From contig JAPOHD010000029.1 of NCBI GenBank assembly GCA_026671195.1, forward strand, positions 88,342 through 152,341: 64,000 nucleotides of DNA, given 5' to 3'. This stretch comes from Draconibacterium aestuarii (GTDB lineage Bacteria > Bacteroidota > Bacteroidia > Bacteroidales > Prolixibacteraceae). The first letter of the stretch is position 1. Each line of letters opens with the position of its first letter. Both the position numbers and the translations under genes were made by a program. Below the pieces are notes generated by a model. It worked only from the letters and a program-made list of their open reading frames with translations, was not told where the DNA came from and searched no databases. Of this stretch, positions 1-64,000 are shown one piece after another.

Positions 1-737
1 ATCCGTTACTTCCCATTGCATTGGTTGAAAGGAAGAATACGTTTCCGTATCCACCGGTTGCAACAACTACCGCATGTGCTCCAAAACGTTTGATTTCTCC
101 TGAAACCATGTCGCGGGCAATAATTCCGCGGGCTTTTCCATCGATTTTAACAACGTCCAACATTTCGTGGCGGTTGAACATTTCAACATTCCCTTTCGAA
201 ATCTGACGATTTAAAGCCTGATAAGCACCAATTAACAACTGTTGGCCAGTTTGCCCACGGGCATAAAAAGTACGACTTACCAATACACCACCAAACGAAC
301 GGTTATCTAACAAACCGCCGTATTCGCGACCGAATGGTACACCCTGAGCCACACATTGGTCGATAATATTTGGTGAAACCTCAGCCAAACGATATACGTT
401 TGCTTCGCGTGCACGGTAGTCACCTCCCTTAATTGTATCGTAAAACAACCGGAAAACCGAGTCGTTATCGTTCTGATAGTTTTTTGCAGCATTAATACCA
501 CCCTGTGCAGCAATCGAGTGAGCACGACGCGGGCTATCCTGGTAACAAAATGCTTTTACGTTATATCCTAATTCTGCCAACGACGCAGCTGCAGAGGCAC
601 CACCTAATCCGGTTCCAACAACAATTATCTCTAATTTACGCTTGTTAGCAGGGCTAACCACCTTAATGGCCGATTTGTGGTTATTCCACTTTTCGGCTAA
701 CGGACCTGCAGGTATTTTTGATTCTAATATGCTCATA
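1..737 (-). CDS. sdhA: Succinate dehydrogenase/fumarate reductase flavoprotein subunit, N-terminal part
   Basis: This is the first 245 residues of the FAD-binding subunit of succinate:quinone oxidoreductase (complex II / fumarate reductase); the rest lies beyond the left edge. The reading frame is open to position 1. After about 30 residues it shows the dinucleotide-binding pattern [20 protein letters not shown], then [20 protein letters not shown], a region typical of the family around the histidine that carries covalent FAD. Later it has [14 protein letters not shown] and the [19 protein letters not shown] segment. The ATG at 737 lies 14 bases after the cytochrome b stop codon, so the two are one operon; an iron-sulfur subunit is expected next, outside the window. 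Bacteroidota complexes of this type can run in either direction, so sdhA and frdA are both possible names. Confidence 0.93.
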
Positions 738-751
738 ATCTTTTTCCTTTC

Positions 752-1441
752 TTATTTATACATTCCCAACATAAAATAAAGTGGAATAACCGCATAACCT
801 ACAGCAATAAGTACTGCATAAATGTTACCAATCGCTTTCCATCTTTGTAACCAGTTTTTGTTGTTCAATCCTAAAGTTTGGAAAGACGACCAAAAACCAT
901 GTGAAAGGTGAATACCTAATAAAACTCCACCAAGAATGTGAAGAATTCCCAAGACAGTACTGTTAATGAAAGTTGCCGAAACCAATGCATAAGCGTTATG
1001 CATGTGTGTTCCGTTAATAGTTACTTCTGTAAGAAGCGGATCTCCTGTAAACTTCATTTTCACAAAGAAGTTAATCATGTGAATAATAAGGAAAACCAGT
1101 ACCAGAGCACCCAAAACAAGCATGTTGCGCGATGCCCACGTGCTTGCTCCGCTCATGTTCTTTTGCGCATACTTTACAGGGCGTGCTTTCCAGTTTACAA
1201 ATTCAAGAAAAAACGACCATACAATGTGAATAACAAAACCCAATCCCAGGATAGGTTCCATCACTTTAATCAATGGGTTAGTAGCCATAAAGTGAGCTCC
1301 CTGATTAAACAATTCACCACTGTTGTCAAAAATCAGTAATAAGTTGAGACCCAAGTGGACGGCGATAAAAACCATCAGGAACAATCCCGAAAGGCTCATC
1401 ACAAACTTTCTTCCAATTGAGGCTGTTAAAAATTTGCTCAT
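752..1441 (-). CDS. sdhC: Succinate dehydrogenase/fumarate reductase cytochrome b subunit
   Basis: 229-residue integral membrane subunit that anchors complex II and carries heme b between the flavoprotein/iron-sulfur part and the quinone pool. Five hydrophobic segments are visible (about residues 12-35, 58-78, 105-125, 155-175, 205-225), matching the single-polypeptide cytochrome b558 type of Bacteroidota and epsilonproteobacteria. Several histidines sit in or next to the helices (H29, the IHIVWSF segment, the LIIHMINFF segment, LGILHILGG and LGIHLSHGFW), fitting heme ligation. It is the first gene of the operon, directly before the flavoprotein gene. A consensus Bacteroidota promoter lies about 50 bases upstream. 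Confidence 0.93.
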   Translation of the reverse strand: MSKFLTASIGRKFVMSLSGLFLMVFIAVHLGLNLLLIFDNSGELFNQGAHFMATNPLIKVMEPILGLGFVIHIVWSFFLEFVNWKARPVKYAQKNMSGASTWASRNMLVLGALVLVFLIIHMINFFVKMKFTGDPLLTEVTINGTHMHNAYALVSATFINSTVLGILHILGGVLLGIHLSHGFWSSFQTLGLNNKNWLQRWKAIGNIYAVLIAVGYAVIPLYFMLGMYK

Positions 1442-1489
1442 AATCTATTATTTATTTTGGTTGTATTTGAATTCATTTTTTGAGTCGCA

Positions 1490-1521
1490 CAAATGTAGAC
1501 GAACGTGTTTTCACTCGCAAA
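1490..1521 (-). promoter_or_regulatory. Bacteroidota-type promoter of the sdh operon
   Basis: Read on the minus strand, TACATTTG (1497 down to 1490) fits the -7 box TAnnTTTG, and TTTG (1521 down to 1518) lies 20 bases upstream, the spacing expected for the -33 box of this phylum. Transcription would start near 1483, giving a leader of roughly 40 bases before sdhC. Confidence 0.65.
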
Positions 1522-1699
1522 AAAGGTGATGCAAATTAGCTAATTTAAAATGTTTCTACAAACAATTTAATTTTGGCTTTATATTGGGGGTTTTTGCGCT
1601 AAGATTTTAGTATTGTTTTGGTGAAAATATGCGTTTATTACAACGGATACCTACCTCTGAATTAATTTTGGAATTCGTAAGTTTCAAATGACTCACATT

Positions 1700-1739
1700 A
1701 AAAAACAGAGCTTTTATTCCATCAGAATCAGAAAAGCTC
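1700..1739 (-). terminator. Intrinsic terminator of the corrinoid cassette
   Basis: On the minus strand the arms GAGCTTTT (1739-1732) and AAAAGCTC (1715-1708) are followed by TG and then a T tract at 1705-1700. The upstream arm overlaps the last codons of the CobW gene, so the hairpin closes the methyltransferase operon. Confidence 0.6.
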
Positions 1740-2627
1740 CTTAAACGCCCGGGTCCACTCGCGCAGCGTAAACCGGTCGGTTAACGCCACCAGTTCTGTT
1801 GGATGAAAAGCATCGTCAACATCAAGAACATCAACCGAATCAAACGTACACTGAACAGCTACCGTTTTGTTATCTTTTAATTTGACAAAACCTTTAATGC
1901 GATAAGCTTTGGGAGCCCACTCGCTTAAAAACAATTGAAGCGACTGCAACGAAACCTGACGAGCACTTTTTATAACCATGGAATTTACATCGGGGCGAGA
2001 CATGCTTTTTACTTCGCCAAAGTAAAATTTATTTATTGCCGAATTCCCAAGCTCAAAATCAATTTTACAAAACGAGGTTTGTTTTATTTCGGTGAAAGGA
2101 TTAATCTTTCTGATTTCCTGCTCAATCTGCTCTAACCCACTATCAACCAAATCGGTTTTATTCACAACCACCACATCAGCCATACGTAGCTGGTGCGAAA
2201 CGCGTTGTTTCATTAAACCCACTTTGGCAAAGTTCTGAGCATCCACAATACACCAGTTGGAGGCCAGGTAAATTTTTTCGGCCAGCGAGCCTGCAGAAAT
2301 AACTTCCGAAATGGAGGTGGTATCCGACAATCCGGAAGCTTCTATAATTAAAATATCGGGATGAAACTGGTGGATAAATTTTTCGAGCGAGCGCACAAAA
2401 TCGCCCAACAAACAAACACAAAACACCGACCCGTTATTAATCTCCAGCAGGTTAAAATCCTCGCCCATTTTTTTTAGCTCTGCACCATCGATATTCGAAG
2501 GTGCAAATTCATTCTGAATTATCCCTATTTTCTTTTCAGCAGAATACTGCTCTATAATTTGTTTCAGGAACGTAGTTTTGCCGCTTCCCAAAAAACCGGA
2601 AATAATATGAAATGGTATTTTTTGCAT
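1728..2627 (-). CDS. CobW/P47K family GTP-binding protein, putative metallochaperone
   Basis: 299-residue G3E-family GTPase (COG0523). The P-loop GFLGSGKTT is at residues 11-19, an acidic/GLSD segment (LIIEASGLSD) near 94-102, and the guanine-specificity motif NKTD at 156-159. A CobW C-terminal domain fills residues 215-299. Relatives insert or deliver metals (Zn, Co, nitrile-hydratase metals) or assist B12-related steps. The usual CxCC metal motif is not intact: the equivalent stretch reads NGSVFCVCLLGDF, with only C70 and C72. It is the last gene of the minus-strand corrinoid cassette, 95 bases after the methyltransferase, with a degenerate inverted repeat in that gap. A role in metal or cofactor supply to the methyltransferases is inferred from position only. 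Confidence 0.85.
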   Translation of the reverse strand: MQKIPFHIISGFLGSGKTTFLKQIIEQYSAEKKIGIIQNEFAPSNIDGAELKKMGEDFNLLEINNGSVFCVCLLGDFVRSLEKFIHQFHPDILIIEASGLSDTTSISEVISAGSLAEKIYLASNWCIVDAQNFAKVGLMKQRVSHQLRMADVVVVNKTDLVDSGLEQIEQEIRKINPFTEIKQTSFCKIDFELGNSAINKFYFGEVKSMSRPDVNSMVIKSARQVSLQSLQLFLSEWAPKAYRIKGFVKLKDNKTVAVQCTFDSVDVLDVDDAFHPTELVALTDRFTLREWTRAFKELF

Positions 2628-2645
2628 TTTCCTTCACCTATTAAT

Positions 2646-2722
2646 GTCATTTCGACGATGAATGAGGAGAAATCTATTTCAATGTAAAAGATTCCTCAGT
2701 CGTTTCTTCTTCGGAATTACAG
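2646..2722. repeat. REP-like inverted repeat, GTCATTTCGACGA type, copy 1
   Basis: The left half begins GTCATTTCGACGATGAATG and continues to AGGAGAAATCT. The right half, read on the other strand, begins CTGTAATTCCGAAGAAG and ends TGAGGAATCT, so the two halves form an imperfect inverted repeat. A closely related element with better-preserved arms lies at 45453-45522. This copy fills the gap between the CobW gene and the methyltransferase gene. Confidence 0.6.
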
Positions 2723-3604
2723 TTATTTCTTATCAACCGCCTCGCGCACTTTACAAATATGCCCCGGTGTAGTGCCACAGCAACCACCAATTATATTGGC
2801 ACCGGCTGCAATAATTTTTGGAACCAGGGTAGCCATTTCATCCGGCGTTTCAGGGAAAACGGTTTCGCCATCCTGATACACCGGCATCCCGGCATTGGCA
2901 TGCACCAATATCGGAATTTCGGCATTCGCTTTTCTTATTTCTTTTACAATTCCAATCATATCAGCAATGCCATTCCCGCAATTGGCCCCAATTAACTCGG
3001 CTCCGGCGTCAATTAAGGTATTTACCATATCGGTTGGTGCAATGCCCATCATTGAACGAAATTCCCCGTCAACGGTTTTGTCAAACGTCATGGTACAGAA
3101 TACTTCGCAGCTGGTATTTTCCTTTGCCGCTTTAATGGCCAGGCGGGCTTCATCCAAATCGGTCATGGTTTCAATCATAATGGCATCTACACCACCGGCT
3201 TCCAACCCTTGTACCTGTGTTTTAAAAGCCTCATACAATTCGCCTTCTGTCACCTCGCCCATCATTAGTAGTTTACCTGTTGGGCCAACCGAACCCAGCA
3301 CAAATTTATCGCCGGCAGCTTTACGACTGATTTCCGCAGCAGCCTTATTCAGCTCAAAAACTTTATCTGCCAATCCATATTTTTCAACCTTATAAACTGT
3401 GCCACCAAAACTGTTGGTTTCAATCATATCGGCACCCGACTCAATGTAACTTTTTGCAATATCAAGCACATCATCAGCATGTGTCAGGTTCCATTCTTCC
3501 GGGCACTCGCCGGGTTGCATTCCTTTTTTCTGTAAAAATGTTCCCCAGGCGCCATCAGACACCAATATTTTCCCTTGTTTTATTTGATCGATAATTTTTC
3601 CCAT
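2723..3604 (-). CDS. Homocysteine S-methyltransferase-type (MetH module 1-like) protein
   Basis: 293-residue (beta/alpha)8-barrel methyltransferase of the Pfam S-methyl_trans family, like the homocysteine-binding module of cobalamin-dependent methionine synthase. Early it has SDGAWGTFLQKKG and IETNSFGGT. The three zinc-binding cysteines of the family are present: C209 (GANCGNG) and C275/C276 (GGCCGTTP). It contains no B12 domain of its own, and a separate corrinoid protein is encoded upstream in the same operon, so the pair looks like a split MetH. I chose the ATG at 3604 (MGKIIDQIKQG); the open frame continues upstream, but that extension is encoded by an inverted repeat and has no family resemblance. 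Methyl acceptor (homocysteine or another thiol) is inferred. Confidence 0.85.
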   Translation of the reverse strand: MGKIIDQIKQGKILVSDGAWGTFLQKKGMQPGECPEEWNLTHADDVLDIAKSYIESGADMIETNSFGGTVYKVEKYGLADKVFELNKAAAEISRKAAGDKFVLGSVGPTGKLLMMGEVTEGELYEAFKTQVQGLEAGGVDAIMIETMTDLDEARLAIKAAKENTSCEVFCTMTFDKTVDGEFRSMMGIAPTDMVNTLIDAGAELIGANCGNGIADMIGIVKEIRKANAEIPILVHANAGMPVYQDGETVFPETPDEMATLVPKIIAAGANIIGGCCGTTPGHICKVREAVDKK

Positions 3605-3611
3605 AACGAAT

Positions 3612-3716
3612 AAATCCTTTGTGAAACTTTGCATTGTTTCCTTCGTGTAACTTTGTGGTAAAACCAATAAACCACAAGGAGCACAAAGTGCACCTGCAAA
3701 GTAACACAAAGGATTT
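3612..3716. repeat. Nested inverted-repeat element (CCTTTGTG/CACAAAGG type)
   Basis: Outer arms of 22 bases at 3612-3633 and 3695-3716 are complementary at 20 of 22 positions. Inside them a second pair, around ACTTTGTGGT (3650-3659) and ACCACAAGG (3671-3679), also pairs. The element sits between the UroD-type and homocysteine-type methyltransferase genes, and its left end is 8 bases from the start codon of the latter. It resembles dispersed non-coding repeats and could also fold in the mRNA. Confidence 0.6.
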
Positions 3717-3728
3717 TAAATATCAATT

Positions 3729-5348
3729 TCAGAGTTCTTTAATCCATTCTTTCATTACATCCAGAGATGGCTCTATTCCTTCCGATTTTAGTTTGTAATT
3801 TACAGTAACAACAGCGGGCCCTTTTGCCACACCATATTTTGCCATTTTTTCTTTATCGGAAATTACTTTTACCTCAATATCCTTACCCAATTCGGTAATG
3901 GCACGATGTATATTTTGTTTTATACCTGTACATTCAGCCTCTTCGCTACAGAGCAATAATATTTTACTTTTCCTTTGTTGAATTTTCAGCTTTAGCTTTG
4001 CATTAATGCGTTTCTGAATAGCTGCAACCAGTTCAGACTTTGGTGGAATCTGCGAAACAAAAGCAATTTTCCCATCGATACAAATGGTTGGAATATTTTT
4101 CACCATTAACGATGACATAAAAGTAACTGCGTCCATTTTTTTAATGGCATGTTCGCGCCACTCCACAACTCCTTCAAATTGTGGTGCCACTTTTTTAACT
4201 GCTTCAACCATATACTGGCAAGGTGCACACGATTCCGAATCGAGGGTAATAATGTCAACAATTACTTTATCGGCCTGCCCGTAATCTTTCATATTAAAGA
4301 TTTCGAGCGTACTTTCTTTTTTCTCCAGGGCACGCACCACATCTTGTTTGTACGGATCGTGAACCAAGTCGCTAACCGCCTTTATATTTGCAGGAGGAGT
4401 ATCCATTGGTAAGTCGCAACCCGGTGCAAGAATAAATCCTTTTTTGCCACCCATATCCAAACATTCCATTGCATTTTCGCGCGAATCATCTTCGTTACCC
4501 ATTAACAGAACCACAGTCAGCTTCATGTTTCCACCAAAACTGATCCCTTTTTTAAGGGCAATTTCTTTTACAAAATCAAGTGGTATATTTTCGTCGATTG
4601 AAACATTGTCGGGTTTACAATTGCACATGGCCTCAATGTTTTGTTGCGCGTGACCGCAAACAAAAAACGAACTTAGTTTTTCCTTTTTTCGTACAAAGTC
4701 GAAAATTTCGGTACAGTACGGTGTAACAAAAGTTTCAAAAGTCATCGGGTCAATCTGACTGGTCATCGGATCAACAACAGCAATAATATCACAGCCGGCA
4801 TCTAAAAGATATTCTGACATTTTTACACCCACTTTTGTGCAAAACTCCATTACAGCATTAACCTCTTCAGGAGCTTCAAACAATTTCATAAATATATCGG
4901 TACCCATTAGATGAAGTGCCAATGTAAATGGTCCGGTAATTAAACCATACAAAGCTACATCAGGGTGCTTTTCGCGTAAAATTTTTGTTGCCTCAACAGC
5001 CACAGGTATACGACCATCTGAAATTTCCGGAACTTTTAAATCCGCCAAACTAGTTCCGTTTGCCAGCGGGTGAGTGATTACTGCAGGCGGATTATGTGGT
5101 GCCCATTGCAGGTTGCATCCTAAAATTTCGGCTTCAATCTGCAAATCAAAGACTACCGGTACACCATCGGGGTTGTATTCTTCAATTGCCTTACTAACTC
5201 CTTTTACAACCTCGTCAGTCGATTTCAGATAGGTTTCTGCATCAACACCTGTCAAATACCCGCCGTGAACCCCAACAAATGGCACCCATGGTATGCGTTC
5301 TACTTCTTCAAGAGCAAATGCTTTTTTTATTAATTCAAGTCCTTTCAT
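3729..5348 (-). CDS. UroD-family corrinoid methyltransferase fused to two thioredoxin-like domains
   Basis: 539 residues. Residues 1-345 are a uroporphyrinogen-decarboxylase-fold methyltransferase of the MtaA/MtbA/CmuA type, zinc enzymes that move methyl groups between corrinoid proteins and thiols. Putative zinc cysteines are C231 (FFVCGHAQ) and C311 (APGCDLP); the histidine usual two residues before the first cysteine is F229 here, with H233 just after. Residues 360-450 form a thioredoxin-like domain with CAPC at 374-377 and a cis-proline segment NIPTICID. Residues 461-539 look like a second, shorter thioredoxin fold with C467 and C473 and GPAVVTVN. This fusion is well beyond the usual 340-residue length. 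It lies between the corrinoid protein and the homocysteine-type methyltransferase, so it probably methylates or demethylates that corrinoid; the thiol domains may supply electrons or hold the substrate. True UroD is unlikely in this setting. Confidence 0.85.
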   Translation of the reverse strand: MKGLELIKKAFALEEVERIPWVPFVGVHGGYLTGVDAETYLKSTDEVVKGVSKAIEEYNPDGVPVVFDLQIEAEILGCNLQWAPHNPPAVITHPLANGTSLADLKVPEISDGRIPVAVEATKILREKHPDVALYGLITGPFTLALHLMGTDIFMKLFEAPEEVNAVMEFCTKVGVKMSEYLLDAGCDIIAVVDPMTSQIDPMTFETFVTPYCTEIFDFVRKKEKLSSFFVCGHAQQNIEAMCNCKPDNVSIDENIPLDFVKEIALKKGISFGGNMKLTVVLLMGNEDDSRENAMECLDMGGKKGFILAPGCDLPMDTPPANIKAVSDLVHDPYKQDVVRALEKKESTLEIFNMKDYGQADKVIVDIITLDSESCAPCQYMVEAVKKVAPQFEGVVEWREHAIKKMDAVTFMSSLMVKNIPTICIDGKIAFVSQIPPKSELVAAIQKRINAKLKLKIQQRKSKILLLCSEEAECTGIKQNIHRAITELGKDIEVKVISDKEKMAKYGVAKGPAVVTVNYKLKSEGIEPSLDVMKEWIKEL

Positions 5349-5591
5349 TTTATTTGAGTATTTAAATTTTTAGTAGTGAATAGTACAACCAGTTTAACTC
5401 AGTCATTTAATTCTTTAACTTGACAAAGCGAAATGATAATTTTTATTTATTGGTTGGGCATACCTGTCTCATTTCAGAAAACTACGTATTTCCAATCAAC
5501 TTAATTTCAGCAAATTAACAGTATATTTTTTCAGAGAAAGTTAGTTTCAGGTAGCATTCTTACTACTCACAACCAAAAATCTTACATCTGT

Positions 5592-6260
5592 TTATGCTAC
5601 CTGCGAATTTAAATATTCAACCAAACCCTGTGGGTCGGCAGAATAAGCGTCGGCACCAATTTTTGCACAGAAATCGGCTGTAACAGGCGCTCCTCCAACC
5701 GCAACTTTTGCATTCGGCAGTTCCTCTTTAATTGCTTTTGTAATTTTTTCCATGTTAACCATGGTTGTTGTAAGCAGTGCCGACAATCCAACAAAGGCAT
5801 TTTCATGTTCTTTCATAGCAGCCACAAACTGTTCTGCTTTTACATCGGTACCTAAATCAACCACTTTCCAACCGTTTCCTTCAACCATCATCGAAACCAG
5901 GTTTTTACCAATATCGTGAAGGTCGCCTTCAACTGTACCAATAATAAATGTACCTTTTTGTTTTACCTCACCCGACAGAAAGAATGGTTTGAGATGCACC
6001 ATTGCAGTACTCATTGCTTTTGCCGACATTAATACCTGCGGAACAAACACTTTGTTTTCGCGGAACTTAACGCCTACTTTTTGCATTCCAACCATCAATC
6101 CTTCGGTTAAAATATCCTGGGCAATTACTCCCTCCTCAATGGCTTGTTTTGTCAATTCATCCGCTCCGTCCTGCCCTTTCATTTGTGGAGGAAACGGAGC
6201 CGCTTTATTAATTTTCCCAAACTCTATACACTCTGCAATTTGTGCTAATAATTCACTCAT
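5592..6260 (-). CDS. Corrinoid (B12-binding) methyltransferase carrier protein
   Basis: 222-residue protein of the MtaC/MtbC/MttC kind. Residues 1-95 are the helical cap domain of B12-binding methyl carriers; residues 100-222 are the Rossmann-like B12 domain. The cobalt-ligating signature DLHDIG is at 113-118 (His115), followed by GLSALLTTTM and VGGAPVTADF, the residues that cradle the nucleotide tail. It is the first gene of the minus-strand cassette and would shuttle a methyl group between two methyltransferases. A 243-base gap separates it from the next gene; I saw no terminator or riboswitch there. The methyl donor is not identifiable, because no MttB- or MtaB-like protein is in the window. 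Confidence 0.92.
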   Translation of the reverse strand: MSELLAQIAECIEFGKINKAAPFPPQMKGQDGADELTKQAIEEGVIAQDILTEGLMVGMQKVGVKFRENKVFVPQVLMSAKAMSTAMVHLKPFFLSGEVKQKGTFIIGTVEGDLHDIGKNLVSMMVEGNGWKVVDLGTDVKAEQFVAAMKEHENAFVGLSALLTTTMVNMEKITKAIKEELPNAKVAVGGAPVTADFCAKIGADAYSADPQGLVEYLNSQVA

Positions 6261-6415
6261 GGTTTAAATCTTGATTTTTTTATGATTATGATACGGACAA
6301 ATTTACCCATGTCTTATTCTTGAAAAAATAGTATTTTCTTTGAAAAAGATGGAATATATTACTGTCTTTCAACAATTATTTAGCAATTTTATAAACACGT
6401 TTAGTTTTATTGTCA

Positions 6416-7276
6416 ATGATTAAGAAAAACAGATACTTCACTATTCCTTCGCCTTTGGTAAATGAACAACGCAAAAATCCTTTGGTACTCGATTTATTTA
6501 TTAGCGAAACAGGCGAAATTGAAGTAGAACAGGGCACAATTTGGGGTTCGCAAAATAAACTAGAGAAATACTTGCTTGTGTACTGCACAAAAGGAAATGG
6601 TTTTGTAGTAATTGAGGGTGAACAAATTCTGGTTTCGAACGACCAGTTTTTTATCATACCCAAAGGAATGTCGTTTAAGTTTTATTCGGTACTTGATGTG
6701 AATTCCAAACTTTTAATTGCCTACTTTGATGGATGGAAAGCCATGCGATTGGGCAAAGAATTCGCACTGGTGCGCAACTTAATTCCATCGGTAAACAATA
6801 TGGTTGCGAACCGCGAAATGCTATTCGATGAGATATTCAATAATCTTTCGAAAGGATTTCATGACGAGAACATGCAATACATCAATTTTTGTTTTGGGCA
6901 TTTACTCGCTACCTTCATTTACGCCAGCCGCACCAAAGAAGAGGCTGAGACTGAAGCCAACCCTGTAGTTAGCCGCGCCATTAATTTCCTGAATAAAAAC
7001 CTCGATAAAAAACTCTCGCTAAACGAAGTGGCTGCAGAAGTTGGCTACTCGCCCACCTATCTCACCACCATTTTTACGCGAGAAACAAACTACTCGCCAA
7101 TGAGTTACTTTTCACATTTAAAAATCCTGAAAGCCTGCGAATTTCTCGACTATACAAAAATGAAGGTGAAAGAAATTTCATTTAACTTAGGTTACACCGA
7201 CCCCTATTACTTTACGAAAGATTTTACCAAGAAAATGGGACTGTCGCCAAGAAATTACAGAAACAGAGTTAATTAG
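6416..7276 (+). CDS. AraC-family transcriptional regulator
   Basis: 286 residues. An N-terminal cupin-like ligand domain (about 15-165) precedes two helix-turn-helix motifs at the C-terminus: LSLNEVAAEVGYSPTYLTTIF and VKEISFNLGYTDPYYFTKDF, ending with the family's LSPRNYR. It is divergent from the corrinoid protein gene with 155 bases between them, so it is the natural candidate to sense the methyl donor or a cofactor and control the cassette. The ATG at 6416 is preferred over an in-frame TTG six bases upstream. No operator could be pinned down in the divergent region. Confidence 0.88.
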   Translation: MIKKNRYFTIPSPLVNEQRKNPLVLDLFISETGEIEVEQGTIWGSQNKLEKYLLVYCTKGNGFVVIEGEQILVSNDQFFIIPKGMSFKFYSVLDVNSKLLIAYFDGWKAMRLGKEFALVRNLIPSVNNMVANREMLFDEIFNNLSKGFHDENMQYINFCFGHLLATFIYASRTKEEAETEANPVVSRAINFLNKNLDKKLSLNEVAAEVGYSPTYLTTIFTRETNYSPMSYFSHLKILKACEFLDYTKMKVKEISFNLGYTDPYYFTKDFTKKMGLSPRNYRNRVN

Positions 7277-7292
7277 AACTCAGGAGAAATGC

Positions 7293-7381
7293 GAAATCTA
7301 CGCCAAACTTTAAGTATCGCTATACATTTCTAATAGTTGTTAAAAATATTTTGTGAGAATCCTAAAATTGGCGTAAATTTC
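7293..7381. repeat. Inverted repeat flanking an AT-rich 61-base spacer
   Basis: GAAATCTACGCCAA at 7293-7306 and TTGGCGTAAATTTC at 7368-7381 are complementary at 13 of 14 positions. The element lies between the AraC stop and the next gene. Its function is unknown; a long-loop terminator or small mobile-element relic are options. Confidence 0.45.
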
Positions 7382-7476
7382 CCACCAGCAATCCAAATAC
7401 TGACTGAATAAATAATTTATGTTCAAGACTGGTTTTGTAATAAATTCAAATTAATACAAATATTAAATCAAAGATT

Positions 7477-7914
7477 ATGAAAAAGGTTTTTATGGTAATG
7501 GCAGTTGTATTTGCCTCTGTTTCATTTAGTAATGCCCAGGAACTCGGGGTGCGTTTTGGAGATGTTTCGGGCGGAAACGTAGCTATTGATGGAATATTCT
7601 CTACCGGCGATTTTAGCAGAATTCATGCGGATGTATCGTTTGGCGATGGAGTTGGCATAGATGTACTTTGGGATTTTTTGTATCGACCTTTGGGCGACGA
7701 AGCCTTTAATTGGTATGTTGGTGTTGGACCTTATATCCAAATTGACGATCCATTTTGGTTGGGAGTTGCAGGTGAAATTGGACTGGAATACCGCTTTAAT
7801 GGAATACCTGTTGCCCTGGGAATAGATTATCGGCCTTCGATAAGTATTATTGAAGAAACAGAATTTCATGGCAATGGATTTGGATTTAATATCAGATACA
7901 GATTTGGAGAATAA
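7477..7914 (+). CDS. Small outer-membrane beta-barrel-like protein, unknown function
   Basis: 145 residues. The first 20 form a clear signal peptide (MKKVFMVMAVVFASVSFSNA, then Q). The mature part is rich in glycine and aromatic residues with alternating strand patterns (GVRFGDVSGGNVAIDGIF, WYVGVGPYIQI, AGEIGLEYRFN) and ends GFGFNIRYRFGE. This suggests a small eight-stranded barrel of the type often annotated as an outer-membrane beta-barrel protein. It is not in an obvious operon: the AraC gene lies upstream with an inverted repeat between, and the TamB gene converges from the right. I do not recognise a specific family. Confidence 0.7.
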   Translation: MKKVFMVMAVVFASVSFSNAQELGVRFGDVSGGNVAIDGIFSTGDFSRIHADVSFGDGVGIDVLWDFLYRPLGDEAFNWYVGVGPYIQIDDPFWLGVAGEIGLEYRFNGIPVALGIDYRPSISIIEETEFHGNGFGFNIRYRFGE

Positions 7915-7957
7915 ACTATTTTGAATCATCGACTCGTGGCAAAACAGAGTCGCATAA

Positions 7958-8000
7958 AAAAAATTAAAGGAATGGAGTGACGATACTTTATTCCTTTTTT
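7958..8000. terminator. Bidirectional intrinsic terminator between convergent genes
   Basis: AAAGGAAT (7966-7973) and ATTCCTTT (7990-7997) form the stem. T tracts follow on the plus strand (to 8000) and on the minus strand (8 T at 7964-7957). It serves the small barrel gene and the tamB gene, whose stop codon lies inside it. A second small hairpin, CGACTC/GAGTCG, is at 7930-7952. Confidence 0.65.
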
Positions 8001-11000
8001 GTGCCCTGACCCGACCTGTCCAGTTCCTGCTCAAATTTTAAAATCACATCCATCCCCGATTCTTTTGAACTCCCGCTTTGAAGCCGCAGAAACAGTTTAT
8101 CGTTTAATTCATACTCAAGCGTTATGGTTTCAGGAGTGATTTCATCACCATCCACCTCACCAAAACCGCGCTGGTAGATCACAAAAAGATCGTTGGTAAT
8201 GTATTTCCCGACCACAAAAGCGGCACTTTGCCAATTTTCGGTTGCAGTTACTTCAATCATATCAAGATTAAACTGCGATCCAATGGTTCGGCTCAACTGA
8301 GAAGTAACAAGGTTGGTTACAGCGTTTGACCCAACCGAGCCTAACAATCCATTTTGTGCACCGTAACCAATTTCATCGCTTGTGGCTCCAAATACCAGAA
8401 TAGATATTCCATCTGTTTCAGTAATCTCGTTTCCATCCAGAATAAAAGTAATATCGGGTTCCGAGAGTTCGCCTGCAACCATCATCTTGAGGTAACGTTT
8501 TTCCTTATCCCTTCCTCTATACACGTATTCGGTCTCAATGTTTAAAGTCGGATCCAGTTCTTCACCTCCCTGGAAAATTATTTGACTATCGGTTATATTC
8601 AGTTTTCGCCCATACAACACATAATACCCTCTTACAATATCTATATTCCCAAATAATTCAAAGTAGGGCCCGGTTTTCACTATTTCCAATTCTCCGTTCA
8701 GTTCAACCCGCATATCGTTACTTCTTATCCAGGTATTTTTAGGAATCTCAACAAATAATCTTCCCGTTAATTGTTCCGTAAATTTATTGGCCTGCTTTTT
8801 ATTTTTGTCTTTATTTACTTCTGTAATACGATTTAACAAAGTTGAATCACCTGGCGCTTCCAATGCCTCAACAAGCATTGGGATATCGTACTCAGCATCG
8901 GTTTTATCGTCCGACATTAGTGCAGGTAAAAATACATCGGAGCGGATTACTTTAATTTTTCCTCCAAACTCAGGATGCTGCTTACCTGTTTTAATAAAAG
9001 TATTGGCATCGATTAAAACTTCATAGTTTCGATGTTTTGTAATAAAAAACTTATTGGCATCGAGTTGTAACGACGAACTAGTAATGTTGCCTTTTATAAT
9101 TGTTGAGTCAAACGCTATTTCTCCGGCTACAGAAATCAATCCGTTATTTTGTTTTACCAAAAAGGTATCAACCCGAATCAGGTTACCATCGAATACGATG
9201 TTTGTACGAATATCGTCGTAGCTAATGCCCAGGTTATTACTAATATACTGCCCGTTGTCTACGTTCAAATTTCCATAAAAAAGCGGATTAGTAATCTCTC
9301 CACTGGCCTTAACCGCACCATTTAACACTCCTTTTATACTGTCGTCGGTAACAAACGATGTTACTATTTCTGAAATATCGAGCGAATTGACAACCATGTC
9401 GGCAGTAAAATTTTCGGGAGGAGTGTAAACAAATTTTAGCGAATCGAGATACGCCTTAAACGGAACATTCAAACGGGCAATAAACGAATCGCCCAGTTCG
9501 GGAATTTCCAACTGCGCAAATCCCGTTTGGTCTTTATATCCAAATTCTGATACCAGCGATGATACTGCGTACACTCCGTACTCCGGTTCTTGCAATTCAA
9601 GTATGCCTTTTACCTGCGGATCGGACGAAGTTCCTAAGATTGTAATGTCTCCGTTAAAGTATCCTTTTAAAGAATCCTTCTCATCAAAATAACGATTGAG
9701 TTGACTGAGGTCAAACTGACTGACTTCTACATGAAAATAATTGGAATCGGAACCGGATATCATTCCGTTTGCAGCCAACACAAAATCTTCCCGGTTTTTA
9801 TCTCTGATTCTTAGGTTTTCAATTTCCAATTTTTCACTTTCATAAAGACGTGACCTCATGGTGTCGGGCAAATAAAAATCAGACAAAACAGTTTTCACCT
9901 CAAATTTTGGAACTTCAATCGATAACGTATCTCCCGTAACGATTTGTGTTTTTAACAAAGCACTAAAATTGTCATCCCAAACCAGGGTTGCTGCAATGTC
10001 CATTTTATCCTCTGAATAGTAAAAGTCAACAACAGCAGAGTCCATCACAGAGGGCCCGGCTTTTACTTTATGAGCCGTGGTATTTACATTTACATGCAAC
10101 GAATCCTCCTCAACCGAAACCAAATAGTGGCCCTTTGCTGTTTCAATTTCCGAAGAGTAACCTTCGGCATTATAAATAGTTACATCACCACCAATTTTTA
10201 ATGTATTAACCGGCCCGTAAATTCTGGCAACCGTTGCTGCTGAATCAAATTTAACGGGCAATTCAACCAGTGATTTAATAACCTCCAACGATTTTATATC
10301 TGCATAAAGCAATGATTCAAGATAAAGGGAATCAAGCGAAAGAGTGCCCACGCCGAAAGCAACTGCACCCGGAGAATTTACGCTTAAAGAATCAATCGAT
10401 AACTCATTCTCTCTAATTTCGACATAAGCCTGCAAACTATCGAGCGGAAAATTATACACCGAACTATTCGTCAAATTCAGGTTTGCATTGGCAAAAATAG
10501 CATCGATATTAAAACCCTTTCCTTCAGCGTTTACAAATCCATTTATTGTCGTACCAATCAGTTGCGGGATAAATCTGGTTAAATTCACCTCTTCGCAAAG
10601 TAATTGAGCTTTATATTCAGGCAGTTTCTCCCAATTTGTTAAGTTCCCTTTAACCGCGACATCTCCAAAGTCCGATTTTAGGGAAATGTCAGCTACCACG
10701 CTGTCTCCCTCTACTATTCCAGACAGCATAAGCGTATCGATTAAAACACTGTTGTAAATCGAATTATCCAGGTGCCCCGAAACCCGGGTGCTTGTTTTAA
10801 AGTCCAAAAGATTCTTTCCTTCTGCCTGAATATTTCCGTTAATTACTCCCTGATGATCTTTACTTTCAATCCAATCGTTCACTTTAAAATTAGTGAATAC
10901 AACCGCTGATGAATAAGGGACAGGCGCCCTTTTGGCAAGAAGACCGGAAAGTGAATGAACCGATAATTCGGCCCAAACCGATTGATTGTTGTGGTTTAAT

Positions 11001-11863
11001 TTAGCCACGGCAGAAACCGAATCGTTGTGTGTAGTAAAATCAATTTTTACTAAAGGCGAACACAACAACCTAAAAGAAGGGACAAAAATTTCGAGATCGT
11101 TTTTATCGATCTTCCCTTCGCTAATGGTTCCCTTGCTGTTTTCTATCGATTGATACTCCCCATTAAAATCGATTGATGAACTGCCGGCGAGCAAAAGCAG
11201 ACTGTCTACCTGCATTCCATGCTGATTCATCTTATAAATTCCGCTCAGGTTTTTTAATTCAATGGTTGGATTTTCTGTATTCAGGCTAAAAGTATTCAAC
11301 TCTACCAGGGTTCGATCGCTACTGTATTCTCCACGCGCAATTAAATGAATAGCTGAAGTTTTTGAGGGAATAATTTCTGAAAATGCAGAAACGGTAACAC
11401 TTCCATCCTTTAAAATTATATTTTCAGCCTTTACTGTAAAATTAAATGCCCCTTTCTTCTCTGTTTTAGCTGCCGGTTTTTGTTTTACAAACGAATGAAT
11501 GTTCCAGCTGCCATCTGTTTCCTGTTTAAGAACTATTGCCGGTTTTTCAATAATTACCGAGTCTATGCTTATTATTTGTTTCAACAAAGGCAACAAGTGA
11601 TAGTTCAGCTTTACTTTCGAAAGCGAGGCAACTAAAGTGTCTTTGTCGGCAAGTTCAATGTCGGTAATAACTAATTCGTTGTACCAGTTTCCTTCAATTT
11701 TACCTATCTCAAAGTTTACATTCAGTTGATTCCCTACCAGCTTTACAATCTGTATTTTTGCCTTTTCTTTAAAGAAGGACGTTTGCGTAAGTAGCAGCAA
11801 AGAAATAAGCAGCAGAATAAATCCTGCAACAAAAATCAAGGTATATTTCCATATTTTGCTCAT
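7988..11863 (-). CDS. tamB: TamB/YtfN-family translocation and assembly (AsmA-like bridge) protein
   Basis: 1291 residues. A single N-terminal membrane anchor (about 6-27) is followed by a very long repetitive beta-rich periplasmic region and, at the C-terminus, the DUF490 domain with its usual pattern (LFGNIDIVRGYYVLYGRKLNI, then IIFQGGEELDPTLNIETEY). TamB proteins span the periplasm as hydrophobic grooves and help move phospholipids and/or assemble outer-membrane proteins. The start codon is 5 bases after the stop of the Omp85 gene, the standard tamA-tamB arrangement, implying a shared transcript and partnership. The length is in the normal range for the family. Confidence 0.92.
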   Translation of the reverse strand: MSKIWKYTLIFVAGFILLLISLLLLTQTSFFKEKAKIQIVKLVGNQLNVNFEIGKIEGNWYNELVITDIELADKDTLVASLSKVKLNYHLLPLLKQIISIDSVIIEKPAIVLKQETDGSWNIHSFVKQKPAAKTEKKGAFNFTVKAENIILKDGSVTVSAFSEIIPSKTSAIHLIARGEYSSDRTLVELNTFSLNTENPTIELKNLSGIYKMNQHGMQVDSLLLLAGSSSIDFNGEYQSIENSKGTISEGKIDKNDLEIFVPSFRLLCSPLVKIDFTTHNDSVSAVAKLNHNNQSVWAELSVHSLSGLLAKRAPVPYSSAVVFTNFKVNDWIESKDHQGVINGNIQAEGKNLLDFKTSTRVSGHLDNSIYNSVLIDTLMLSGIVEGDSVVADISLKSDFGDVAVKGNLTNWEKLPEYKAQLLCEEVNLTRFIPQLIGTTINGFVNAEGKGFNIDAIFANANLNLTNSSVYNFPLDSLQAYVEIRENELSIDSLSVNSPGAVAFGVGTLSLDSLYLESLLYADIKSLEVIKSLVELPVKFDSAATVARIYGPVNTLKIGGDVTIYNAEGYSSEIETAKGHYLVSVEEDSLHVNVNTTAHKVKAGPSVMDSAVVDFYYSEDKMDIAATLVWDDNFSALLKTQIVTGDTLSIEVPKFEVKTVLSDFYLPDTMRSRLYESEKLEIENLRIRDKNREDFVLAANGMISGSDSNYFHVEVSQFDLSQLNRYFDEKDSLKGYFNGDITILGTSSDPQVKGILELQEPEYGVYAVSSLVSEFGYKDQTGFAQLEIPELGDSFIARLNVPFKAYLDSLKFVYTPPENFTADMVVNSLDISEIVTSFVTDDSIKGVLNGAVKASGEITNPLFYGNLNVDNGQYISNNLGISYDDIRTNIVFDGNLIRVDTFLVKQNNGLISVAGEIAFDSTIIKGNITSSSLQLDANKFFITKHRNYEVLIDANTFIKTGKQHPEFGGKIKVIRSDVFLPALMSDDKTDAEYDIPMLVEALEAPGDSTLLNRITEVNKDKNKKQANKFTEQLTGRLFVEIPKNTWIRSNDMRVELNGELEIVKTGPYFELFGNIDIVRGYYVLYGRKLNITDSQIIFQGGEELDPTLNIETEYVYRGRDKEKRYLKMMVAGELSEPDITFILDGNEITETDGISILVFGATSDEIGYGAQNGLLGSVGSNAVTNLVTSQLSRTIGSQFNLDMIEVTATENWQSAAFVVGKYITNDLFVIYQRGFGEVDGDEITPETITLEYELNDKLFLRLQSGSSKESGMDVILKFEQELDRSGQGTKKE

Positions 11864-11868
11864 TCTTT

Positions 11869-13809
11869 TTAAAATGTATGACCGATGTTAAAATGAACCT
11901 GCCAGTTTTTTGCATCATCAAAAACAGGGCGGGCAAAATCGAGCCCGGCCGGCCCAATGGCGGTTTTTATTTTAAAACCGGCTCCGGCAGCATAATGCAA
12001 GTCGTTTATTCGATATGAAAATGATTTCGCCCACACATTTCCGGCATCAGCAAACAATGCCAGTTTCATTTTCCGGCCTACATCAAACCGAAATTCAACA
12101 CTCGATTCCAAAAGACTGTTTCCTCCAATGGGCGTTTCGTTTTCGTCGTGTGGCCCCAGGTTACTCCTCGACCATCCTCTTACCGAATGACTTCCACCCG
12201 CAAAAAATCGTTCTTCATAAGGAATAAACGTATTGTCATCGGTTCTTTTTATTCCTCCAATTTTTCCTTTTAAACCCAAAACCACTCCTCTTCTAATTCC
12301 TAAATATGTTTTAAACTCGCCCAATAATCTAAAAAACGGCATTTCACTACCCCAAATAATATCGTTGGTTTTTGTATTAAACGAAATGGCAAATCCCTGA
12401 ACAGGATCTAAAATGGGATCGGCATTGTTATAAATACCTCCAATTACAATGCCCCTTTTTTTATAATACGATTCCACTTCCTGCGAAGTATTACTTTCGG
12501 AAAAACCACTTGTATCAACGCTAACATCCTCAAAAATGATTCCGATTGAGGTATTTAATTCTTTCGAAAAATTCTGAAGGAAAGTAACATTATATCCCAC
12601 TTTGTCCAGCTTATATCCTGGCTCGTCCTGTTGCTGTGCAAACGGATGAAGCGTAAGCGTATTCATAGGAAACAGAAACGAAGGTTGCGAAAATTTTACA
12701 TACACATTGTACGGCTCCAGCCCCGAGTGTTTGGCATAAAAATTAAGCCGCCCGGTATTGGTAATAAAACTCAGGTACTGAAAATCAGTAAAAGCCCTGA
12801 GTTTATCTTCGCGCCCGTAACCTGCACCAAATCGGGCCGACCAACGCGGAGCTTCGTTAATAAGAATTTGCATGGGTAAGGTATCAACGGGTTGTTGTTC
12901 AATCTGCGTTTTTACAGATGCAACCCTGTAGTTTCCCTGGCTGTAAATGTTTTTCTGCGACTGGTCAATTTTCTTTTTCGACCATATTTCCCCTTCTTCG
13001 TAAGCCAACTGCCGAAGAATACTTTCAGTACGAATTCTACTGTTGCCAACCACGTTTGTCGGCCCAAAATAAGTCAATGGCCCGCGGTTGATATCCCAAT
13101 TCAGTTTTGTTGTATTCTTAACGGTATCCACATCTAATTTCGGATCCACAACCGCAAACGGATACCCTTCATCGTAAAAAACTTCGGCAATGGTGAGCCT
13201 GTCTTTCGAGATATCTTCATCGCGAAATATTTTTGATTCCGAAGCCTCAGATCGAAATAAGATATTCCTTTGCTCACCCGAACCAAGCACCTCACCTAAA
13301 CGATAAACAGAATCAACCTGATACGAAATGCCTGAAATAACAATTGGCTCGCCCTCTGTTACATACAATGTTAATTTTACTTTTTTATTTTTAGTGACAA
13401 CAACTCCGGGTTTCTCAAACCTTACATGATAGTAGCCCGCTTTTTGATAAAACACCTTTAGTCGTTTTATATCATCGTAGTAGAGTTTCGAATTGTAGGA
13501 AACCGGTTCTTTCCCCAATATTTTTTGTTTGAACCAATTGCTGGACTCAAGCGTAATTTCATCTTTCAAGCGGGAATTGGGAAAGTGTTTATTGCCACGA
13601 AATTTTACCTTTCGTACAACAACATTTTCCTGAGCCGAACTCAGAAGTGAAAAAAACATTAGAAACATGCAAAAAACTACGTACTTCAATACCTTATATT
13701 TTTGTTGAAAACCGTTAATAGATGTGGCATTTATAAAAAATAAAGATAGAAAAGAACTTTCGATATGTGCAACTGAAAACCATTCGTTTTTGCAAAAAAC
13801 CTCATTCAA
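11869..13809 (-). CDS. Omp85-family (TamA/BamA-like) outer-membrane assembly protein
   Basis: 646 residues as the longest frame. After a signal peptide ending SLLSSAQ it has POTRA domains (for example VVRKVKFRGNKHFPNSRLKDEI and a repeat near EDISKDRLTIAEVFYDEGYPF), then a 16-strand barrel with RFFAGGSHSVRGW (the conserved lid-loop RGW motif) and a C-terminal beta signal ending in Phe (WQVHFNIGHTF). The first 40 residues look unlike a signal sequence. An in-frame TTG at 13689 gives MKYVVFCMFLMFFSLLSSAQ, a much better export signal, so the real protein is probably 606 residues. Coupling with tamB points to a TamA-like role in outer-membrane assembly. Confidence 0.9.
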   Translation of the reverse strand: MNEVFCKNEWFSVAHIESSFLSLFFINATSINGFQQKYKVLKYVVFCMFLMFFSLLSSAQENVVVRKVKFRGNKHFPNSRLKDEITLESSNWFKQKILGKEPVSYNSKLYYDDIKRLKVFYQKAGYYHVRFEKPGVVVTKNKKVKLTLYVTEGEPIVISGISYQVDSVYRLGEVLGSGEQRNILFRSEASESKIFRDEDISKDRLTIAEVFYDEGYPFAVVDPKLDVDTVKNTTKLNWDINRGPLTYFGPTNVVGNSRIRTESILRQLAYEEGEIWSKKKIDQSQKNIYSQGNYRVASVKTQIEQQPVDTLPMQILINEAPRWSARFGAGYGREDKLRAFTDFQYLSFITNTGRLNFYAKHSGLEPYNVYVKFSQPSFLFPMNTLTLHPFAQQQDEPGYKLDKVGYNVTFLQNFSKELNTSIGIIFEDVSVDTSGFSESNTSQEVESYYKKRGIVIGGIYNNADPILDPVQGFAISFNTKTNDIIWGSEMPFFRLLGEFKTYLGIRRGVVLGLKGKIGGIKRTDDNTFIPYEERFFAGGSHSVRGWSRSNLGPHDENETPIGGNSLLESSVEFRFDVGRKMKLALFADAGNVWAKSFSYRINDLHYAAGAGFKIKTAIGPAGLDFARPVFDDAKNWQVHFNIGHTF

Positions 13810-14184
13810 TTAATCCTGAAAACCGACATTCTCCGGATCAAAATCTCCCGGTATTTTAGCAAATAGCTTAATGATCAGCACCATTTAGTCATCAAATGGC
13901 ACCATTTAGTGATTGATTGGTGCCAGTGGATCATTGATTGGTACCATTTGGTGAGTGATTGGTGCCTGTCAGTCATCAATTGGTACCATTTAGTTATTGA
14001 ATGGTTGCACCCGGTTCTGCAATCAACCTTATTGTTCCACTCTGTCGACAGCAGAAAAGAAACCTGCTCAGTTTTTACTGCACAATACTTTTTCAGAACA
14101 ACCCGAATCCCAACAATTCAAACGATTCTGTTTGAATAAATCGTTGCAAATCCTAACTTTAACACCAACTATAATCTAAACCAA
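13810..14184. other. 375-base intergenic region holding a tandem repeat
   Basis: Between the divergent Omp85 and GntP genes. Positions 13877-14023 are a degenerate 21-bp repeat, listed separately. The rest holds no convincing gene or TAnnTTTG promoter on either strand. A GTG-started frame of 76 codons across the repeat has no recognisable ribosome-binding site and is not called. Confidence 0.6.
13877..14023. repeat. Degenerate 21-bp tandem repeat, seven units
   Basis: Seven consecutive units of exactly 21 bases, the first six following the pattern GGTACCATTTAGTNATTGAT plus T, with unit starts at 13877, 13898, 13919, 13940, 13961, 13982 and 14003. The phase is kept without any indel although the bases vary, and the last unit is strongly diverged. 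Each unit starts with GGTACC, GGTGCC or GGCACC. Because 21 is a multiple of three, one forward frame reads as a heptapeptide repeat of the type IDWYHLV. Confidence 0.8.
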
Positions 14185-15543
14185 ATGAGTACACCCTTCC
14201 TGATCTTCATTGTTATTTCGGCTGTCGTTCTGCTTCTTTTTATGGTGTTGAAATTAAAAATAAGCGCCTTTATTGCACTGTTGATCACCGCAATTTACGT
14301 GGGAATAATTTCCGGAATGCCTCTAAAAGAAGTAACAACCGCCATACAGGACGGAATGGCAGGCACACTTGGTTTTGTAGCTACAGTAGTTGGGTTGGGG
14401 GCCATTTTCGGACAAATGCTGGAAAGCTCGGGCGGAGCAGAATCGCTGGCACACTACCTCATCAAAAAATTTGGAACCGACAAAGCTTCGTGGGCAATGG
14501 TAATTACCGGCTTTATTGTGGCGATCCCGGTTTTTCTCGATGTGGGATTTATTATTTTGGTTCCGATACTATACGCACTGGCACGAGACTCAAAACGTTC
14601 GCTGTTGTACTACGGAATTCCTCTTTTGGCCGGGCTGGCTGTAACCCACAGTTTTATTCCGCCAACACCGGGACCGGTTGCCGTGGCCAATATCATTAAT
14701 GTGCAACTGGGCTGGGTAATACTACTGGGAATAATTCTTGGTTTCCCAACCGCTATTATTGCCGGGCCTGTTTGGGGAAAATATATTTCAAAAAAAATAT
14801 ACATCGTTCCTCCCCTTGAATTTGACAAAACTTCGGAACAAACCTTCGACGAAAACAACCGACCATCGTTTCAACTGATCGCCCTCATCATTGCCATTCC
14901 CTTGTTTCTGATACTGTTGAACACGTTTACCGGGCTGGCCGTCGACCGCGAGTTGGTTTCACAATCGATTTGGACCGATACTTTTGAATTTATAGGGCAC
15001 CCGTTTTCGGCACTGATAATTGCCACACTTATTGCCACCTACTTTTTATGCATAAGGCGGGGAATGGACAAACAAAAGGTACTCGACTTATCGACAAAGG
15101 CACTTGGCCCTGCAGGAATAATTATTCTGATTACAGGTGCCGGTGGCGTTTTAAAAGAAATGCTGGTGGATAGCGGCATTGGAAAAATCATGGCCGAATC
15201 GATGGCCAATTCGGCCTTGCCTCCTATTTTACTGGCCTGGCTTTTGGCTGCCGTTGTTCGGGTTACGCAAGGTTCGGCTACCGTGGCCATGATTACGGCT
15301 GCCGGAATTATTGCCCCGGTATTAACCGAGTTTGATCTAAACGATCCGCAGCGTGCATTGGTAGTTTTGTCGATTGCATCGGGAGCAACTTTACTTTCGC
15401 ATGTTAACGACAGCGGCTTTTGGCTGGTAGGTAAATATTTTGGAATGACCGAAAAACAAACGCTGCAAACCTGGACCGTAATGGAATCGATAATTGCAAT
15501 TTGTGGTTTGGCATTTACTTTGTTGGCCAGTTTATTCTTCTAA
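14185..15543 (+). CDS. gntP: GntP-family gluconate:proton symporter
   Basis: 452-residue inner-membrane permease with about 12 hydrophobic segments. Family features include the early VLKLKISAFIALLITAIYVGI segment, VVGLGAIFGQMLESSGGAE, the loop HSFIPPTPGPVAVANII, QGSATVAMITAAG and the end section LSHVNDSGFWLVGKYFGM. Members (GntP, DsdX, IdnT) import gluconate, D-serine or related hydroxy acids with protons; the exact substrate cannot be read from sequence. It is followed 48 bases later by an acetyltransferase gene on the same strand. No gluconate kinase is near, so use of the name gntP refers to the family. Confidence 0.9.
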   Translation: MSTPFLIFIVISAVVLLLFMVLKLKISAFIALLITAIYVGIISGMPLKEVTTAIQDGMAGTLGFVATVVGLGAIFGQMLESSGGAESLAHYLIKKFGTDKASWAMVITGFIVAIPVFLDVGFIILVPILYALARDSKRSLLYYGIPLLAGLAVTHSFIPPTPGPVAVANIINVQLGWVILLGIILGFPTAIIAGPVWGKYISKKIYIVPPLEFDKTSEQTFDENNRPSFQLIALIIAIPLFLILLNTFTGLAVDRELVSQSIWTDTFEFIGHPFSALIIATLIATYFLCIRRGMDKQKVLDLSTKALGPAGIIILITGAGGVLKEMLVDSGIGKIMAESMANSALPPILLAWLLAAVVRVTQGSATVAMITAAGIIAPVLTEFDLNDPQRALVVLSIASGATLLSHVNDSGFWLVGKYFGMTEKQTLQTWTVMESIIAICGLAFTLLASLFF

Positions 15544-15591
15544 TTTTGCAGAAATCGTCGAGCGCATAGCGTAAGACGCAAAGCAAATCAG

Positions 15592-16038
15592 ATGAACTTC
15601 GTTTTCAAACATTTTTCAGAGTTAACAACAACAGAACTCTACGATATTCTTCAGCTTCGGGCCGAAATATTTGTGGTGGAACAGGATTGCGTGTACAACG
15701 ATTTGGATGACCTGGACAAAGATGCGACACACCAATTCCTGAAGAAAAACGGTAAAATTGTAGCCTACTCGCGCCTGTTAAAACCCGGCACACGTTTCCC
15801 CGATTATTCAATCGGTCGTGTTGTAATAAAAGAAACCGAACGCGGTACCGGGCTTGGCATCCAAATGATGGAAGAAGCAAAATCATTTATTTTAAACGAA
15901 TGGCAAGCCGTAAAAATTAAAATAAGTGCACAGAAATATCTGCGAAAGTTCTACGAAGATTTAGGTTTTAAAGTGGTTACAGAAGAATATCTGGAAGATG
16001 GCATTCCGCATTTTGGAATGTTGTTCGAAAGAAAATAG
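15592..16038 (+). CDS. elaA: ElaA-like GNAT N-acetyltransferase
   Basis: 148 residues, the usual length. The N-terminal section LYDILQLRAEIFVVEQDCVYNDLDDLDKDATH is the hallmark of the ElaA group, followed by the acetyl-CoA-binding motif IGRVVIKETERGTGLGIQMM (R/Q-x-x-G-x-G/A type). Its substrate is unknown. It lies downstream of the permease and directly upstream of a secreted-protein gene (stop to next ATG 23 bases), so the three may be transcribed together. Confidence 0.88.
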   Translation: MNFVFKHFSELTTTELYDILQLRAEIFVVEQDCVYNDLDDLDKDATHQFLKKNGKIVAYSRLLKPGTRFPDYSIGRVVIKETERGTGLGIQMMEEAKSFILNEWQAVKIKISAQKYLRKFYEDLGFKVVTEEYLEDGIPHFGMLFERK

Positions 16039-16061
16039 TATTGACTTTATCACAAATTCAC

Positions 16062-16799
16062 ATGCGCACAGTTTTTCTCATAACGTTTCTCATTCTTGCA
16101 ATTGCCGGTAAAGCCAGTGAAAAAGACAGCCTGGTAAACCGAATTTTCAATCTGGCCTATAATCAACAATACGAAGCGGCCGAAACACTTTTGCAGAAGA
16201 ATAAAACAAACATCGACGCACTCTATTTTGCTGTTCTGGAAATTGATATGAGCTACTGGAAAAATGTAACCGGAACCCACGACCCCAATTACAAGGCTTT
16301 TGAAAACACGTTAAGTTTGTACGAAACCGAATCTCCCGAAACCTTCAATCAAAAAGGAATTCAGCTCATTCAGCTATCCTACAAACTTCGATATGAATTA
16401 AAGCGTTTTAAGTTAATCGATGCCGTTTTTACACACAACAAAACCACAACACTTTTCGGTCAGTTAAAAACCGATTCTGAAATGCAAAACGTAGGCGATC
16501 CTGAACTTTTTCAACTTTACAATGCCATGTTTTTGTATTTTAGTAATTACCTAAAACCTTTTGGCGGGAAAAGTAAAAAAGAAAGCTGCAAACAGGCCTT
16601 GCAGGAAATAGAGAGTCTGGCCAATTCCGAAAATCTAGTCACTAAAACCATAGCAAGTTATTCATTGGGAAGAACGTATTTAAAATATGAAGATGCACCT
16701 GAAAAGGGAATTTCGTATTTTAGAATATTGGCAGAATTGTATCCGGGCAATAAAAAATTTCCGGAACTAATTGGTGAATGCGAAGAGAAACTCAAATAA
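16062..16799 (+). CDS. Secreted alpha-helical protein, paralogue 1, unknown function
   Basis: 245 residues from the ATG at 16062; a TTG-started extension of seven residues is less likely because it precedes the signal peptide. MRTVFLITFLILAIAGKAS is a signal sequence. The mature part is helical and resembles tetratricopeptide-like helical hairpins: NRIFNLAYNQQYEAAETLL, then a conserved SYKLRYELKRFKL, and near the end SYSLGRTYLKYEDAPEKGISYFRILAELYPGNKKF. The gene at 16962 encodes a clear paralogue. No enzyme motif is visible. Function unknown; a periplasmic protein-protein interaction role is only a guess. Confidence 0.75.
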   Translation: MRTVFLITFLILAIAGKASEKDSLVNRIFNLAYNQQYEAAETLLQKNKTNIDALYFAVLEIDMSYWKNVTGTHDPNYKAFENTLSLYETESPETFNQKGIQLIQLSYKLRYELKRFKLIDAVFTHNKTTTLFGQLKTDSEMQNVGDPELFQLYNAMFLYFSNYLKPFGGKSKKESCKQALQEIESLANSENLVTKTIASYSLGRTYLKYEDAPEKGISYFRILAELYPGNKKFPELIGECEEKLK

Positions 16800-16825
16800 A
16801 GAAAATTCTTGAAGTTGGCGTAATA

Positions 16826-16873
16826 CCCCTTGGCAGGGGAGAAAAAGCGGAACCCCGAGGCAAGGCCAAGGGG
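16826..16873. repeat. GC-rich inverted repeat between paralogous genes
   Basis: CCCCTTGGC (16826-16834) and GCCAAGGGG (16865-16873) are perfect complements, with further G/C runs inside (GGGG at 16836-16839, CCCC at 16853-16856). It is much richer in G+C than its surroundings and looks like a dispersed palindromic (REP/MITE-like) element. Confidence 0.55.
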
Positions 16874-16961
16874 AATTATTCAGATTAAAACATGTTAAAA
16901 AATTAATGGTAGCAAGTAGCTAAATTAAGAGAAACTCGTTTCTTTATATAAATTTATCGAG

Positions 16962-17702
16962 ATGACAATACGACTATTAATAATATCCACACTGCTACTT
17001 TCAGTTCATTTTTCTTTGCGGGCCAGTGACAACGACAGCATTGCCAATCGCGTGTTCACCTTAATTTACGACCAAAACCTGAATGAGGCTGAATCGACTT
17101 TAAAAGCCGGAAACAATCAACTCAACGATTTTTACAAGTTGTATTTAAATCTGGACTTACACTGGTGGAAGTATCGGACAACCTACTCGAAAGAGAATTC
17201 TGACAAACTGGACGAACTTATTCAGAAGTCAGTATTAAACGAAACCGGCACCTACGAAAAAAAAATGCGGCAAATAATTGTAAAATCATACCAATTGCGT
17301 TACGCAAAAAAGAAATTCAACCTATTTGGTATGCTTTCGGCCCGCTCCACAATCAGAGATCTGATTCGCGAAATCGAAAACGAAGAACCACCCTTTTCGG
17401 GCGACGAGCAAAAGTTATTTGAGACCTTTGTTATTATGTATCAATACATTGAAAACATTAACTTTTTCGCCAACGAAAAAAAATCGTCAGAACGTCTGAA
17501 AAAACTCAACCGAATGGAAAAATTTACGACAGAAGACAGTGTTATTCTAAATACTGTTGCTCATTTTTTCCTGGCGCGCATGTATCAAAAAATTGAAGGA
17601 GAGCCGGAAACAGGCTTAAGTCATTTTAAGATTTTAACAACACAATTCCCAACCAACAAAACATTTAACGAGTACCAGAAGGAATGCGAAGCAAAAATTT
17701 GA
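16962..17702 (+). CDS. Secreted alpha-helical protein, paralogue 2, unknown function
   Basis: 246 residues with signal peptide MTIRLLIISTLLLSVHFSLRA. It aligns along its whole length with the preceding gene product: SIANRVFTLIYDQNLNEAESTL against SLVNRIFNLAYNQQYEAAETLL, VKSYQLRYAKKKFNLF against LSYKLRYELKRFKLI, and LARMYQKIEGEPETGLSHFKIL against LGRTYLKYEDAPEKGISYFRIL. The two arose by tandem duplication and have diverged strongly in the middle. A GC-rich palindrome lies between them. It ends 8 bases before the stop of a convergent zinc-ribbon gene. No family name is recognised. Confidence 0.75.
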   Translation: MTIRLLIISTLLLSVHFSLRASDNDSIANRVFTLIYDQNLNEAESTLKAGNNQLNDFYKLYLNLDLHWWKYRTTYSKENSDKLDELIQKSVLNETGTYEKKMRQIIVKSYQLRYAKKKFNLFGMLSARSTIRDLIREIENEEPPFSGDEQKLFETFVIMYQYIENINFFANEKKSSERLKKLNRMEKFTTEDSVILNTVAHFFLARMYQKIEGEPETGLSHFKILTTQFPTNKTFNEYQKECEAKI

Positions 17703-17710
17703 ATCCTTTT

Positions 17711-18127
17711 TTAATCCCAGAGTTCGTGTTGGGTATAATCGCGATGAAATGTTCGGTGATGGCATTTCGGACAAATTGCTTTTTTCAAACGATGAATATT
17801 AGTGAGTTTTAAACGGCTTTTACAATCTTTACAGCGGAACTCGCTTTTATGAACCACCTTCTTTTCATTAAAAACCGATACTTCTACTTTGTCATATAAA
17901 GTCCGGCATTTGGGACATTTATAGATTTGAAATCCGGCTTTTAAAAATAACTCATCGTTTTTATCCGAAAGCCTTAGAAGTAAATTATGTGTTTTGTAAT
18001 GAAATATCTTTGTTCGTTGCTTCAAATATTCGGCAACCGATTGCGAATGCACCAAAAATCCATGTCCCTGATTAAAGTTTTCCTGGAAACCACAGTGTTC
18101 GCAACTATATGTATAAGCATGTCCCAT
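17711..18127 (-). CDS. Small multi-zinc-ribbon protein, unknown function
   Basis: 138 residues, soluble, no signal peptide. Four CxxC pairs are present: CEHC (about 9-12), CPKC (about 74-77), CKDC (about 99-102) and CPKC (about 119-122), enough for two zinc ribbons. Between the first and second pairs lies a helical stretch without cysteines. The C-terminal part is basic and histidine-rich (HHRTFHRDYTQH). Such proteins often bind nucleic acid or other proteins, but no specific family is recognised. It is convergent with the paralogue pair and divergent from the peroxiredoxin gene. Confidence 0.75.
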   Translation of the reverse strand: MGHAYTYSCEHCGFQENFNQGHGFLVHSQSVAEYLKQRTKIFHYKTHNLLLRLSDKNDELFLKAGFQIYKCPKCRTLYDKVEVSVFNEKKVVHKSEFRCKDCKSRLKLTNIHRLKKAICPKCHHRTFHRDYTQHELWD

Positions 18128-18259
18128 TGTTTAACATTCCTTTAAATTTAAGCAAATTCAACCTCAATAGGAACTTCTTACACCTTTAAATATTAACGAG
18201 TTTCAAACAATCCGGTCTGAAAATTGTATTTTAGTTATAGAATACCAAAAGCATAAAAA

Positions 18260-18823
18260 ATGAAAATAAAACTAGCATTACTGGCATTGGTCCTTGGAAT
18301 TGGAATGAACACTTTCTCGCAGGAATTAAATGTGGGCGACAAAGCCCCTGTGTTTAAAACACTGGCCGACGACGGTTCCACCTGGGACATTAGCAAACAT
18401 GTGGGCGGTAATTACATTGTAGTATACTTTTACCCGGCTGCCATGACGGGTGGATGTACAAAACAAGCCTGTGCCTACCGCGATTTGAAAACAGAAATTG
18501 AATCGACCGACGCCATTGTGGTTGGCATAAGCGGCGACAATGTACAGGGCCTGAAACTTTTCAAAAAAGCACACGATCTGAATTTCCCTTTGCTTTCCGA
18601 TGAATCGGGTGAAATTGCACGAAAATTTGGCGTTCCTTTGCGCGACGGTGGTACTATTACACGCGAAATAGATGGGCAGAACTACAACCTTATTAGAGGT
18701 AACACTGCCAGCCGCTGGACCTTTATAATCGATAAAAAAGGAAACATTGTTTACAAAAATACTGAAGTGGATGCAAGCAAAGACACCCGGGAAATTTTGG
18801 AATTCATCAAAAACAATTCTTAA
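18260..18823 (+). CDS. Exported Bcp/AhpC-type peroxiredoxin
   Basis: 187 residues. MKIKLALLALVLGIGMNTFSQ is a signal peptide, so the enzyme works in the periplasm. The mature protein starts like a Bcp/PrxQ peroxiredoxin (LNVGDKAPVFKTLADDGSTWDI) and has FYPAAMTGGCTKQACAYRD, with the peroxidatic cysteine C66 and a resolving cysteine C71 five residues later, as in PrxQ enzymes that use thioredoxin. The end shows WTFIIDKKGNIVYKN. It reduces peroxides. It is followed by a small secreted-protein gene 36 bases downstream, likely co-transcribed. Confidence 0.9.
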   Translation: MKIKLALLALVLGIGMNTFSQELNVGDKAPVFKTLADDGSTWDISKHVGGNYIVVYFYPAAMTGGCTKQACAYRDLKTEIESTDAIVVGISGDNVQGLKLFKKAHDLNFPLLSDESGEIARKFGVPLRDGGTITREIDGQNYNLIRGNTASRWTFIIDKKGNIVYKNTEVDASKDTREILEFIKNNS

Positions 18824-18859
18824 ATTAGCGGGTAATTACAAACCCATAAAATTAAGAAT

Positions 18860-19288
18860 ATGAAAAAGTTATACATTTTTGGCCTCATTCTGGCATTATG
18901 GCTTGGAGTTTCTCATCAATCGGTTTTTGCACAAGCCGAAGTGAAGCATTATACAGCCAGTTTTTCTATTACTGACAGCGACTCTGGAATTGAATATGAA
19001 TTTGATGCTCCTGCCAATGAAATTATAACTCCAGGCGGGAACTTTCTGAAATCATTAAGAATAAAAGTAGATAAGACCCATGTGCTTATGCAACACTTTG
19101 GCGGATTCCCCAACCGATGGTTCGAGTTTAATTACCTGTTCATTGACATTGGAAATGATGGAGAATACAACAAAGAAGACGGCGATGTTTTGCTAACGGA
19201 TGGAATAGCAAAACTGAATAAAAGTGGTAACATGACTATACAGTTCCATTTGAACGGAGCCGGCACTTACCTGCCACTGGGTTGGTAA
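18860..19288 (+). CDS. Small secreted protein, unknown function
   Basis: 142 residues with signal peptide MKKLYIFGLILALWLGVSHQSVFA. The mature part appears beta-rich (KHYTASFSITDSDSGIEYEF, LLTDGIAKLNKSGNMTIQFHL) with the acidic stretch DIGNDGEYNKEDGDVLL, which resembles a calcium-binding loop of the kind found in extracellular proteins of this phylum; that reading is tentative. No family is recognised. It lies after the peroxiredoxin gene and before a strong terminator. Confidence 0.7.
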   Translation: MKKLYIFGLILALWLGVSHQSVFAQAEVKHYTASFSITDSDSGIEYEFDAPANEIITPGGNFLKSLRIKVDKTHVLMQHFGGFPNRWFEFNYLFIDIGNDGEYNKEDGDVLLTDGIAKLNKSGNMTIQFHLNGAGTYLPLGW

Positions 19289-19310
19289 AACAATATTATC
19301 AATAGGACAA

Positions 19311-19336
19311 GGGAGCACAAATTAGCTCCCTTTTTT
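19311..19336 (+). terminator. Intrinsic terminator after the peroxiredoxin unit
   Basis: GGGAGC (19311-19316), an 8-base loop, GCTCCC (19325-19330), then six T. It sits 22 bases after the stop of the small secreted-protein gene. Confidence 0.85.
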
Positions 19337-19359
19337 ATTTTCATCTCTGGCTTAAAAAC

Positions 19360-19367
19360 TATCTTTG
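19360..19367 (+). promoter_or_regulatory. Putative -7 box of the mfd promoter
   Basis: TATCTTTG fits TAnnTTTG exactly. No good -33 TTTG is seen at the right distance. Transcription would begin only about 10 bases before the mfd start codon. Confidence 0.45.
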
Positions 19368-19383
19368 CCAAAAATTTTCAGGT

Positions 19384-22300
19384 TTGGAAACAACTGCGTT
19401 TCTAAAATATTTTGAGGGGCATCCCGAATTTGCAGTGCTTGCAAAGATAATTGCTGCCCCCCCGGGTGAAAAAATTCACCTGCACGGGCTTATTGGCTCA
19501 TCCAAAACAATTGTGTTAGCAAAGCTCCTTGTAAAGTCGCAAAACAATATGGTTGTTTTGCTGAACGACCGGGAAGAAGCAGCCTATTTTTTCGACGATT
19601 TTAACAACCTTGGATTTAAGGAAAACATTCTGTTCTTCCCGTCATCCTACAAAAGATCCGTTCAGTTTGATCAACCCGAGCAGGAAAATATTGTACAACG
19701 CACCGAGGTGTTAAACCTGCTCTCGAAAAACGAAAAGAGCTACCTGATAGTTACGTATCCCGAAGCAGTTATCGAAAAGGTAATATCGCACTCAAATCTC
19801 GAAAGCAATACGCTTCAGATTAAAACAAACGATAAAATTTCGATTGAATTCATCAACGAATTTTTACATGAATATGGTTTTGAACGGGTTGATTTTGTAT
19901 ACGAACCCGGGCAGTTTTCAGTTCGTGGAAGTATTGTCGATATATTTTCGTTTTCGCATGAAGATCCCTATCGCCTCGATTTTTTTGGAGACGAAATAGA
20001 CTCCATACGAAGTTTTGACATTGAGAATCAACTATCGAAAGAGCGGTTCACAAACATTACAATTATTCCAAACATTCAAAATAATTCAGTTGCAGGAACC
20101 CGTGTTTCGTTGATCGAGTTTTTAAAAACCGACAGTCTGTATTTTGGAAATAATCTGAACCAGTTTATCGATCGCGTATCAGAAATATACCGACACACTA
20201 TTGTTGACCGTGAAGATGAGAACATGAGTGAGCGGATAATTGCGGGGAATGAACTTCAAAACCAGCTGAGCAACAAAACAGTATTTGATTTTGGAAACGA
20301 TCAGGCTTTTGAAAGCAATCAGAACATCAATTTTTCAACATCATCGCAACCTGTTTTTAATAAAAACTTCGAACTGCTTGCCACCAACCTCATTGAACAT
20401 CAGGAAACCGGATACGAATTGTTTATCCTTTCAAATCAGGAAAAACAGATAGAACGTCTGCAATCGATTTTTAAGGACGCCGATTTTAAAGTAAATTTCA
20501 ACCCGGTAAATTTTATATTGCACGAAGGATTTATCGATCATAAACTAAAAGCCTGTTTTTACACCGACCACCAGATTTTTGAGCGGTATCACCGCTTCAA
20601 ACTTAAAAGTCGGAAAGCCCAGAAAGAAGCCATTTCGCTGAAAGAGCTAAATAAATTACACCCGGGCGATTATGTGGTACACATCGACCATGGAATTGGA
20701 AAATTTGCAGGCCTTGCAAAAACCGAGGTAAACGGAAAAATTCAGGAAGCCATTCGTTTGGTGTATAAAAACAACGACTCGCTTTTGGTGAGCATCCACT
20801 CGCTGCACCGCATTTCGAAATACAAAGGCAAAGACGGCAGCGAACCCAATATCAGTAAGCTGGGCTCGGGTGCATGGCAAAAAATGAAAAGCCGCACCAA
20901 GGCAAAAGTTAAAGACATTGCAAAGGAATTGATTGCTTTGTATGCCAAACGCCGCTCCGAAAAAGGATATGCCTTTTCGCACGATTCGTACCTGCAAACC
21001 GAATTGGAAGCATCGTTTATTTACGAAGATACACCCGACCAGGAAAAATCGACTGCTGCCGTTAAAAGCGACATGGAGAAAACCATTCCGATGGACCGCC
21101 TTGTGTGTGGCGATGTAGGTTTTGGAAAAACAGAGATTGCCATTCGCGCAGCATTTAAAGCGGTTACCGACAGCAAACAGGTGGCCGTTTTAGTGCCCAC
21201 TACCATTTTGGCACTGCAACATTTTAAAACTTTTTCGGAACGATTGAAAGATTTCCCGGTAAAAATTGGCTATGTAAGCCGCCTGAAATCAACTGCCGAA
21301 ATCAAATCAGAACTTAAAGAAGTTGCCGATGGGAAAGTGGATATAATTATCGGGACACACCGTTTGGTGAGTAAGGATGTAAAGTTTAAAGACCTGGGAC
21401 TGCTGATTATCGACGAAGAACAGAAATTCGGGGTTTCGGTAAAAGAAAAGCTAAAACAGTTTAAAGTGAATGTTGATACTTTAACACTAACAGCCACTCC
21501 CATTCCACGAACATTGCAATTTTCGTTAATGGGAGCACGCGACCTTTCCATTATTCAAACGCCACCACCTAACCGCTACCCCATTGTTACCGAAGTGCAT
21601 GGCTTTAACGACCAGCTGATTAAAGAAGCCATCCAGTATGAAATCGACAGAAACGGCCAGGTATTTTTTATTCATAACCGCATACAAAATATTTTTGATG
21701 TTGAGGATACCATAAAACGTATTGTTCCGGGAGCAAAAACTGTTGTTGGGCACGGACAAATGGAAGGTCCAAAACTGGAAAAAGTAATGCTCGACTTTAT
21801 AAACGGAAAGTTTGATGTATTAATCGCTACAACCATTATCGAATCGGGGCTCGATATTCCAAATGCCAATACCATTATTATAAATCAGGCGCAAAACTTT
21901 GGATTAAGCGATTTACATCAGTTGCGCGGAAGAGTTGGCCGTTCAAACAAAAAAGCTTTCTGTTACCTGCTTGCTCCTCCGCTTTCAACTGTAAGCACCG
22001 AAGCACGCCGGCGGCTGGAAGCTATTGAGCAATTCTCTGAACTGGGAAGCGGCTTTAACATTGCCATGCAGGATTTGGATATTCGCGGGGCAGGCAATAT
22101 GCTTGGAGCCGAACAGAGCGGATTTATTGCCGATATCGGATTCGAAACCTATCACCGTATTTTAAACGAAGCTATTCAGGAATTAAAACAAGGTGAATTT
22201 AAAGAACTGTTTGAAGACGAAGACAAACAACAATCGCAGGCCTTTTTAAACATTAAATACGTAAACGACTGCGTAATCGACACGGACATGGAACTGCTCT

Positions 22301-22725
22301 TTCCAACCGATTATATACCCGGAAACTCGGAGCGAATGATGCTATACCGCGAACTGGATAATATCGAAGACCAGGAGCAGCTAGAAACATTCAAAAAAGG
22401 ACTGGAAGACCGTTTTGGCAAACTTCCCAAAGAAAGCCGCGAGTTACTGGACATACTCCCCTTACGATGGAAAGCATTAGATTTGAGTCTGGAAAAAATC
22501 ATTTTGAAAAATAAAAAAATGATTTGCTATTTCATTTCCGATCAAAAATCAGCATTCTACCAAACTGCCGAATTCATGAAAATTGTGCAGTTTATCCAAA
22601 AAGGGACCAACAAGGGTCAAATGAAAGAATCAAAAGGAAAACTCACCCTCACTTTTTCAAATATTCCGAATGTTGAAACAGCAGATTATATTCTGAAAGA
22701 AATAGTGGATGAACTAAAAAAATAA
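19384..22725 (+). CDS. mfd: Transcription-repair coupling factor Mfd
   Basis: 1113 residues. Mfd pushes stalled RNA polymerase off damaged DNA and recruits UvrA. The N-terminal UvrB-like region (for example SVRGSIVDIFSFSHEDPYRLDFFGDEIDSIRSFD), the RNA-polymerase-interacting domain (LHPGDYVVHIDHGIGKFAGL), and the RecG-like motor with Walker A GDVGFGKTEIA (about 576-586), DEEQKFG (about 676), TATPIPRTLQFSLMGARDLS and RGRVGRSNKKAFCYLL are all intact, as is the C-terminal TRCF domain. The start is a TTG (ttg gaa aca act): there is no in-frame ATG near it, and the first ATG, about 54 codons in, would cut the N-terminal domain. Confidence 0.95.
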   Translation: METTAFLKYFEGHPEFAVLAKIIAAPPGEKIHLHGLIGSSKTIVLAKLLVKSQNNMVVLLNDREEAAYFFDDFNNLGFKENILFFPSSYKRSVQFDQPEQENIVQRTEVLNLLSKNEKSYLIVTYPEAVIEKVISHSNLESNTLQIKTNDKISIEFINEFLHEYGFERVDFVYEPGQFSVRGSIVDIFSFSHEDPYRLDFFGDEIDSIRSFDIENQLSKERFTNITIIPNIQNNSVAGTRVSLIEFLKTDSLYFGNNLNQFIDRVSEIYRHTIVDREDENMSERIIAGNELQNQLSNKTVFDFGNDQAFESNQNINFSTSSQPVFNKNFELLATNLIEHQETGYELFILSNQEKQIERLQSIFKDADFKVNFNPVNFILHEGFIDHKLKACFYTDHQIFERYHRFKLKSRKAQKEAISLKELNKLHPGDYVVHIDHGIGKFAGLAKTEVNGKIQEAIRLVYKNNDSLLVSIHSLHRISKYKGKDGSEPNISKLGSGAWQKMKSRTKAKVKDIAKELIALYAKRRSEKGYAFSHDSYLQTELEASFIYEDTPDQEKSTAAVKSDMEKTIPMDRLVCGDVGFGKTEIAIRAAFKAVTDSKQVAVLVPTTILALQHFKTFSERLKDFPVKIGYVSRLKSTAEIKSELKEVADGKVDIIIGTHRLVSKDVKFKDLGLLIIDEEQKFGVSVKEKLKQFKVNVDTLTLTATPIPRTLQFSLMGARDLSIIQTPPPNRYPIVTEVHGFNDQLIKEAIQYEIDRNGQVFFIHNRIQNIFDVEDTIKRIVPGAKTVVGHGQMEGPKLEKVMLDFINGKFDVLIATTIIESGLDIPNANTIIINQAQNFGLSDLHQLRGRVGRSNKKAFCYLLAPPLSTVSTEARRRLEAIEQFSELGSGFNIAMQDLDIRGAGNMLGAEQSGFIADIGFETYHRILNEAIQELKQGEFKELFEDEDKQQSQAFLNIKYVNDCVIDTDMELLFPTDYIPGNSERMMLYRELDNIEDQEQLETFKKGLEDRFGKLPKESRELLDILPLRWKALDLSLEKIILKNKKMICYFISDQKSAFYQTAEFMKIVQFIQKGTNKGQMKESKGKLTLTFSNIPNVETADYILKEIVDELKK

Positions 22726-22866
22726 GTTCTTTCATTAAAAACAAACAATTTATTTTATTCTGTAACTATCAACAGAACAAAAGTATCCAAACTGTGTCAT
22801 TTATAGAATAGTTGCTATTATTCGAAAAAAATATTTTAATTTGTACAAACAAAAAATCCAACACAG

Positions 22867-23589
22867 ATGATTAAACTTCAGAAATTTGGAACATTCCTGG
22901 CCCTGTTTTTAATGATTACCGGGCTAATTTCATGTAACGACGACTCTAATACGGTACCATTCGAAGTAAATGGCGATGTTTTTGTAAGCAAAAAAATGGT
23001 TGCTGCAGATGGTGAAACTTCTATAATGTATGCTACGGCATACTACGCATTCGGAAACCAACCAATGATGATTGCCAAAGTAAATCCGCCAACCAGCGCC
23101 GAATTTGTCCTTGAAGCCATCGACAACACTTCAAAAGTATACGCTGCAATTACCGGGTATAGCAAAACTCCTCCCATGGCAGGAAACTATATATTTACTG
23201 TTCTTCACGAAGATGTTCCTCATCAGACAAATGATATAGTTCTATACAACGATATTGATTTTACTACTATTACAAATGTTGAAATGGCAAGTGAAACCTT
23301 AACTGTAGAGTGGGACAAGGAAACATCAGAAGCAGAAAGTCACCGTATTTATTTAATTAACCAGGACGGTGATTATATTTTCAAAGGACCATTGCTACCT
23401 ACTATCAATTCAAAATATGAAGTCAACACTTCCAGTGCCGGATCCTGGCCATCCGGATATCCAAATATTGGAGATGTATTAACAATGGAACTTCATGCGA
23501 TAGTATTCGAAGAAGGATCGACTATAAACGACCAGGAATACAATATTCAGGAAATAGCGATAAGCGAACAAGAAATTACCTGGGAATAA
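22867..23589 (+). CDS. Putative lipoprotein, unknown function
   Basis: 240 residues. The signal sequence ends in the lipobox GLISC, then NDDSN, so the protein should be lipid-anchored. The mature part has no cysteine cluster and appears beta-rich, with two modules (about 30-120 and 130-235); segments such as NVEMASETLTVEWDKETSEAESHRIYLI resemble fibronectin-III/Ig-like surface domains. It is a single-gene unit between mfd and a terminator. No specific family recognised. Confidence 0.7.
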   Translation: MIKLQKFGTFLALFLMITGLISCNDDSNTVPFEVNGDVFVSKKMVAADGETSIMYATAYYAFGNQPMMIAKVNPPTSAEFVLEAIDNTSKVYAAITGYSKTPPMAGNYIFTVLHEDVPHQTNDIVLYNDIDFTTITNVEMASETLTVEWDKETSEAESHRIYLINQDGDYIFKGPLLPTINSKYEVNTSSAGSWPSGYPNIGDVLTMELHAIVFEEGSTINDQEYNIQEIAISEQEITWE

Positions 23590-23613
23590 CTACTATATCC
23601 TTAAAATATTATT

Positions 23614-23641
23614 AACCACTTGTTTGGCAGGTGGTTTTTTT
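23614..23641 (+). terminator. Intrinsic terminator after the lipoprotein gene
   Basis: AACCACTT (23614-23621) pairs with AGGTGGTT (23629-23636, one G-T pair) and is followed by a run of T to 23641. Confidence 0.75.
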
Positions 23642-23658
23642 ATGCCCAAACACTGAGA

Positions 23659-23674
23659 TACTATTTTAATAGTA
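23659..23674. promoter_or_regulatory. BlaI/MecI-type operator, distal copy
   Basis: TACTATTTTAATAGTA is a near-perfect 16-base palindrome (7 of 8 pairs) with the TACTA...TAGTA outer half-sites of BlaI/MecI operators. It starts exactly 54 bases before the proximal copy, about five helical turns. Confidence 0.55.
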
Positions 23675-23712
23675 GTTTTATTATCAAAATAGTTTTAATT
23701 CTAAAAAACTAG

Positions 23713-23728
23713 TACTATATTTGTAGTA
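23713..23728. promoter_or_regulatory. BlaI/MecI-type operator overlapping the promoter
   Basis: TACTATATTTGTAGTA matches the BlaI/MecI operator form TACTACAnnTGTAGTA at most positions. The -7 promoter box TATATTTG (23716-23723) lies inside it, so a bound repressor would block its own promoter. Confidence 0.65.
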
Positions 23729-23789
23729 GATAAATTGTTTGTATAATTTTTGCATACTGAGATTCATACAACTATCAGATTTTACAATT

Positions 23790-24167
23790 ATGAAGACATT
23801 AACAAAAGCGGAAGAACAAATCATGCAAATCCTGTGGGATTTAAAAGAGGGTGTGGTAAAACAGGTAGTTGATGGTTTTAATGATAACAAACCTGCTTAC
23901 ACAACGGTTGCTACCGTTTTAAAAGTGCTCGAAAAGAAAGGTTTTGTGGGCAGCAGAAAAGTTGGAAACGTGAATCTTTTTTCGCCTAAAATAAGTAAGA
24001 AGGACTACACCGGTTTCCAGTTTCGTTCGCTGCTTAAAAACTATTTTAACGGCTCGTTCCCGAAAATGGCCACCTTTTTTGCCAGGGAGAATAACCTCAG
24101 CATTAACGAACTGGAAGAAATGTTGAAAACTACAGAATCGGAACTGGATAACGTAACCAAAGATTAG
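23790..24167 (+). CDS. BlaI/MecI/CopY-family transcriptional repressor
   Basis: 125 residues from the ATG at 23790 (an upstream TTG frame adds 17 unlikely residues). A winged helix-turn-helix covers residues 5-75: LTKAEEQIMQILWDLKEG, then AYTTVATVLKVLEKKGFV, the recognition part, and the wing KVGNVNLFSPKIS. The C-terminal helices provide dimerisation. BlaI-type repressors bind TACA/TGTA dyads and are inactivated by proteolysis when the linked M56 sensor is stimulated. Two such dyads lie just upstream and the sensor gene follows 2 bases after the stop, so the pair is translationally coupled and autoregulated. Confidence 0.92.
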   Translation: MKTLTKAEEQIMQILWDLKEGVVKQVVDGFNDNKPAYTTVATVLKVLEKKGFVGSRKVGNVNLFSPKISKKDYTGFQFRSLLKNYFNGSFPKMATFFARENNLSINELEEMLKTTESELDNVTKD

Positions 24168-24169
24168 CC

Positions 24170-25828
24170 ATGGAAACACTTCTCCTTTATTTAGTTAATG
24201 CATCAGTCGGAATTGTTCTTTTCTATATGGTGTACTGGCTGTTTTTGCGTAACGAAACATTTCACACCGCCAACCGGACATTTCTGCTTGCCGGCCTTAT
24301 TTCTGCAACTTTATTACCCCTTTTCCCAATTCATTATTCAGTTTTTGTTGAAATTGAAAACAAACGAACCACCTTGCGTACCATTTCAGATACTTTTAAA
24401 AACATCCCGGTTTTTTCAGATCATGCAGAAACAAGCACAGATTTTGGCTGGCAACAAACTGTTTTGCTGGTTTATATTACCGGGGCAAGTATATTTTTAT
24501 TTCGTTTGTTAACGCAAACTTCGGTGCTCATTCATTTAATGATAAAATACCGGGTAAAATCGTTTAACGGTGTACGCATTGTAGAAAACGAAAAATACGG
24601 ATTACCCTTTTCGTTTTTTAATGTTGTATTTATAAATCCGAAATTTCATACACAGGACGACCTGCCGGAAATTCTGGCTCACGAAAAAGTGCACATTCGT
24701 GAGAATCACTGGTTCGACCTGCTTTTTATAGAACTGTTAACAGTCATCTTTTGGTTCAACCCATTTATTTGGTTCTTTGAACGATCAATTAAACAAAACC
24801 ATGAGTATCTGGCCGACAAAGGTGTTCTTGCGCAGGGACACACTGTAGGCCGCTACCAGGCTTTATTAGTAAACCAGTTAATGGGCATGCAGATTATTGG
24901 AATTACCAACAACCTGAATTTTGCCCTTAACACAAATCGATTAAAAATGATGACGAAAAAGAAAACATCTGCCAAAAGGTGGATACGATTTACATGGGCT
25001 CTGCCTGTTTTAGCTGCGCTGCTGTTTGCATTTGCCGAACCACAATACAGGTACGAAGAACCTGAATTGATTGGCAACACTTCAATCCGGGAGATTCCGG
25101 GTGAAAAAGAACTCACCATTCACGGTAAGGTAGTTGATAAACAAAGCGGTAAAGCAATTCCGGGAGCTTCGGTTTTAATTAAAGGTTCAGCCATTGGATG
25201 TGTTTCTGATCGCGACGGTACTTTTACCCTGGTTGATCCAAATCCAAAGATACAAAGCAATGGCAGCTTAAGTTCTGACATTGTGGTTTCGTTTGTTGGG
25301 CTAAAAACAGTTATGAATACGATTATTGCCTCCGGCTCAGCAGTTGACAAGGCGAAGTACACCTTCGAAATGGAAGAAGCCGTTCAGATTATTTATAACC
25401 GTTCTTATTCAGGCGAACAACTAATTCCGCCGCCACCACCTCCACCACCAGCTGCAAAAAAAGCTGTGCCTGCAAATGGAAAAACTCCACCACCTCCGCC
25501 GCCGCCACCTGCAAATGCAGAAAAGGAAGTTTTCTTTGTTGTTGAAAATATGCCTCAATATCCGGGAGGTTTTGAGGCGTTAAACAGCCACATTGAAAAA
25601 ATGCAAAAGAAACTTGCGGTGCAAAAGAAGGTTACGGGTAAAGCCAAGGTTTCATTTACTGTTGATACCAAAGGAAAAGTAAGCGATATTAAAGTAGTTG
25701 AAAAAGACAACGATATGGCTGCAAAGGGAGCTTACGCCATTGCCAGCTCGATGGAAGACTGGACTCCCGGAAAACAAAGAGGGAAAGCCGTGCGTGTAAA
25801 ATATATGCTGCCGGTTGAATTTAAATAA
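24170..25828 (+). CDS. BlaR1-like M56 peptidase with carboxypeptidase-regulatory and TonB C-terminal domains
   Basis: 552 residues. Hydrophobic helices at about 4-24, 38-60, 100-130, 185-205 and 265-285 frame a cytoplasmic zinc protease with HEKVH at 171-175 (LAHEKVHIRENHW). After the last helix the periplasmic part differs from BlaR1: no penicillin-binding domain, but a carboxypeptidase-D-regulatory-like domain (about 318-405, VVDKQSGKAIPGASVLIKGS), two proline tracts (about 422-447), and a TonB C-terminal domain (about 455-552, MPQYPGGFEALNSHI ... WTPGKQRGKAVRVKYMLPVEF). This architecture is common in Bacteroidota. It pairs with the BlaI repressor upstream. What it senses is unknown; the TonB-like end may contact an outer-membrane receptor. 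Confidence 0.9.
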   Translation: METLLLYLVNASVGIVLFYMVYWLFLRNETFHTANRTFLLAGLISATLLPLFPIHYSVFVEIENKRTTLRTISDTFKNIPVFSDHAETSTDFGWQQTVLLVYITGASIFLFRLLTQTSVLIHLMIKYRVKSFNGVRIVENEKYGLPFSFFNVVFINPKFHTQDDLPEILAHEKVHIRENHWFDLLFIELLTVIFWFNPFIWFFERSIKQNHEYLADKGVLAQGHTVGRYQALLVNQLMGMQIIGITNNLNFALNTNRLKMMTKKKTSAKRWIRFTWALPVLAALLFAFAEPQYRYEEPELIGNTSIREIPGEKELTIHGKVVDKQSGKAIPGASVLIKGSAIGCVSDRDGTFTLVDPNPKIQSNGSLSSDIVVSFVGLKTVMNTIIASGSAVDKAKYTFEMEEAVQIIYNRSYSGEQLIPPPPPPPPAAKKAVPANGKTPPPPPPPPANAEKEVFFVVENMPQYPGGFEALNSHIEKMQKKLAVQKKVTGKAKVSFTVDTKGKVSDIKVVEKDNDMAAKGAYAIASSMEDWTPGKQRGKAVRVKYMLPVEFK

Positions 25829-25858
25829 AACAGAAAACAAAATAACAAGTCTTAACAT

Positions 25859-25894
25859 TCACCCGTTGATCAATGATCTTCGGGTGATTTTTTT
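25859..25894 (+). terminator. Intrinsic terminator of the BlaI/M56 operon
   Basis: TCACCCG (25859-25865) and CGGGTGA (25881-25887), followed by seven T. About 30 bases after the M56 stop codon. Confidence 0.85.
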
Positions 25895-26090
25895 ATTCCT
25901 AAAAGGCTTTCATCAAATCAACCAGCAATCATCTTCATTAGCTTTTGAGAACATCTTAAACGTTTGATGTGGACGCATAAGTCATTGCTGAATTCTCAAA
26001 GAAAAAAATCATAGTCATTTTTACTTCCTCAATTACAATGGTTTTGCTAAATTGAAGCCATTAATCTAAACCATTTAAATTTAAGTCAAA

Positions 26091-27464
26091 ATGACACAAC
26101 GACGAGATTTTATTAAAAAAAGTTTGGTGGGGACTGCCGGTATCGCTATTGGAGGTATGGGTTTTACAGCCAAATCGTATGGTTCCATTTTAGGTTCGAA
26201 CGAACGAATCACAATGGCGGTAATAGGAATTCGTGGCCAGGGAAACGGACACATTGGAAAATGGTGTTCGCTTAAAGAAAATCGCAATGTATTTTTAAAA
26301 ACCATTTGCGATGTGGATGAAAATCTATATCCCGAGCGAATAAAAAAAGTGGAAGAGGCAATCGGAACGCGACCGAATACCGAATGGGATATGCGCAAAG
26401 TATACGACGACAAGGAAATTGATGCCGTTTCAATTGCAACACCAAATCACTGGCACGCACTGGCTACAATTTGGGCCGCTCAGGCCGGCAAACATGCTTA
26501 CTGCGAAAAACCTTCGAACCACAATGTTTGGGAAGGCAAAAAAATGATTGAAGCAGCGCGCAAATATAATGTTCGCGTACAAATTGGTTTTCAAAACCGT
26601 TCGATTGCCAATGTTATGGAGGCTATAGAATTTTTGCACAATGGTGGAATTGGCGATGTATATATGGCCAAAGGGAATTGCTACAAACCCCGCGATTCGT
26701 TTGGAATTGCCGAAGACAGCCTGCCTCCTGATGGACTGCATTACGATATGTGGCTGGGGCCTGCACAATGGAGAGCCTACAACGAAAAACGGGGCCACTA
26801 CAACTGGCACTGGCACTGGAATACCGGAAATGGTGATACAGGAAATCAGGGACCACACCAGTTTGACGTTGCCCGCTGGGGACTGAACAAAAATGAACAT
26901 CCTGTTACCATCGCTTCTACAGGAGGAATTTTTGGTATCGATCCGAAAGAATGTTCACAGGAGACACCAAATACGCAAACTTCGTTGTTTACTTACGAAG
27001 ACGGTAAAGTTCTGGAATTTGAAACTCGCGGACGGTACACCAATGCTGAATCGAGTCTGAATATAAAAATCGGAAATATGTTTTATGGTACCGAAGGGTA
27101 CATGGAAATTAATGGCAGCAGATGGAAAGCATTCCGCGAACGGGAAAAAGAACCATTTGCTGGCTCTGGCATGGCGACTTCAGAAATTCCAACAGATCCA
27201 ACTTTCCTGGCTCCTCCGGGAGGTTCAGAACATTATGCCAATTTTATCGATGCCATTCGTTCGGGCGATAGTCACGATTTACACTGCGACGTTCGCGAAG
27301 GTGTAATGTCATCCGATCTTCCTGAACTGGCAAATATTGCGTATCGTTTAAAACGACAACTTACTTTCCGAGGTAGTTACGAAAAATTTGCAAACGATCC
27401 GGAGGCAGATATGATGCTTACCCGTGTGTATCGCAGACCCTATTTTGTTCCTGATGAAGTATAG
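26091..27464 (+). CDS. Tat-exported Gfo/Idh/MocA-family oxidoreductase
   Basis: 457 residues. It starts with a twin-arginine signal (TQRRDFIKKSLVGTAGIAIGGMGF), so the protein is folded with its NAD(P) cofactor before export. The Rossmann part (about 38-160) has AVIGIRGQGNGHIGKW, the SIATPNHWHA segment and CEKPSNHNVWEGKKM, the family's EKP motif. The C-terminal GFO_IDH_MocA domain follows (NWHWHWNTGNGDTGNQGPHQFD, FYGTEGYMEI). Members act on sugars and cyclitols, and exported ones are common near glycan loci. It stands alone with its own terminator and is about 9 kb from the sugar locus, so a link is only possible. Confidence 0.9.
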   Translation: MTQRRDFIKKSLVGTAGIAIGGMGFTAKSYGSILGSNERITMAVIGIRGQGNGHIGKWCSLKENRNVFLKTICDVDENLYPERIKKVEEAIGTRPNTEWDMRKVYDDKEIDAVSIATPNHWHALATIWAAQAGKHAYCEKPSNHNVWEGKKMIEAARKYNVRVQIGFQNRSIANVMEAIEFLHNGGIGDVYMAKGNCYKPRDSFGIAEDSLPPDGLHYDMWLGPAQWRAYNEKRGHYNWHWHWNTGNGDTGNQGPHQFDVARWGLNKNEHPVTIASTGGIFGIDPKECSQETPNTQTSLFTYEDGKVLEFETRGRYTNAESSLNIKIGNMFYGTEGYMEINGSRWKAFREREKEPFAGSGMATSEIPTDPTFLAPPGGSEHYANFIDAIRSGDSHDLHCDVREGVMSSDLPELANIAYRLKRQLTFRGSYEKFANDPEADMMLTRVYRRPYFVPDEV

Positions 27465-27477
27465 GCAAAAGCAAAAA

Positions 27478-27508
27478 AACCGGTTCTTAGCAGAACCGGT
27501 TTTTTTTA
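27478..27508 (+). terminator. Intrinsic terminator after the oxidoreductase
   Basis: AACCGGTTCT (27478-27487), loop TAGC, AGAACCGGTT (27492-27501), then a T run. The palindrome may also stop the convergent peptidase transcript. Confidence 0.88.
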
Positions 27509-27537
27509 TTATTAATCTTTTATCTCGTAGAACAGTT

Positions 27538-29631
27538 TTACAGGTTTAATCCACTTCGTTTTAGAAGCGCATTAACAGTAGGCTCCTGCCCACGGAAACG
27601 TTTATATAAAATCATTGGGTGCTCAGTACCTCCTTTTTCCAAAATATTTTCACGGAATGAAGCAGCTACTTCTTTGCTGAATAAACCTCTTTCTTTAAAA
27701 ACACTAAATGCGTCGGCGTCTAAAACCTCGGCCCATTTGTACCCGTAATAACCTGCGGCATAACCACCCGCAAACAAGTGTCCAAACTGAGTGCTCATAC
27801 ATACTTCATCTATCTCAGGAAAAATTTGAGTTTTCTTCCAGGCCTTTTCTTCAAAGTCTTTTACACTTCCAGTGTATGGTTTTTCCAAAGTATGCCAGGC
27901 CATATCAAGGTAACCAAAACTTAACTGACGAACAGAAAGATAACCTGCCAGATAATTTTGAGAAGCAACAATCTTCTCTACCAACTCTGCAGGAATGGTT
28001 TCACCGGTTTTATAATGTTTTGCAAAACGGTCGAGGAATTCTTTTTCAACAGCCCAGTTTTCCATAATTTGAGAAGGCAACTCAACAAAGTCGCGGTAAA
28101 CGCTGGTTCCAGAAAGACTTGAATACGTTGATTTTGCCAACATTCCGTGTAAGGCATGACCAAACTCGTGCAAAAAAGTTTCAACCTCATCAAAAGTTAA
28201 AAGTGCAGGTTTGGTTTCAGTTGGGCGTGTAAAATTCATTACAATTGTAATATGTGGCCGCGAATCAATTCCGTTTTCTATCCACTGGCTCTTAAAATCG
28301 TTCATCCACGCACCTCCCTGTTTACTCTCGCGCGGGTGAAAATCAGTATAAAACACCGAAAGGAATGTCCCATCCCCATCGAAAACTTCATAAGCAGTAA
28401 CTTCTTTGTTGTATACAGGAATATCGTTGTTCTCTCTAAACGTAATTCCGTACAATTCGGTAGCCAGACCAAATACTCCGTCAACTACATTACTTAACTC
28501 GAAATACGGTTTTAGCATTTCGTCGTTTAAGTCAAACTTTTCAACCTTTAGTTTTTCGCTGTAATAACTCCAGTCCCACGGCATAATTCCACCTTCGAAA
28601 CCACTCTTCTCTGCATATTTCTGAATCTCCGCTTTTTCTTCTAAGGCTACTTTGTACGAAGCATCATATAAATCATTGAGTAAACCATAAACACCACCAG
28701 GATTCATAGCCATACGGCGCTCCAAAACATAATCGCCATAATTGCTGTACCCCAACAATTTTGCAGTTTCAAGGCGAAGTTCGGCAATACGTTTTACATT
28801 TTCGTTGTTGTCGTATTCATTTCCTTTAAACGATTTTGATCCGTAGGCCAGGTGCAGCTCCTTGCGCAACTCACGGTTATCGGCGTATTTCATAAACGGA
28901 AGATAACTGGGCATTGAAATATCGAATACCCACCCCTCTTTACCTTTTGCTTTAGCTTTTCCTGCTGCCGCTTCAATTGCTCCATCGGGTAAACCTGCCA
29001 GATCTTCTTTATTGGAAATATGTAACTCGTAACTGTTTGTTTCTTTCAAAACATTCTCGCCAAAAGTTAAAGTTAGTTTCGAAAGCTCGGTGCTTATTTC
29101 CCTGAACTTTTCTTTGTCGGCATCAGAAAGGTTAGCTCCTTTTCGAACAAAACCGATATAACTGTTTTCGAGAAGTGTGTTTTGTTCGGTAGTTAAATCC
29201 AGTTGGTCTTTCTGAGCATAAACCGCTTTTACCCTTTCAAACAGAACAGGATCTAACGAAATATCGTTTTGGAAATTAGTAAGCAAAGGCGAAACTTCCT
29301 GAGCAATATTTTGCAGTTCATCGTTTGTCTGGGAGCTGAGAAGGTTAAAAAATATGCCTGCAGTTCTTCCCAGCAAACGACCCGTTTCTTCAAGAGTAAG
29401 CACGGTATTTTCAAAGGTTGGAGCTTCCGTATTGTTTTTTATAGCTTCTACCTCGGTTTTACCTTGTTTTATGGCTTCTTTAAAAGCAGGTAAATAATCT
29501 TGGTTCTCAATTTTATCAAAAGGTGCCGCCTGGTGTGGCGTTTTAAAATCGCCTAAAAGCGGATTATTTTGTGCATTTACCATTCCTAAACTCATTAAAA
29601 ATATTACTACAAATACATTAATATTCTTCAT
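27538..29631 (-). CDS. dcp: M3-family peptidyl-dipeptidase Dcp
   Basis: 697 residues, the usual Dcp length. MKNINVFVVIFLMSLGMVNAQ is a signal peptide, so the enzyme is periplasmic. The zinc-binding motif HEFGH is at 488-492 (FLHEFGHALHGM), with Glu489 catalytic, and a third ligand is expected in the helix after SGTSVYRDFVELPSQIMENW. The N-terminal helical M3 region and the final FAGGYAAGYYGYKWAEVLDADAF section are both present. It removes C-terminal dipeptides from peptides. It appears monocistronic. A flavin reductase gene lies upstream on the same strand with an 87-base gap. Confidence 0.93.
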   Translation of the reverse strand: MKNINVFVVIFLMSLGMVNAQNNPLLGDFKTPHQAAPFDKIENQDYLPAFKEAIKQGKTEVEAIKNNTEAPTFENTVLTLEETGRLLGRTAGIFFNLLSSQTNDELQNIAQEVSPLLTNFQNDISLDPVLFERVKAVYAQKDQLDLTTEQNTLLENSYIGFVRKGANLSDADKEKFREISTELSKLTLTFGENVLKETNSYELHISNKEDLAGLPDGAIEAAAGKAKAKGKEGWVFDISMPSYLPFMKYADNRELRKELHLAYGSKSFKGNEYDNNENVKRIAELRLETAKLLGYSNYGDYVLERRMAMNPGGVYGLLNDLYDASYKVALEEKAEIQKYAEKSGFEGGIMPWDWSYYSEKLKVEKFDLNDEMLKPYFELSNVVDGVFGLATELYGITFRENNDIPVYNKEVTAYEVFDGDGTFLSVFYTDFHPRESKQGGAWMNDFKSQWIENGIDSRPHITIVMNFTRPTETKPALLTFDEVETFLHEFGHALHGMLAKSTYSSLSGTSVYRDFVELPSQIMENWAVEKEFLDRFAKHYKTGETIPAELVEKIVASQNYLAGYLSVRQLSFGYLDMAWHTLEKPYTGSVKDFEEKAWKKTQIFPEIDEVCMSTQFGHLFAGGYAAGYYGYKWAEVLDADAFSVFKERGLFSKEVAASFRENILEKGGTEHPMILYKRFRGQEPTVNALLKRSGLNL

Positions 29632-29718
29632 TTTATAACAATTATAGATTTACCTGAAAGTAGTCTCCTTTCAGTCTCAATAATTACAAATACAGATTTG
29701 GTTTGTTCAAAAAAGGGA

Positions 29719-30297
29719 CTATTTTTTCTTTTTCTTCTTTTTTTCAACCGACCAGCCAAATTTGCCGATTTTATCGCCCATACCAAAATAATGGCCATGA
29801 CTATAAACCAGCGGATTTGCTTTTGAAAAACTAAAGGCCTCGTTTTCGTTTAAATAAGCATCGTCGACCGAAACGCCAACCACATCGGAAATAAACATGT
29901 GATGAGTGCCTAATTCCACTATCTCTTTTACCCGGCATTCGATATTCACCGGCGACTCTTCAATAATGGGTGCCTTCACATACTTTGCACGAGCCGGAGT
30001 GAGGTTCATCTCTTTCCATTTATTGAATTTACGCCCCGATCGACAGCCACACCAGTCGGTTGCTTTCGCCAGTTTTTCGGTGGTAAGATTTATTACATAT
30101 TCGCCGGTGCGTTTAATAATATCGTACGAATGTCGCCCCGGACGAACCGAGATGTAACACATTGGTGGATCACTGTTTATCGTACCAGTCCATGCAATAG
30201 TTATAATATTATATTCTTCGGGATTTTCCCCACAACTAACCATAACCGCCGGAAGCGGATAAATAATAGTTCCTGGTTTCCAATATGTTCTAGCCAT
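29719..30297 (-). CDS. Flavin reductase-like FMN-binding protein
   Basis: 192 residues from the ATG at 30297 (MARTYWKPGTIIYPLPAVMVSCG); the longer frame to 30321 adds eight residues. It has the split-barrel flavin-reductase fold: NIITIAWTGTINSDPPMCYISVRPGRHSYDII is the FMN-binding strand-loop region, and GEYVINLTTEKLAKATDWCGCRSGRKFNKW, ESPVNIECRVKEIVELGTHHMFISDVVGV follow in family order. It binds FMN and probably reduces flavins or an unknown partner. The C-terminus is a run of seven lysines encoded by an A-rich tract, unlike the rest of the protein. Confidence 0.88.
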   Translation of the reverse strand: MARTYWKPGTIIYPLPAVMVSCGENPEEYNIITIAWTGTINSDPPMCYISVRPGRHSYDIIKRTGEYVINLTTEKLAKATDWCGCRSGRKFNKWKEMNLTPARAKYVKAPIIEESPVNIECRVKEIVELGTHHMFISDVVGVSVDDAYLNENEAFSFSKANPLVYSHGHYFGMGDKIGKFGWSVEKKKKKKK

Positions 30298-30452
30298 TGA
30301 TTCTGATTTTTGATTATACATAAACAGACTTAAAGATACAAATTCTTTGATGGTCCGGAGATTGTGGTAATTCCAAAACCATTTCAGAATCTCATCTAAG
30401 GAATTGATCTTTTAAAAAACAAAAAGGAGTTTACCATCAATCAGAAACGGAA

Positions 30453-32312
30453 TTAGTCAACCGGATCTTTCCAATCGCCATACTCGCGGATAAGTTGTTC
30501 TAATTCTTCCACAGCATTTTCGTAATTGATATGACGTTTCACCGGCTTTAGTCCTTTGTAAAGATTTACCTTGTTGTTTCCGGCGCCCACAAAACCATAA
30601 TCCACATCACCCATCTCGCCCGGACCATTCACTACGCAGCCCATAATACCAATTTTCAGGTGGTCGAGATGTTTAAAATGTTCTTTTATATTTTTGGTTG
30701 TTTCATGCAGGTCGAATAAAGTTCTTCCACACCCGGGGCACGAAATAAATTCTGTTTTTGAAACACGCATCCGGCTTGCCTGAAGAATTCCAAAACTCAA
30801 GTCTTTCAGCTCGGTAAATGTAATGTTCTCACTGTCGTTTGCCAAACAAATTCCATCTCCGTATCCGTCAATCAGCAGTCCGCCCAAATCGGCAGAAGCT
30901 TTGATATGCATATCTTCCAAACGATCTGTATCGTATTTGCGATAAAGGATTACCGGCACTTTCCAAATATGAGTGTCCAATGCCATAAAAAAAGCACGTA
31001 ACTCGGCCATTGGATTTGCATTGAAACTTTCAAGAATCAAAACGGTTTTACGCGTTTGTTTCAGTTTCATAATAATTTCAGGATGCATATCCATAAAACG
31101 GTCAAAATCGGCTTTACTGGTTCTGATAAATTTCATCCTTCCCCAACGGGTACTTTCAAACAAATATTCTTCCAGTGTAATTATCGGATATTCCTCTCCT
31201 GTTATGTCCAACACCTTATTCCCGGATAAGAAATAGTCGGGAATAAGCTTACCACGAATTGGAATCATTTCGCGAAGACTTCGTTCGCCTAAATCAGCAA
31301 CAACTACGGGCAACTGTTTTCCCCCCATATTAAGTACAGGACGGGTATCGCGACGTTCGTACTCAAACGGATTGGTTTGAGCTATCATTGGTGCAGTAAT
31401 TGGCTCGTGATTCTGGTAAGTTTTAAAATGATTAACCAGTTTTAATGCCACCGGAATTTCGTTAATGGGTTTTTCAGTTAACGAAACGCGCACAGTATCG
31501 CCAATTCCATCGGCTAAAAGTGCTCCCATTCCAACTGCCGATTTAATTCGTCCATCTTCGCCTTCGCCAGCTTCGGTAACACCAAGATGTATGGGGAAAG
31601 CCATATCCTCAAGACGCATTTTAAAATTCAGCAAACGAACCGTGTAAACCATTACGCGTGTATTGCTCGATTTTATAGATACAACAACATTGTTGAAATC
31701 CTCTTTTTTACAGATTCTCAGAAATTCCATAACCGACTCGGCAATACCGGCAGGAGTATCGCCAAAACGACTCATTACCCTATCGGAAAGCGACCCGTGG
31801 TTTGCACCAATTCGAAGCGCAGTTTTGGTTTCTTTTAACAAATTAAGAAAAGGAATAAATTGCTGTTCAATCTTTTCCAACTCCTTTTTATATTCCTGAT
31901 CGGTATAAATTTTATTATGAAACTGTGCCCTTTTATCGTAAAAATTGCCCGGATTTATACGTACTTTAGAAACATACTTTGCCGCTACTTCCGCCAATTT
32001 CGGATTAAAATGAATATCAGCAATCAATGGAGTATTGTAACCCCGCTCTACCAATTCTTTTTTAATAACTTTCAGGTTTTCGGCATCGCCCATACCTTTT
32101 ACGGTCACCCGAACATAGTCGGCTCCCTCCTTCACAACCCGAATGATCTGTTCTACGATCGCCTCGGTATCTTGTGTGCTGGTGTCGGTCATGGTCTGAA
32201 TCCGAATCGGATTCTTTCCTCCAACAGGAACACCCCCAATAACTACTTCCGTTGTCTCTTGTCTTTCGTATTTCGTTAAGTCCTTTATGTAATTGAAATG
32301 CTGGTCTTTCAT
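30453..32312 (-). CDS. ispG: 4-hydroxy-3-methylbut-2-enyl diphosphate synthase IspG, long form
   Basis: 619 residues. IspG converts MEcPP to HMBPP in the MEP isoprenoid pathway, using a [4Fe-4S] cluster. The TIM barrel starts with VVIGGVPVGGKNPIRIQTMTDTSTQDTEA, and the C-terminal reductase-like domain holds the cluster cysteines in CPGCGRTLFDLHE and GIMGCVVNGPGEMGDVDYGFVG. About 250 extra residues lie between the two domains (roughly 290-510), as in plants and Bacteroidota, against about 370 residues in E. coli. It is divergent from gldA, with facing promoters between them. Confidence 0.95.
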   Translation of the reverse strand: MKDQHFNYIKDLTKYERQETTEVVIGGVPVGGKNPIRIQTMTDTSTQDTEAIVEQIIRVVKEGADYVRVTVKGMGDAENLKVIKKELVERGYNTPLIADIHFNPKLAEVAAKYVSKVRINPGNFYDKRAQFHNKIYTDQEYKKELEKIEQQFIPFLNLLKETKTALRIGANHGSLSDRVMSRFGDTPAGIAESVMEFLRICKKEDFNNVVVSIKSSNTRVMVYTVRLLNFKMRLEDMAFPIHLGVTEAGEGEDGRIKSAVGMGALLADGIGDTVRVSLTEKPINEIPVALKLVNHFKTYQNHEPITAPMIAQTNPFEYERRDTRPVLNMGGKQLPVVVADLGERSLREMIPIRGKLIPDYFLSGNKVLDITGEEYPIITLEEYLFESTRWGRMKFIRTSKADFDRFMDMHPEIIMKLKQTRKTVLILESFNANPMAELRAFFMALDTHIWKVPVILYRKYDTDRLEDMHIKASADLGGLLIDGYGDGICLANDSENITFTELKDLSFGILQASRMRVSKTEFISCPGCGRTLFDLHETTKNIKEHFKHLDHLKIGIMGCVVNGPGEMGDVDYGFVGAGNNKVNLYKGLKPVKRHINYENAVEELEQLIREYGDWKDPVD

Positions 32313-32337
32313 GTACTGAATCTGTTATACTGAGCTG

Positions 32338-32345
32338 CAAATTTA
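32338..32345 (-). promoter_or_regulatory. Putative -7 box for ispG
   Basis: On the minus strand this reads TAAATTTG, an exact TAnnTTTG, 26 bases before the ispG start codon. The -33 region is only T-rich. Confidence 0.45.
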
Positions 32346-32376
32346 AGCTAATGCTTCTAAAATAAAAAGAATCGGC

Positions 32377-32384
32377 TATTTTTG
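32377..32384 (+). promoter_or_regulatory. Putative -7 box for gldA
   Basis: TATTTTTG fits TAnnTTTG, 20 bases before the ATG at 32404. Its position argues against the TTG at 32386 as the start. Confidence 0.45.
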
Positions 32385-32403
32385 TTTGCAAGAATCAACA
32401 CCT

Positions 32404-33318
32404 ATGACAGTAGAAACAAGGAAGATAATCAAATTGTTTGGCAAACAGAAAGCCCTTGATAATGTTAGCTTTTCGATAAAAAAAGGCGAATTAGTCGGTT
32501 TTTTAGGTCCAAATGGAGCCGGAAAGTCTACAATGATGAAAATTATTACAGGCTATTTACCCCAGAATTCTGGTGAAGTTTTGATTCATGGAGACAAAAT
32601 TTCGATAAAAAATCTGGACTACAAACAAGAAATTGGCTATTTACCTGAACACAATCCGCTTTATACTGATTTGTACGTAAAAGAATTTCTGGAAATTACA
32701 GCCGGTTTTTACAAACTGAGAAATAAAAAACAACGTGTTGCAGAAATGGTTGAACTTACCGGACTAGGATTAGAACAACACAAAAAAATAAGAGCACTAT
32801 CGAAAGGCTACCGGCAACGTGTTGGATTGGCACAGGCACTTATTCACAACCCGTCGATTCTTATTTTAGATGAACCCACAACAGGACTCGACCCCAACCA
32901 GCTGGAAGAAATCAGGAATTTGATTCGAGAAATAAGTAAAGAAAAAACGGTGATTTTATCTTCACACATTATGCAGGAGGTGGAAGCCGTGTGTAACCGT
33001 GTGATTATTATAAACCGGGGAAAAATTGTTGCCGACGGCGGAATTTCGGAGATTAAAAACCAAAGTTTCAAACGCAACCAGGTGGTAATTGCCGAATTTA
33101 ATTCAGACGTGGCAGCTGAGCAATTACTTTCAATTTCGGGAGTCAAAACTGCAGTTCTTCAGCACAAAACCTGGGAAATTGAAGCCGAAACTTCAGCCGA
33201 TATTCGCCCGGCTATTTTTGACTTTGCCGTAAAAAACCAACTTACTCTGCTAACTCTGCAGGAAAGACAACAAAATCTGGAAAACGTATTTCATCAGCTC
33301 ACACAAAATCATAACTGA
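32404..33318 (+). CDS. gldA: GldA-like ABC transporter ATP-binding protein
   Basis: 304 residues from the ATG at 32404. It has a complete nucleotide-binding domain: Walker A GPNGAGKST, signature LSKGYRQRVGLAQAL, Walker B ILILDEPTTGLDP and the switch histidine in ILSSHIMQEVEAV. The C-terminal extension of about 90 residues ends YNVFHQLT-like (LENVFHQLTQNHN), matching the gliding-associated GldA group. GldA works with the membrane proteins GldF and GldG, which are not adjacent here. It is needed for gliding in some relatives, but many non-gliding Bacteroidota carry it. A glycosyltransferase gene follows after 10 bases, in one transcript. Confidence 0.85.
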   Translation: MTVETRKIIKLFGKQKALDNVSFSIKKGELVGFLGPNGAGKSTMMKIITGYLPQNSGEVLIHGDKISIKNLDYKQEIGYLPEHNPLYTDLYVKEFLEITAGFYKLRNKKQRVAEMVELTGLGLEQHKKIRALSKGYRQRVGLAQALIHNPSILILDEPTTGLDPNQLEEIRNLIREISKEKTVILSSHIMQEVEAVCNRVIIINRGKIVADGGISEIKNQSFKRNQVVIAEFNSDVAAEQLLSISGVKTAVLQHKTWEIEAETSADIRPAIFDFAVKNQLTLLTLQERQQNLENVFHQLTQNHN

Positions 33319-33328
33319 AACCTAAGTT

Positions 33329-34339
33329 ATGAGTAGTGAGAAAACAAATCCTGAAGTATCTGTTATTCTCCCGTTTTATAATGCCGAAAATACGTTACAA
33401 GCGGCTATTAAAAGTATTCTCAATCAAAGTTTCAAAAATTTTGAATTGCTGCTGATCGACAATAATTCAAACGATAATAGTTATGAAATTGCCAGAAGAT
33501 TAGCGGCAAGCGATTCAAGAATAATACTCCTGAATGAAACAAAACAAGGTGTGGCAAACGCCATGAACTTTGGATTACAAAATGCCCGGGGCAGGTTTCT
33601 GGCACGAATGGACGCCGATGATATTTCGCTTCCAACCCGACTTGAAAAGCAACTTCAGTTTTTAAATAAAAACCCGGAAATCGATTTTGCAGGATCGGAA
33701 GTAAAGTACATTGCACACAGCAAAAACACAGCGGGATTCAGGCGATTTGTTGCCCGGGCAAATTCGTTTCACACTTCTGAAGAAATTGAACGCAAGCGTT
33801 TCATAGAAATACCAATTATAAATCCAACTCTATTTTTTCGCCGCAAGCTGTTTGAAAAATACGGTGCTTGCCTTGACGGCAATTTTCCTGAAGATTACGA
33901 AATGCAGCTGCGCTATTTGGAAGCAGGAGTTAAGATGGCAAAATTGCCGGAACCGCTTTTGGAATGGCACGACTATTCCACGCGTTTAACCCGCACCGAC
34001 AAACGCTATTCAACAAAAGCCTTTTTTAAAACCAAGGCAGCCTATTTTAAAAAATGGTCTGAAAAAAATAATCTGTTTCACCCGGTTATTTGGGTGTGGG
34101 GTGCCGGACGAAAAACACGGCAACGATCTGTTTTCCTGGAAGAACAGGGATTAAAAATTAAAGGACGAATAGATATTAAAGAGTCAAAAGACGATGCTCT
34201 CTTTTATGAAGACATTCCCGGACCGGGAAAACTATTTGTAGTTTCAATGGTAAACAACACCGGAGCCGGTGAAAATATTCGCAAGTTTTTACTGAGCAAA
34301 AATTATTCAGAAGGGGTTGATTTTATTTTGATGGGGTAA
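33329..34339 (+). CDS. Family 2 glycosyltransferase with C-terminal Rossmann-like extension
   Basis: 336 residues. The GT-A domain (about 8-240) begins VSVILPFYNAENTLQAAIKSI, has LLIDNNSNDNS, and the metal-binding DxD region RMDADDISLPTRLEKQ. The last 100 residues are not part of the usual domain and contain HPVIWVWGAGRKTRQRSVFLEEQGLKIKGRIDI, a pattern like a nucleotide-binding Rossmann turn, then PGPGKLFVVSMVNNTGAGENI. It has no membrane segment. The acceptor is unknown, but a cell-surface glycan is likely. It is probably co-transcribed with gldA. Confidence 0.85.
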   Translation: MSSEKTNPEVSVILPFYNAENTLQAAIKSILNQSFKNFELLLIDNNSNDNSYEIARRLAASDSRIILLNETKQGVANAMNFGLQNARGRFLARMDADDISLPTRLEKQLQFLNKNPEIDFAGSEVKYIAHSKNTAGFRRFVARANSFHTSEEIERKRFIEIPIINPTLFFRRKLFEKYGACLDGNFPEDYEMQLRYLEAGVKMAKLPEPLLEWHDYSTRLTRTDKRYSTKAFFKTKAAYFKKWSEKNNLFHPVIWVWGAGRKTRQRSVFLEEQGLKIKGRIDIKESKDDALFYEDIPGPGKLFVVSMVNNTGAGENIRKFLLSKNYSEGVDFILMG

Positions 34340-34410
34340 AACAAAATCGTACGCCTAAACTGATTTAAAACAATTCTAAATAAGTTCTTTTTTATTCAAA
34401 ATAAACCTAT

Positions 34411-34418
34411 TACATTTG
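34411..34418 (+). promoter_or_regulatory. metK promoter, -7 box
   Basis: TACATTTG fits TAnnTTTG exactly. The upstream region near 34385-34392 is T-rich (TTCTTTTTTATT) in place of a clear TTTG. The predicted start near 34422-34425 puts the riboswitch at the extreme 5' end of the mRNA. Confidence 0.55.
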
Positions 34419-34421
34419 CAC

Positions 34422-34509
34422 CCACTACGTGGATAGATTTGAGATTGATTGCAACCACTTTAAAAAAATGCTAAAGCAGTCGCTGTTTTGCAGTTTCTCA
34501 AACTTTTTT
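34422..34509 (+). promoter_or_regulatory. SAM-II-like riboswitch in the metK leader
   Basis: The stretch GTGG-n2-A-GATTTG ... TTGCAACCACTTTAAA ... TGCTAAAGCAG follows the SAM-II layout in order. P1 is GTGG (34429-34432) with CCAC (34455-34458). The pseudoknot is offered by GATTG (34443-34447) with CAGTC (34477-34481) and GCA (34451-34453) with TGC (34469-34471), leaving the conserved GCTAAA run for ligand contacts. SAM-II binds S-adenosylmethionine, the product of MetK, so feedback control is expected. Two competing pairings are visible: CCAC (34422-34425) with the same GTGG, and TTTGAGA (34438-34444) with TCTCAAA (34496-34502), which is followed by six T at 34504-34509. The match is by eye, not by covariance search. 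Confidence 0.7.
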
Positions 34510-34644
34510 CAGGTAGTTAATTTTTATAGGATACTTATTTTGTAACGTTCGTATTTTCGATTTATATCGATAATCGGCTGCAAAAACAAGTAATTCCTGC
34601 TAATTATTAACTTATACCGAATTTCGGTTTAAATAAACATTGTT

Positions 34645-35898
34645 ATGAATTATTTATTTACAAGTGAATCGGTTTCGGAAGGCCATCCAGACAAGGTTTC
34701 CGACCAAATTTCAGATGCATTGCTGGACCAGTTTCTGGCATTTGATCCCAACTCGAAAGTAGCAATTGAAACCCTGGTAACCACCGGACAAGTTGTTGTT
34801 GCAGGAGAAGTAAAATCGAGCGCGTATGTTGACGTGCAGGAAGTAACACGAAGTGTAATTAATAAAATTGGGTATACAAAAGCTGCCTATCGTTTCGATG
34901 GCGATTCGTGTGGAGTGTTGACAGCCATTCACGAACAAAGTGACGATATTAACCGTGGTGTTGACAAGGAAGATAAAAATGAACAGGGTGCGGGCGATCA
35001 GGGAATGATGTTTGGTTACGCGTGCAAAGACACCGATAACTACATGCCGCTTTCGCTGGAGCTTTCACACTTTATTTTGTTGGAACTGGCAGCCATTCGT
35101 CGTGAAGGAAAAGAAATGACCTATTTGCGTCCTGACTCAAAATCGCAGGTAACCATTGAATATACTGAAGCAAACGAACCGGTAAAGGTACACACGATAG
35201 TAGTATCAACACAACACGACGAGTTTGATGACGACGAGCCTATGCTTGCAAAAATCAAAGAAGATGTGATCAACATTCTTATTCCGCGTGTAAAAGCATT
35301 GTTACCCGAACGAGTTCAGGCTTTGTTTGGCGACGATATTATTTATCACGTTAATCCAACCGGTAAATTTGTAATTGGTGGACCACACGGAGATACCGGC
35401 CTAACCGGACGTAAAATTATTGTAGATACTTATGGTGGCCGCGGTGCACACGGTGGTGGTGCCTTTTCGGGTAAAGATCCATCGAAAGTGGACCGCTCGG
35501 CAGCTTATGCTTCGCGCCACATTGCCAAAAACCTGGTTGCAGCAGGTATTGCCGACGAAATTTTGGTACAGTTGGCTTATGCAATTGGTGTTGCCGAACC
35601 GGTGGGGGTTTTTGTAAATACCTATGGCCGTAAAAATGTTAAAATTTCGGATGGTGAAATTGCTGAAAAAGTAAAAACTATTTTCGATTTGCGCCCGGCA
35701 GCTATTGAAGAACGTTTAAAGTTGCGTAATCCTATTTATGTTGATTCGGCAGCATACGGACACATGGGAAGAACTCCTGTAACCATTACCAAAACCTTTG
35801 AATCGCCATACAATGGAAAGGTTACCAAAGAACTGGAATTGTTTACCTGGGAAAAACTCGACTTTGTAAGTGAAGTTAAAAAAGCTTTCGGAATTTAA
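34645..35898 (+). CDS. metK: S-adenosylmethionine synthase
   Basis: 417 residues. MetK makes SAM from methionine and ATP in the cytoplasm. All three domains are present: the start [25 protein letters not shown] with the ATP-binding [17 protein letters not shown], and the [15 protein letters not shown]-type loop after [14 protein letters not shown]. It is preceded by a 5' leader of about 220 bases with a SAM-II-like riboswitch and followed by a strong terminator, so it is monocistronic. Confidence 0.97.
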
Positions 35899-35928
35899 TT
35901 CCGGGGGAAGTATTTATAATACGCCATG

Positions 35929-35964
35929 GAACGGTTCTTCGCTGAAGAGCCGTTCATTTTTTTT
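35929..35964 (+). terminator. Intrinsic terminator of metK
   Basis: GAACGGTTCTTC (35929-35940), loop GCT, GAAGAGCCGTTC (35944-35955) with one G-T pair, then A and eight T. Confidence 0.9.
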
Positions 35965-35983
35965 ACAAAAAAAAACATAGTTC

Positions 35984-36013
35984 TTGCAGATTAAAAAAAA
36001 GGTATTATATTTG
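35984..36013 (+). promoter_or_regulatory. Consensus promoter of the initiator tRNA
   Basis: TTG at 35984-35986 and TATATTTG at 36006-36013 are separated by 19 bases, the textbook Bacteroidota spacing. Confidence 0.65.
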
Positions 36014-36056
36014 CACCCGCGTTCACAAAGACATTTTATTTGAAATAACAATATAG

Positions 36057-36129
<73 letters not shown>

Positions 36130-36135
36130 CATTCA

Positions 36136-36165
36136 AAGCCGATAGAGTTTCTATCGGCTTTTTTA
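36136..36165 (+). terminator. Intrinsic terminator after the tRNA
   Basis: AAGCCGATAGA (36136-36146), loop GTT, TCTATCGGCTT (36150-36160), then T run. Only 6 bases after the tRNA end. Confidence 0.9.
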
Positions 36166-36271
36166 TTTTACGATTTTACAACTAATTTCTTTGGTGAATC
36201 ACGAATCACCAGTACAGTAACCTTTATTATCTTTGAGAACAATTCGTGTTATTTAAAATAACGAAAGAGTT

Positions 36272-36505
36272 ATGAATCCAATTGATTTTCAAAATTTAAA
36301 ACCAGTACTACTAAAATCTGTTATTACTTGTCCTGAATGCGGTGTTAAAAAGGAAGAAACAATGCCTGAAGATGCCTGCAGTTTTTTTTATGAATGCACA
36401 AACTGCCATACAATTCTAAAACCAAAAGAAGGCGATTGTTGTGTGTACTGTTCGTATGGAACAGTTGCTTGTCCTCCTATTCAACAAGGTAAAAACTGTT
36501 GCTAG
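36272..36505 (+). CDS. GDCCVxC-domain small cysteine protein
   Basis: 77 residues with ten cysteines: CPEC, a single C after PEDA, CTNC, then the family signature GDCCVYCSYG and CPP, ending KNCC. Relatives are annotated as GDCCVxC domain-containing (seleno)proteins, because in some species one signature cysteine is selenocysteine; here it is plain cysteine. They often occur next to mercury or arsenic resistance genes, which are not seen here. Likely a soluble thiol or metal-binding protein; function is not established. An exact TAnnTTTG box (TATCTTTG, 36228-36235) lies upstream. It is downstream of the tRNA terminator. Confidence 0.8.
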   Translation: MNPIDFQNLKPVLLKSVITCPECGVKKEETMPEDACSFFYECTNCHTILKPKEGDCCVYCSYGTVACPPIQQGKNCC

Positions 36506-36575
36506 CTATCTTTCGATTTACATTGTTCGACCCAAAATCAAGAATCTATTTGTTTATAGTATTTAGTCAAAACAA

Positions 36576-36610
36576 AACGAGCTTTTAAGTGAATCACTTA
36601 AAAGCTCGTT
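36576..36610 (-). terminator. Long palindrome terminating the sugar locus
   Basis: Arms of 17 bases at 36576-36592 and 36594-36610 are perfect complements (AACGAGCTTTTAAGTGA and its reverse complement). It lies 26 bases after the GH125 stop codon and may also act on the opposite small gene. The T tail is interrupted (TTTTGTTTTG on the minus strand). Confidence 0.7.
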
Positions 36611-36636
36611 AATGGTAAACTTTCGTTTATTTATAT

Positions 36637-38079
36637 CTATCCTACGGAGTTTAAAAGATCCTCTTTTCCTTCGTTCACTAATTTTAATACCAGTTCGCCA
36701 AACAAAGTGTTTGCCCAGGCAAACCACGATCGGGTAAAGTTTTTCGGATCGTCTTTGTGAAAAGTTTCGTGCATAAAACCGGTGTCGGCATCGGTATTAC
36801 GAAGCGTTGTAATACACCAGGCAATTTCTTTGTCGTCCGAACTTGTCATGGCACGCATAATAATACTCATTGGCCAAACCATGTCGTAACCAACATGTGG
36901 ACCGCCAATTCCTTCAGCCGCTTTCCCTTTAAAGAAATAAGGATTGTCTTCGCTCCAAACCAGGCTGCGTGTATTCTGATAAATTTTATCCTTTTTATCG
37001 ACACAACCTAAGTAAGGAAGTGCAAGTAAACTCGGAACATTGGCATCGTCCATAAAAGTGGTATTGCCAAAACCATCCGCTTCAAATGCGTACACTTTTC
37101 CGTATTTTAGATGTTCAACAATGGCATATTTTTTAATGGCAGCATTTACTTCATTTGCCAAATCGGTACACTCCTTTGCAAAGGTTTTGTCGCCGGTAAC
37201 TTTTGTACTGATTTCGGCCAGTTGATTGAGCGAGCTCACCGCAAACAGGTTCGAAGGAATCAGAAATCCATAGGTTGCTGCATCATCCGAAGGACGGAAA
37301 GATGAGTTTATTAAACCAACAGGTTTTAAAGGGCGACCGTATCCGTGATTTGATACAGTATCCAATTGCTGCGGAGTTTCACGTTGAAATTTATAAGGTC
37401 CCAAACCGTCTTTGCGTTGCTGCTCTTTAAACGTTTTTACAATTAAAGCGGCTGCCTGCTGCCAGTCAGCATCAAAAATGCTCTCATCTCCTGTTGTAAG
37501 CCAGTAATTGTAGGCCAAACGAACCGTATAACACAAAGAATCAATTTCCCATTTGCGCTCGTGTAATCCCGGTTTCATATCGGTTAGATCACTCATCCAG
37601 TGCACTTCCTCTTCTTTTGTTTTATTAAATGCATTGGCGTATCGATCGAGCAAAACACACTGCGTTTGACGATTTACAACTCCGGCAAGCAGGGTTTGCA
37701 ACTCTTTATCATCGTTTGCCAGAGGCAAATATGGCCACACCTGCGCTGTTGAATCACGCAACCACATGGCATGAATATCGCCGGTAATTACAAAAGTATC
37801 GGGTTTACCATTTTTACTGCCAAATTCAACAGTGGTATCCAAAGTATTCGGGAAACAGTTTTCAAACATCCACGATAGCTTTGGATCTTTCAATTTTGCT
37901 TTTGTTGCTGCAATGGTTTTTTCAACTGCCGTCGATGTAAAATTCCTGGCTCCCGCAGATGGCCGGTTGCTTACATATGCTTTTGTACTCACCGAAGCAA
38001 AAACACCACTAGTGCCTGCGAGTGTTAATCCTCCAACGGCCAATGTTCCTTTTTTTATAAAATCTCTTCTATTAGTCAT
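36637..38079 (-). CDS. GH125 exo-alpha-mannosidase (DUF1237)
   Basis: 480 residues. A twin-arginine-like signal starts the protein (TNRRDFIKKGTLAVGGLTLAG). The rest is the (alpha/alpha)6 barrel of family GH125, with GDIHAMWLRDSTAQVWPYLPL, ERKWEIDSLCYTVRLAYNYW, NSSFRPSDDAATYGFLIPSNLF and the end section GFMHETFHKDDPKNFTRSWFAWANTLFGELV. GH125 enzymes are metal-independent, inverting and remove alpha-1,6-linked mannose from N-glycans or mannans. It is the last gene of the locus, 47 bases after a GH92, so both kinds of alpha-mannosidase are supplied together. Confidence 0.92.
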   Translation of the reverse strand: MTNRRDFIKKGTLAVGGLTLAGTSGVFASVSTKAYVSNRPSAGARNFTSTAVEKTIAATKAKLKDPKLSWMFENCFPNTLDTTVEFGSKNGKPDTFVITGDIHAMWLRDSTAQVWPYLPLANDDKELQTLLAGVVNRQTQCVLLDRYANAFNKTKEEEVHWMSDLTDMKPGLHERKWEIDSLCYTVRLAYNYWLTTGDESIFDADWQQAAALIVKTFKEQQRKDGLGPYKFQRETPQQLDTVSNHGYGRPLKPVGLINSSFRPSDDAATYGFLIPSNLFAVSSLNQLAEISTKVTGDKTFAKECTDLANEVNAAIKKYAIVEHLKYGKVYAFEADGFGNTTFMDDANVPSLLALPYLGCVDKKDKIYQNTRSLVWSEDNPYFFKGKAAEGIGGPHVGYDMVWPMSIIMRAMTSSDDKEIAWCITTLRNTDADTGFMHETFHKDDPKNFTRSWFAWANTLFGELVLKLVNEGKEDLLNSVG

Positions 38080-38126
38080 TTGTTATATATGATTTTATTA
38101 CTGTCTTTTTTAAAAATTTCTCTCAC

Positions 38127-40265
38127 TTATTCAGTTTCCACAAGCAAATTAGAAATGCCCGAAAAATCCTGATGTGAAATAAAAAATCCATCAACTTTCT
38201 GATTATTAAAAGTAATATTTGTGATTTTATTCGTAGAATTCTTTTTCAGGATTAAAAGTTTTTTATCACCATTTAAACTCAATTCAACTTTTTTGAAAAC
38301 AGGCACCGAAACAATATATTCTGCATCGGCAGGAGAATACGGGTAAATTCCCATTGCAGTAAAAACATACCATGCCGACATTTCGCCTGCATCATCCATT
38401 CCGCAAAGAGCCAAACCTGTTTCTCCCATTCCGTAAAATCGAGTCATAATACTGTCCAGAATCACCTGCGATTTCTCCGGCTTTCCTACAAAATGATAAA
38501 GAAATGGCACACTGTGATCGGGTTGATTGCCGTGGCAATATTGTCCTATAAAAGACGAAACATTTCGTGCAATGTAATTGGGATTCCAGGGAATTGAGTA
38601 CAAGGAATCGAGTTTATTTTCAAACTCCTGTTCGCTGTTATAAAGGGCAATCAAACCTTTCGTGTCGTGAGGAACAAAAAAGGTTGATTGCCATGCATTA
38701 GCTTCACGATACATGTATTCGTAATAAGGATATTCGGGATTAAAATTTTTCACCCAATCCCCATTTTCCGTACGTCCGCACATTAAGCCAGTTGGTTGGT
38801 TAAAAAGGTTCTTGTAATTGTGCGTTCTTGGCAGTAACATTTTATAATTTTCGCTGTCGTTCAATTCTTTTGCGAGCAAGGCCACGGCATAATCGTCGTA
38901 GGCATACTCCAGTGTTTTGGTAACTCCCGCTTTGGCTTTGGTTTCAACTTCAGGTTTTTCAATATTAGGTGTCGAAATGTATCCCTTTTCAATGTATTCT
39001 GAAATATAAGGTCGTGTTCCGCCCTCTTTTGTGGCATTGTTTAAAAGCAGCTGATAGGCACTTTTTACATCATAATCCCTGATTCCGCGCAGATACGAAC
39101 CCGAAATAAAAGGAGCAGCGTGATCGCCATGAAAAAAGGTAGGCATAAAACCTGTTTTTTCGCCTTTATCGATTAAAGACTGAATAACATCGCTACACAC
39201 GTCGGGGGATAACATACCCAACAAAACCAGTTTGTTTCGATACGTATCCCACAACGACGGGTTGGTGTAATAACGGAAATCCTTTTTCACCACTTTCCCA
39301 GTTTCATCGGTAAATTCGCCGTTTACATCGCTACGTAAGGCAGGCCATAAAAAGGAACGATACAGAGACGAATAAAAAAGTTCCGTTTCACGTTCTGTTC
39401 CTCCCGACACTTTGATTTTTGACAGCAAATTCTTCCAGGTTTGGTTTGCCTCATTTTTTATTTCAGCAAAACTTTTACCTGCAATTTCTGCTTCCAGATT
39501 CTCTTTCGCATTTTCGGTGCTTACAAACGAAAGACCGATTTTTATTTCAAGTACATCGTCTGAATTGGCAAAATCCACTACCGATATTTCTGAACTTACC
39601 GATTTTAAAGTTTCTATTTTATTGATCTTATGATTTGCCTGTGCGTAAAAATAAACAACACTTCCTGTGTTCTGAAAACCCTTAAAAACAAAGTCGCCAT
39701 CCTGCTGGATTTTCCAGTCGCGAACACGTTCGTTTGATTGACTTAAATTCACCACCAGCTTTTGTTCGTCCCCTTTTTTGAATGTGTATTTATGATAACC
39801 GCAACGCAGGGTTGAAGTAAGTTCGGCATTTAGATTGTAACGTTCCAATAAAACCTGATAGTAACCCGGAGTTGCCAATTCGTTTTCGTGACTGAATTTT
39901 GAGGCAAAATTGGTTGGATTTACTTCGCCGGATACCGGCAAAAACGGAATGTGGCACAAATTCCAGTGCCCTTTGTTTGTATGTGTAAATCCGAGGATTT
40001 CGGTATCCTCATATTCGTAACCGGCACCACTGTGCCATTCGGTAATCGGACTTAACTGAACCATTGCATTGGGCAACGATGAGCCCGGATAGGTCAACCC
40101 GGCCCAAACGCGCCAATCTTTCGGAGGATTATAACCTATCTGAACACTATCGGCTAAGGGAGCAGTGCCCAAAAAGGTGTTGACATAATTTGTATGCTGT
40201 TTTTGTGATGAACCTGAAAAAACAAAAAACAGAAATAAAATGCAGAGAATAGTAGTTTTAGTCAT
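38127..40265 (-). CDS. GH92 alpha-mannosidase, copy 1
   Basis: 712 residues from the ATG at 40265; the frame extends to a TTG at 40286 that is unlikely. A signal peptide (MTKTTILCILFLFFVFSGSS) leads to the GH92 start YVNTFLGTAPLAD and GYEYEDTEILGFTHTNKGHW. Near the end GNQPDHSVPFLYHF and GMDDAGEMSAWYVFTAMGIYPYSP carry the acidic residues of the calcium-dependent catalytic site. GH92 enzymes are exo-alpha-mannosidases (1,2-, 1,3-, 1,4- or 1,6-linked). The middle segment FFHGDHAAPFISGSYLRGIRDYD differs from the other GH92 here, so the two probably cut different linkages. Confidence 0.92.
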   Translation of the reverse strand: MTKTTILCILFLFFVFSGSSQKQHTNYVNTFLGTAPLADSVQIGYNPPKDWRVWAGLTYPGSSLPNAMVQLSPITEWHSGAGYEYEDTEILGFTHTNKGHWNLCHIPFLPVSGEVNPTNFASKFSHENELATPGYYQVLLERYNLNAELTSTLRCGYHKYTFKKGDEQKLVVNLSQSNERVRDWKIQQDGDFVFKGFQNTGSVVYFYAQANHKINKIETLKSVSSEISVVDFANSDDVLEIKIGLSFVSTENAKENLEAEIAGKSFAEIKNEANQTWKNLLSKIKVSGGTERETELFYSSLYRSFLWPALRSDVNGEFTDETGKVVKKDFRYYTNPSLWDTYRNKLVLLGMLSPDVCSDVIQSLIDKGEKTGFMPTFFHGDHAAPFISGSYLRGIRDYDVKSAYQLLLNNATKEGGTRPYISEYIEKGYISTPNIEKPEVETKAKAGVTKTLEYAYDDYAVALLAKELNDSENYKMLLPRTHNYKNLFNQPTGLMCGRTENGDWVKNFNPEYPYYEYMYREANAWQSTFFVPHDTKGLIALYNSEQEFENKLDSLYSIPWNPNYIARNVSSFIGQYCHGNQPDHSVPFLYHFVGKPEKSQVILDSIMTRFYGMGETGLALCGMDDAGEMSAWYVFTAMGIYPYSPADAEYIVSVPVFKKVELSLNGDKKLLILKKNSTNKITNITFNNQKVDGFFISHQDFSGISNLLVETE

Positions 40266-40356
40266 ATTCCGTTTAATTATAGGCAAGGGAAAGTTTAAAA
40301 CCTCCCTCGCCTTTCTTAAAAGTTTTTTTTATAAGTCGCGCCAGATGCATATTATT

Positions 40357-42639
40357 CTATTTTTCGTTTGAAAAAGAATAAGGAAAATCGCTTTGATATG
40401 TGCCTCGGTTTTTATTGGGTTGGTCGCCCATTTCAAAATTAATGCTTGCTCCTTTTTGCAAGTCATCGTATTTAAAATAGTTCTTACCGTACGCTTTGCC
40501 ATTTAATTCGATGTTTTGAATGTAACGGTTATCTGCGCTGTTTTTGGGTGCGTTAATTTGAATCTTATTGCCATTTTCCAAAGTCACTGTAATGTTTTTA
40601 AACAGTGGTGCCCCAATTACATATTCGTCAATGGCCGGAGTAACCGGGTAAAATCCCATCGAGCTGAATACATACCATGCCGAAGTCTGGCCGTTGTCTT
40701 CGTCGCCACAATATCCATCGGCCTGCGGAGTGTATAAACGATTCATTACTTCGCGTACCCATTTCTGAGTTTTCCAGGGCTCTCCTGCATAGTTGTACAA
40801 ATAAATCATATGCTGAATAGGCTGGTTTCCATGTGCATAATTCCCCATATTCATAATCTGCATTTCACGAATTTCGTGGATGGTTCCGCCGTAATAACTG
40901 TCGTCGAAAATTGGAGGAACCACAAACACTGAATCCAGCATACTTACAAACTCTTTTTTGCCTCCCATTAATCCAATTAAACCTTCAACATCATGAAAAA
41001 CCGACCAGGTATAGTGCCAGCTGTTTCCTTCGGTAAATGCGTCGCCCCATTTAAACGGGCTAAATGGTGCCTGAAAATTACCATCTTCGTTTTTACCACG
41101 CATTAAACTGCTTTCATTGTCGAAAACATTTTTGTAGTTCTGACTGCGCTCTGCAAAAATTTCAATCTCACTATCCGGTTTTCCAAGTTCTTTTCCGAGT
41201 TTGTAAATACAAAAATCGGCAAAAGCATATTCCAGTGTACGGGCTACATTTTCGTTAATACCAACGTTGTAAGGCACATATCCTAACTTGTTGTAATACT
41301 CCACACCATACCGACCCACCGAACTCATCGGTCCTTCGTTTTCCGAGTTTTTAATCAATGCATCCCACAAGGTTTCAATGTCGTATCCTCGACCTCCTTT
41401 TAGGTAGGCATCAGCAATTAATGTTGCCGAGTTTGAGCCAATCATACAATCGCGGTGACCCGGACTTGCCCACTCGGGTAAAAATCCACTTTCTTTGTAA
41501 GTGTTTGCCAAACCTTCCTGAATTTTTTCGTTTAACGAAGGATACATCAGGTTAAAAAATGGGAAAACAGCACGGAAGGTATCCCAAAAACCATTGTCGG
41601 TAAACATATAACCCGGAAGCACTTTGCCGTTGTACGGACTGTAATGAACCACTTCTCCGTTTGCATCAAACTCGTAAAATTTACGTGGGAAAAGCAATAC
41701 GCGGTACAAACACGAGTAGAATGTTTTTATCTGGTCGTCGGTACCGCCTTCAACTGCAATTCTCGAAAGTTCTTTGTTCCAGCTTGCTGCTCCTTTTGCT
41801 TTTACTTCATCAAAAGTATCGTTTCCCAATTCTTTCAAATTACGCTCGGCCTGCTCGTAACTGATAAACGAAGAAGCCACACGTGCATGAATTTTTTCTC
41901 CTTTGCGGGTTTTAAACTGAATGGCAGCACCCACATGGTCGTCTTGCAATTCGCTTACATTTTCAACCAGTTTATCTTTGTTCCATACCTTTGCTTCAAC
42001 AAAAGGTTTATCGAAAACCACCACAAAATAATTTTTGAAATTATCGGGAACACCTCCACTGTTGCGGGTTGTATACCCAATAATTTTATTCTCTTCCGGA
42101 ATAATTTTTACATACGAACCACGGTCGAAAGCATCAACTAAAACGCGTGACTCATCGTTTTCAGGGAAAGTAAAACGAAACATGGCAGCCCGCTCGGTTG
42201 GCGTAATTTCGGTAACTACATCGTAATCGGCCAAATAAACACTGTAATAGTGAGGTTTAGCCGTTTCTGCTTTGTGCGAAAACCAACTGGCTCTTTTATT
42301 TCCTTCAATTTTTAATTCGCCGGTTAAGGGAAAAAGGGAAAACTGACCGTAATCGTTTATCCACGGACTAGGCTGGTGGGTTTGTTTAAAACCCTGAATT
42401 TTATCGGCGTCATAACCATACACCCAACCGTTGCCCATTTCGTTGGTTTGGGGAGTCCAGAAATTCATCCCCCAGGGCAATGCAATGGCAGGATAAGTAT
42501 TCCCATTTGAAAGTTTAAACTCTGAATCTGTTCCCATTAAAGTGTTGACATAATCAACGGGTTGAGTTTTTTGTGCCTGAATTTTTGTTATTAAAAGGCT
42601 GAAAAGAAATACGATTACTATAAGTCTTATCTTTTTCAT
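40357..42639 (-). CDS. GH92 alpha-mannosidase, copy 2
   Basis: 760 residues with a signal peptide (MKKIRLIVIVFLFSLLITKIQA). Typical GH92: VDYVNTLMGTDSEFKLSNGNTYPAIALPWGMNFW near the start, FTDNGFWDTFRAVFPFF in the middle, and GNQPIQHMIYLYNYAGEPWKTQKW and GDEDNGQTSAWYVFSSMGFYPVTP at the end. It retains the GMNFWTPQ segment near the start that copy 1 does not have. It precedes the other GH92 by 91 bases on the same strand. Bacteroidota often carry GH92 tandems, each with its own linkage preference. Confidence 0.93.
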   Translation of the reverse strand: MKKIRLIVIVFLFSLLITKIQAQKTQPVDYVNTLMGTDSEFKLSNGNTYPAIALPWGMNFWTPQTNEMGNGWVYGYDADKIQGFKQTHQPSPWINDYGQFSLFPLTGELKIEGNKRASWFSHKAETAKPHYYSVYLADYDVVTEITPTERAAMFRFTFPENDESRVLVDAFDRGSYVKIIPEENKIIGYTTRNSGGVPDNFKNYFVVVFDKPFVEAKVWNKDKLVENVSELQDDHVGAAIQFKTRKGEKIHARVASSFISYEQAERNLKELGNDTFDEVKAKGAASWNKELSRIAVEGGTDDQIKTFYSCLYRVLLFPRKFYEFDANGEVVHYSPYNGKVLPGYMFTDNGFWDTFRAVFPFFNLMYPSLNEKIQEGLANTYKESGFLPEWASPGHRDCMIGSNSATLIADAYLKGGRGYDIETLWDALIKNSENEGPMSSVGRYGVEYYNKLGYVPYNVGINENVARTLEYAFADFCIYKLGKELGKPDSEIEIFAERSQNYKNVFDNESSLMRGKNEDGNFQAPFSPFKWGDAFTEGNSWHYTWSVFHDVEGLIGLMGGKKEFVSMLDSVFVVPPIFDDSYYGGTIHEIREMQIMNMGNYAHGNQPIQHMIYLYNYAGEPWKTQKWVREVMNRLYTPQADGYCGDEDNGQTSAWYVFSSMGFYPVTPAIDEYVIGAPLFKNITVTLENGNKIQINAPKNSADNRYIQNIELNGKAYGKNYFKYDDLQKGASINFEMGDQPNKNRGTYQSDFPYSFSNEK

Positions 42640-42896
42640 ATGTATTTTTAAATTAATAATGAAATCTCCGGCAAAAACAACCTGGAGACTATTTTAAATG
42701 GTAAATTCAAATTTTAAAAAATTCAGTTATTCTTATTCCTTTCGAATTTATTGATGTCTTAATGCGAATTATTTATTTATACTTTACGAGCTACCAAATA
42801 TCTTTACTCACCCAAAGAGAAAATTTTCTAATTTCAAATTACACTGTAGAAGCAAATACAGGTTCGAAATTATCTGTAACACAAAGGCGAGGTTTT

Positions 42897-45392
42897 TTAT
42901 ATTTTAAAAAATTTAAAGGATTGAACACCTCCCTTTTCAATCACTTTTAAATAATACATTCCTGAATTCAGGCTTGAAATATCAACCTGGTCATTTACAT
43001 TGTTCTCAATTTTCACAAACTGACCACTGGCGCTAAAAACAGCCACTGATGCAGGTGTACTTAACGGCTTTGAAAAATGAATGGTATTGTTACCTGGATT
43101 AGGATAAAGAAAATTGGGAGGCTTAATATTTTCTTTTATTGTATTCACACTTGTTGCAATTTTATTGTCAGACAGGATTGAGATTCCTGCATCAATGTAC
43201 TGTCCTCCTGCAGTTTGTTTGCAATGGATGGCAATGGTATTCTGACTATTCGATTTTAAGGCATTAAATGCTGCAGTAGTTACCGGTACCGTTATATAAC
43301 CAGCGGTCCATCCACTCAAAGTTGCAGCCCATTCACCATTAATATACACATCACAATCTTCGTCGTGATGAATATTAAGAACAATATTTTCCTTATTCAA
43401 TGAACTAATATCGCCCAGTTCAAAATTCTGCCTCATCCATATATCAGACGAATTCCAGATTGTACTTATCACTGCTCCCGGAGTTCCCATTGTTCCAAAT
43501 CCTGCAAGTCCTGTTTTCCAGGCATAATCATCAAAATTTTCAAGATACCAGTCTTGCGGAGGTGTATCAATGGTATATCTCCAGTTTTTCCATTCAACTT
43601 TTGCATTTGGCAGTAAATGCGACATGTAAATATCTTGTTCTATAACTTTTCGGTTTGCGTTGTAAAGGCGTGTAACATCCGCTTTAGCCAGGCGGTCGTA
43701 GGTCATTAATCCGTTTAGTTCGATTTCCACATCCGTTATTTCGGTATAAACAGCCGCACTTAATCCCTGGTTGGTTTTATACAATGTAAGCTGGTCGATA
43801 TACTTCTCGTAATCTGCCAGCAACTTTTCCGGATCGGGCACCGTTACATAACCAAAATAATCGTTACTCCATTTATGGTCATCCACCGCCAGACCAATTC
43901 CGCCGTATTCGCCACATACGATTGCCTGACTGCTGCTTTCGGGGCAAACAGGAGCCGGATAGTTATGCAAATCGAGAACATGCCCTGCTCCTTTCCAATC
44001 GCCTCCACTTCCCTGGTTTACCCACCGGCTAGGATCGAGTTGTTTCACCATATTCACCAATTCTTCCGTATTGTGCTGCCCCTGAAATTCATTAAAAACC
44101 ACCCACATTACAATACTCGGGCTGTTCCAATGGTTTTCAACCATTTGGGTTAACTCATTTTTAAAAGCGGCCTGTTCAATTGGCTGCGGATTAGAAGTAT
44201 AGGAATTTATTGAAGGCATATCCTGCCACACCATCAGACCCAATTTATCAGCCCAGTAATACCAACGCTGCGGCTCAACTTTAATGTGTTTACGCACCAT
44301 GTTAAAGCCAAAAGCCTTTATCATTTCTATGTCAAATTTCAATGCTTCCTCGGTTGGGGCAGTATATAATCCATCGGGCCAAAATCCCTGATCGAGAGGT
44401 CCCATTTGAAATAAAAACTCGTTGTTCAAATACAACTTCTGAATACCATTCTCTTTATTGGTCGATATTTTCCGCATTCCAAAATAGCTGCCAGCCGAAT
44501 CAAGTTTTTCATTGTTTTGAAGAAGCGTTATTTCCAGATCGTATAAGAACGGATTACTCGGCGACCATAATTTCTGATTCGACACCGGAATACTGAATTC
44601 CTCATTTGCAGCTCCTACAACAGTTGCAACAAGCTTATCACCGTCTTTTACTTTGGCACTTACAATTCCATTATTTTCGGATGAAGTTGATACTGTAATT
44701 TTCAGAACAGCCTCATCAATATCGGGTGTAAGTTTTATTGATTGAATGTGTGTTTCAGCTACCGGCTCCATCCAAACCGTTTGCCAGATTCCGGTACTTG
44801 AAGTGTACATAATCCCCTCCGGATTCAATGTTTGTTTACCCCGTGGAAAACCACTTTCATCCGTTGGATCAAATACACGGACAGTGAGTTCCTGTGTTCC
44901 GTCAGGAGTAAGATAATCTGTAATATCAAAACTAAAGGAATCGTATCCTCCAAAATGTTTCCCGATACTTACTCCATTCACATAAACTTCTGTTTCATAA
45001 TCGACAGCGCCAAAATGCAATAAAATCCGTTTATTATCCCAATTCGCCGGTACTACAAAATTTCGTCGGTACCACAATCTTGAATAATGTTCTTTTACGC
45101 CTGAAATGGCAGATTCTACCGGAAAAGGAACCAATATTGAACCCGATAAAGTGCCATTGGGCAACTGCTCCTGTTGTCCGGTTCCGGGCTGAAATTGCCA
45201 AACACCATTGAGGTTCATCCATTCTGTACGCTCCATTTGCGGACGGGGGTATTCGGGCAATGTATTATCCGGGTCCACATCACCGGCAAATTTCGTCATT
45301 AGGGGAGCTTGTTTCATTTGCCAGGTCTGAGCTTTGGCAACATTACAAACAAATAGCGAAATCAGGAGAAAAGGAAGTATTTTGTATTTCAT
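42897..45392 (-). CDS. GH2 beta-galactosidase-like enzyme with extra beta-sandwich and T9SS sorting domain
   Basis: 831 residues. Signal peptide 1-21. Residues 45-580 are a GH2 enzyme: sugar-binding domain, immunoglobulin-like domain and barrel, with acid/base E435 (VVFNEFQGQ) and nucleophile E495 (CGEYGGIGL). Residues 612-740 are an added beta-sandwich with WKTGLAGFGTMGTPG, SSDIWMRQNFEL and NTIAIHC, also seen in the DUF4965 protein of this locus. Residues 760-831 (FLYPNPGNN ... SGMYYLKV) are a type IX secretion C-terminal signal, so the protein goes to the cell surface or is secreted. It is a relative of the next gene upstream (45562) but longer. The sugar specificity is not readable. Confidence 0.92.
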   Translation of the reverse strand: MKYKILPFLLISLFVCNVAKAQTWQMKQAPLMTKFAGDVDPDNTLPEYPRPQMERTEWMNLNGVWQFQPGTGQQEQLPNGTLSGSILVPFPVESAISGVKEHYSRLWYRRNFVVPANWDNKRILLHFGAVDYETEVYVNGVSIGKHFGGYDSFSFDITDYLTPDGTQELTVRVFDPTDESGFPRGKQTLNPEGIMYTSSTGIWQTVWMEPVAETHIQSIKLTPDIDEAVLKITVSTSSENNGIVSAKVKDGDKLVATVVGAANEEFSIPVSNQKLWSPSNPFLYDLEITLLQNNEKLDSAGSYFGMRKISTNKENGIQKLYLNNEFLFQMGPLDQGFWPDGLYTAPTEEALKFDIEMIKAFGFNMVRKHIKVEPQRWYYWADKLGLMVWQDMPSINSYTSNPQPIEQAAFKNELTQMVENHWNSPSIVMWVVFNEFQGQHNTEELVNMVKQLDPSRWVNQGSGGDWKGAGHVLDLHNYPAPVCPESSSQAIVCGEYGGIGLAVDDHKWSNDYFGYVTVPDPEKLLADYEKYIDQLTLYKTNQGLSAAVYTEITDVEIELNGLMTYDRLAKADVTRLYNANRKVIEQDIYMSHLLPNAKVEWKNWRYTIDTPPQDWYLENFDDYAWKTGLAGFGTMGTPGAVISTIWNSSDIWMRQNFELGDISSLNKENIVLNIHHDEDCDVYINGEWAATLSGWTAGYITVPVTTAAFNALKSNSQNTIAIHCKQTAGGQYIDAGISILSDNKIATSVNTIKENIKPPNFLYPNPGNNTIHFSKPLSTPASVAVFSASGQFVKIENNVNDQVDISSLNSGMYYLKVIEKGGVQSFKFFKI

Positions 45393-45452
45393 GTTTTGTT
45401 CTAAAGAAGGTATAAAAGAGGAACTTCTTGCTGTTTAACCACTGACCGATTT

Positions 45453-45522
45453 GTCATTTCGACGATAGGAGAAATCCCTCCAGTTATGGAACAGATCTCT
45501 CCTCCTATGTCGTCGAAATGAC
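45453..45522. repeat. REP-like inverted repeat, GTCATTTCGACGA type, copy 2
   Basis: The left arm GTCATTTCGACGATAGGAG (45453-45471) and the right arm, which on the other strand also reads GTCATTTCGACGAC and then ATAGGAGGAGAGATC, form a long hairpin. It sits in the gap between the two GH2 genes and is the second copy of the element at 2646-2722. It could act as a transcription stop or mRNA end. Confidence 0.7.
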
Positions 45523-45561
45523 AGTTTTATATAGCCTTTCTGTCAATTTTATTAATAATTC

Positions 45562-47373
45562 CTAATCCTCTAGAGAATTTACAATCTTCTGATTAATCTC
45601 CTTTATTCTGTTTTCCTGCATTTTAATCACTTTGCGGTCGTAGGTCAAAAAACCATTGATTTCACCTTCCACGTCAGTGGTTTGTGTATATACGGCAGCT
45701 GAAAAACCCGATTTAACCATTTTGTACAACTGCTCTGCATATTTCACATATTCATCGGTAGTTTCTTTCGAATTTTTAAACTGAACGTAACCCCAGTTCT
45801 TATCTGTTTTCCACAAATGACCTTCCAGAGCCAGGCCAATACCACCGTACTCGCCCAAAACGGTTGCACGCTGCGCGTCGTACAAATACATATCCGGACC
45901 GGGATAGTTATGTAAATCCAATATATCGCCGGTAGTGTAAAAATTTCCACCACTGGCAGGATTTACCAAACGACTTGGATCATAAGCTTTTGTCCACTCT
46001 GCAATTTCCTCGGTTTTAAACTGTCCCCAGGCCTCGTTAAACGGTACCCAAACCACAATCGATGGATACGAATACAGATAATCCATAATTCCTTTCCACT
46101 CGGTACGGTAATTGGCTTCCGACTCAGCACTTCTAATCAGCTCGGTTCCATTAAAATACTGGTGGTTTTGCCAGCGTGGAGAACGATCGCCACTTGGCAT
46201 GTCCTGCCAAACCAGAATTCCCATTTTATCGCAATGTGTGTACCAGCGGGCAGGCTCAACTTTTACGTGCTTGCGAATCATGTTAAAACCAAAGTCTTTT
46301 GTTTTTTGGATGTCGTATTTCAAAGCTTCATCAGTTGGAGCTGTGTATAATCCATCGGGCCACCAACCCTGATCAAGAGGTCCAAACTGAAACTGGTCTT
46401 TGTTATTTAACTGCATACGAACAATGCCGTTTTCATCGCGTTTTGTTGAAATTTTACGCATGGCAAAGTAGCTGTTCACTTCATCAACCACTTTCCCGTT
46501 ACTCATCAGTTTAATTTTCAAATCATACAAAAACGGATTTTCAGTATCCCATAAATTGGCATTGGGAATTGAAAGTTCGAGCGCCTGAGTTGCAGATGCT
46601 TTTCCACTGGCAATTTGTTTGTCTCCATCAAATACAAGCACTTCATACAAATCGGCATACACTGTGTTTGCTGAAATCAATTCAACTGAAACCCGGTTAT
46701 TGTCGATATCAGCTGTAGTACGCACGTTTTCGATGTATTTATCGGCAACAGGCTCTAACCAAACAGTTTGCCAGATTCCGGTTACAGGAGTGTACCAGAT
46801 TCCTTCGGGATTACTCACCTGTTTTCCGCGTGGTTGAAATCCTTTATCCGACGGATCCCATACTTTCACCACAATTTCCTGTTCGCCTGATTTATTTAGA
46901 AACGGCGTAACATTAAACGAAAACGGGGTATAACCACCTTTATGCTTCCCCACTTTAATGTCGTTGATATAAATTTCCGATTTCCAATCAACGGCTCCAA
47001 AGTGCAGTAAAACTTTTTTTCCTTTCCAGTTTGAAGGCACAGTAAACGAACGTTTGTACCACAATTCGTTTTCGCCACCTACCGTTTTCTGAACTCCGGA
47101 AAGACTCGATTCAACAGCAAAAGGAACCAAAATTTCGCCCTCGTATTTTTCGGGTTGTGCTGTACCTGCTTTTATAATGGCATACTCCCAAAGTCCATTT
47201 AGATTCTGCCAATCGCCACGCTCCATAATAGGCCGTGGATATTCGGGCAACACATTGTTTATATCTATTTTTTCGGCCCAGGCGGTTTTTATTTTCTCAC
47301 CAGCCGGTTTCCATTGCGCAAAGGCATTAATTAATAATAATCCTAAAAATAGGACAGCTAATTTTCTCTTCAT
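45562..47373 (-). CDS. GH2 beta-galactosidase-like enzyme
   Basis: 603 residues, signal peptide MKRKLAVLFLGLLLINAFAQ. Domain order is sugar-binding, Ig-like and barrel; acid/base E447 (VPFNEAWGQ) and nucleophile E508 (LGEYGGIGL) are present. It aligns with residues 20-580 of the neighbouring GH2 (for example LQFGPLDQGWWPDGLYTAPT against LFQMGPLDQGFWPDGLYTAPT), so the pair is a duplication, but it lacks the added beta-sandwich and the T9SS domain. It is therefore probably periplasmic, while its twin is on the surface. It lies 41 bases downstream of the GH127-type gene. Confidence 0.92.
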   Translation of the reverse strand: MKRKLAVLFLGLLLINAFAQWKPAGEKIKTAWAEKIDINNVLPEYPRPIMERGDWQNLNGLWEYAIIKAGTAQPEKYEGEILVPFAVESSLSGVQKTVGGENELWYKRSFTVPSNWKGKKVLLHFGAVDWKSEIYINDIKVGKHKGGYTPFSFNVTPFLNKSGEQEIVVKVWDPSDKGFQPRGKQVSNPEGIWYTPVTGIWQTVWLEPVADKYIENVRTTADIDNNRVSVELISANTVYADLYEVLVFDGDKQIASGKASATQALELSIPNANLWDTENPFLYDLKIKLMSNGKVVDEVNSYFAMRKISTKRDENGIVRMQLNNKDQFQFGPLDQGWWPDGLYTAPTDEALKYDIQKTKDFGFNMIRKHVKVEPARWYTHCDKMGILVWQDMPSGDRSPRWQNHQYFNGTELIRSAESEANYRTEWKGIMDYLYSYPSIVVWVPFNEAWGQFKTEEIAEWTKAYDPSRLVNPASGGNFYTTGDILDLHNYPGPDMYLYDAQRATVLGEYGGIGLALEGHLWKTDKNWGYVQFKNSKETTDEYVKYAEQLYKMVKSGFSAAVYTQTTDVEGEINGFLTYDRKVIKMQENRIKEINQKIVNSLED

Positions 47374-47414
47374 TTTAATCTGTTGTTATTTAGTTGATTG
47401 AAATTTTTCTATTC

Positions 47415-49421
47415 TTATTTTTGATAAACAGGGAATTGAGAAATCCTTAAAGTTGTGCAACCGTAAGGGATTAATTCTATTTGTTCTTCGGTATCTTCTA
47501 CCAGACGATAAGGCCACGCCGGCGACGGAGTTTTTGCAGCCATATTTTTTTCTTCCTGCCAAAGCGGCATCCGACGGGCTTTTGTAGTAAGCTTAATCGG
47601 TGCGTTTTCCAGGTTCCACGGATTGGCTTCTACCTTATCGGCCACTTCAATTTTAAAATCTGAATTGCGAACCGTTTGTTCCCAAATGGCATAATTCCAG
47701 GGCGATTTGTGTAGTACTTCCCAAAAAGTATCATCGTATTTATCGTTTGTAACTTCACGCCATTCTTCTTTAATTTTTAATGCATACACCAGTGGCCCGC
47801 GCTCAATTCCCAGCGACATTTCGTGCCAGTACGAAAACCTGAAATCCATGCTTAGATTTAATTCCACTTTATCGCCCGATTTCCATTTACGATCTAAAAC
47901 TACAATGCCATTTTTAGGGATTACTTCCTGAACCGTTCCGTTAACAGTTATTTTTGCCGATTTGCACCACTCTGGAATGCGCAAATGAAACGGAAAACTC
48001 ACCTCATCGGCCGTTTCAATTTTGAAGTTGATCTTTTCTTTGAACGGGTAATCCGTAGTTTCGGTGATTGTAATTTGCTGTCCACCGGCTACTTTTGCAG
48101 TAACTTTTGTGGGTCCGTAAACAAGCGCTGCAATTCCGTTATCGGCAGTTGCATACCAGGTGTTTTGTACAAATTTTGGCCAGCCCTGGTGCATATTTGT
48201 TAAACAACAAGGGTAACCGGTTGTCGTTCCAAATACGTTTCTTCCTTCACGATCGTTAAAGAAATTACGCTCATCGTCGCTTACTTTTATTTGATTTGCC
48301 TGCTGAAAATATTGTTTGCGCATATAATCGTCGGTGCTTTGGGTAGGCAATACGTTGTAAGCAATTTTCTCCAAATAGTCGGCATAATAAACATCGCCGG
48401 TAATCGGAATACTATTTTCGAAACAAAACATCATTTCAACAGCCGAACACAATTCCGATCCCTGCGTTGGATCGTTACCGTGCAAACGCTCGTCGCCACC
48501 ATACATGCCGTTTACAAAACCGTGCACATCTTTTAATGACGCAAGTCCCTTCTTCACCGATTCTAGGTATTTTCCCTCCGGATGCTGCTGATAATAAACG
48601 ATCGGCTCTTTTAATCCCTGCGCTACATTTACACAGTGCAAATCGGGTAATGGATTCAGTTTTCGAATCATGTCGCCGGCATATACATTTGTCCAGTCAA
48701 AAGTCTGCTCATGAATAATTTCTGCTAAATCAAGCAAAAATTTATCGCCGGTAATATTGTACAGCCAGTAAACTACAGCAAGATTGTCTCCTCCCCTGCG
48801 ATTAGCCCAGTATGTTACATAGCCCAACTCGTTTTCAGGAAGCATTTTTAACTGGTACTTAAAGTAGTTAGTCATTAATGTTATCACGCGTGCATCGCCG
48901 GTTGCGGTGTAATATTGTTGCAATACTTTCAGCATCACCATCTTTGGCCACCAGTCGTTGCGCATACCTTGCTGAGTACCGGGAATTCGCTTATACCCTT
49001 CAGGTAATGGTTGTGGCCCGAAATAACCATCTTCCTGTTGATTATTGATGCTCCACTCTATCCATTTTTGAGCTTTTGCTTTCAATTCCTCATCGTCTAA
49101 CAGGTAAGCCAGCGGCACCAAACCGTCGAGCCAGTAGGGACCACGCTCCCAACCATCGCCGGTTCCGCCAAGCCAGCCGTTATTATCGCCACACACTACT
49201 TCGTAAATGCTGTCGAGGCGACCGGTTAATCCGTCACGTTGGATTTTCAACATTTCATGTAAAAATCCTTCAGCTTTTACGGCTCCCAAAGGGAGTGCAG
49301 TATAGGGTTGCGTAACCAACGGTGCCTGGTTGGTAATATAATGGCTGTTTCGTTTCTCTTTTCCGAAAGATGAAAAAGAGATCAGAATCAGGCCAAGGCA
49401 AAGTAGTGGTAATTTTTTCAT
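47415..49421 (-). CDS. GH127-clan (DUF1680) glycoside hydrolase, probable beta-L-arabinofuranosidase
   Basis: 668 residues with signal peptide MKKLPLLCLGLILISFSSFG. A (alpha/alpha)6 barrel with the DUF1680 pattern (GWLGGTGDGWERGPYWLDGLVPLAYLL). The zinc-bound active site of GH127/GH146 seems conserved: E323-x-C325 (GSELCSAVEMM) and C405-C406 (GYPCCLTN), as in the cysteine-glycosidase mechanism of HypBA1. The protein differs clearly from the other GH127 of the locus and may belong to a different family of the clan (for example GH146 or an unassigned DUF1680 group). It lies within a tightly spaced run with GH43 genes (15 bases). Confidence 0.88.
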   Translation of the reverse strand: MKKLPLLCLGLILISFSSFGKEKRNSHYITNQAPLVTQPYTALPLGAVKAEGFLHEMLKIQRDGLTGRLDSIYEVVCGDNNGWLGGTGDGWERGPYWLDGLVPLAYLLDDEELKAKAQKWIEWSINNQQEDGYFGPQPLPEGYKRIPGTQQGMRNDWWPKMVMLKVLQQYYTATGDARVITLMTNYFKYQLKMLPENELGYVTYWANRRGGDNLAVVYWLYNITGDKFLLDLAEIIHEQTFDWTNVYAGDMIRKLNPLPDLHCVNVAQGLKEPIVYYQQHPEGKYLESVKKGLASLKDVHGFVNGMYGGDERLHGNDPTQGSELCSAVEMMFCFENSIPITGDVYYADYLEKIAYNVLPTQSTDDYMRKQYFQQANQIKVSDDERNFFNDREGRNVFGTTTGYPCCLTNMHQGWPKFVQNTWYATADNGIAALVYGPTKVTAKVAGGQQITITETTDYPFKEKINFKIETADEVSFPFHLRIPEWCKSAKITVNGTVQEVIPKNGIVVLDRKWKSGDKVELNLSMDFRFSYWHEMSLGIERGPLVYALKIKEEWREVTNDKYDDTFWEVLHKSPWNYAIWEQTVRNSDFKIEVADKVEANPWNLENAPIKLTTKARRMPLWQEEKNMAAKTPSPAWPYRLVEDTEEQIELIPYGCTTLRISQFPVYQK

Positions 49422-49436
49422 TGGTGTAAGTTCTGA

Positions 49437-50429
49437 CTATTTTATAGGCCGGGCCTGCACGCCTTCAAAGGTAATTTTTACCGGTTTTATAAATCCTTCA
49501 TCATCAAAGTACATCCTGTCGATACAGGTTTCGCGGTGGTTTCCGTCGGTTTCACCCAGTGGTCTGCGATGATAAACAATGTAATATTCGTCGGTTCCGG
49601 GAACATGGATTACCGAGTGGTGTCCGGCGCCTGTTGCTACATCCGGGTCCTGCTTCAGAATCTTCCCAACACGTTCAAATGGTCCGAATGGCGAATCGGC
49701 AATGGCATAGGCCACACTGTAATCAGGGCCGGTCCAGCCACCTTCGCTCCACATAAAATAATATTTCCCGTTACGGATAAACATAAACGGGCCTTCCACA
49801 TAACCTTCGGGTGTAATTTCTTTGAAAGTTTCACCATCTTCAAAGGGAACAAATCCAGTAAAATCGTCCTTCATTTTTACAATATTGCAATGCCGCCATC
49901 CGCCGAAAATCATGTAATACTGGCCGTCTTTATCGTGAAAAACAAACTGGTCGATAGGCTGTGCGCCATTGTAAAATTTATCGATTAACGGTTTTCCCAG
50001 GTAATCTTTATACGGACCTCCCGGAGTATCTGCAACACCAACCCCAATACCGCCTTCTTCCTCATCGCTCTGAATATCGTTGGCCGCAAAAAACAGGAAG
50101 TATTTTCCGTCTTTTTCAATAATGGCAGGTGCCCACATGGCACGCCACGCCCACTTTACTTCTGTAGTATCGATAATTCGTTCATGCTTTTCCCAGGTCA
50201 CAAGGTCTTTTGACGAGAAAGCATCCATAAAAACCTGATCGTTGTACGGTGCCGAATAAGTAGGGTAAATCCAGTATTCATCGCCAAAAACAATTCCTTC
50301 GGGATCGGCATACCAGCCTTCAAAAACCGGATTGTGATTATTGCCTGTTCTCTTTTGTGCAAAACTGTTCGAGACCGAGCACACAAAACCAAATGCCAGA
50401 AAAAAAGTTAAATATTTGTTGATTGCCAT
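49437..50429 (-). CDS. GH43 glycosidase (arabinofuranosidase/xylosidase type)
   Basis: 330 residues, signal peptide ending SFAQ. A single five-bladed propeller with the GH43 triad: D42 (WYADPEGI), D160 (QPIDQFVF) and E212 (YVEGPFMF). There is no accessory domain. GH43 enzymes remove alpha-L-arabinofuranose or beta-D-xylose, or cut arabinan; which one is not decidable here. The following and preceding genes are 15 bases away on both sides. Confidence 0.9.
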   Translation of the reverse strand: MAINKYLTFFLAFGFVCSVSNSFAQKRTGNNHNPVFEGWYADPEGIVFGDEYWIYPTYSAPYNDQVFMDAFSSKDLVTWEKHERIIDTTEVKWAWRAMWAPAIIEKDGKYFLFFAANDIQSDEEEGGIGVGVADTPGGPYKDYLGKPLIDKFYNGAQPIDQFVFHDKDGQYYMIFGGWRHCNIVKMKDDFTGFVPFEDGETFKEITPEGYVEGPFMFIRNGKYYFMWSEGGWTGPDYSVAYAIADSPFGPFERVGKILKQDPDVATGAGHHSVIHVPGTDEYYIVYHRRPLGETDGNHRETCIDRMYFDDEGFIKPVKITFEGVQARPIK

Positions 50430-50444
50430 ATTTTTAGGTTTAAT

Positions 50445-52004
50445 CTATTTATAGTTATAATTTATTTTTAATTCAGAAAAGCGGAACGAGCTGTCCTCTT
50501 TTCCCTGAACAATAAAACCAACACGCGGCGAATAGCCCCACTGAGCAATGTATGTACCGTCAACCTGGTATTCATCTCCTACCTTAACAGGAACCCAGTC
50601 TGTGCCATTATCCGACCAATAGAATTGAAAGTAGCGTCCGTTAACAGCTTCATATTTTAAAAATACCGATCCGGTTTCATTAATTTGTTCCTCGGCCAAA
50701 ATTTGTTTTTCACCATTCTTTAATTGATCCAGCACAAGTTTTGACTTATTTACAGTCAAAGTCAGGAAATTCGTTTCATTACTGTAAACTCCAATCCCAC
50801 TCCATTCATCGCCCGAAATAACTTCTGCCGACAAATCATAATTTCCGGTTTTTGGTCGCAATCCCAAAAAACTGACACCATCCCGTTTTGGATTTATTGT
50901 TAGTTCGCCATTTGCCACCTTAATTTTTGGTTCCTGATAATTGATGTCCCGGGCCCAGAAAAACAGATTTTTATCGGTCAAAAAATCATCTTCGAAAACG
51001 GTATCTATTTTTTGCGTGGTATTTGGGAAAGGCACCGGAGCACTTACCGAAGCTGTACCATTTTTAAAATAAGGCCATCCTGTTTCTTCATTCCAAAACA
51101 TTTCGTCGAGCATTCCCTGTCTTCCGATGTATTCAAAATCAGTGGCATTGTATGAATGATACATGTAAAAATAGCGTTTGTCGGCTGTGCTAACCAGAGT
51201 TCCGTGACCGGTACAACGCCACACTTCACCGCCTTGCAAAATGGGTTCAGGAAATTGCTCCCAGCCTGTTCTTAAATTTTTAGAACGGGAAACTTTAACG
51301 CGGTAATCACATCGATTGTCGCAACAACCTCCAACCGAATAAAACATATAGTAATATCCATTTCGTTTTATCAAACATTGCCCTTCGTCGCCGGCACCGT
51401 GCCAGCCTTTTTTAAAATCGGTAAGCGTAAAATGTTCTCCCACTAAATGCATTCCGTCGTCACTCAATTCCGAAGCCAGAATTTCTATATCGCGGCCCTG
51501 AGTTAAACCATAGGCTTTCCACGTAATGTAGAGCTTTTTGTCATCATCCTGAAAAATAAAGGCATCAATGGCCTCTTCGCCCCATTCTATAATAATTCCG
51601 TGGTCGGTAAAACCTTTGCGAATATCTTTTGTGGTTGCCACTCCAATGCAGGCAATTCGGTTGTCTTTTCGTTTAGTGGTGTAATACACAAAAAAAGTTC
51701 CGTCTTTGTAATAAAGCTCGGGGGCCCAAAAATCATCCGACGACCATGCCGGTGGAATATTAAAAACCGATCCTATTCTTTCCCAGTTAATAAGGTCTTT
51801 TGATTCGTAAATTGGATAATTGGGCGCAAAATCACAGCTGGTGCCGGCCGCATAATAGGTATCGCCCACCCTGATTATCGAAGGATCGGGGAAATCGCCC
51901 TTTATAACCGGATTTTTGTAATACGCCACTACCTGTTTTTTTTGTGGAGGTGCGCAAAAAGTGAGCAACAATGAAGTAATAAACAATAAACAAACTTTCT
52001 TCAT
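50445..52004 (-). CDS. GH43 lipoprotein with C-terminal beta-sandwich
   Basis: 519 residues. The signal ends LLLTFC with a lipobox-like cysteine (C17), so it is probably membrane-anchored. Propeller (about 30-320) with GH43 triad D40 (GDFPDPS), D147 (AIDAFIF) and E207 (GDEGQCL). Residues 335-519 are a concanavalin-like beta-sandwich, as in GH43 enzymes with a DUF1349-type C-terminal domain (for example FWARDINYQEPKIKVANGELTI and FYWSDNGTDWVPV). A metal-like cluster C-C-D-N-R-C follows SVGG near 225. It is in the same transcript as GH43 and GH127. Confidence 0.9.
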   Translation of the reverse strand: MKKVCLLFITSLLLTFCAPPQKKQVVAYYKNPVIKGDFPDPSIIRVGDTYYAAGTSCDFAPNYPIYESKDLINWERIGSVFNIPPAWSSDDFWAPELYYKDGTFFVYYTTKRKDNRIACIGVATTKDIRKGFTDHGIIIEWGEEAIDAFIFQDDDKKLYITWKAYGLTQGRDIEILASELSDDGMHLVGEHFTLTDFKKGWHGAGDEGQCLIKRNGYYYMFYSVGGCCDNRCDYRVKVSRSKNLRTGWEQFPEPILQGGEVWRCTGHGTLVSTADKRYFYMYHSYNATDFEYIGRQGMLDEMFWNEETGWPYFKNGTASVSAPVPFPNTTQKIDTVFEDDFLTDKNLFFWARDINYQEPKIKVANGELTINPKRDGVSFLGLRPKTGNYDLSAEVISGDEWSGIGVYSNETNFLTLTVNKSKLVLDQLKNGEKQILAEEQINETGSVFLKYEAVNGRYFQFYWSDNGTDWVPVKVGDEYQVDGTYIAQWGYSPRVGFIVQGKEDSSFRFSELKINYNYK

Positions 52005-52026
52005 TTTTATTGGTAGTTAGTGGTTA

Positions 52027-53886
52027 CTATTCGTTGTAATTTACCCAAACTTTCATCTTCCCGGGTTCGCGGTTATTCCACGAGAAATAGGGAGAGAAGA
52101 TCAATTTTTCTGTTCCGGTAGTACTTTCAATTTGAGTCATCCCCTTTAATTTCCCGGAGGCCTTCTTTGTTTTGAAAGTTGAATTGGAACCGATGGCAAC
52201 AGCATCAAAATCGATGTTTTTCTGATCGGTTTGTTCCAGACAAAAAACAACAGGCCCACGTTGAACAGCGCGCTTCCCAATATCTTCGGTAACTTTTGGA
52301 TGCGCTGCGACAACTTCTACCGGCATATCCAGATCTAAGGAAATTTTATCTCCTTTTTTCCATTTCCGATTTACAGCGACATAACCTTTTTCAGACTTTT
52401 CAGCTTCCACTTGTTTTCCGTTTACAGCAAGATGAAAAGCTTTGCACCAGCCCGGAATTCTTAAATTCACTGCAAACTCTGCAGGAATTTCCGGATCAAT
52501 CTTCATCACAATTTCTCCATCCCAGGGATACGCCGTTTTCTGACTTACCTGCAATTTTGCAACTCCCAATTCAATTTCAGTAGTATTTCCCATAAACAGG
52601 TTTACATACAATTCATTCTCACCTGCCAGATAAATATAATTACCAACCGACGGAACAAAACGCGATATATTACTGGGGCAACAGGCACAGCCAAACCAGC
52701 GCTGGCGATGATGATTACCGTCCGATTCGAGCGGATTTACGTAATAAAACAAATCGCCATCCAACGAAACGCCCGACAGAACACCATTGTACATGGCACG
52801 CTCCATTACATCCACATATTTTGCATCTTTCGATAACAGGTTCATCCGGTTGTTCCAAAGTACCATTCCGATAGAAGCACAGGTTTCGCAATAAGCTGTT
52901 TTATTAGGCAAGTCGTAATCCTTCGAAAATCCTTCGTTCGCCCCTGAACTACCGATTCCTCCTGTGATGTACATGTTTCGGTTCACCACATCGTCCCACA
53001 CGCGTTCGAGCGCAGCAACATATCCTGGTAAATCTTTTTCGGCAGCCACATCGGCCATTCCGGTAAACAAATACATGGCACGCACCGCATGTCCTTTAAT
53101 ATCTGAGATTTCAGAAACCGGTACATCGTCCTGGCAATAAGCTGCTCCCCAGTGTTCTTTGTCCCAAATTTCGCCCCGGCCATGTCCGTGACCGCGTTCT
53201 TCGAGAATCCAGTAACTCAAATCGAGGTAGTTTTTATTGCCTGTTTCGTGGTACAATTTTACCAGCGCCAGCTCAATTTCTTCGTGACCGGCCACCCAGT
53301 GTTTTTTACCGGGGCCAAATTCAGTTCCAAGGTAATCGGCAAATTTTGTAGCTACATCTAAAAGCGATGTTTTTCCAGTTGCTTTATGATGTGCCACAGC
53401 CGCTTCAATCATGTGTCCGCCGCAATACATTTCGTGTTTCTCCATGTCGGTCCAGCGCTCGGTTGGATGGTTCAAGGTGTAAAATGTATTCAGGTAACCA
53501 TCGGGTTGCTGCGCTTTGGCAATCAGATCGATCCACTTATCCAGCAAAGCTTCATTTTTCGAATCTGGATTATTGATCAAAGAGTACGCAATTCCTTCCA
53601 TTGCTTTGTACACGTCCGAATCATCGAAATAAATTCCTTCGTGATTGCCCTCCATTACTCCGGCAGCCTTTGCAAAATTGTTAATGCGTTCGGTTGAATC
53701 CTGAGTTTGTGCAATACAGGTTTCCAAAGTAGTATGTGCGTGAGCTTCCAAACAAGGAGCCCAAAAGCTATCGGTAATTTTTACCTTGTTAAAAGGCACC
53801 GGTTTGGCAGAGTAGTTTTGAGCATGAGTTCCCAAAAAACCAACAGTAAAAATTAATACTGTAATTATGATTCCTGATAGTCTCAT
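52027..53886 (-). CDS. GH127 beta-L-arabinofuranosidase
   Basis: 619 residues with a signal peptide. This is a close GH127 match: N-terminal VKITDSFWAPCLEAHAHTTLETCI, YFDDSDVYKAMEGIAYSL, YCGGHMIEAAVAHH, and the zinc site E334-x-C336 (YCETCASIGM) with C402-C403 (GCACCPSNISR), matching E338/C340/C417/C418 of Bifidobacterium HypBA1. In that enzyme a cysteine is the nucleophile and the substrate is beta-1,2-linked L-arabinofuranose of extensin-type glycans. It is followed 22 bases later by GH43 and preceded 7 bases earlier by a mutarotase gene. Confidence 0.94.
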   Translation of the reverse strand: MRLSGIIITVLIFTVGFLGTHAQNYSAKPVPFNKVKITDSFWAPCLEAHAHTTLETCIAQTQDSTERINNFAKAAGVMEGNHEGIYFDDSDVYKAMEGIAYSLINNPDSKNEALLDKWIDLIAKAQQPDGYLNTFYTLNHPTERWTDMEKHEMYCGGHMIEAAVAHHKATGKTSLLDVATKFADYLGTEFGPGKKHWVAGHEEIELALVKLYHETGNKNYLDLSYWILEERGHGHGRGEIWDKEHWGAAYCQDDVPVSEISDIKGHAVRAMYLFTGMADVAAEKDLPGYVAALERVWDDVVNRNMYITGGIGSSGANEGFSKDYDLPNKTAYCETCASIGMVLWNNRMNLLSKDAKYVDVMERAMYNGVLSGVSLDGDLFYYVNPLESDGNHHRQRWFGCACCPSNISRFVPSVGNYIYLAGENELYVNLFMGNTTEIELGVAKLQVSQKTAYPWDGEIVMKIDPEIPAEFAVNLRIPGWCKAFHLAVNGKQVEAEKSEKGYVAVNRKWKKGDKISLDLDMPVEVVAAHPKVTEDIGKRAVQRGPVVFCLEQTDQKNIDFDAVAIGSNSTFKTKKASGKLKGMTQIESTTGTEKLIFSPYFSWNNREPGKMKVWVNYNE

Positions 53887-53893
53887 CTTCTTG

Positions 53894-55045
53894 TTATTTT
53901 ACAGTGCTGAATTTGTAAATAGACATCGTTTTATATTCCTGACCGGGTTTTAAAATAATACCAGGGAATTGTGGCTGATTGGGAGAATCAGGTAAATGTT
54001 GTGTTTCCAGTGCAAAGGATTCACGAAAATCAAAGGTTTTCCCGTATTTTCCGGTATCAGATCCGTCCATAAAATTACCACCGTAAAACTGCAGGGCAGG
54101 TTCTTCGGTAAACACTTCCATTTTACGCCCGCTAATTGGTTCAACAACTGTTGCAGCCAGAGTCATTTCTCCTGCCTTCGCTTTATTCAACACAAAATTA
54201 TGATCGTAACCCAAACCATTCATTAACTGCCGGTTTTCATTTTCCTGTGGCAAATCTTTACCAATAGCTTTTGATTTTCTGAAATCGAAAGGAGTACCTT
54301 CAACGGGTACATTTTCGCCCAATGGAATTAAAGTAGAGTCAACTGCAGTTATTAAATCTGCATTAATGGTAAGCAGGTGATTGTTAATGGTTCCTTTATC
54401 TTCGCCACGCATATTAAAAAAGGCGTGATTGGTAAGATTTACAGGCGTACTTTTATCGGTGGTAGCCAGATAATTAATAAGCAATTCGTTTTTTGACTTG
54501 AGTGTATATTTTACTTCAACATTTAGATTTCCGGGGTAACCCATTTCTCCATCTTTCGACAAATAGGTTAAAACAATGGAAGTATCGTTTGCCGATTTTA
54601 CATCCCAAACCTGGTTATGAAATCCTTTGGAACCACCGTGTAAATGGTTGGGATCGTTATTAATCGGAAGCGTATATTCCACACCGTCAAGTGTAAATTT
54701 ACCTTTGGCAATACGGTTTCCAACGCGGCCAATTAATGCCCCATGAAAAACTTCATGCGCATTCAGATAACCATCGATACTTCCAAAACCAAGTACAATA
54801 TCACCCGGGTTCCCATTTTTGTCGGGAACCAGTAAACTTACAATCCGGCCTCCGTAATTTGTTATTGCTGCTGTAACATCTCCGTTTTGCAGCACATACA
54901 GGTTGGTTTCTTTTCCATCAACTGTGGTCTGAAAATCTTCAGCTTTTAAGTTGCCGCAGGTAAGCTGTTCTTCCGTTTTTTGATTACAAGAAAATTGGAT
55001 TGCACAAAATACAATCAAAATAGTCAATCGGTTTATCAATCTCAT
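53894..55045 (-). CDS. galM: Galactose mutarotase (aldose 1-epimerase), lipoprotein
   Basis: 383 residues. Signal and lipobox-like IVFCAIQFSC (C20) indicate an exported, lipid-anchored protein. The GalM fold is clear: VTAAITNYGGRIVSLLVPDKNGN, GRVGNRIAKGKFTLDG, NHLHGGSKGFHNQVW and NLTNHAFFNMRG, with catalytic His in HGG and the Glu near the C-terminus (LQFYGGNFMDG and following). It interconverts alpha and beta anomers of galactose or arabinose released by the neighbouring enzymes. It starts a run of closely spaced genes after a 261-base gap. Confidence 0.92.
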   Translation of the reverse strand: MRLINRLTILIVFCAIQFSCNQKTEEQLTCGNLKAEDFQTTVDGKETNLYVLQNGDVTAAITNYGGRIVSLLVPDKNGNPGDIVLGFGSIDGYLNAHEVFHGALIGRVGNRIAKGKFTLDGVEYTLPINNDPNHLHGGSKGFHNQVWDVKSANDTSIVLTYLSKDGEMGYPGNLNVEVKYTLKSKNELLINYLATTDKSTPVNLTNHAFFNMRGEDKGTINNHLLTINADLITAVDSTLIPLGENVPVEGTPFDFRKSKAIGKDLPQENENRQLMNGLGYDHNFVLNKAKAGEMTLAATVVEPISGRKMEVFTEEPALQFYGGNFMDGSDTGKYGKTFDFRESFALETQHLPDSPNQPQFPGIILKPGQEYKTMSIYKFSTVK

Positions 55046-55118
55046 TTTAGTTGGTATAAATTATTTTCTCAAAAATAAGCTTTTATCAGGCAAGCTTCAT
55101 CCTGTTTTTGTTCCATTT

Positions 55119-55164
55119 AACTGGTTTTGAAAAGCTGATGCGAGCTTTTTTGCTCACACCAGTT
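55119..55164. repeat. Nested hairpin in the 261-base gap before galM
   Basis: AACTGGT (55119-55125) pairs with ACCAGTT (55158-55164); inside, AAAAGC (55130-55135) pairs with GCTTTT (55144-55149). No T run follows on the minus strand, so it is not a convincing terminator. Between it and galM a minus-strand TATTTTTG (55077-55070) could be a -7 promoter box. Confidence 0.4.
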
Positions 55165-55306
55165 TTCTTTCTATTTATATATAATTCATTTCGTGTAGAA
55201 CTCTTTTTTATATTGGCCCAAAAACCAACAAAAAGGGTGAAAGGATAAACAGTTAAATCACAATTTTATCTATCCATTGCTTTTCCGAAGAATCTTTTGT
55301 TCCAAA

Positions 55307-56404
55307 CTATTCGCCCAGAGTTAAACTTTTAATTAAGTCCACTTCTTCCTGTTTGTATGGAGTTCCGTCTTTTCTGAATATCTCGTGAAACCAAAGTGGT
55401 GGCTCCGATCCATCGGCAATTGGCTCGTCCCAGGCATATTTTGTATTCGATTTTCCATCAACCAAACCCCAGTTAATAGCACCCACGTGTTCCTTTTTCA
55501 GAATAGGCATAATGTTGGTGAACAAACTGTTGTTGCGGCGAGCCATGTATTCGGTGCAAACCATAGGAAGTTCGTACTTTTTCAACGAATCAATTGCTAC
55601 CTGATGTGGTGCAGGTCCTTCATAGTTGTGATAGGTAATAACATCGGAATTTTTTAACTGGAATGTATTCAAATCTGTTAAACTTGCATTCCAAACACCG
55701 GCCGACATAGGTTGACTCGGGCGAACTTCCCAGCCCCAGTCGAACACTTTTTTCAGTAAACGCATTGATTTGTTTCCGTAACCTGAATTACCCGGTTCGT
55801 TATATAAATCCCACAATACAATCCGGTTGTCATCTTTAAACGTGGTTAAAATGTCCTTCACATATACCTCCAGTGTATCTACAAGATAAGGATCACTGTA
55901 AAATAATTCTCCCGGATCGCGCACCCAACCTGAATTGTGAACACCCGGTTTTGGATCGGGTTGTTTTCCGGCCTCGTAGGTTGGATTCCAACAATCGTCA
56001 AAAATCACAAAAATTGTTTTTATGCCATGCGAATCGGCAATAGTCAAATAGTTGTTCATTCGATTTTTAAATCCATCTCTATCCACCTGCCAGGCAACAT
56101 GATGCAAATAAACACGCATACAATTCATTCCAATACCTTCGGCCCAGCCCAATTCGCGATCGATGGTTTCCGAATCGAATGATTCGGCTTGCCAGGTTTC
56201 CAGCTGGTTAATGGCAGTGCTCGGATTAAAGTTGCATCCGCGCAACCAACTGTTTTCTGCTCCCCACGCATCGGCCTGTTCCTGAGTCCATTTTGTTGCT
56301 GCTTTTTCGCTAACTAGTTCTTTTTCTCCTTTTGTTTCTTTTTTCGACTGGCAGGCAACTCCCAATATTAACAGTGCCACCAACAGATAAATAGTTTGCT
56401 TCAT
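55307..56404 (-). CDS. GH5-like clan A glycosidase, lipoprotein
   Basis: 365 residues. Lipobox LGVAC (C18) anchors it to a membrane. TIM barrel of clan GH-A with acid/base E203 (LWDLYNEPGNS) and probable nucleophile E285 (MVCTEYMAR). The start has ENSWLRGCNFNPSTAINQLETWQ and YLHHVAWQVDRDGFKNRM. Similar proteins are annotated as cellulase-family or 1,4-beta-xylanase, but I see no close match to a characterised GH5 subfamily. It is 9 bases from a GH43 and in the same run as the sulfatase. Confidence 0.85.
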   Translation of the reverse strand: MKQTIYLLVALLILGVACQSKKETKGEKELVSEKAATKWTQEQADAWGAENSWLRGCNFNPSTAINQLETWQAESFDSETIDRELGWAEGIGMNCMRVYLHHVAWQVDRDGFKNRMNNYLTIADSHGIKTIFVIFDDCWNPTYEAGKQPDPKPGVHNSGWVRDPGELFYSDPYLVDTLEVYVKDILTTFKDDNRIVLWDLYNEPGNSGYGNKSMRLLKKVFDWGWEVRPSQPMSAGVWNASLTDLNTFQLKNSDVITYHNYEGPAPHQVAIDSLKKYELPMVCTEYMARRNNSLFTNIMPILKKEHVGAINWGLVDGKSNTKYAWDEPIADGSEPPLWFHEIFRKDGTPYKQEEVDLIKSLTLGE

Positions 56405-56413
56405 CTCTAATTT

Positions 56414-57517
56414 TTATTGAGTTGTTTGATTTTCTTCTATTTCCACTTCTCCTGACGGCCGGTTTATGACTTTTCCTGCCGGAATTGCCTGCCCAAAATC
56501 AGGCGATCCATCCGGATTCCATTCAAAAGGTTGCATTCTGACATTACGGTCCCAGCCCGGCTCGGTTGTTTTTTTCGAATGATAAATAATCCAGTCTTCG
56601 GTATTATCAGGCGATTTTACAAAAGAACAGTGTCCCACTCCATAAACTGTTGAATTACCTTCAAACACCGGTCCCTTTTTTGTCCAGTTATCAGGATTTA
56701 AAGGATCGGCATCCGGACTATTTAATTGTAACATTCCCTGACGATATTCTTTCAGCCACGATTCGCGACAGGAATAAACAATAAAGACATGATCTCCATT
56801 TTGTAAAACTTCAGGTCCTTCATTTAAATTCAGCGGTCCACCTGTTTCCCAGTTTTCTTCGGGCGATGAAAGCAAAACACGATTCCCCTTCAGCGTATAA
56901 GGATTTTCCATTTCCTGAATAAATAAATGCTGCGCTGAAGCATCGGTATCCTTTTGTTCGAGCCAGCCCGACCAAACAGCGTATAATTTATTGTTGTGTT
57001 GAAATACGGTCATATCGATGGCCCAGATATTTTTAGACAGATCATCCGAAACATCACCGGTATTCAGAATTCCCATGTCTTCGTATTCACTAAAAACATC
57101 GTCTGATTTTGAGCGCAAAACCCCTGTTCGCTGATGGATAAATGGTGGCCCCGATTGTCCTGCAGCATAATAAACATACCAATGCCCGTCGATAAAATGA
57201 ATCTCGGGAGCCCAAATACAAGCCTTGTTCCAACCTGTTTCGGGTGCGCGCCAAATTTGCTTTAACTCGCCTTGCTTGGTCATGAATTTTGAGCGCGAAA
57301 GTACAATGCCATTGTTGGCAGAATAGCAATAAATGTATTCGTCTCCCTGTTTTACCAGCCATGGATCGGCACCGTCCCACAACGGATTTTGAAAAGTTGT
57401 TTTAACCTCATCGGGTATCGATCCGTCATCAGGAGTGCTACAATTGGCCATGCTCCATGAACACAAAAACAGAACCACCAAAATCCTCAATTTCATTCCT
57501 TTAAAAAATCTGCTCAT
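56414..57517 (-). CDS. GH43 glycosidase, putative lipoprotein
   Basis: 367 residues; the internal ATG at 57496 (MKLRILVVLFLCSW) gives a cleaner signal and is preceded by AAAGGA, so the true product may be 360 residues. C26 after SMAN is a possible lipid site. GH43 features: D51 (DGADPWLV), WAPEIHFIDGHWYVYYAA, D168 (WAIDMTVF) and E233 (LNEGPEVL). This is the third GH43 in the locus and not closely similar to the others. Its stop is 9 bases from the GH5-like start. Confidence 0.88.
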   Translation of the reverse strand: MSRFFKGMKLRILVVLFLCSWSMANCSTPDDGSIPDEVKTTFQNPLWDGADPWLVKQGDEYIYCYSANNGIVLSRSKFMTKQGELKQIWRAPETGWNKACIWAPEIHFIDGHWYVYYAAGQSGPPFIHQRTGVLRSKSDDVFSEYEDMGILNTGDVSDDLSKNIWAIDMTVFQHNNKLYAVWSGWLEQKDTDASAQHLFIQEMENPYTLKGNRVLLSSPEENWETGGPLNLNEGPEVLQNGDHVFIVYSCRESWLKEYRQGMLQLNSPDADPLNPDNWTKKGPVFEGNSTVYGVGHCSFVKSPDNTEDWIIYHSKKTTEPGWDRNVRMQPFEWNPDGSPDFGQAIPAGKVINRPSGEVEIEENQTTQ

Positions 57518-57571
57518 AATTAAAAACGCTTACTTTTATTTTATGCCAAAACAGCAAAATCTACTATCAAT

Positions 57572-59182
57572 CTATTTAAATTCAATCCCAACTTTAACAG
57601 CCCATTCTCTCCAGGCTTTGTCCATTTCAGCCACTTTCCCCGGGAACTGTGCAGCTAAATCATTGGTTTCAGTATAATCCTCTGTAATGCGAAATAATTC
57701 CCAATCTTTGTCCGGTAGTGCCGACATTTTCCAATCTCCAATACGAACGGCTTTCCCACGTTGATGTTCCCAGCACAGTGTATCGTGAATACTGGTTGTT
57801 TCACCCGTCAGAAATGGCATTAAACTGATACCGGAAGGCGGGAGTGTTTTTTCTCCGTTCACCATCTCTGGATAAGTGGCTCCTGAAAGTTCCAGACAGG
57901 TTGGCATAATATCGATAACATGCGCCAATCCACGATTGATCGTATTTTCTTTACCGGCCAAACCTTTGGGCCAGTGTACAATAAAAGGAGTTGCCGATCC
58001 GCCTTCATACGACTCCATTTTCCAGTATCGAAATGGTGTATTGGAAGCACTTGCCCATGCCCGGCCAAGGTAATTCCAGGTAGTTTCGGCACCCAGATTG
58101 GGAGAATTGTACTCGATCATTGTTGAATCGCGGGTAAATCCGGGACGGTCGAACCCGGGTGGATAACCCCGTTCGTACGATGCTCCGTTGTCGGATAATA
58201 ACAGGATCAGTGTATTTTCATACTGGCCGGTTTCCTTTAGTTTTTGAATGATTTGTCCAACGCCCTGATCAACATGATCGATCATGGCAGCATGAACGGC
58301 CATACACGCAGCCTCGTAATCTTTCTCCACGCATTCGTCCCAACTTCTTCCCGATGAATTTTCGGGTAAAGGATAAGTTTCCCGATCGATCAATCCCATT
58401 TTTATCATCCGCTCGTAACGTTGTTTCCTGATTTCTTCCCAGCCTACTTTAAAAGTCTCTTTGTACTTGTCAATATCTTCAGGTAAAGCATGTAGCGGCC
58501 AGTGCGGTGCAGTATGCGCAACATACAGGAAAAACGGATTATCATCCTTGCTGTACTCGTCGATTAAATCAATGGATTTTTCGGATATAAAATCGGTCAT
58601 ATAAAAATCGTCGGGCACTTCTTTTATGGGCTTTTCGTTATGAACCAGGCGAAACGGATCGAAGTAATTTACCACTCCCCAAATCACACCATAATGTTCT
58701 TGGAAACCGCGATTACAGGGATAGTTTTCGACGGGAGAAAACGGACCATAATCCACCTTATGTGCCATCCAGCGCAATTGTTCATTTGGATCGTCAACAG
58801 GTTTGGTTTGCGAAAGATGCCACTTCCCCGTCATTCCGGTGTGGTACCCATTTTCTTTCAGGACTTCAGCAATAGTCGCTGCATTCATATTCAGGTTAAC
58901 ACCCATTCCGTTAATTCCGGCTTGCTGCGGATGATGCCCGGTCAACAAAGCCGCCCTGGTTGGGCAACAACGTGCACTGTTGTGCATTTGCGTAAACCGA
59001 ATCCCCTGGCTGGCCAATTTGTCAATGTTGGGAGTTTGCACCTCCCCTCCATAACAACCAAGGTCGGAGTATCCCATATCATCTACCATAATAAGTAGGA
59101 TATTGGGTTTTTCTTTTTCCTGAACCCGGGTGCACCTTGCAAAAAGGACAAAACTTAGTAGTATTAAAAATAAAGATCTCAT
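57572..59182 (-). CDS. Family S1 sulfatase, lipoprotein
   Basis: 536 residues from the ATG at 59182 (a GTG three codons upstream is open). Lipobox FARC (C17). The sulfatase core is intact: NILLIMVDDMGYSDLGCYGG with metal-binding aspartates, and RCCPTRAALLTG, where C72 of CxPxR would be oxidised to formylglycine; further on HTAPHWPLHALP and LLLSDNGASYERG. It would remove sulfate esters from the glycan. No anaerobic sulfatase-maturating enzyme is in the window, so one must be encoded elsewhere. It is followed by GH43 and GH5-like genes. Subfamily is not assignable by eye. Confidence 0.93.
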   Translation of the reverse strand: MRSLFLILLSFVLFARCTRVQEKEKPNILLIMVDDMGYSDLGCYGGEVQTPNIDKLASQGIRFTQMHNSARCCPTRAALLTGHHPQQAGINGMGVNLNMNAATIAEVLKENGYHTGMTGKWHLSQTKPVDDPNEQLRWMAHKVDYGPFSPVENYPCNRGFQEHYGVIWGVVNYFDPFRLVHNEKPIKEVPDDFYMTDFISEKSIDLIDEYSKDDNPFFLYVAHTAPHWPLHALPEDIDKYKETFKVGWEEIRKQRYERMIKMGLIDRETYPLPENSSGRSWDECVEKDYEAACMAVHAAMIDHVDQGVGQIIQKLKETGQYENTLILLLSDNGASYERGYPPGFDRPGFTRDSTMIEYNSPNLGAETTWNYLGRAWASASNTPFRYWKMESYEGGSATPFIVHWPKGLAGKENTINRGLAHVIDIMPTCLELSGATYPEMVNGEKTLPPSGISLMPFLTGETTSIHDTLCWEHQRGKAVRIGDWKMSALPDKDWELFRITEDYTETNDLAAQFPGKVAEMDKAWREWAVKVGIEFK

Positions 59183-59618
59183 AGTTATCACTCCATTTAG
59201 ATGTTGTTCATTTATTCAGTTCTCAGATACAACATCGTATAAAACAGAAAGCGAAAAATGAATTTCGTGCAACATTTTGCGGCATGTTTCTTATATGATG
59301 CTTTTTTTTGCCAAAACCCTGTATTTTAATGCAAAAAATTATTTCTTATCAGTCATTTCAGAGATAATTACCGTTCCATCTCAGATCACCAAACTTAACG
59401 TAATGTTTTCCATTACGCTAAATCCGTCCATAGCATAACTTTTACTCAATCCAGCTCCCAGGTACCTGACTTTAAATGACTCGACACCGGTTTTATAAGA
59501 ACTTCGAAATACATCCTTTTCCAGCTCCAATTTAGCTCAAAAAACAGCAGGAAAACTATTTTGACTTTTCATCTCCATGTTTTCCTGCTGTGTATATTAT
59601 TGGATTGTTATGAAACTT
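59183..59618. other. 436-base non-coding gap inside the sugar locus
   Basis: No gene on either strand. It holds the terminator of the DUF4965 gene (listed), a 7-base hairpin CGTAATG/CATTACG at 59399-59417, and the AT-rich region just upstream of the sulfatase, where a promoter is expected. No exact TAnnTTTG box was found for it. Confidence 0.55.
59541..59591 (-). terminator. Intrinsic terminator after the DUF4965 gene
   Basis: On the minus strand ACAGCAGGAAAAC (59591-59579) and its perfect complement (59556-59544) form a 13-bp stem, followed by a run of T. It lies 28 bases after the DUF4965 stop, so the sulfatase unit needs its own promoter. Confidence 0.85.
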
Positions 59619-62120
59619 TTACTTTTCTAAAAGCTTTATAAAATAGCCGCCAACAACAGAACGAGCCTGGAAACCAACCTTTGTTGCATCGGTTGTTTGG
59701 TACCAGTCTGACATAGGCACCCGATCGGGTGTTTCGGTTATAAAACCATACAGCGGGTCAATAAACTTTTCGAAAGTAGCTTTATCATCGGCCAGTGTAG
59801 CTGTCCATACAATCCAGTCTGATTTGGTATATTCTTTCCGGTTATCGAGTGGTAAACCATAGGTATTTTGTTTGGTCAGGTAATAGGCCACTTCCTTTTG
59901 AGCTACGTCGGCAGGGAAAATTCCAAGGCCAAGTAATTTATCCCAAACCAGGTTATATTTCTGGCTCCAGGTTCCGGGTTTATCAAAAGTTAAACGATAA
60001 TGGTCGTTGTCGTCGGCCATTTTCATCCATTCCTGCGCCATAAATTTTGCTTTGGCAGTATACTCTTCAGCAATCTTTGTTTTTCCCAGCATTTCTGCGA
60101 GCCTCCCGTAACCGGCAATTCCCATAATTGCTTTTACCGATAAGTTCGTATTGTGCGCAAAGTGTCCGGCGAAATCGTCGGTGCACAGTTGGTTTTCAGG
60201 ATCAAGTCCGTTTTCCATTAAGTAGTTGGCCCACACCGTTAATACATCCCAATGCTCCTGAGCATATTTGGCATTTCCTTCTGTATGAGCAATGGCAGTA
60301 GTCAGAATCAGCATGTTTCCGCACTCTTCAACCGGCATGTCGCCTCCATAGGTTTGTCCGTTTGCTTTTGGATAAGTCCCCACATCGTGGGCTGCAAAAG
60401 GTTTTGTCCACTTTCCACTTTCTGAATAGTAGAAAATCGGATTCAACATTCCCTTTAGCAAATCAGGATTGTATTTCAAATACAACGGTGCCGAAGGATA
60501 AGTTACATCAACTGTTCCGATTGAACCGTTACTAAAGTTTTCTTTCGAAAGAAAGAGAATATTTCCCTGTGTGTCTTTCACTAATTTATGCGCAGCAATT
60601 GACTGACGAAATGCCAATACACACAGATCGGCGTAACTTTTCCCTCCTGCCTGTAACGTTTCATCCCATAACTTTTTATCAAAAGAATCGCATTGTGCCA
60701 GGATGTCGGCATGTTCTTTTGTAGCCATTTGAAGTGCTTCCTCAATGGTTACTTCTCCGCTTTTTGTCCACCAGCCTTTTAAGTTCTCTTCAAAATATTG
60801 TATCGATTCAATATCATCGTATGCTATCATTACATACCCTTTCTTCTCCTCCGAAGATATTTCACCCAATTGATCGACAAAACTCATTACCGGCATTGTC
60901 TTCGACATTTGAGATACATATTCATCAACACCAACCGAAATAGCACCCTTCTCAGAGAATGCCTTTTTTGTATTGGTATAGTCGCCAATCTCCACCAACG
61001 ATTCCGAAGTTTGGTCAGCAGCCAGGTATACATATCCCCAATCAATGCGCACGTTATCACCTTTTTTCTCCAATACTGGTTGCTCGGTAGTTCCTGCTTT
61101 TACAAAGTTGATACCGCTGGTTTGGCCTTTTCCAACAACCACTTCCTGACTAAATTCATTAACAGCCCATTCCGGAGTTGTTTCAAAATAGATTTGCACA
61201 TCGTGTTTTTTCTTGTCGTTTGCAACAACTTTGTAGTTGATATAATTTACCGGACGCGACAAAAGATCTAAGTTCTCGGGCAACAAGGGCGATACAAATT
61301 CGATTTGTAAATCAACGGGGCCGCACGTGAAGTTATAATGCGTTTGTGTGGCTGTGAGTGCCACCTTGTTTTGTACTGCAGAAGTACTGAAAACTTCGGT
61401 TTGTTCGTTATCCTGAATGATACCAAAATCGACATAACCTCCACCAACGCGATTGTGACAATGCGCAGCAATCACATTTTTTTTACCCGGATATAATAAA
61501 TTCCGATCGATTTTTAACTCCACGTTATTGTGCCACTCGTATTCGGTCTTTACCAGTTGTTTGCCATTTAAGTACAATTCAAAAATATCGTCGTGAGAGT
61601 AGATAAGGGAGATGTCACCTTCGTCCAGATTTTCAGGAAGACTGAATTCGCGGCGCACCCAAATATCTTCTGTGTCCCAGAGTGTATTACAAACGGGCAT
61701 TCCGTCGGTTCCAAAAGCCCCGCTTCCTGTTTTCCACAAATCTGCTTCAAAATCAATTTTTTCCCAACCTTTTGATGGTTGCTCCTTTACATATTGTCCT
61801 GCCCAGGCTTCGCCACCTGCCATATGAAGCAGATAGGTTTTCGGAATTACTTCTTTCCCTAAAAAACGATATACATTTCCATCAACACGCAATGCTCCAA
61901 TTATTGGATGCGATCTGCCGGTCCAGTGTGTTACCGGTGCATCGAATAACTGATCGGTGCATGACCAGGCACTAGAGTATGGATCGATTGTTATTAAAGG
62001 ATATGCAGGTGCACGCATCTCGGTAGACACCTCAGAAGTTGCAGGTATTTTTTCAGTTTGTGTGCATGAAAATACCACAAACAATATTAACAGCAGAGCA
62101 GTAAAATATTTATTAATCAT
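59619..62120 (-). CDS. Glutaminase-like DUF5127/DUF4965/DUF1793 protein with inserted beta-sandwich
   Basis: 833 residues, lipoprotein (VVFSC, C19). The family is annotated as glutaminase A-like, by similarity to fungal GtaA, but its (alpha/alpha)6 barrel (about 560-833) resembles glycosidases, and its frequent place in glycan loci makes a glycosidase role plausible. N-terminal SAWSCTDQLFDAPVTHWTGRSHPIIGALRVDG and C-terminal NTYGLPLDNRKEYTKSDWIVWTATLAD are typical. Residues 118-236 are an insert (WKTGSGAFGTDGMP, EDIWVRREFSL, NVIAAHC) equivalent to residues 612-740 of the T9SS GH2 enzyme of this locus. Terminators on both sides make it a separate unit. Confidence 0.85.
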   Translation of the reverse strand: MINKYFTALLLILFVVFSCTQTEKIPATSEVSTEMRAPAYPLITIDPYSSAWSCTDQLFDAPVTHWTGRSHPIIGALRVDGNVYRFLGKEVIPKTYLLHMAGGEAWAGQYVKEQPSKGWEKIDFEADLWKTGSGAFGTDGMPVCNTLWDTEDIWVRREFSLPENLDEGDISLIYSHDDIFELYLNGKQLVKTEYEWHNNVELKIDRNLLYPGKKNVIAAHCHNRVGGGYVDFGIIQDNEQTEVFSTSAVQNKVALTATQTHYNFTCGPVDLQIEFVSPLLPENLDLLSRPVNYINYKVVANDKKKHDVQIYFETTPEWAVNEFSQEVVVGKGQTSGINFVKAGTTEQPVLEKKGDNVRIDWGYVYLAADQTSESLVEIGDYTNTKKAFSEKGAISVGVDEYVSQMSKTMPVMSFVDQLGEISSEEKKGYVMIAYDDIESIQYFEENLKGWWTKSGEVTIEEALQMATKEHADILAQCDSFDKKLWDETLQAGGKSYADLCVLAFRQSIAAHKLVKDTQGNILFLSKENFSNGSIGTVDVTYPSAPLYLKYNPDLLKGMLNPIFYYSESGKWTKPFAAHDVGTYPKANGQTYGGDMPVEECGNMLILTTAIAHTEGNAKYAQEHWDVLTVWANYLMENGLDPENQLCTDDFAGHFAHNTNLSVKAIMGIAGYGRLAEMLGKTKIAEEYTAKAKFMAQEWMKMADDNDHYRLTFDKPGTWSQKYNLVWDKLLGLGIFPADVAQKEVAYYLTKQNTYGLPLDNRKEYTKSDWIVWTATLADDKATFEKFIDPLYGFITETPDRVPMSDWYQTTDATKVGFQARSVVGGYFIKLLEK

Positions 62121-62170
62121 TTAATTGGATATTAAGGTTCAGGTTATTTTTTAGAAATGCAATTGAAGTA

Positions 62171-62213
62171 AAAAAAGGGCTATCCACAATTTTATACCTA
62201 TCCGGGATAGCCC
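62171..62213 (-). terminator. Intrinsic terminator of the SusC/D-DUF3823 unit
   Basis: GGGCTATCC (62213-62205 on the minus strand) pairs with GGATAGCCC (62185-62177), followed by six T. It is 29 bases after the DUF3823 stop. Confidence 0.85.
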
Positions 62214-62241
62214 TCAATAATCAAATTATCTGTAATAAAAC

Positions 62242-62952
62242 TTATAAATCAACTTTTTGTACCGGGCTGAAGATCATGTCTTCAACTCCCTGAATTTTTA
62301 TACCAACGCGAGCGTAAACATAATTTTGAGCAGGTACGAGTTCAGGAACAGTAAGTGTCATACTTATTGATGCCGGATTAGTAATATCGCCACCGCCAAT
62401 TTCGACACTTGCCACATTCGACGATGAACGGAAATCAACAAACTGTGTTTTATTTATGTAGAAATTAACACGTTCGATGTTTTTTGCTCCCGCATCGGTA
62501 ATAATCTTTTCGGCCTGAAATGTTGCTGTAACATTGCTTCCACTAACAGAGAATTGTGAATTACGAATCATAAAATAAGGCTCAACTTCAATATCAAGCT
62601 TCTTGTTACCATTCAGATTTACATAAATGGTGTCTGAACCAGATTCTGAATTGATCTTTGTTCGCCATGGTCCCTGGTTTGAAGGAATTACCAATTTGTA
62701 CTGAGCATCGAAAAGTAAAGAAGAATACGATCCGTCCTGAGCAACCTCAACATTTATTGGGTAACTTTTTTGCCATCCCGGTTCCCACAACTGAAAAGAA
62801 ACATCTTTTGAGCTTACATTAATGGCCTCGCCATTGTAAACAATATTTCCTTCAAGAAATGAGCCCGGCTCATCGTAGTTATCGTAATCGCATGAAGCAA
62901 ATAATCCTGCCATCGCTACGACTAATATTATCAGTTTAAATTTTGTCTTCAT
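62242..62952 (-). CDS. DUF3823 surface lipoprotein of a SusC/D locus
   Basis: 236 residues. Lipobox LFASC (C21), then DYDNYDEP, so it is probably surface-exposed. Residues 30-115 are a carboxypeptidase-regulatory-like/Ig fold (FLEGNIVYNGEAINVSSKDVSFQLWEPGW), residues 125-236 a second beta domain (FMIRNSQFSVSGSNVTATFQ, FYINKTQF). DUF3823 proteins follow SusD in many polysaccharide loci and are thought to bind glycan. The start codon is 2 bases after the SusD stop, i.e. coupled. Confidence 0.88.
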   Translation of the reverse strand: MKTKFKLIILVVAMAGLFASCDYDNYDEPGSFLEGNIVYNGEAINVSSKDVSFQLWEPGWQKSYPINVEVAQDGSYSSLLFDAQYKLVIPSNQGPWRTKINSESGSDTIYVNLNGNKKLDIEVEPYFMIRNSQFSVSGSNVTATFQAEKIITDAGAKNIERVNFYINKTQFVDFRSSSNVASVEIGGGDITNPASISMTLTVPELVPAQNYVYARVGIKIQGVEDMIFSPVQKVDL

Positions 62953-62954
62953 TT

Positions 62955-64000
62955 TTAGTTTTGATTAGGATTCTTAATAATTAGGTTGTTGTTGTTCACC
63001 GTTTCATCGTTAATCTCTGAATAGTAATTTCCTAGACGGAAGCGGTCGGCATTTGTCACCACTCGCGGTAATACTTCTTTGAAAATATATTTACCATGAT
63101 TTGGACTTTCTGGCGCATAGTATTTGTAAGGCCACAATGCAAATATACGATTACTCACTTCATCCGCTTTTTCCGGATTGTTTGTTAACTCAACTGATTC
63201 GCCATTCCAAACAATGTGAGCCAAACGCCAGCGCTTCATGTCCCAAAGAATGTGGCCTTCGAAAGCCAACTCCACTTTACGTTCATGAACGATACGATCG
63301 AATGACATATCTGCCGCAGTTAAATCGGTAGTAAAACCGGCACGACGACGTACAACATTCAAATAATCGGCAGCTTTTGTTGTGTTGCCCAATTCGAATG
63401 CAGCCTCGGCAGCATTTAAATACACTTCGGACAAACGGTAACGTACCCACCACACTTCGCTGTTTAAACCACGTTGACCGGAACCGGTTGCAGTGTCCAT
63501 AAATTTGCGACAGTAAAAACCGGTTTGTGCTGAAAACTCCAACTCATCAATCGGACCATCGTAACCAACTACCGGAATTTCAGGATCGGCTTCGGTTGGG
63601 AAATGTTTACGCTGACCATAAGTAGATCCGGTAGTAATGTTGCCATCGGCATCGATATAACCAGCCCAGATATCCAGTTCTTTTCCCTTAAATTTAGATC
63701 CGGGAATAATGATAGTTCCTTCCAAACGTGCATCTCGGCCGGCAAAAATATCTTTCGGACTATTGTAGTAAACATAGTCGCCTTCGCTCGTATTTGTTTC
63801 AAAGGTTGAAAAGGTATTGTCTAAAAGTTCGAACGATTGCACCAGGTTTAATGATGGATTTAAACGTCCCCCTTCCAAATCCTCGGCACTCGACCAGGGT
63901 TGATTCTGAACGGTAAACGGCTGAACTTTTCCACTTTGAAGTTTGTAATCTTTTACAAAAATTACTTCGGTGTTTCCACTCTTGTCTAAAAACAGGTTAG
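62955..64000 (-). CDS. SusD/RagB-family glycan-binding lipoprotein, C-terminal part
   Basis: The frame is open to the right edge; the gene starts beyond 64000, so about 347 C-terminal residues are visible. The SusD C-terminal region is clear: WWVRYRLSEVYLNAAEAAFELGNTTKAADYLNVVRRRAG, then HERKVELAFEGHILWDMKRWRLA, ending GNYYSEINDETVNNNNLIIKNPNQN. SusD caps the SusC TonB-dependent transporter and binds the polysaccharide at the surface. A susC gene should lie to the right. This gene heads the transport part of the locus. Confidence 0.93.
   Translation of the reverse strand, partial: NLFLDKSGNTEVIFVKDYKLQSGKVQPFTVQNQPWSSAEDLEGGRLNPSLNLVQSFELLDNTFSTFETNTSEGDYVYYNSPKDIFAGRDARLEGTIIIPGSKFKGKELDIWAGYIDADGNITTGSTYGQRKHFPTEADPEIPVVGYDGPIDELEFSAQTGFYCRKFMDTATGSGQRGLNSEVWWVRYRLSEVYLNAAEAAFELGNTTKAADYLNVVRRRAGFTTDLTAADMSFDRIVHERKVELAFEGHILWDMKRWRLAHIVWNGESVELTNNPEKADEVSNRIFALWPYKYYAPESPNHGKYIFKEVLPRVVTNADRFRLGNYYSEINDETVNNNNLIIKNPNQN

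Follow-up and report, generated by a model that had tools for sequence, protein, structure and literature searches.

A SAM-II long-loop aptamer upstream of metK in Draconibacterium aestuarii and a putative strand exchange that may reach the start codon across its order

In the 64,000-nucleotide stretch of Draconibacterium aestuarii DNA considered here (the window), an earlier note had placed a SAM-II-like riboswitch right at the beginning of the metK mRNA, about 160 bases from the start codon. We consider it probable that this element is a SAM-II long-loop riboswitch which, from the 5' end of its mRNA, switches the translation of metK off by an exchange of pairing partners.

With the Rfam covariance models, a check proposed in the earlier note, we found that the element matches RF01726, the SAM-II long-loop model, above its cut-off (E 4e-10 for the window) and that this match is the single one in the whole genome. 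With RF00521, the alphaproteobacterial SAM-II model, the window reaches 22.7 bits against a cut-off of 36 and is therefore not a member of that family. All the elements quoted beforehand lie where they had been reported in the sequence, and the aptamer does end 160 bases before metK. We identify it from its sequence as a SAM-II long-loop riboswitch aptamer, which would bind SAM. Its location at the very 5' end of the mRNA also holds, the start of transcription being deduced from TACATTTG, whose TAnnTTTG motif we take to be the -7 promoter box of Bacteroidota and which is separated from the RF01726 match by four bases. Among the 234 leaders retained for the comparisons below, 212 carry TAnnTTTG within 50 nt upstream of the ATTTG motif of the aptamer, at a median distance of 17 nt. 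The features of this part of the window are as follows.

34411 to 34418, forward strand: TACATTTG, presumed Bacteroidota-type -7 promoter box (TAnnTTTG), from the sequence
34423 to 34484, forward strand: SAM-II long-loop aptamer (RF01726), 64.5 bits for a cut-off of 44
34429 to 34432, forward strand: P1 5' strand GTGG, pairing with CCAC
34443 to 34447, forward strand: pseudoknot 5' strand GATTG, partner CAGTC at 34477 to 34481
34455 to 34458, forward strand: P1 3' strand CCAC, pairing with GTGG
34469 to 34479, forward strand: TGCTAAAGCAG, from the sequence
34477 to 34481, forward strand: pseudoknot 3' strand CAGTC, partner GATTG
34645 to 35898, forward strand: open reading frame of metK, S-adenosylmethionine synthetase, 417 amino acids

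The open reading frame at 34645 to 35898 is presumably metK, a name based on the MetK-type N-terminus of its product, which has 70-88% identity to the 80 loci that a genome scan retained. Downstream of it lies a tRNA gene (36057 to 36129, Rfam RF00005); elsewhere in the window, a 200-amino-acid open reading frame on the minus strand (29719 to 30321) ends in a C-terminal run of seven lysines.

Matches to RF01726 are found in 127 of the 140 genomes of the family. The order and the phylum were searched as samples and, among the matches listed, at least 197 of 295 order genomes (195 above cut-off) and at least 45 of 296 phylum genomes (41 above cut-off) have one. Eighty order matches without a locus from the search were fetched, and three family genomes with matches (G160, G161 and G162) were left out of the fetched loci. 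The first 52 fetched loci include 51 with a metK start downstream of the aptamer and, under a stricter rule, 235 of 250 fetched loci parse as metK leaders, so that the upstream position relative to a SAM or methionine gene that is expected of the SAM-II long-loop class is found among these relatives. The 15 unparsed loci are L007, L052, L053, L105, L149, L150, L154, L158, L168, L169, L192, L216, L225, L236 and L250; removal of L245, which has a short leader, gave the 234 leaders. L052 is a weak RF01726 match (32.7 bits, genome G038) and its fetched stretch holds no metK start. Two genomes, G072 (L152, L162) and G221 (L192, L198), have two matches each, on different contigs.

Compensatory change in P1 is apparent in 328 parsed metK leaders, in which the search pattern demanded GG and CC and left the other two pairs free, and among which some genomes occur twice: 312 carry one of four matched types (GTGG/CCAC 250, GAGG/CCTC 52, GCGG/CCGC 5 and ATGG/CCAT 5) and 16 carry other combinations. 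In L349 to L359, which have a GAGG/CCTC P1, inserts lie between CCTC and GCTAAA, some of them hairpin-like, and stretch several RF01726 matches to about 100 nt. For the pseudoknot, GATTG/CAGTC in the window corresponds to GATTG/CAATC in the leader of its sister, L017. The order-wide specificity of this pairing is modest by helix score (z 2.5-2.8; three draws, 85 groups), and duplex energies give no order-wide signal (z 0 to -0.5).

The earlier note had also described two pairings that compete with the aptamer. One of them, the hairpin CCAC-TAC-GTGG, is present in the window, and among the 35 leaders of the genus its four standard pairs (G-U allowed) are all retained in 27 and three of them in 8, counts that ignore kinship among these leaders. 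The competition itself stands up in the predicted folds; what had to be revised is its extent, as the helix is larger than described and takes in the run of six T. The elements concerned are the following.

34438 to 34444, forward strand: TTTGAGA, from the sequence
34496 to 34502, forward strand: TCTCAAA, from the sequence
34504 to 34509, forward strand: run of six T, from the sequence
34424 to 34454, forward strand: 5' arm of the predicted anti-aptamer helix (5' end, P1 5' strand and loop 1), from the minimum-energy leader fold
34488 to 34517, forward strand: 3' arm of the predicted anti-aptamer helix, which holds the T run at 34504 to 34509, from the minimum-energy leader fold

When 91 nt are folded, the alternative pairing is the predicted minimum-energy structure (-18.2 kcal/mol); this fold yields the inner part of the helix, the outermost pairs appearing only in the full-leader fold. 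Taken alone it is unremarkable, since 14 of 200 shuffles fold equally well, and 288 of 1000 shuffled strands pair with the aptamer arm as well as the downstream strand of the window does, although the whole leader folds better than its shuffles (z -3.34). The significance of the alternative pairing in the window thus comes from comparison with relatives and not from the window alone; with that comparison, we regard the anti-aptamer helix in the window as likely.

This comparison was made with a swap test, in which the own downstream strand and the strands of other genomes were paired with each aptamer arm, taking one leader per family or genus (85 groups). Own strands pair at -14.86 kcal/mol against -12.67 for swapped ones (z -9.3; 0 of 5000 permutations). 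With the strands reversed, z is -0.3 and -0.5; with the arm complemented, the control is partly positive (z -2.6). Loop 1 contributes most of the signal (z -5.8, and -3.4 in the reversed control), with z -1.9 for the P1 5' strand alone and -1.0 for GATTTG alone. The effect is broad and not strong case by case: the own arm is the best in 4 of 85 groups and within the top tenth in 25, and 33 of 85 representatives have at most five in 100 shuffled strands that pair as well. Restricted to 21 genera of the own family, three draws give z from -2.4 to -3.6 and reversed controls from -0.6 to -1.9; within the genus alone, whose six distinct arms give the test no power, nothing is significant (z -0.7).

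We repeated the analysis on a second set, built from named records and phylum genomes. From its 88 loci we removed the 9 whose leader resembled one of the first set by 75% or more, and the rest was thinned to 46 leaders, 16 of them GTGG. The anti-aptamer signal is again found (z -5.7, 0 of 5000; reversed strand -2.5), the removal of near-copies having changed it from -6.1, and the 31 non-GTGG leaders of the uncleaned set give z -3.3 (reversed -1.2). A matched-pair analysis of 231 of the 234 leaders gave 115 non-overlapping pairs of near relatives, in which the own strand beats the swapped one 81 times, loses 30 times and ties four times, for 55:57 in the mirrored control. The helix predicted for each leader involves the GG of P1 in 226 of the 234 cases, a count given without a chance level, and CCTC occurs in the anti-P1 box of 16 of 53 GAGG leaders against 30 of 250 GTGG leaders, which is no more than suggestive.

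The strand that pairs with the aptamer arm also fits the start of its own gene. For each leader we defined a box of 15 nt at the point of pairing with the GG of P1, picked solely by pairing with the aptamer arm and chosen outside the last 20-25 nt before the start codon; the eight leaders without a paired P1-GG had no box. Excluding boxes too near the start left 195 of 226 leaders, in 71 groups, in one run and 61 groups in another. Boxes pair better with their own start region (-24 to +9) than with those of other leaders, with z from -6.3 to -8.6 (median -7.1) in ten draws of the 61 groups and from -5.2 to -7.2 in five draws of the 71. The controls give z -2.5 for the reversed start region, -2.1 for the reversed box, +0.85 for the complemented region and +1.45 for the untranslated stretch -48 to -25 (22 groups). 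Mirrored controls are thus partly positive here as in the swap tests, and composition or relatedness accounts for some of the signal. An artefact that we considered, namely that the box fits the start because the start resembles the aptamer arm, was rejected, as the reverse complement of the arm gives z +0.9.

When the box is divided, its portion beyond P1 shows a stronger signal (z -5.5) than its anti-P1 portion (z -2.9). Start pairing reaches z -3.8 to -4.9 with 20 genera of the own family, z -4.0 to -4.9 with other families (54) and z -5.7 to -6.0 with leaders whose start is neither AUGGGA nor AUGGGU (44), and it is weaker in the 33 that have one of these two starts (z -1.4 to -2.2). In the second set, 25 boxes give z -3.7 (2 of 5000; reversed -1.0), against -4.6 before near-copies were removed. 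Among 99 near-relative pairs the own combination is better in 55, worse in 23 and tied in 21, and the mirrored controls stand at 44:28 and 46:31. As examples, CCCAUAAUU pairs with AAUUAUGGG across the AUG in L239, CCAUUUUGUU with GGCAAAAUGG in L090 and CACAAAUUU with AAAUUUGUG in L144. The association can also be read from CCC in the box and GGG at the start: with one leader per genus of the own family, the first draw gave eight leaders with both, ten with neither, two with GGG only and none with CCC only (median p 0.0002 over 50 draws). Over all groups the median p is 0.0014 (200 draws, range 1.6e-6 to 0.033), and CCC elsewhere in the leader is uninformative about a GGG start (p 0.33-0.85, five draws). 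When the aptamer is masked in predicted folding, accessibility of the start is lowered by 0.033, against -0.007 for swapped combinations (p 0.011, 65 leaders), a predicted change that is small and in the right direction. A strand common to the aptamer arm and the start region, which defines a translational sequestor, is in this way found for the order, by covariation.

In terms of sequence, we could demonstrate the aptamer, its conservation before metK and an order-wide covariation of both alternative pairings. The mechanism that they suggest is as follows. Without SAM, the P1 5' strand and loop 1 would be held by a strand that usually lies about 25-45 nt downstream of GCTAAA, and this anti-aptamer helix would keep the start codon accessible. 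Once SAM is bound, the bases of the P1 5' strand and of loop 1 would return to the aptamer pseudoknot, releasing the downstream strand, which in the relatives could then pair with the start-codon region. As one strand cannot hold the aptamer arm and the start together, and SAM needs the arm, the start would be masked in the SAM-bound state; a start that is open without SAM and masked with it gives the sign expected for metK. Translational OFF action is the most likely outcome; that SAM binds, in which order the strands fold and how translation responds are points that we infer.

A different use of the same helix deserves to be weighed, although we think it unlikely: the anti-aptamer helix would be real, and control, in this species at least, would be exerted by SAM-dependent Rho termination, by mRNA stability or by another structure such as an extra hairpin instead of start masking. 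The window and its sister speak for it, as neither has a start-codon partner. The box/start duplex is worth -1.9 kcal/mol in the window, where 180 of 201 leaders' start regions fit equally well or better, and -2.2 kcal/mol in L017 (185 of 201), for a median own value of -6.9 kcal/mol over the 201 leaders; in the window, no strand common to arm and start was found with the box chosen by anti-P1 pairing. It is also favoured by 11 non-GTGG boxes (mostly GAGG), for which start pairing is unsupported (z -0.45), but the specificity of start-region pairing across the order argues against it. Because the window and its sister lack the start partner, control at the start codon is proposed for the order as a whole. 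These two leaders have in common a further predicted domain:

34514 to 34614, forward strand: extra hairpin domain, from predicted folds and a two-sequence alignment with L017

The base of this hairpin overlaps the end of the anti-aptamer 3' arm, and a comparable domain is predicted in L017. At this site 32 of the 35 genus leaders are much shorter, with at most 143 nt from TTGCAACC to ATG, for 196 nt in the window, 193 in L017 and 203 in L028. In the strand exchange that we favour, the first half of the mechanism probably holds in the window, and the last step there may run through the extra hairpin.

The earlier note had suggested control by premature termination, which the leader does not bear out. 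In such transcription attenuation, the TTTGAGA/TCTCAAA hairpin and the T run would form an intrinsic terminator competing with the aptamer, a reading that we consider very unlikely. In its favour, the stem is followed by C and six T, 44 of 226 leaders carry a U5 run in the 13 nt that follow the box (somewhat enriched, as 10% of all 13-nt windows have one), and PMC2258182 and PMC6061858 consider the SAM-II riboswitches of proteobacteria to be mostly transcriptional. But the hairpin with the T run would fold in place of the aptamer, which means that SAM would turn metK on, contrary to ordinary feedback; moreover, the T run sits within a helix in the predicted full-leader fold and is replaced by CATTTTC in L017. 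A terminator scan of 34330 to 34700 found none. Of the 85 representatives, 3 have a terminator-like site, where ten sets of shuffles gave 0 to 3 and 1.6 on average. The leader was for this reason not placed among transcription-attenuating riboswitches, whose intrinsic terminator was not found here.

It is most improbable that the aptamer is real but the alternative pairings reflect chance or relatedness, with the pseudoknot alone hindering ribosomes: the window pairing is indeed not special against shuffles and several mirrored controls are mildly positive, but the swap tests, the second set and the near-relative contrasts all exceed their mirrored controls, and in the window the aptamer ends 160 nt before the start codon.

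The aptamer class is already known, SAM-II long loops having been described in Bacteroidetes and marine samples (PMC2864571), and the window resembles this RF01726 class in aptamer sequence, fold and phylum. The Rfam model covers a 60-position aptamer only, so that the exchange strand and the start pairing lie outside it. With the alphaproteobacterial systems of RF00521 the window has in common the P1/pseudoknot plan, TTGCA and GCTAAA; according to PMC6061858, PMC2258182 and PMC9373788, those systems mostly use terminators and rarely place a Shine-Dalgarno sequence in the pseudoknot. The metA riboswitch of S. meliloti (PMC9373788) likewise has a SAM-II aptamer controlling a distant start codon, but it masks a Shine-Dalgarno sequence inside the riboswitch, whereas a released strand would act on the start region in the mechanism proposed here. 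Mutually exclusive pairing with an OFF sign is also a property of the sequestor/anti-sequestor translational riboswitches presented in PMC2258182. The expression platform of Bacteroidota SAM-II is undescribed in the literature searched, in which, judging largely by titles and the beginnings of abstracts, we recognised no account of it; PMC12121620 names Bacteroides data sets, and a word search in it gave no hit for SAM-II.

For the order as a whole, we lean slightly towards a three-way platform shared by its metK SAM-II riboswitches, in which one strand would alternate between the aptamer (SAM-free) and the start codon (SAM-bound) and the neighbourhood of the start, even codon 2 of MetK (AUGGGA), would coevolve with it; in the lineage of the window, an extra hairpin would have come to perform the last step. 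Shine-Dalgarno sequences are little used in Bacteroidota. The exchange model, if true, would explain how a translational riboswitch can exert control with no Shine-Dalgarno sequence to hide, and it would predict, in a form that can be tested, which strands pair in many of the order's genomes.
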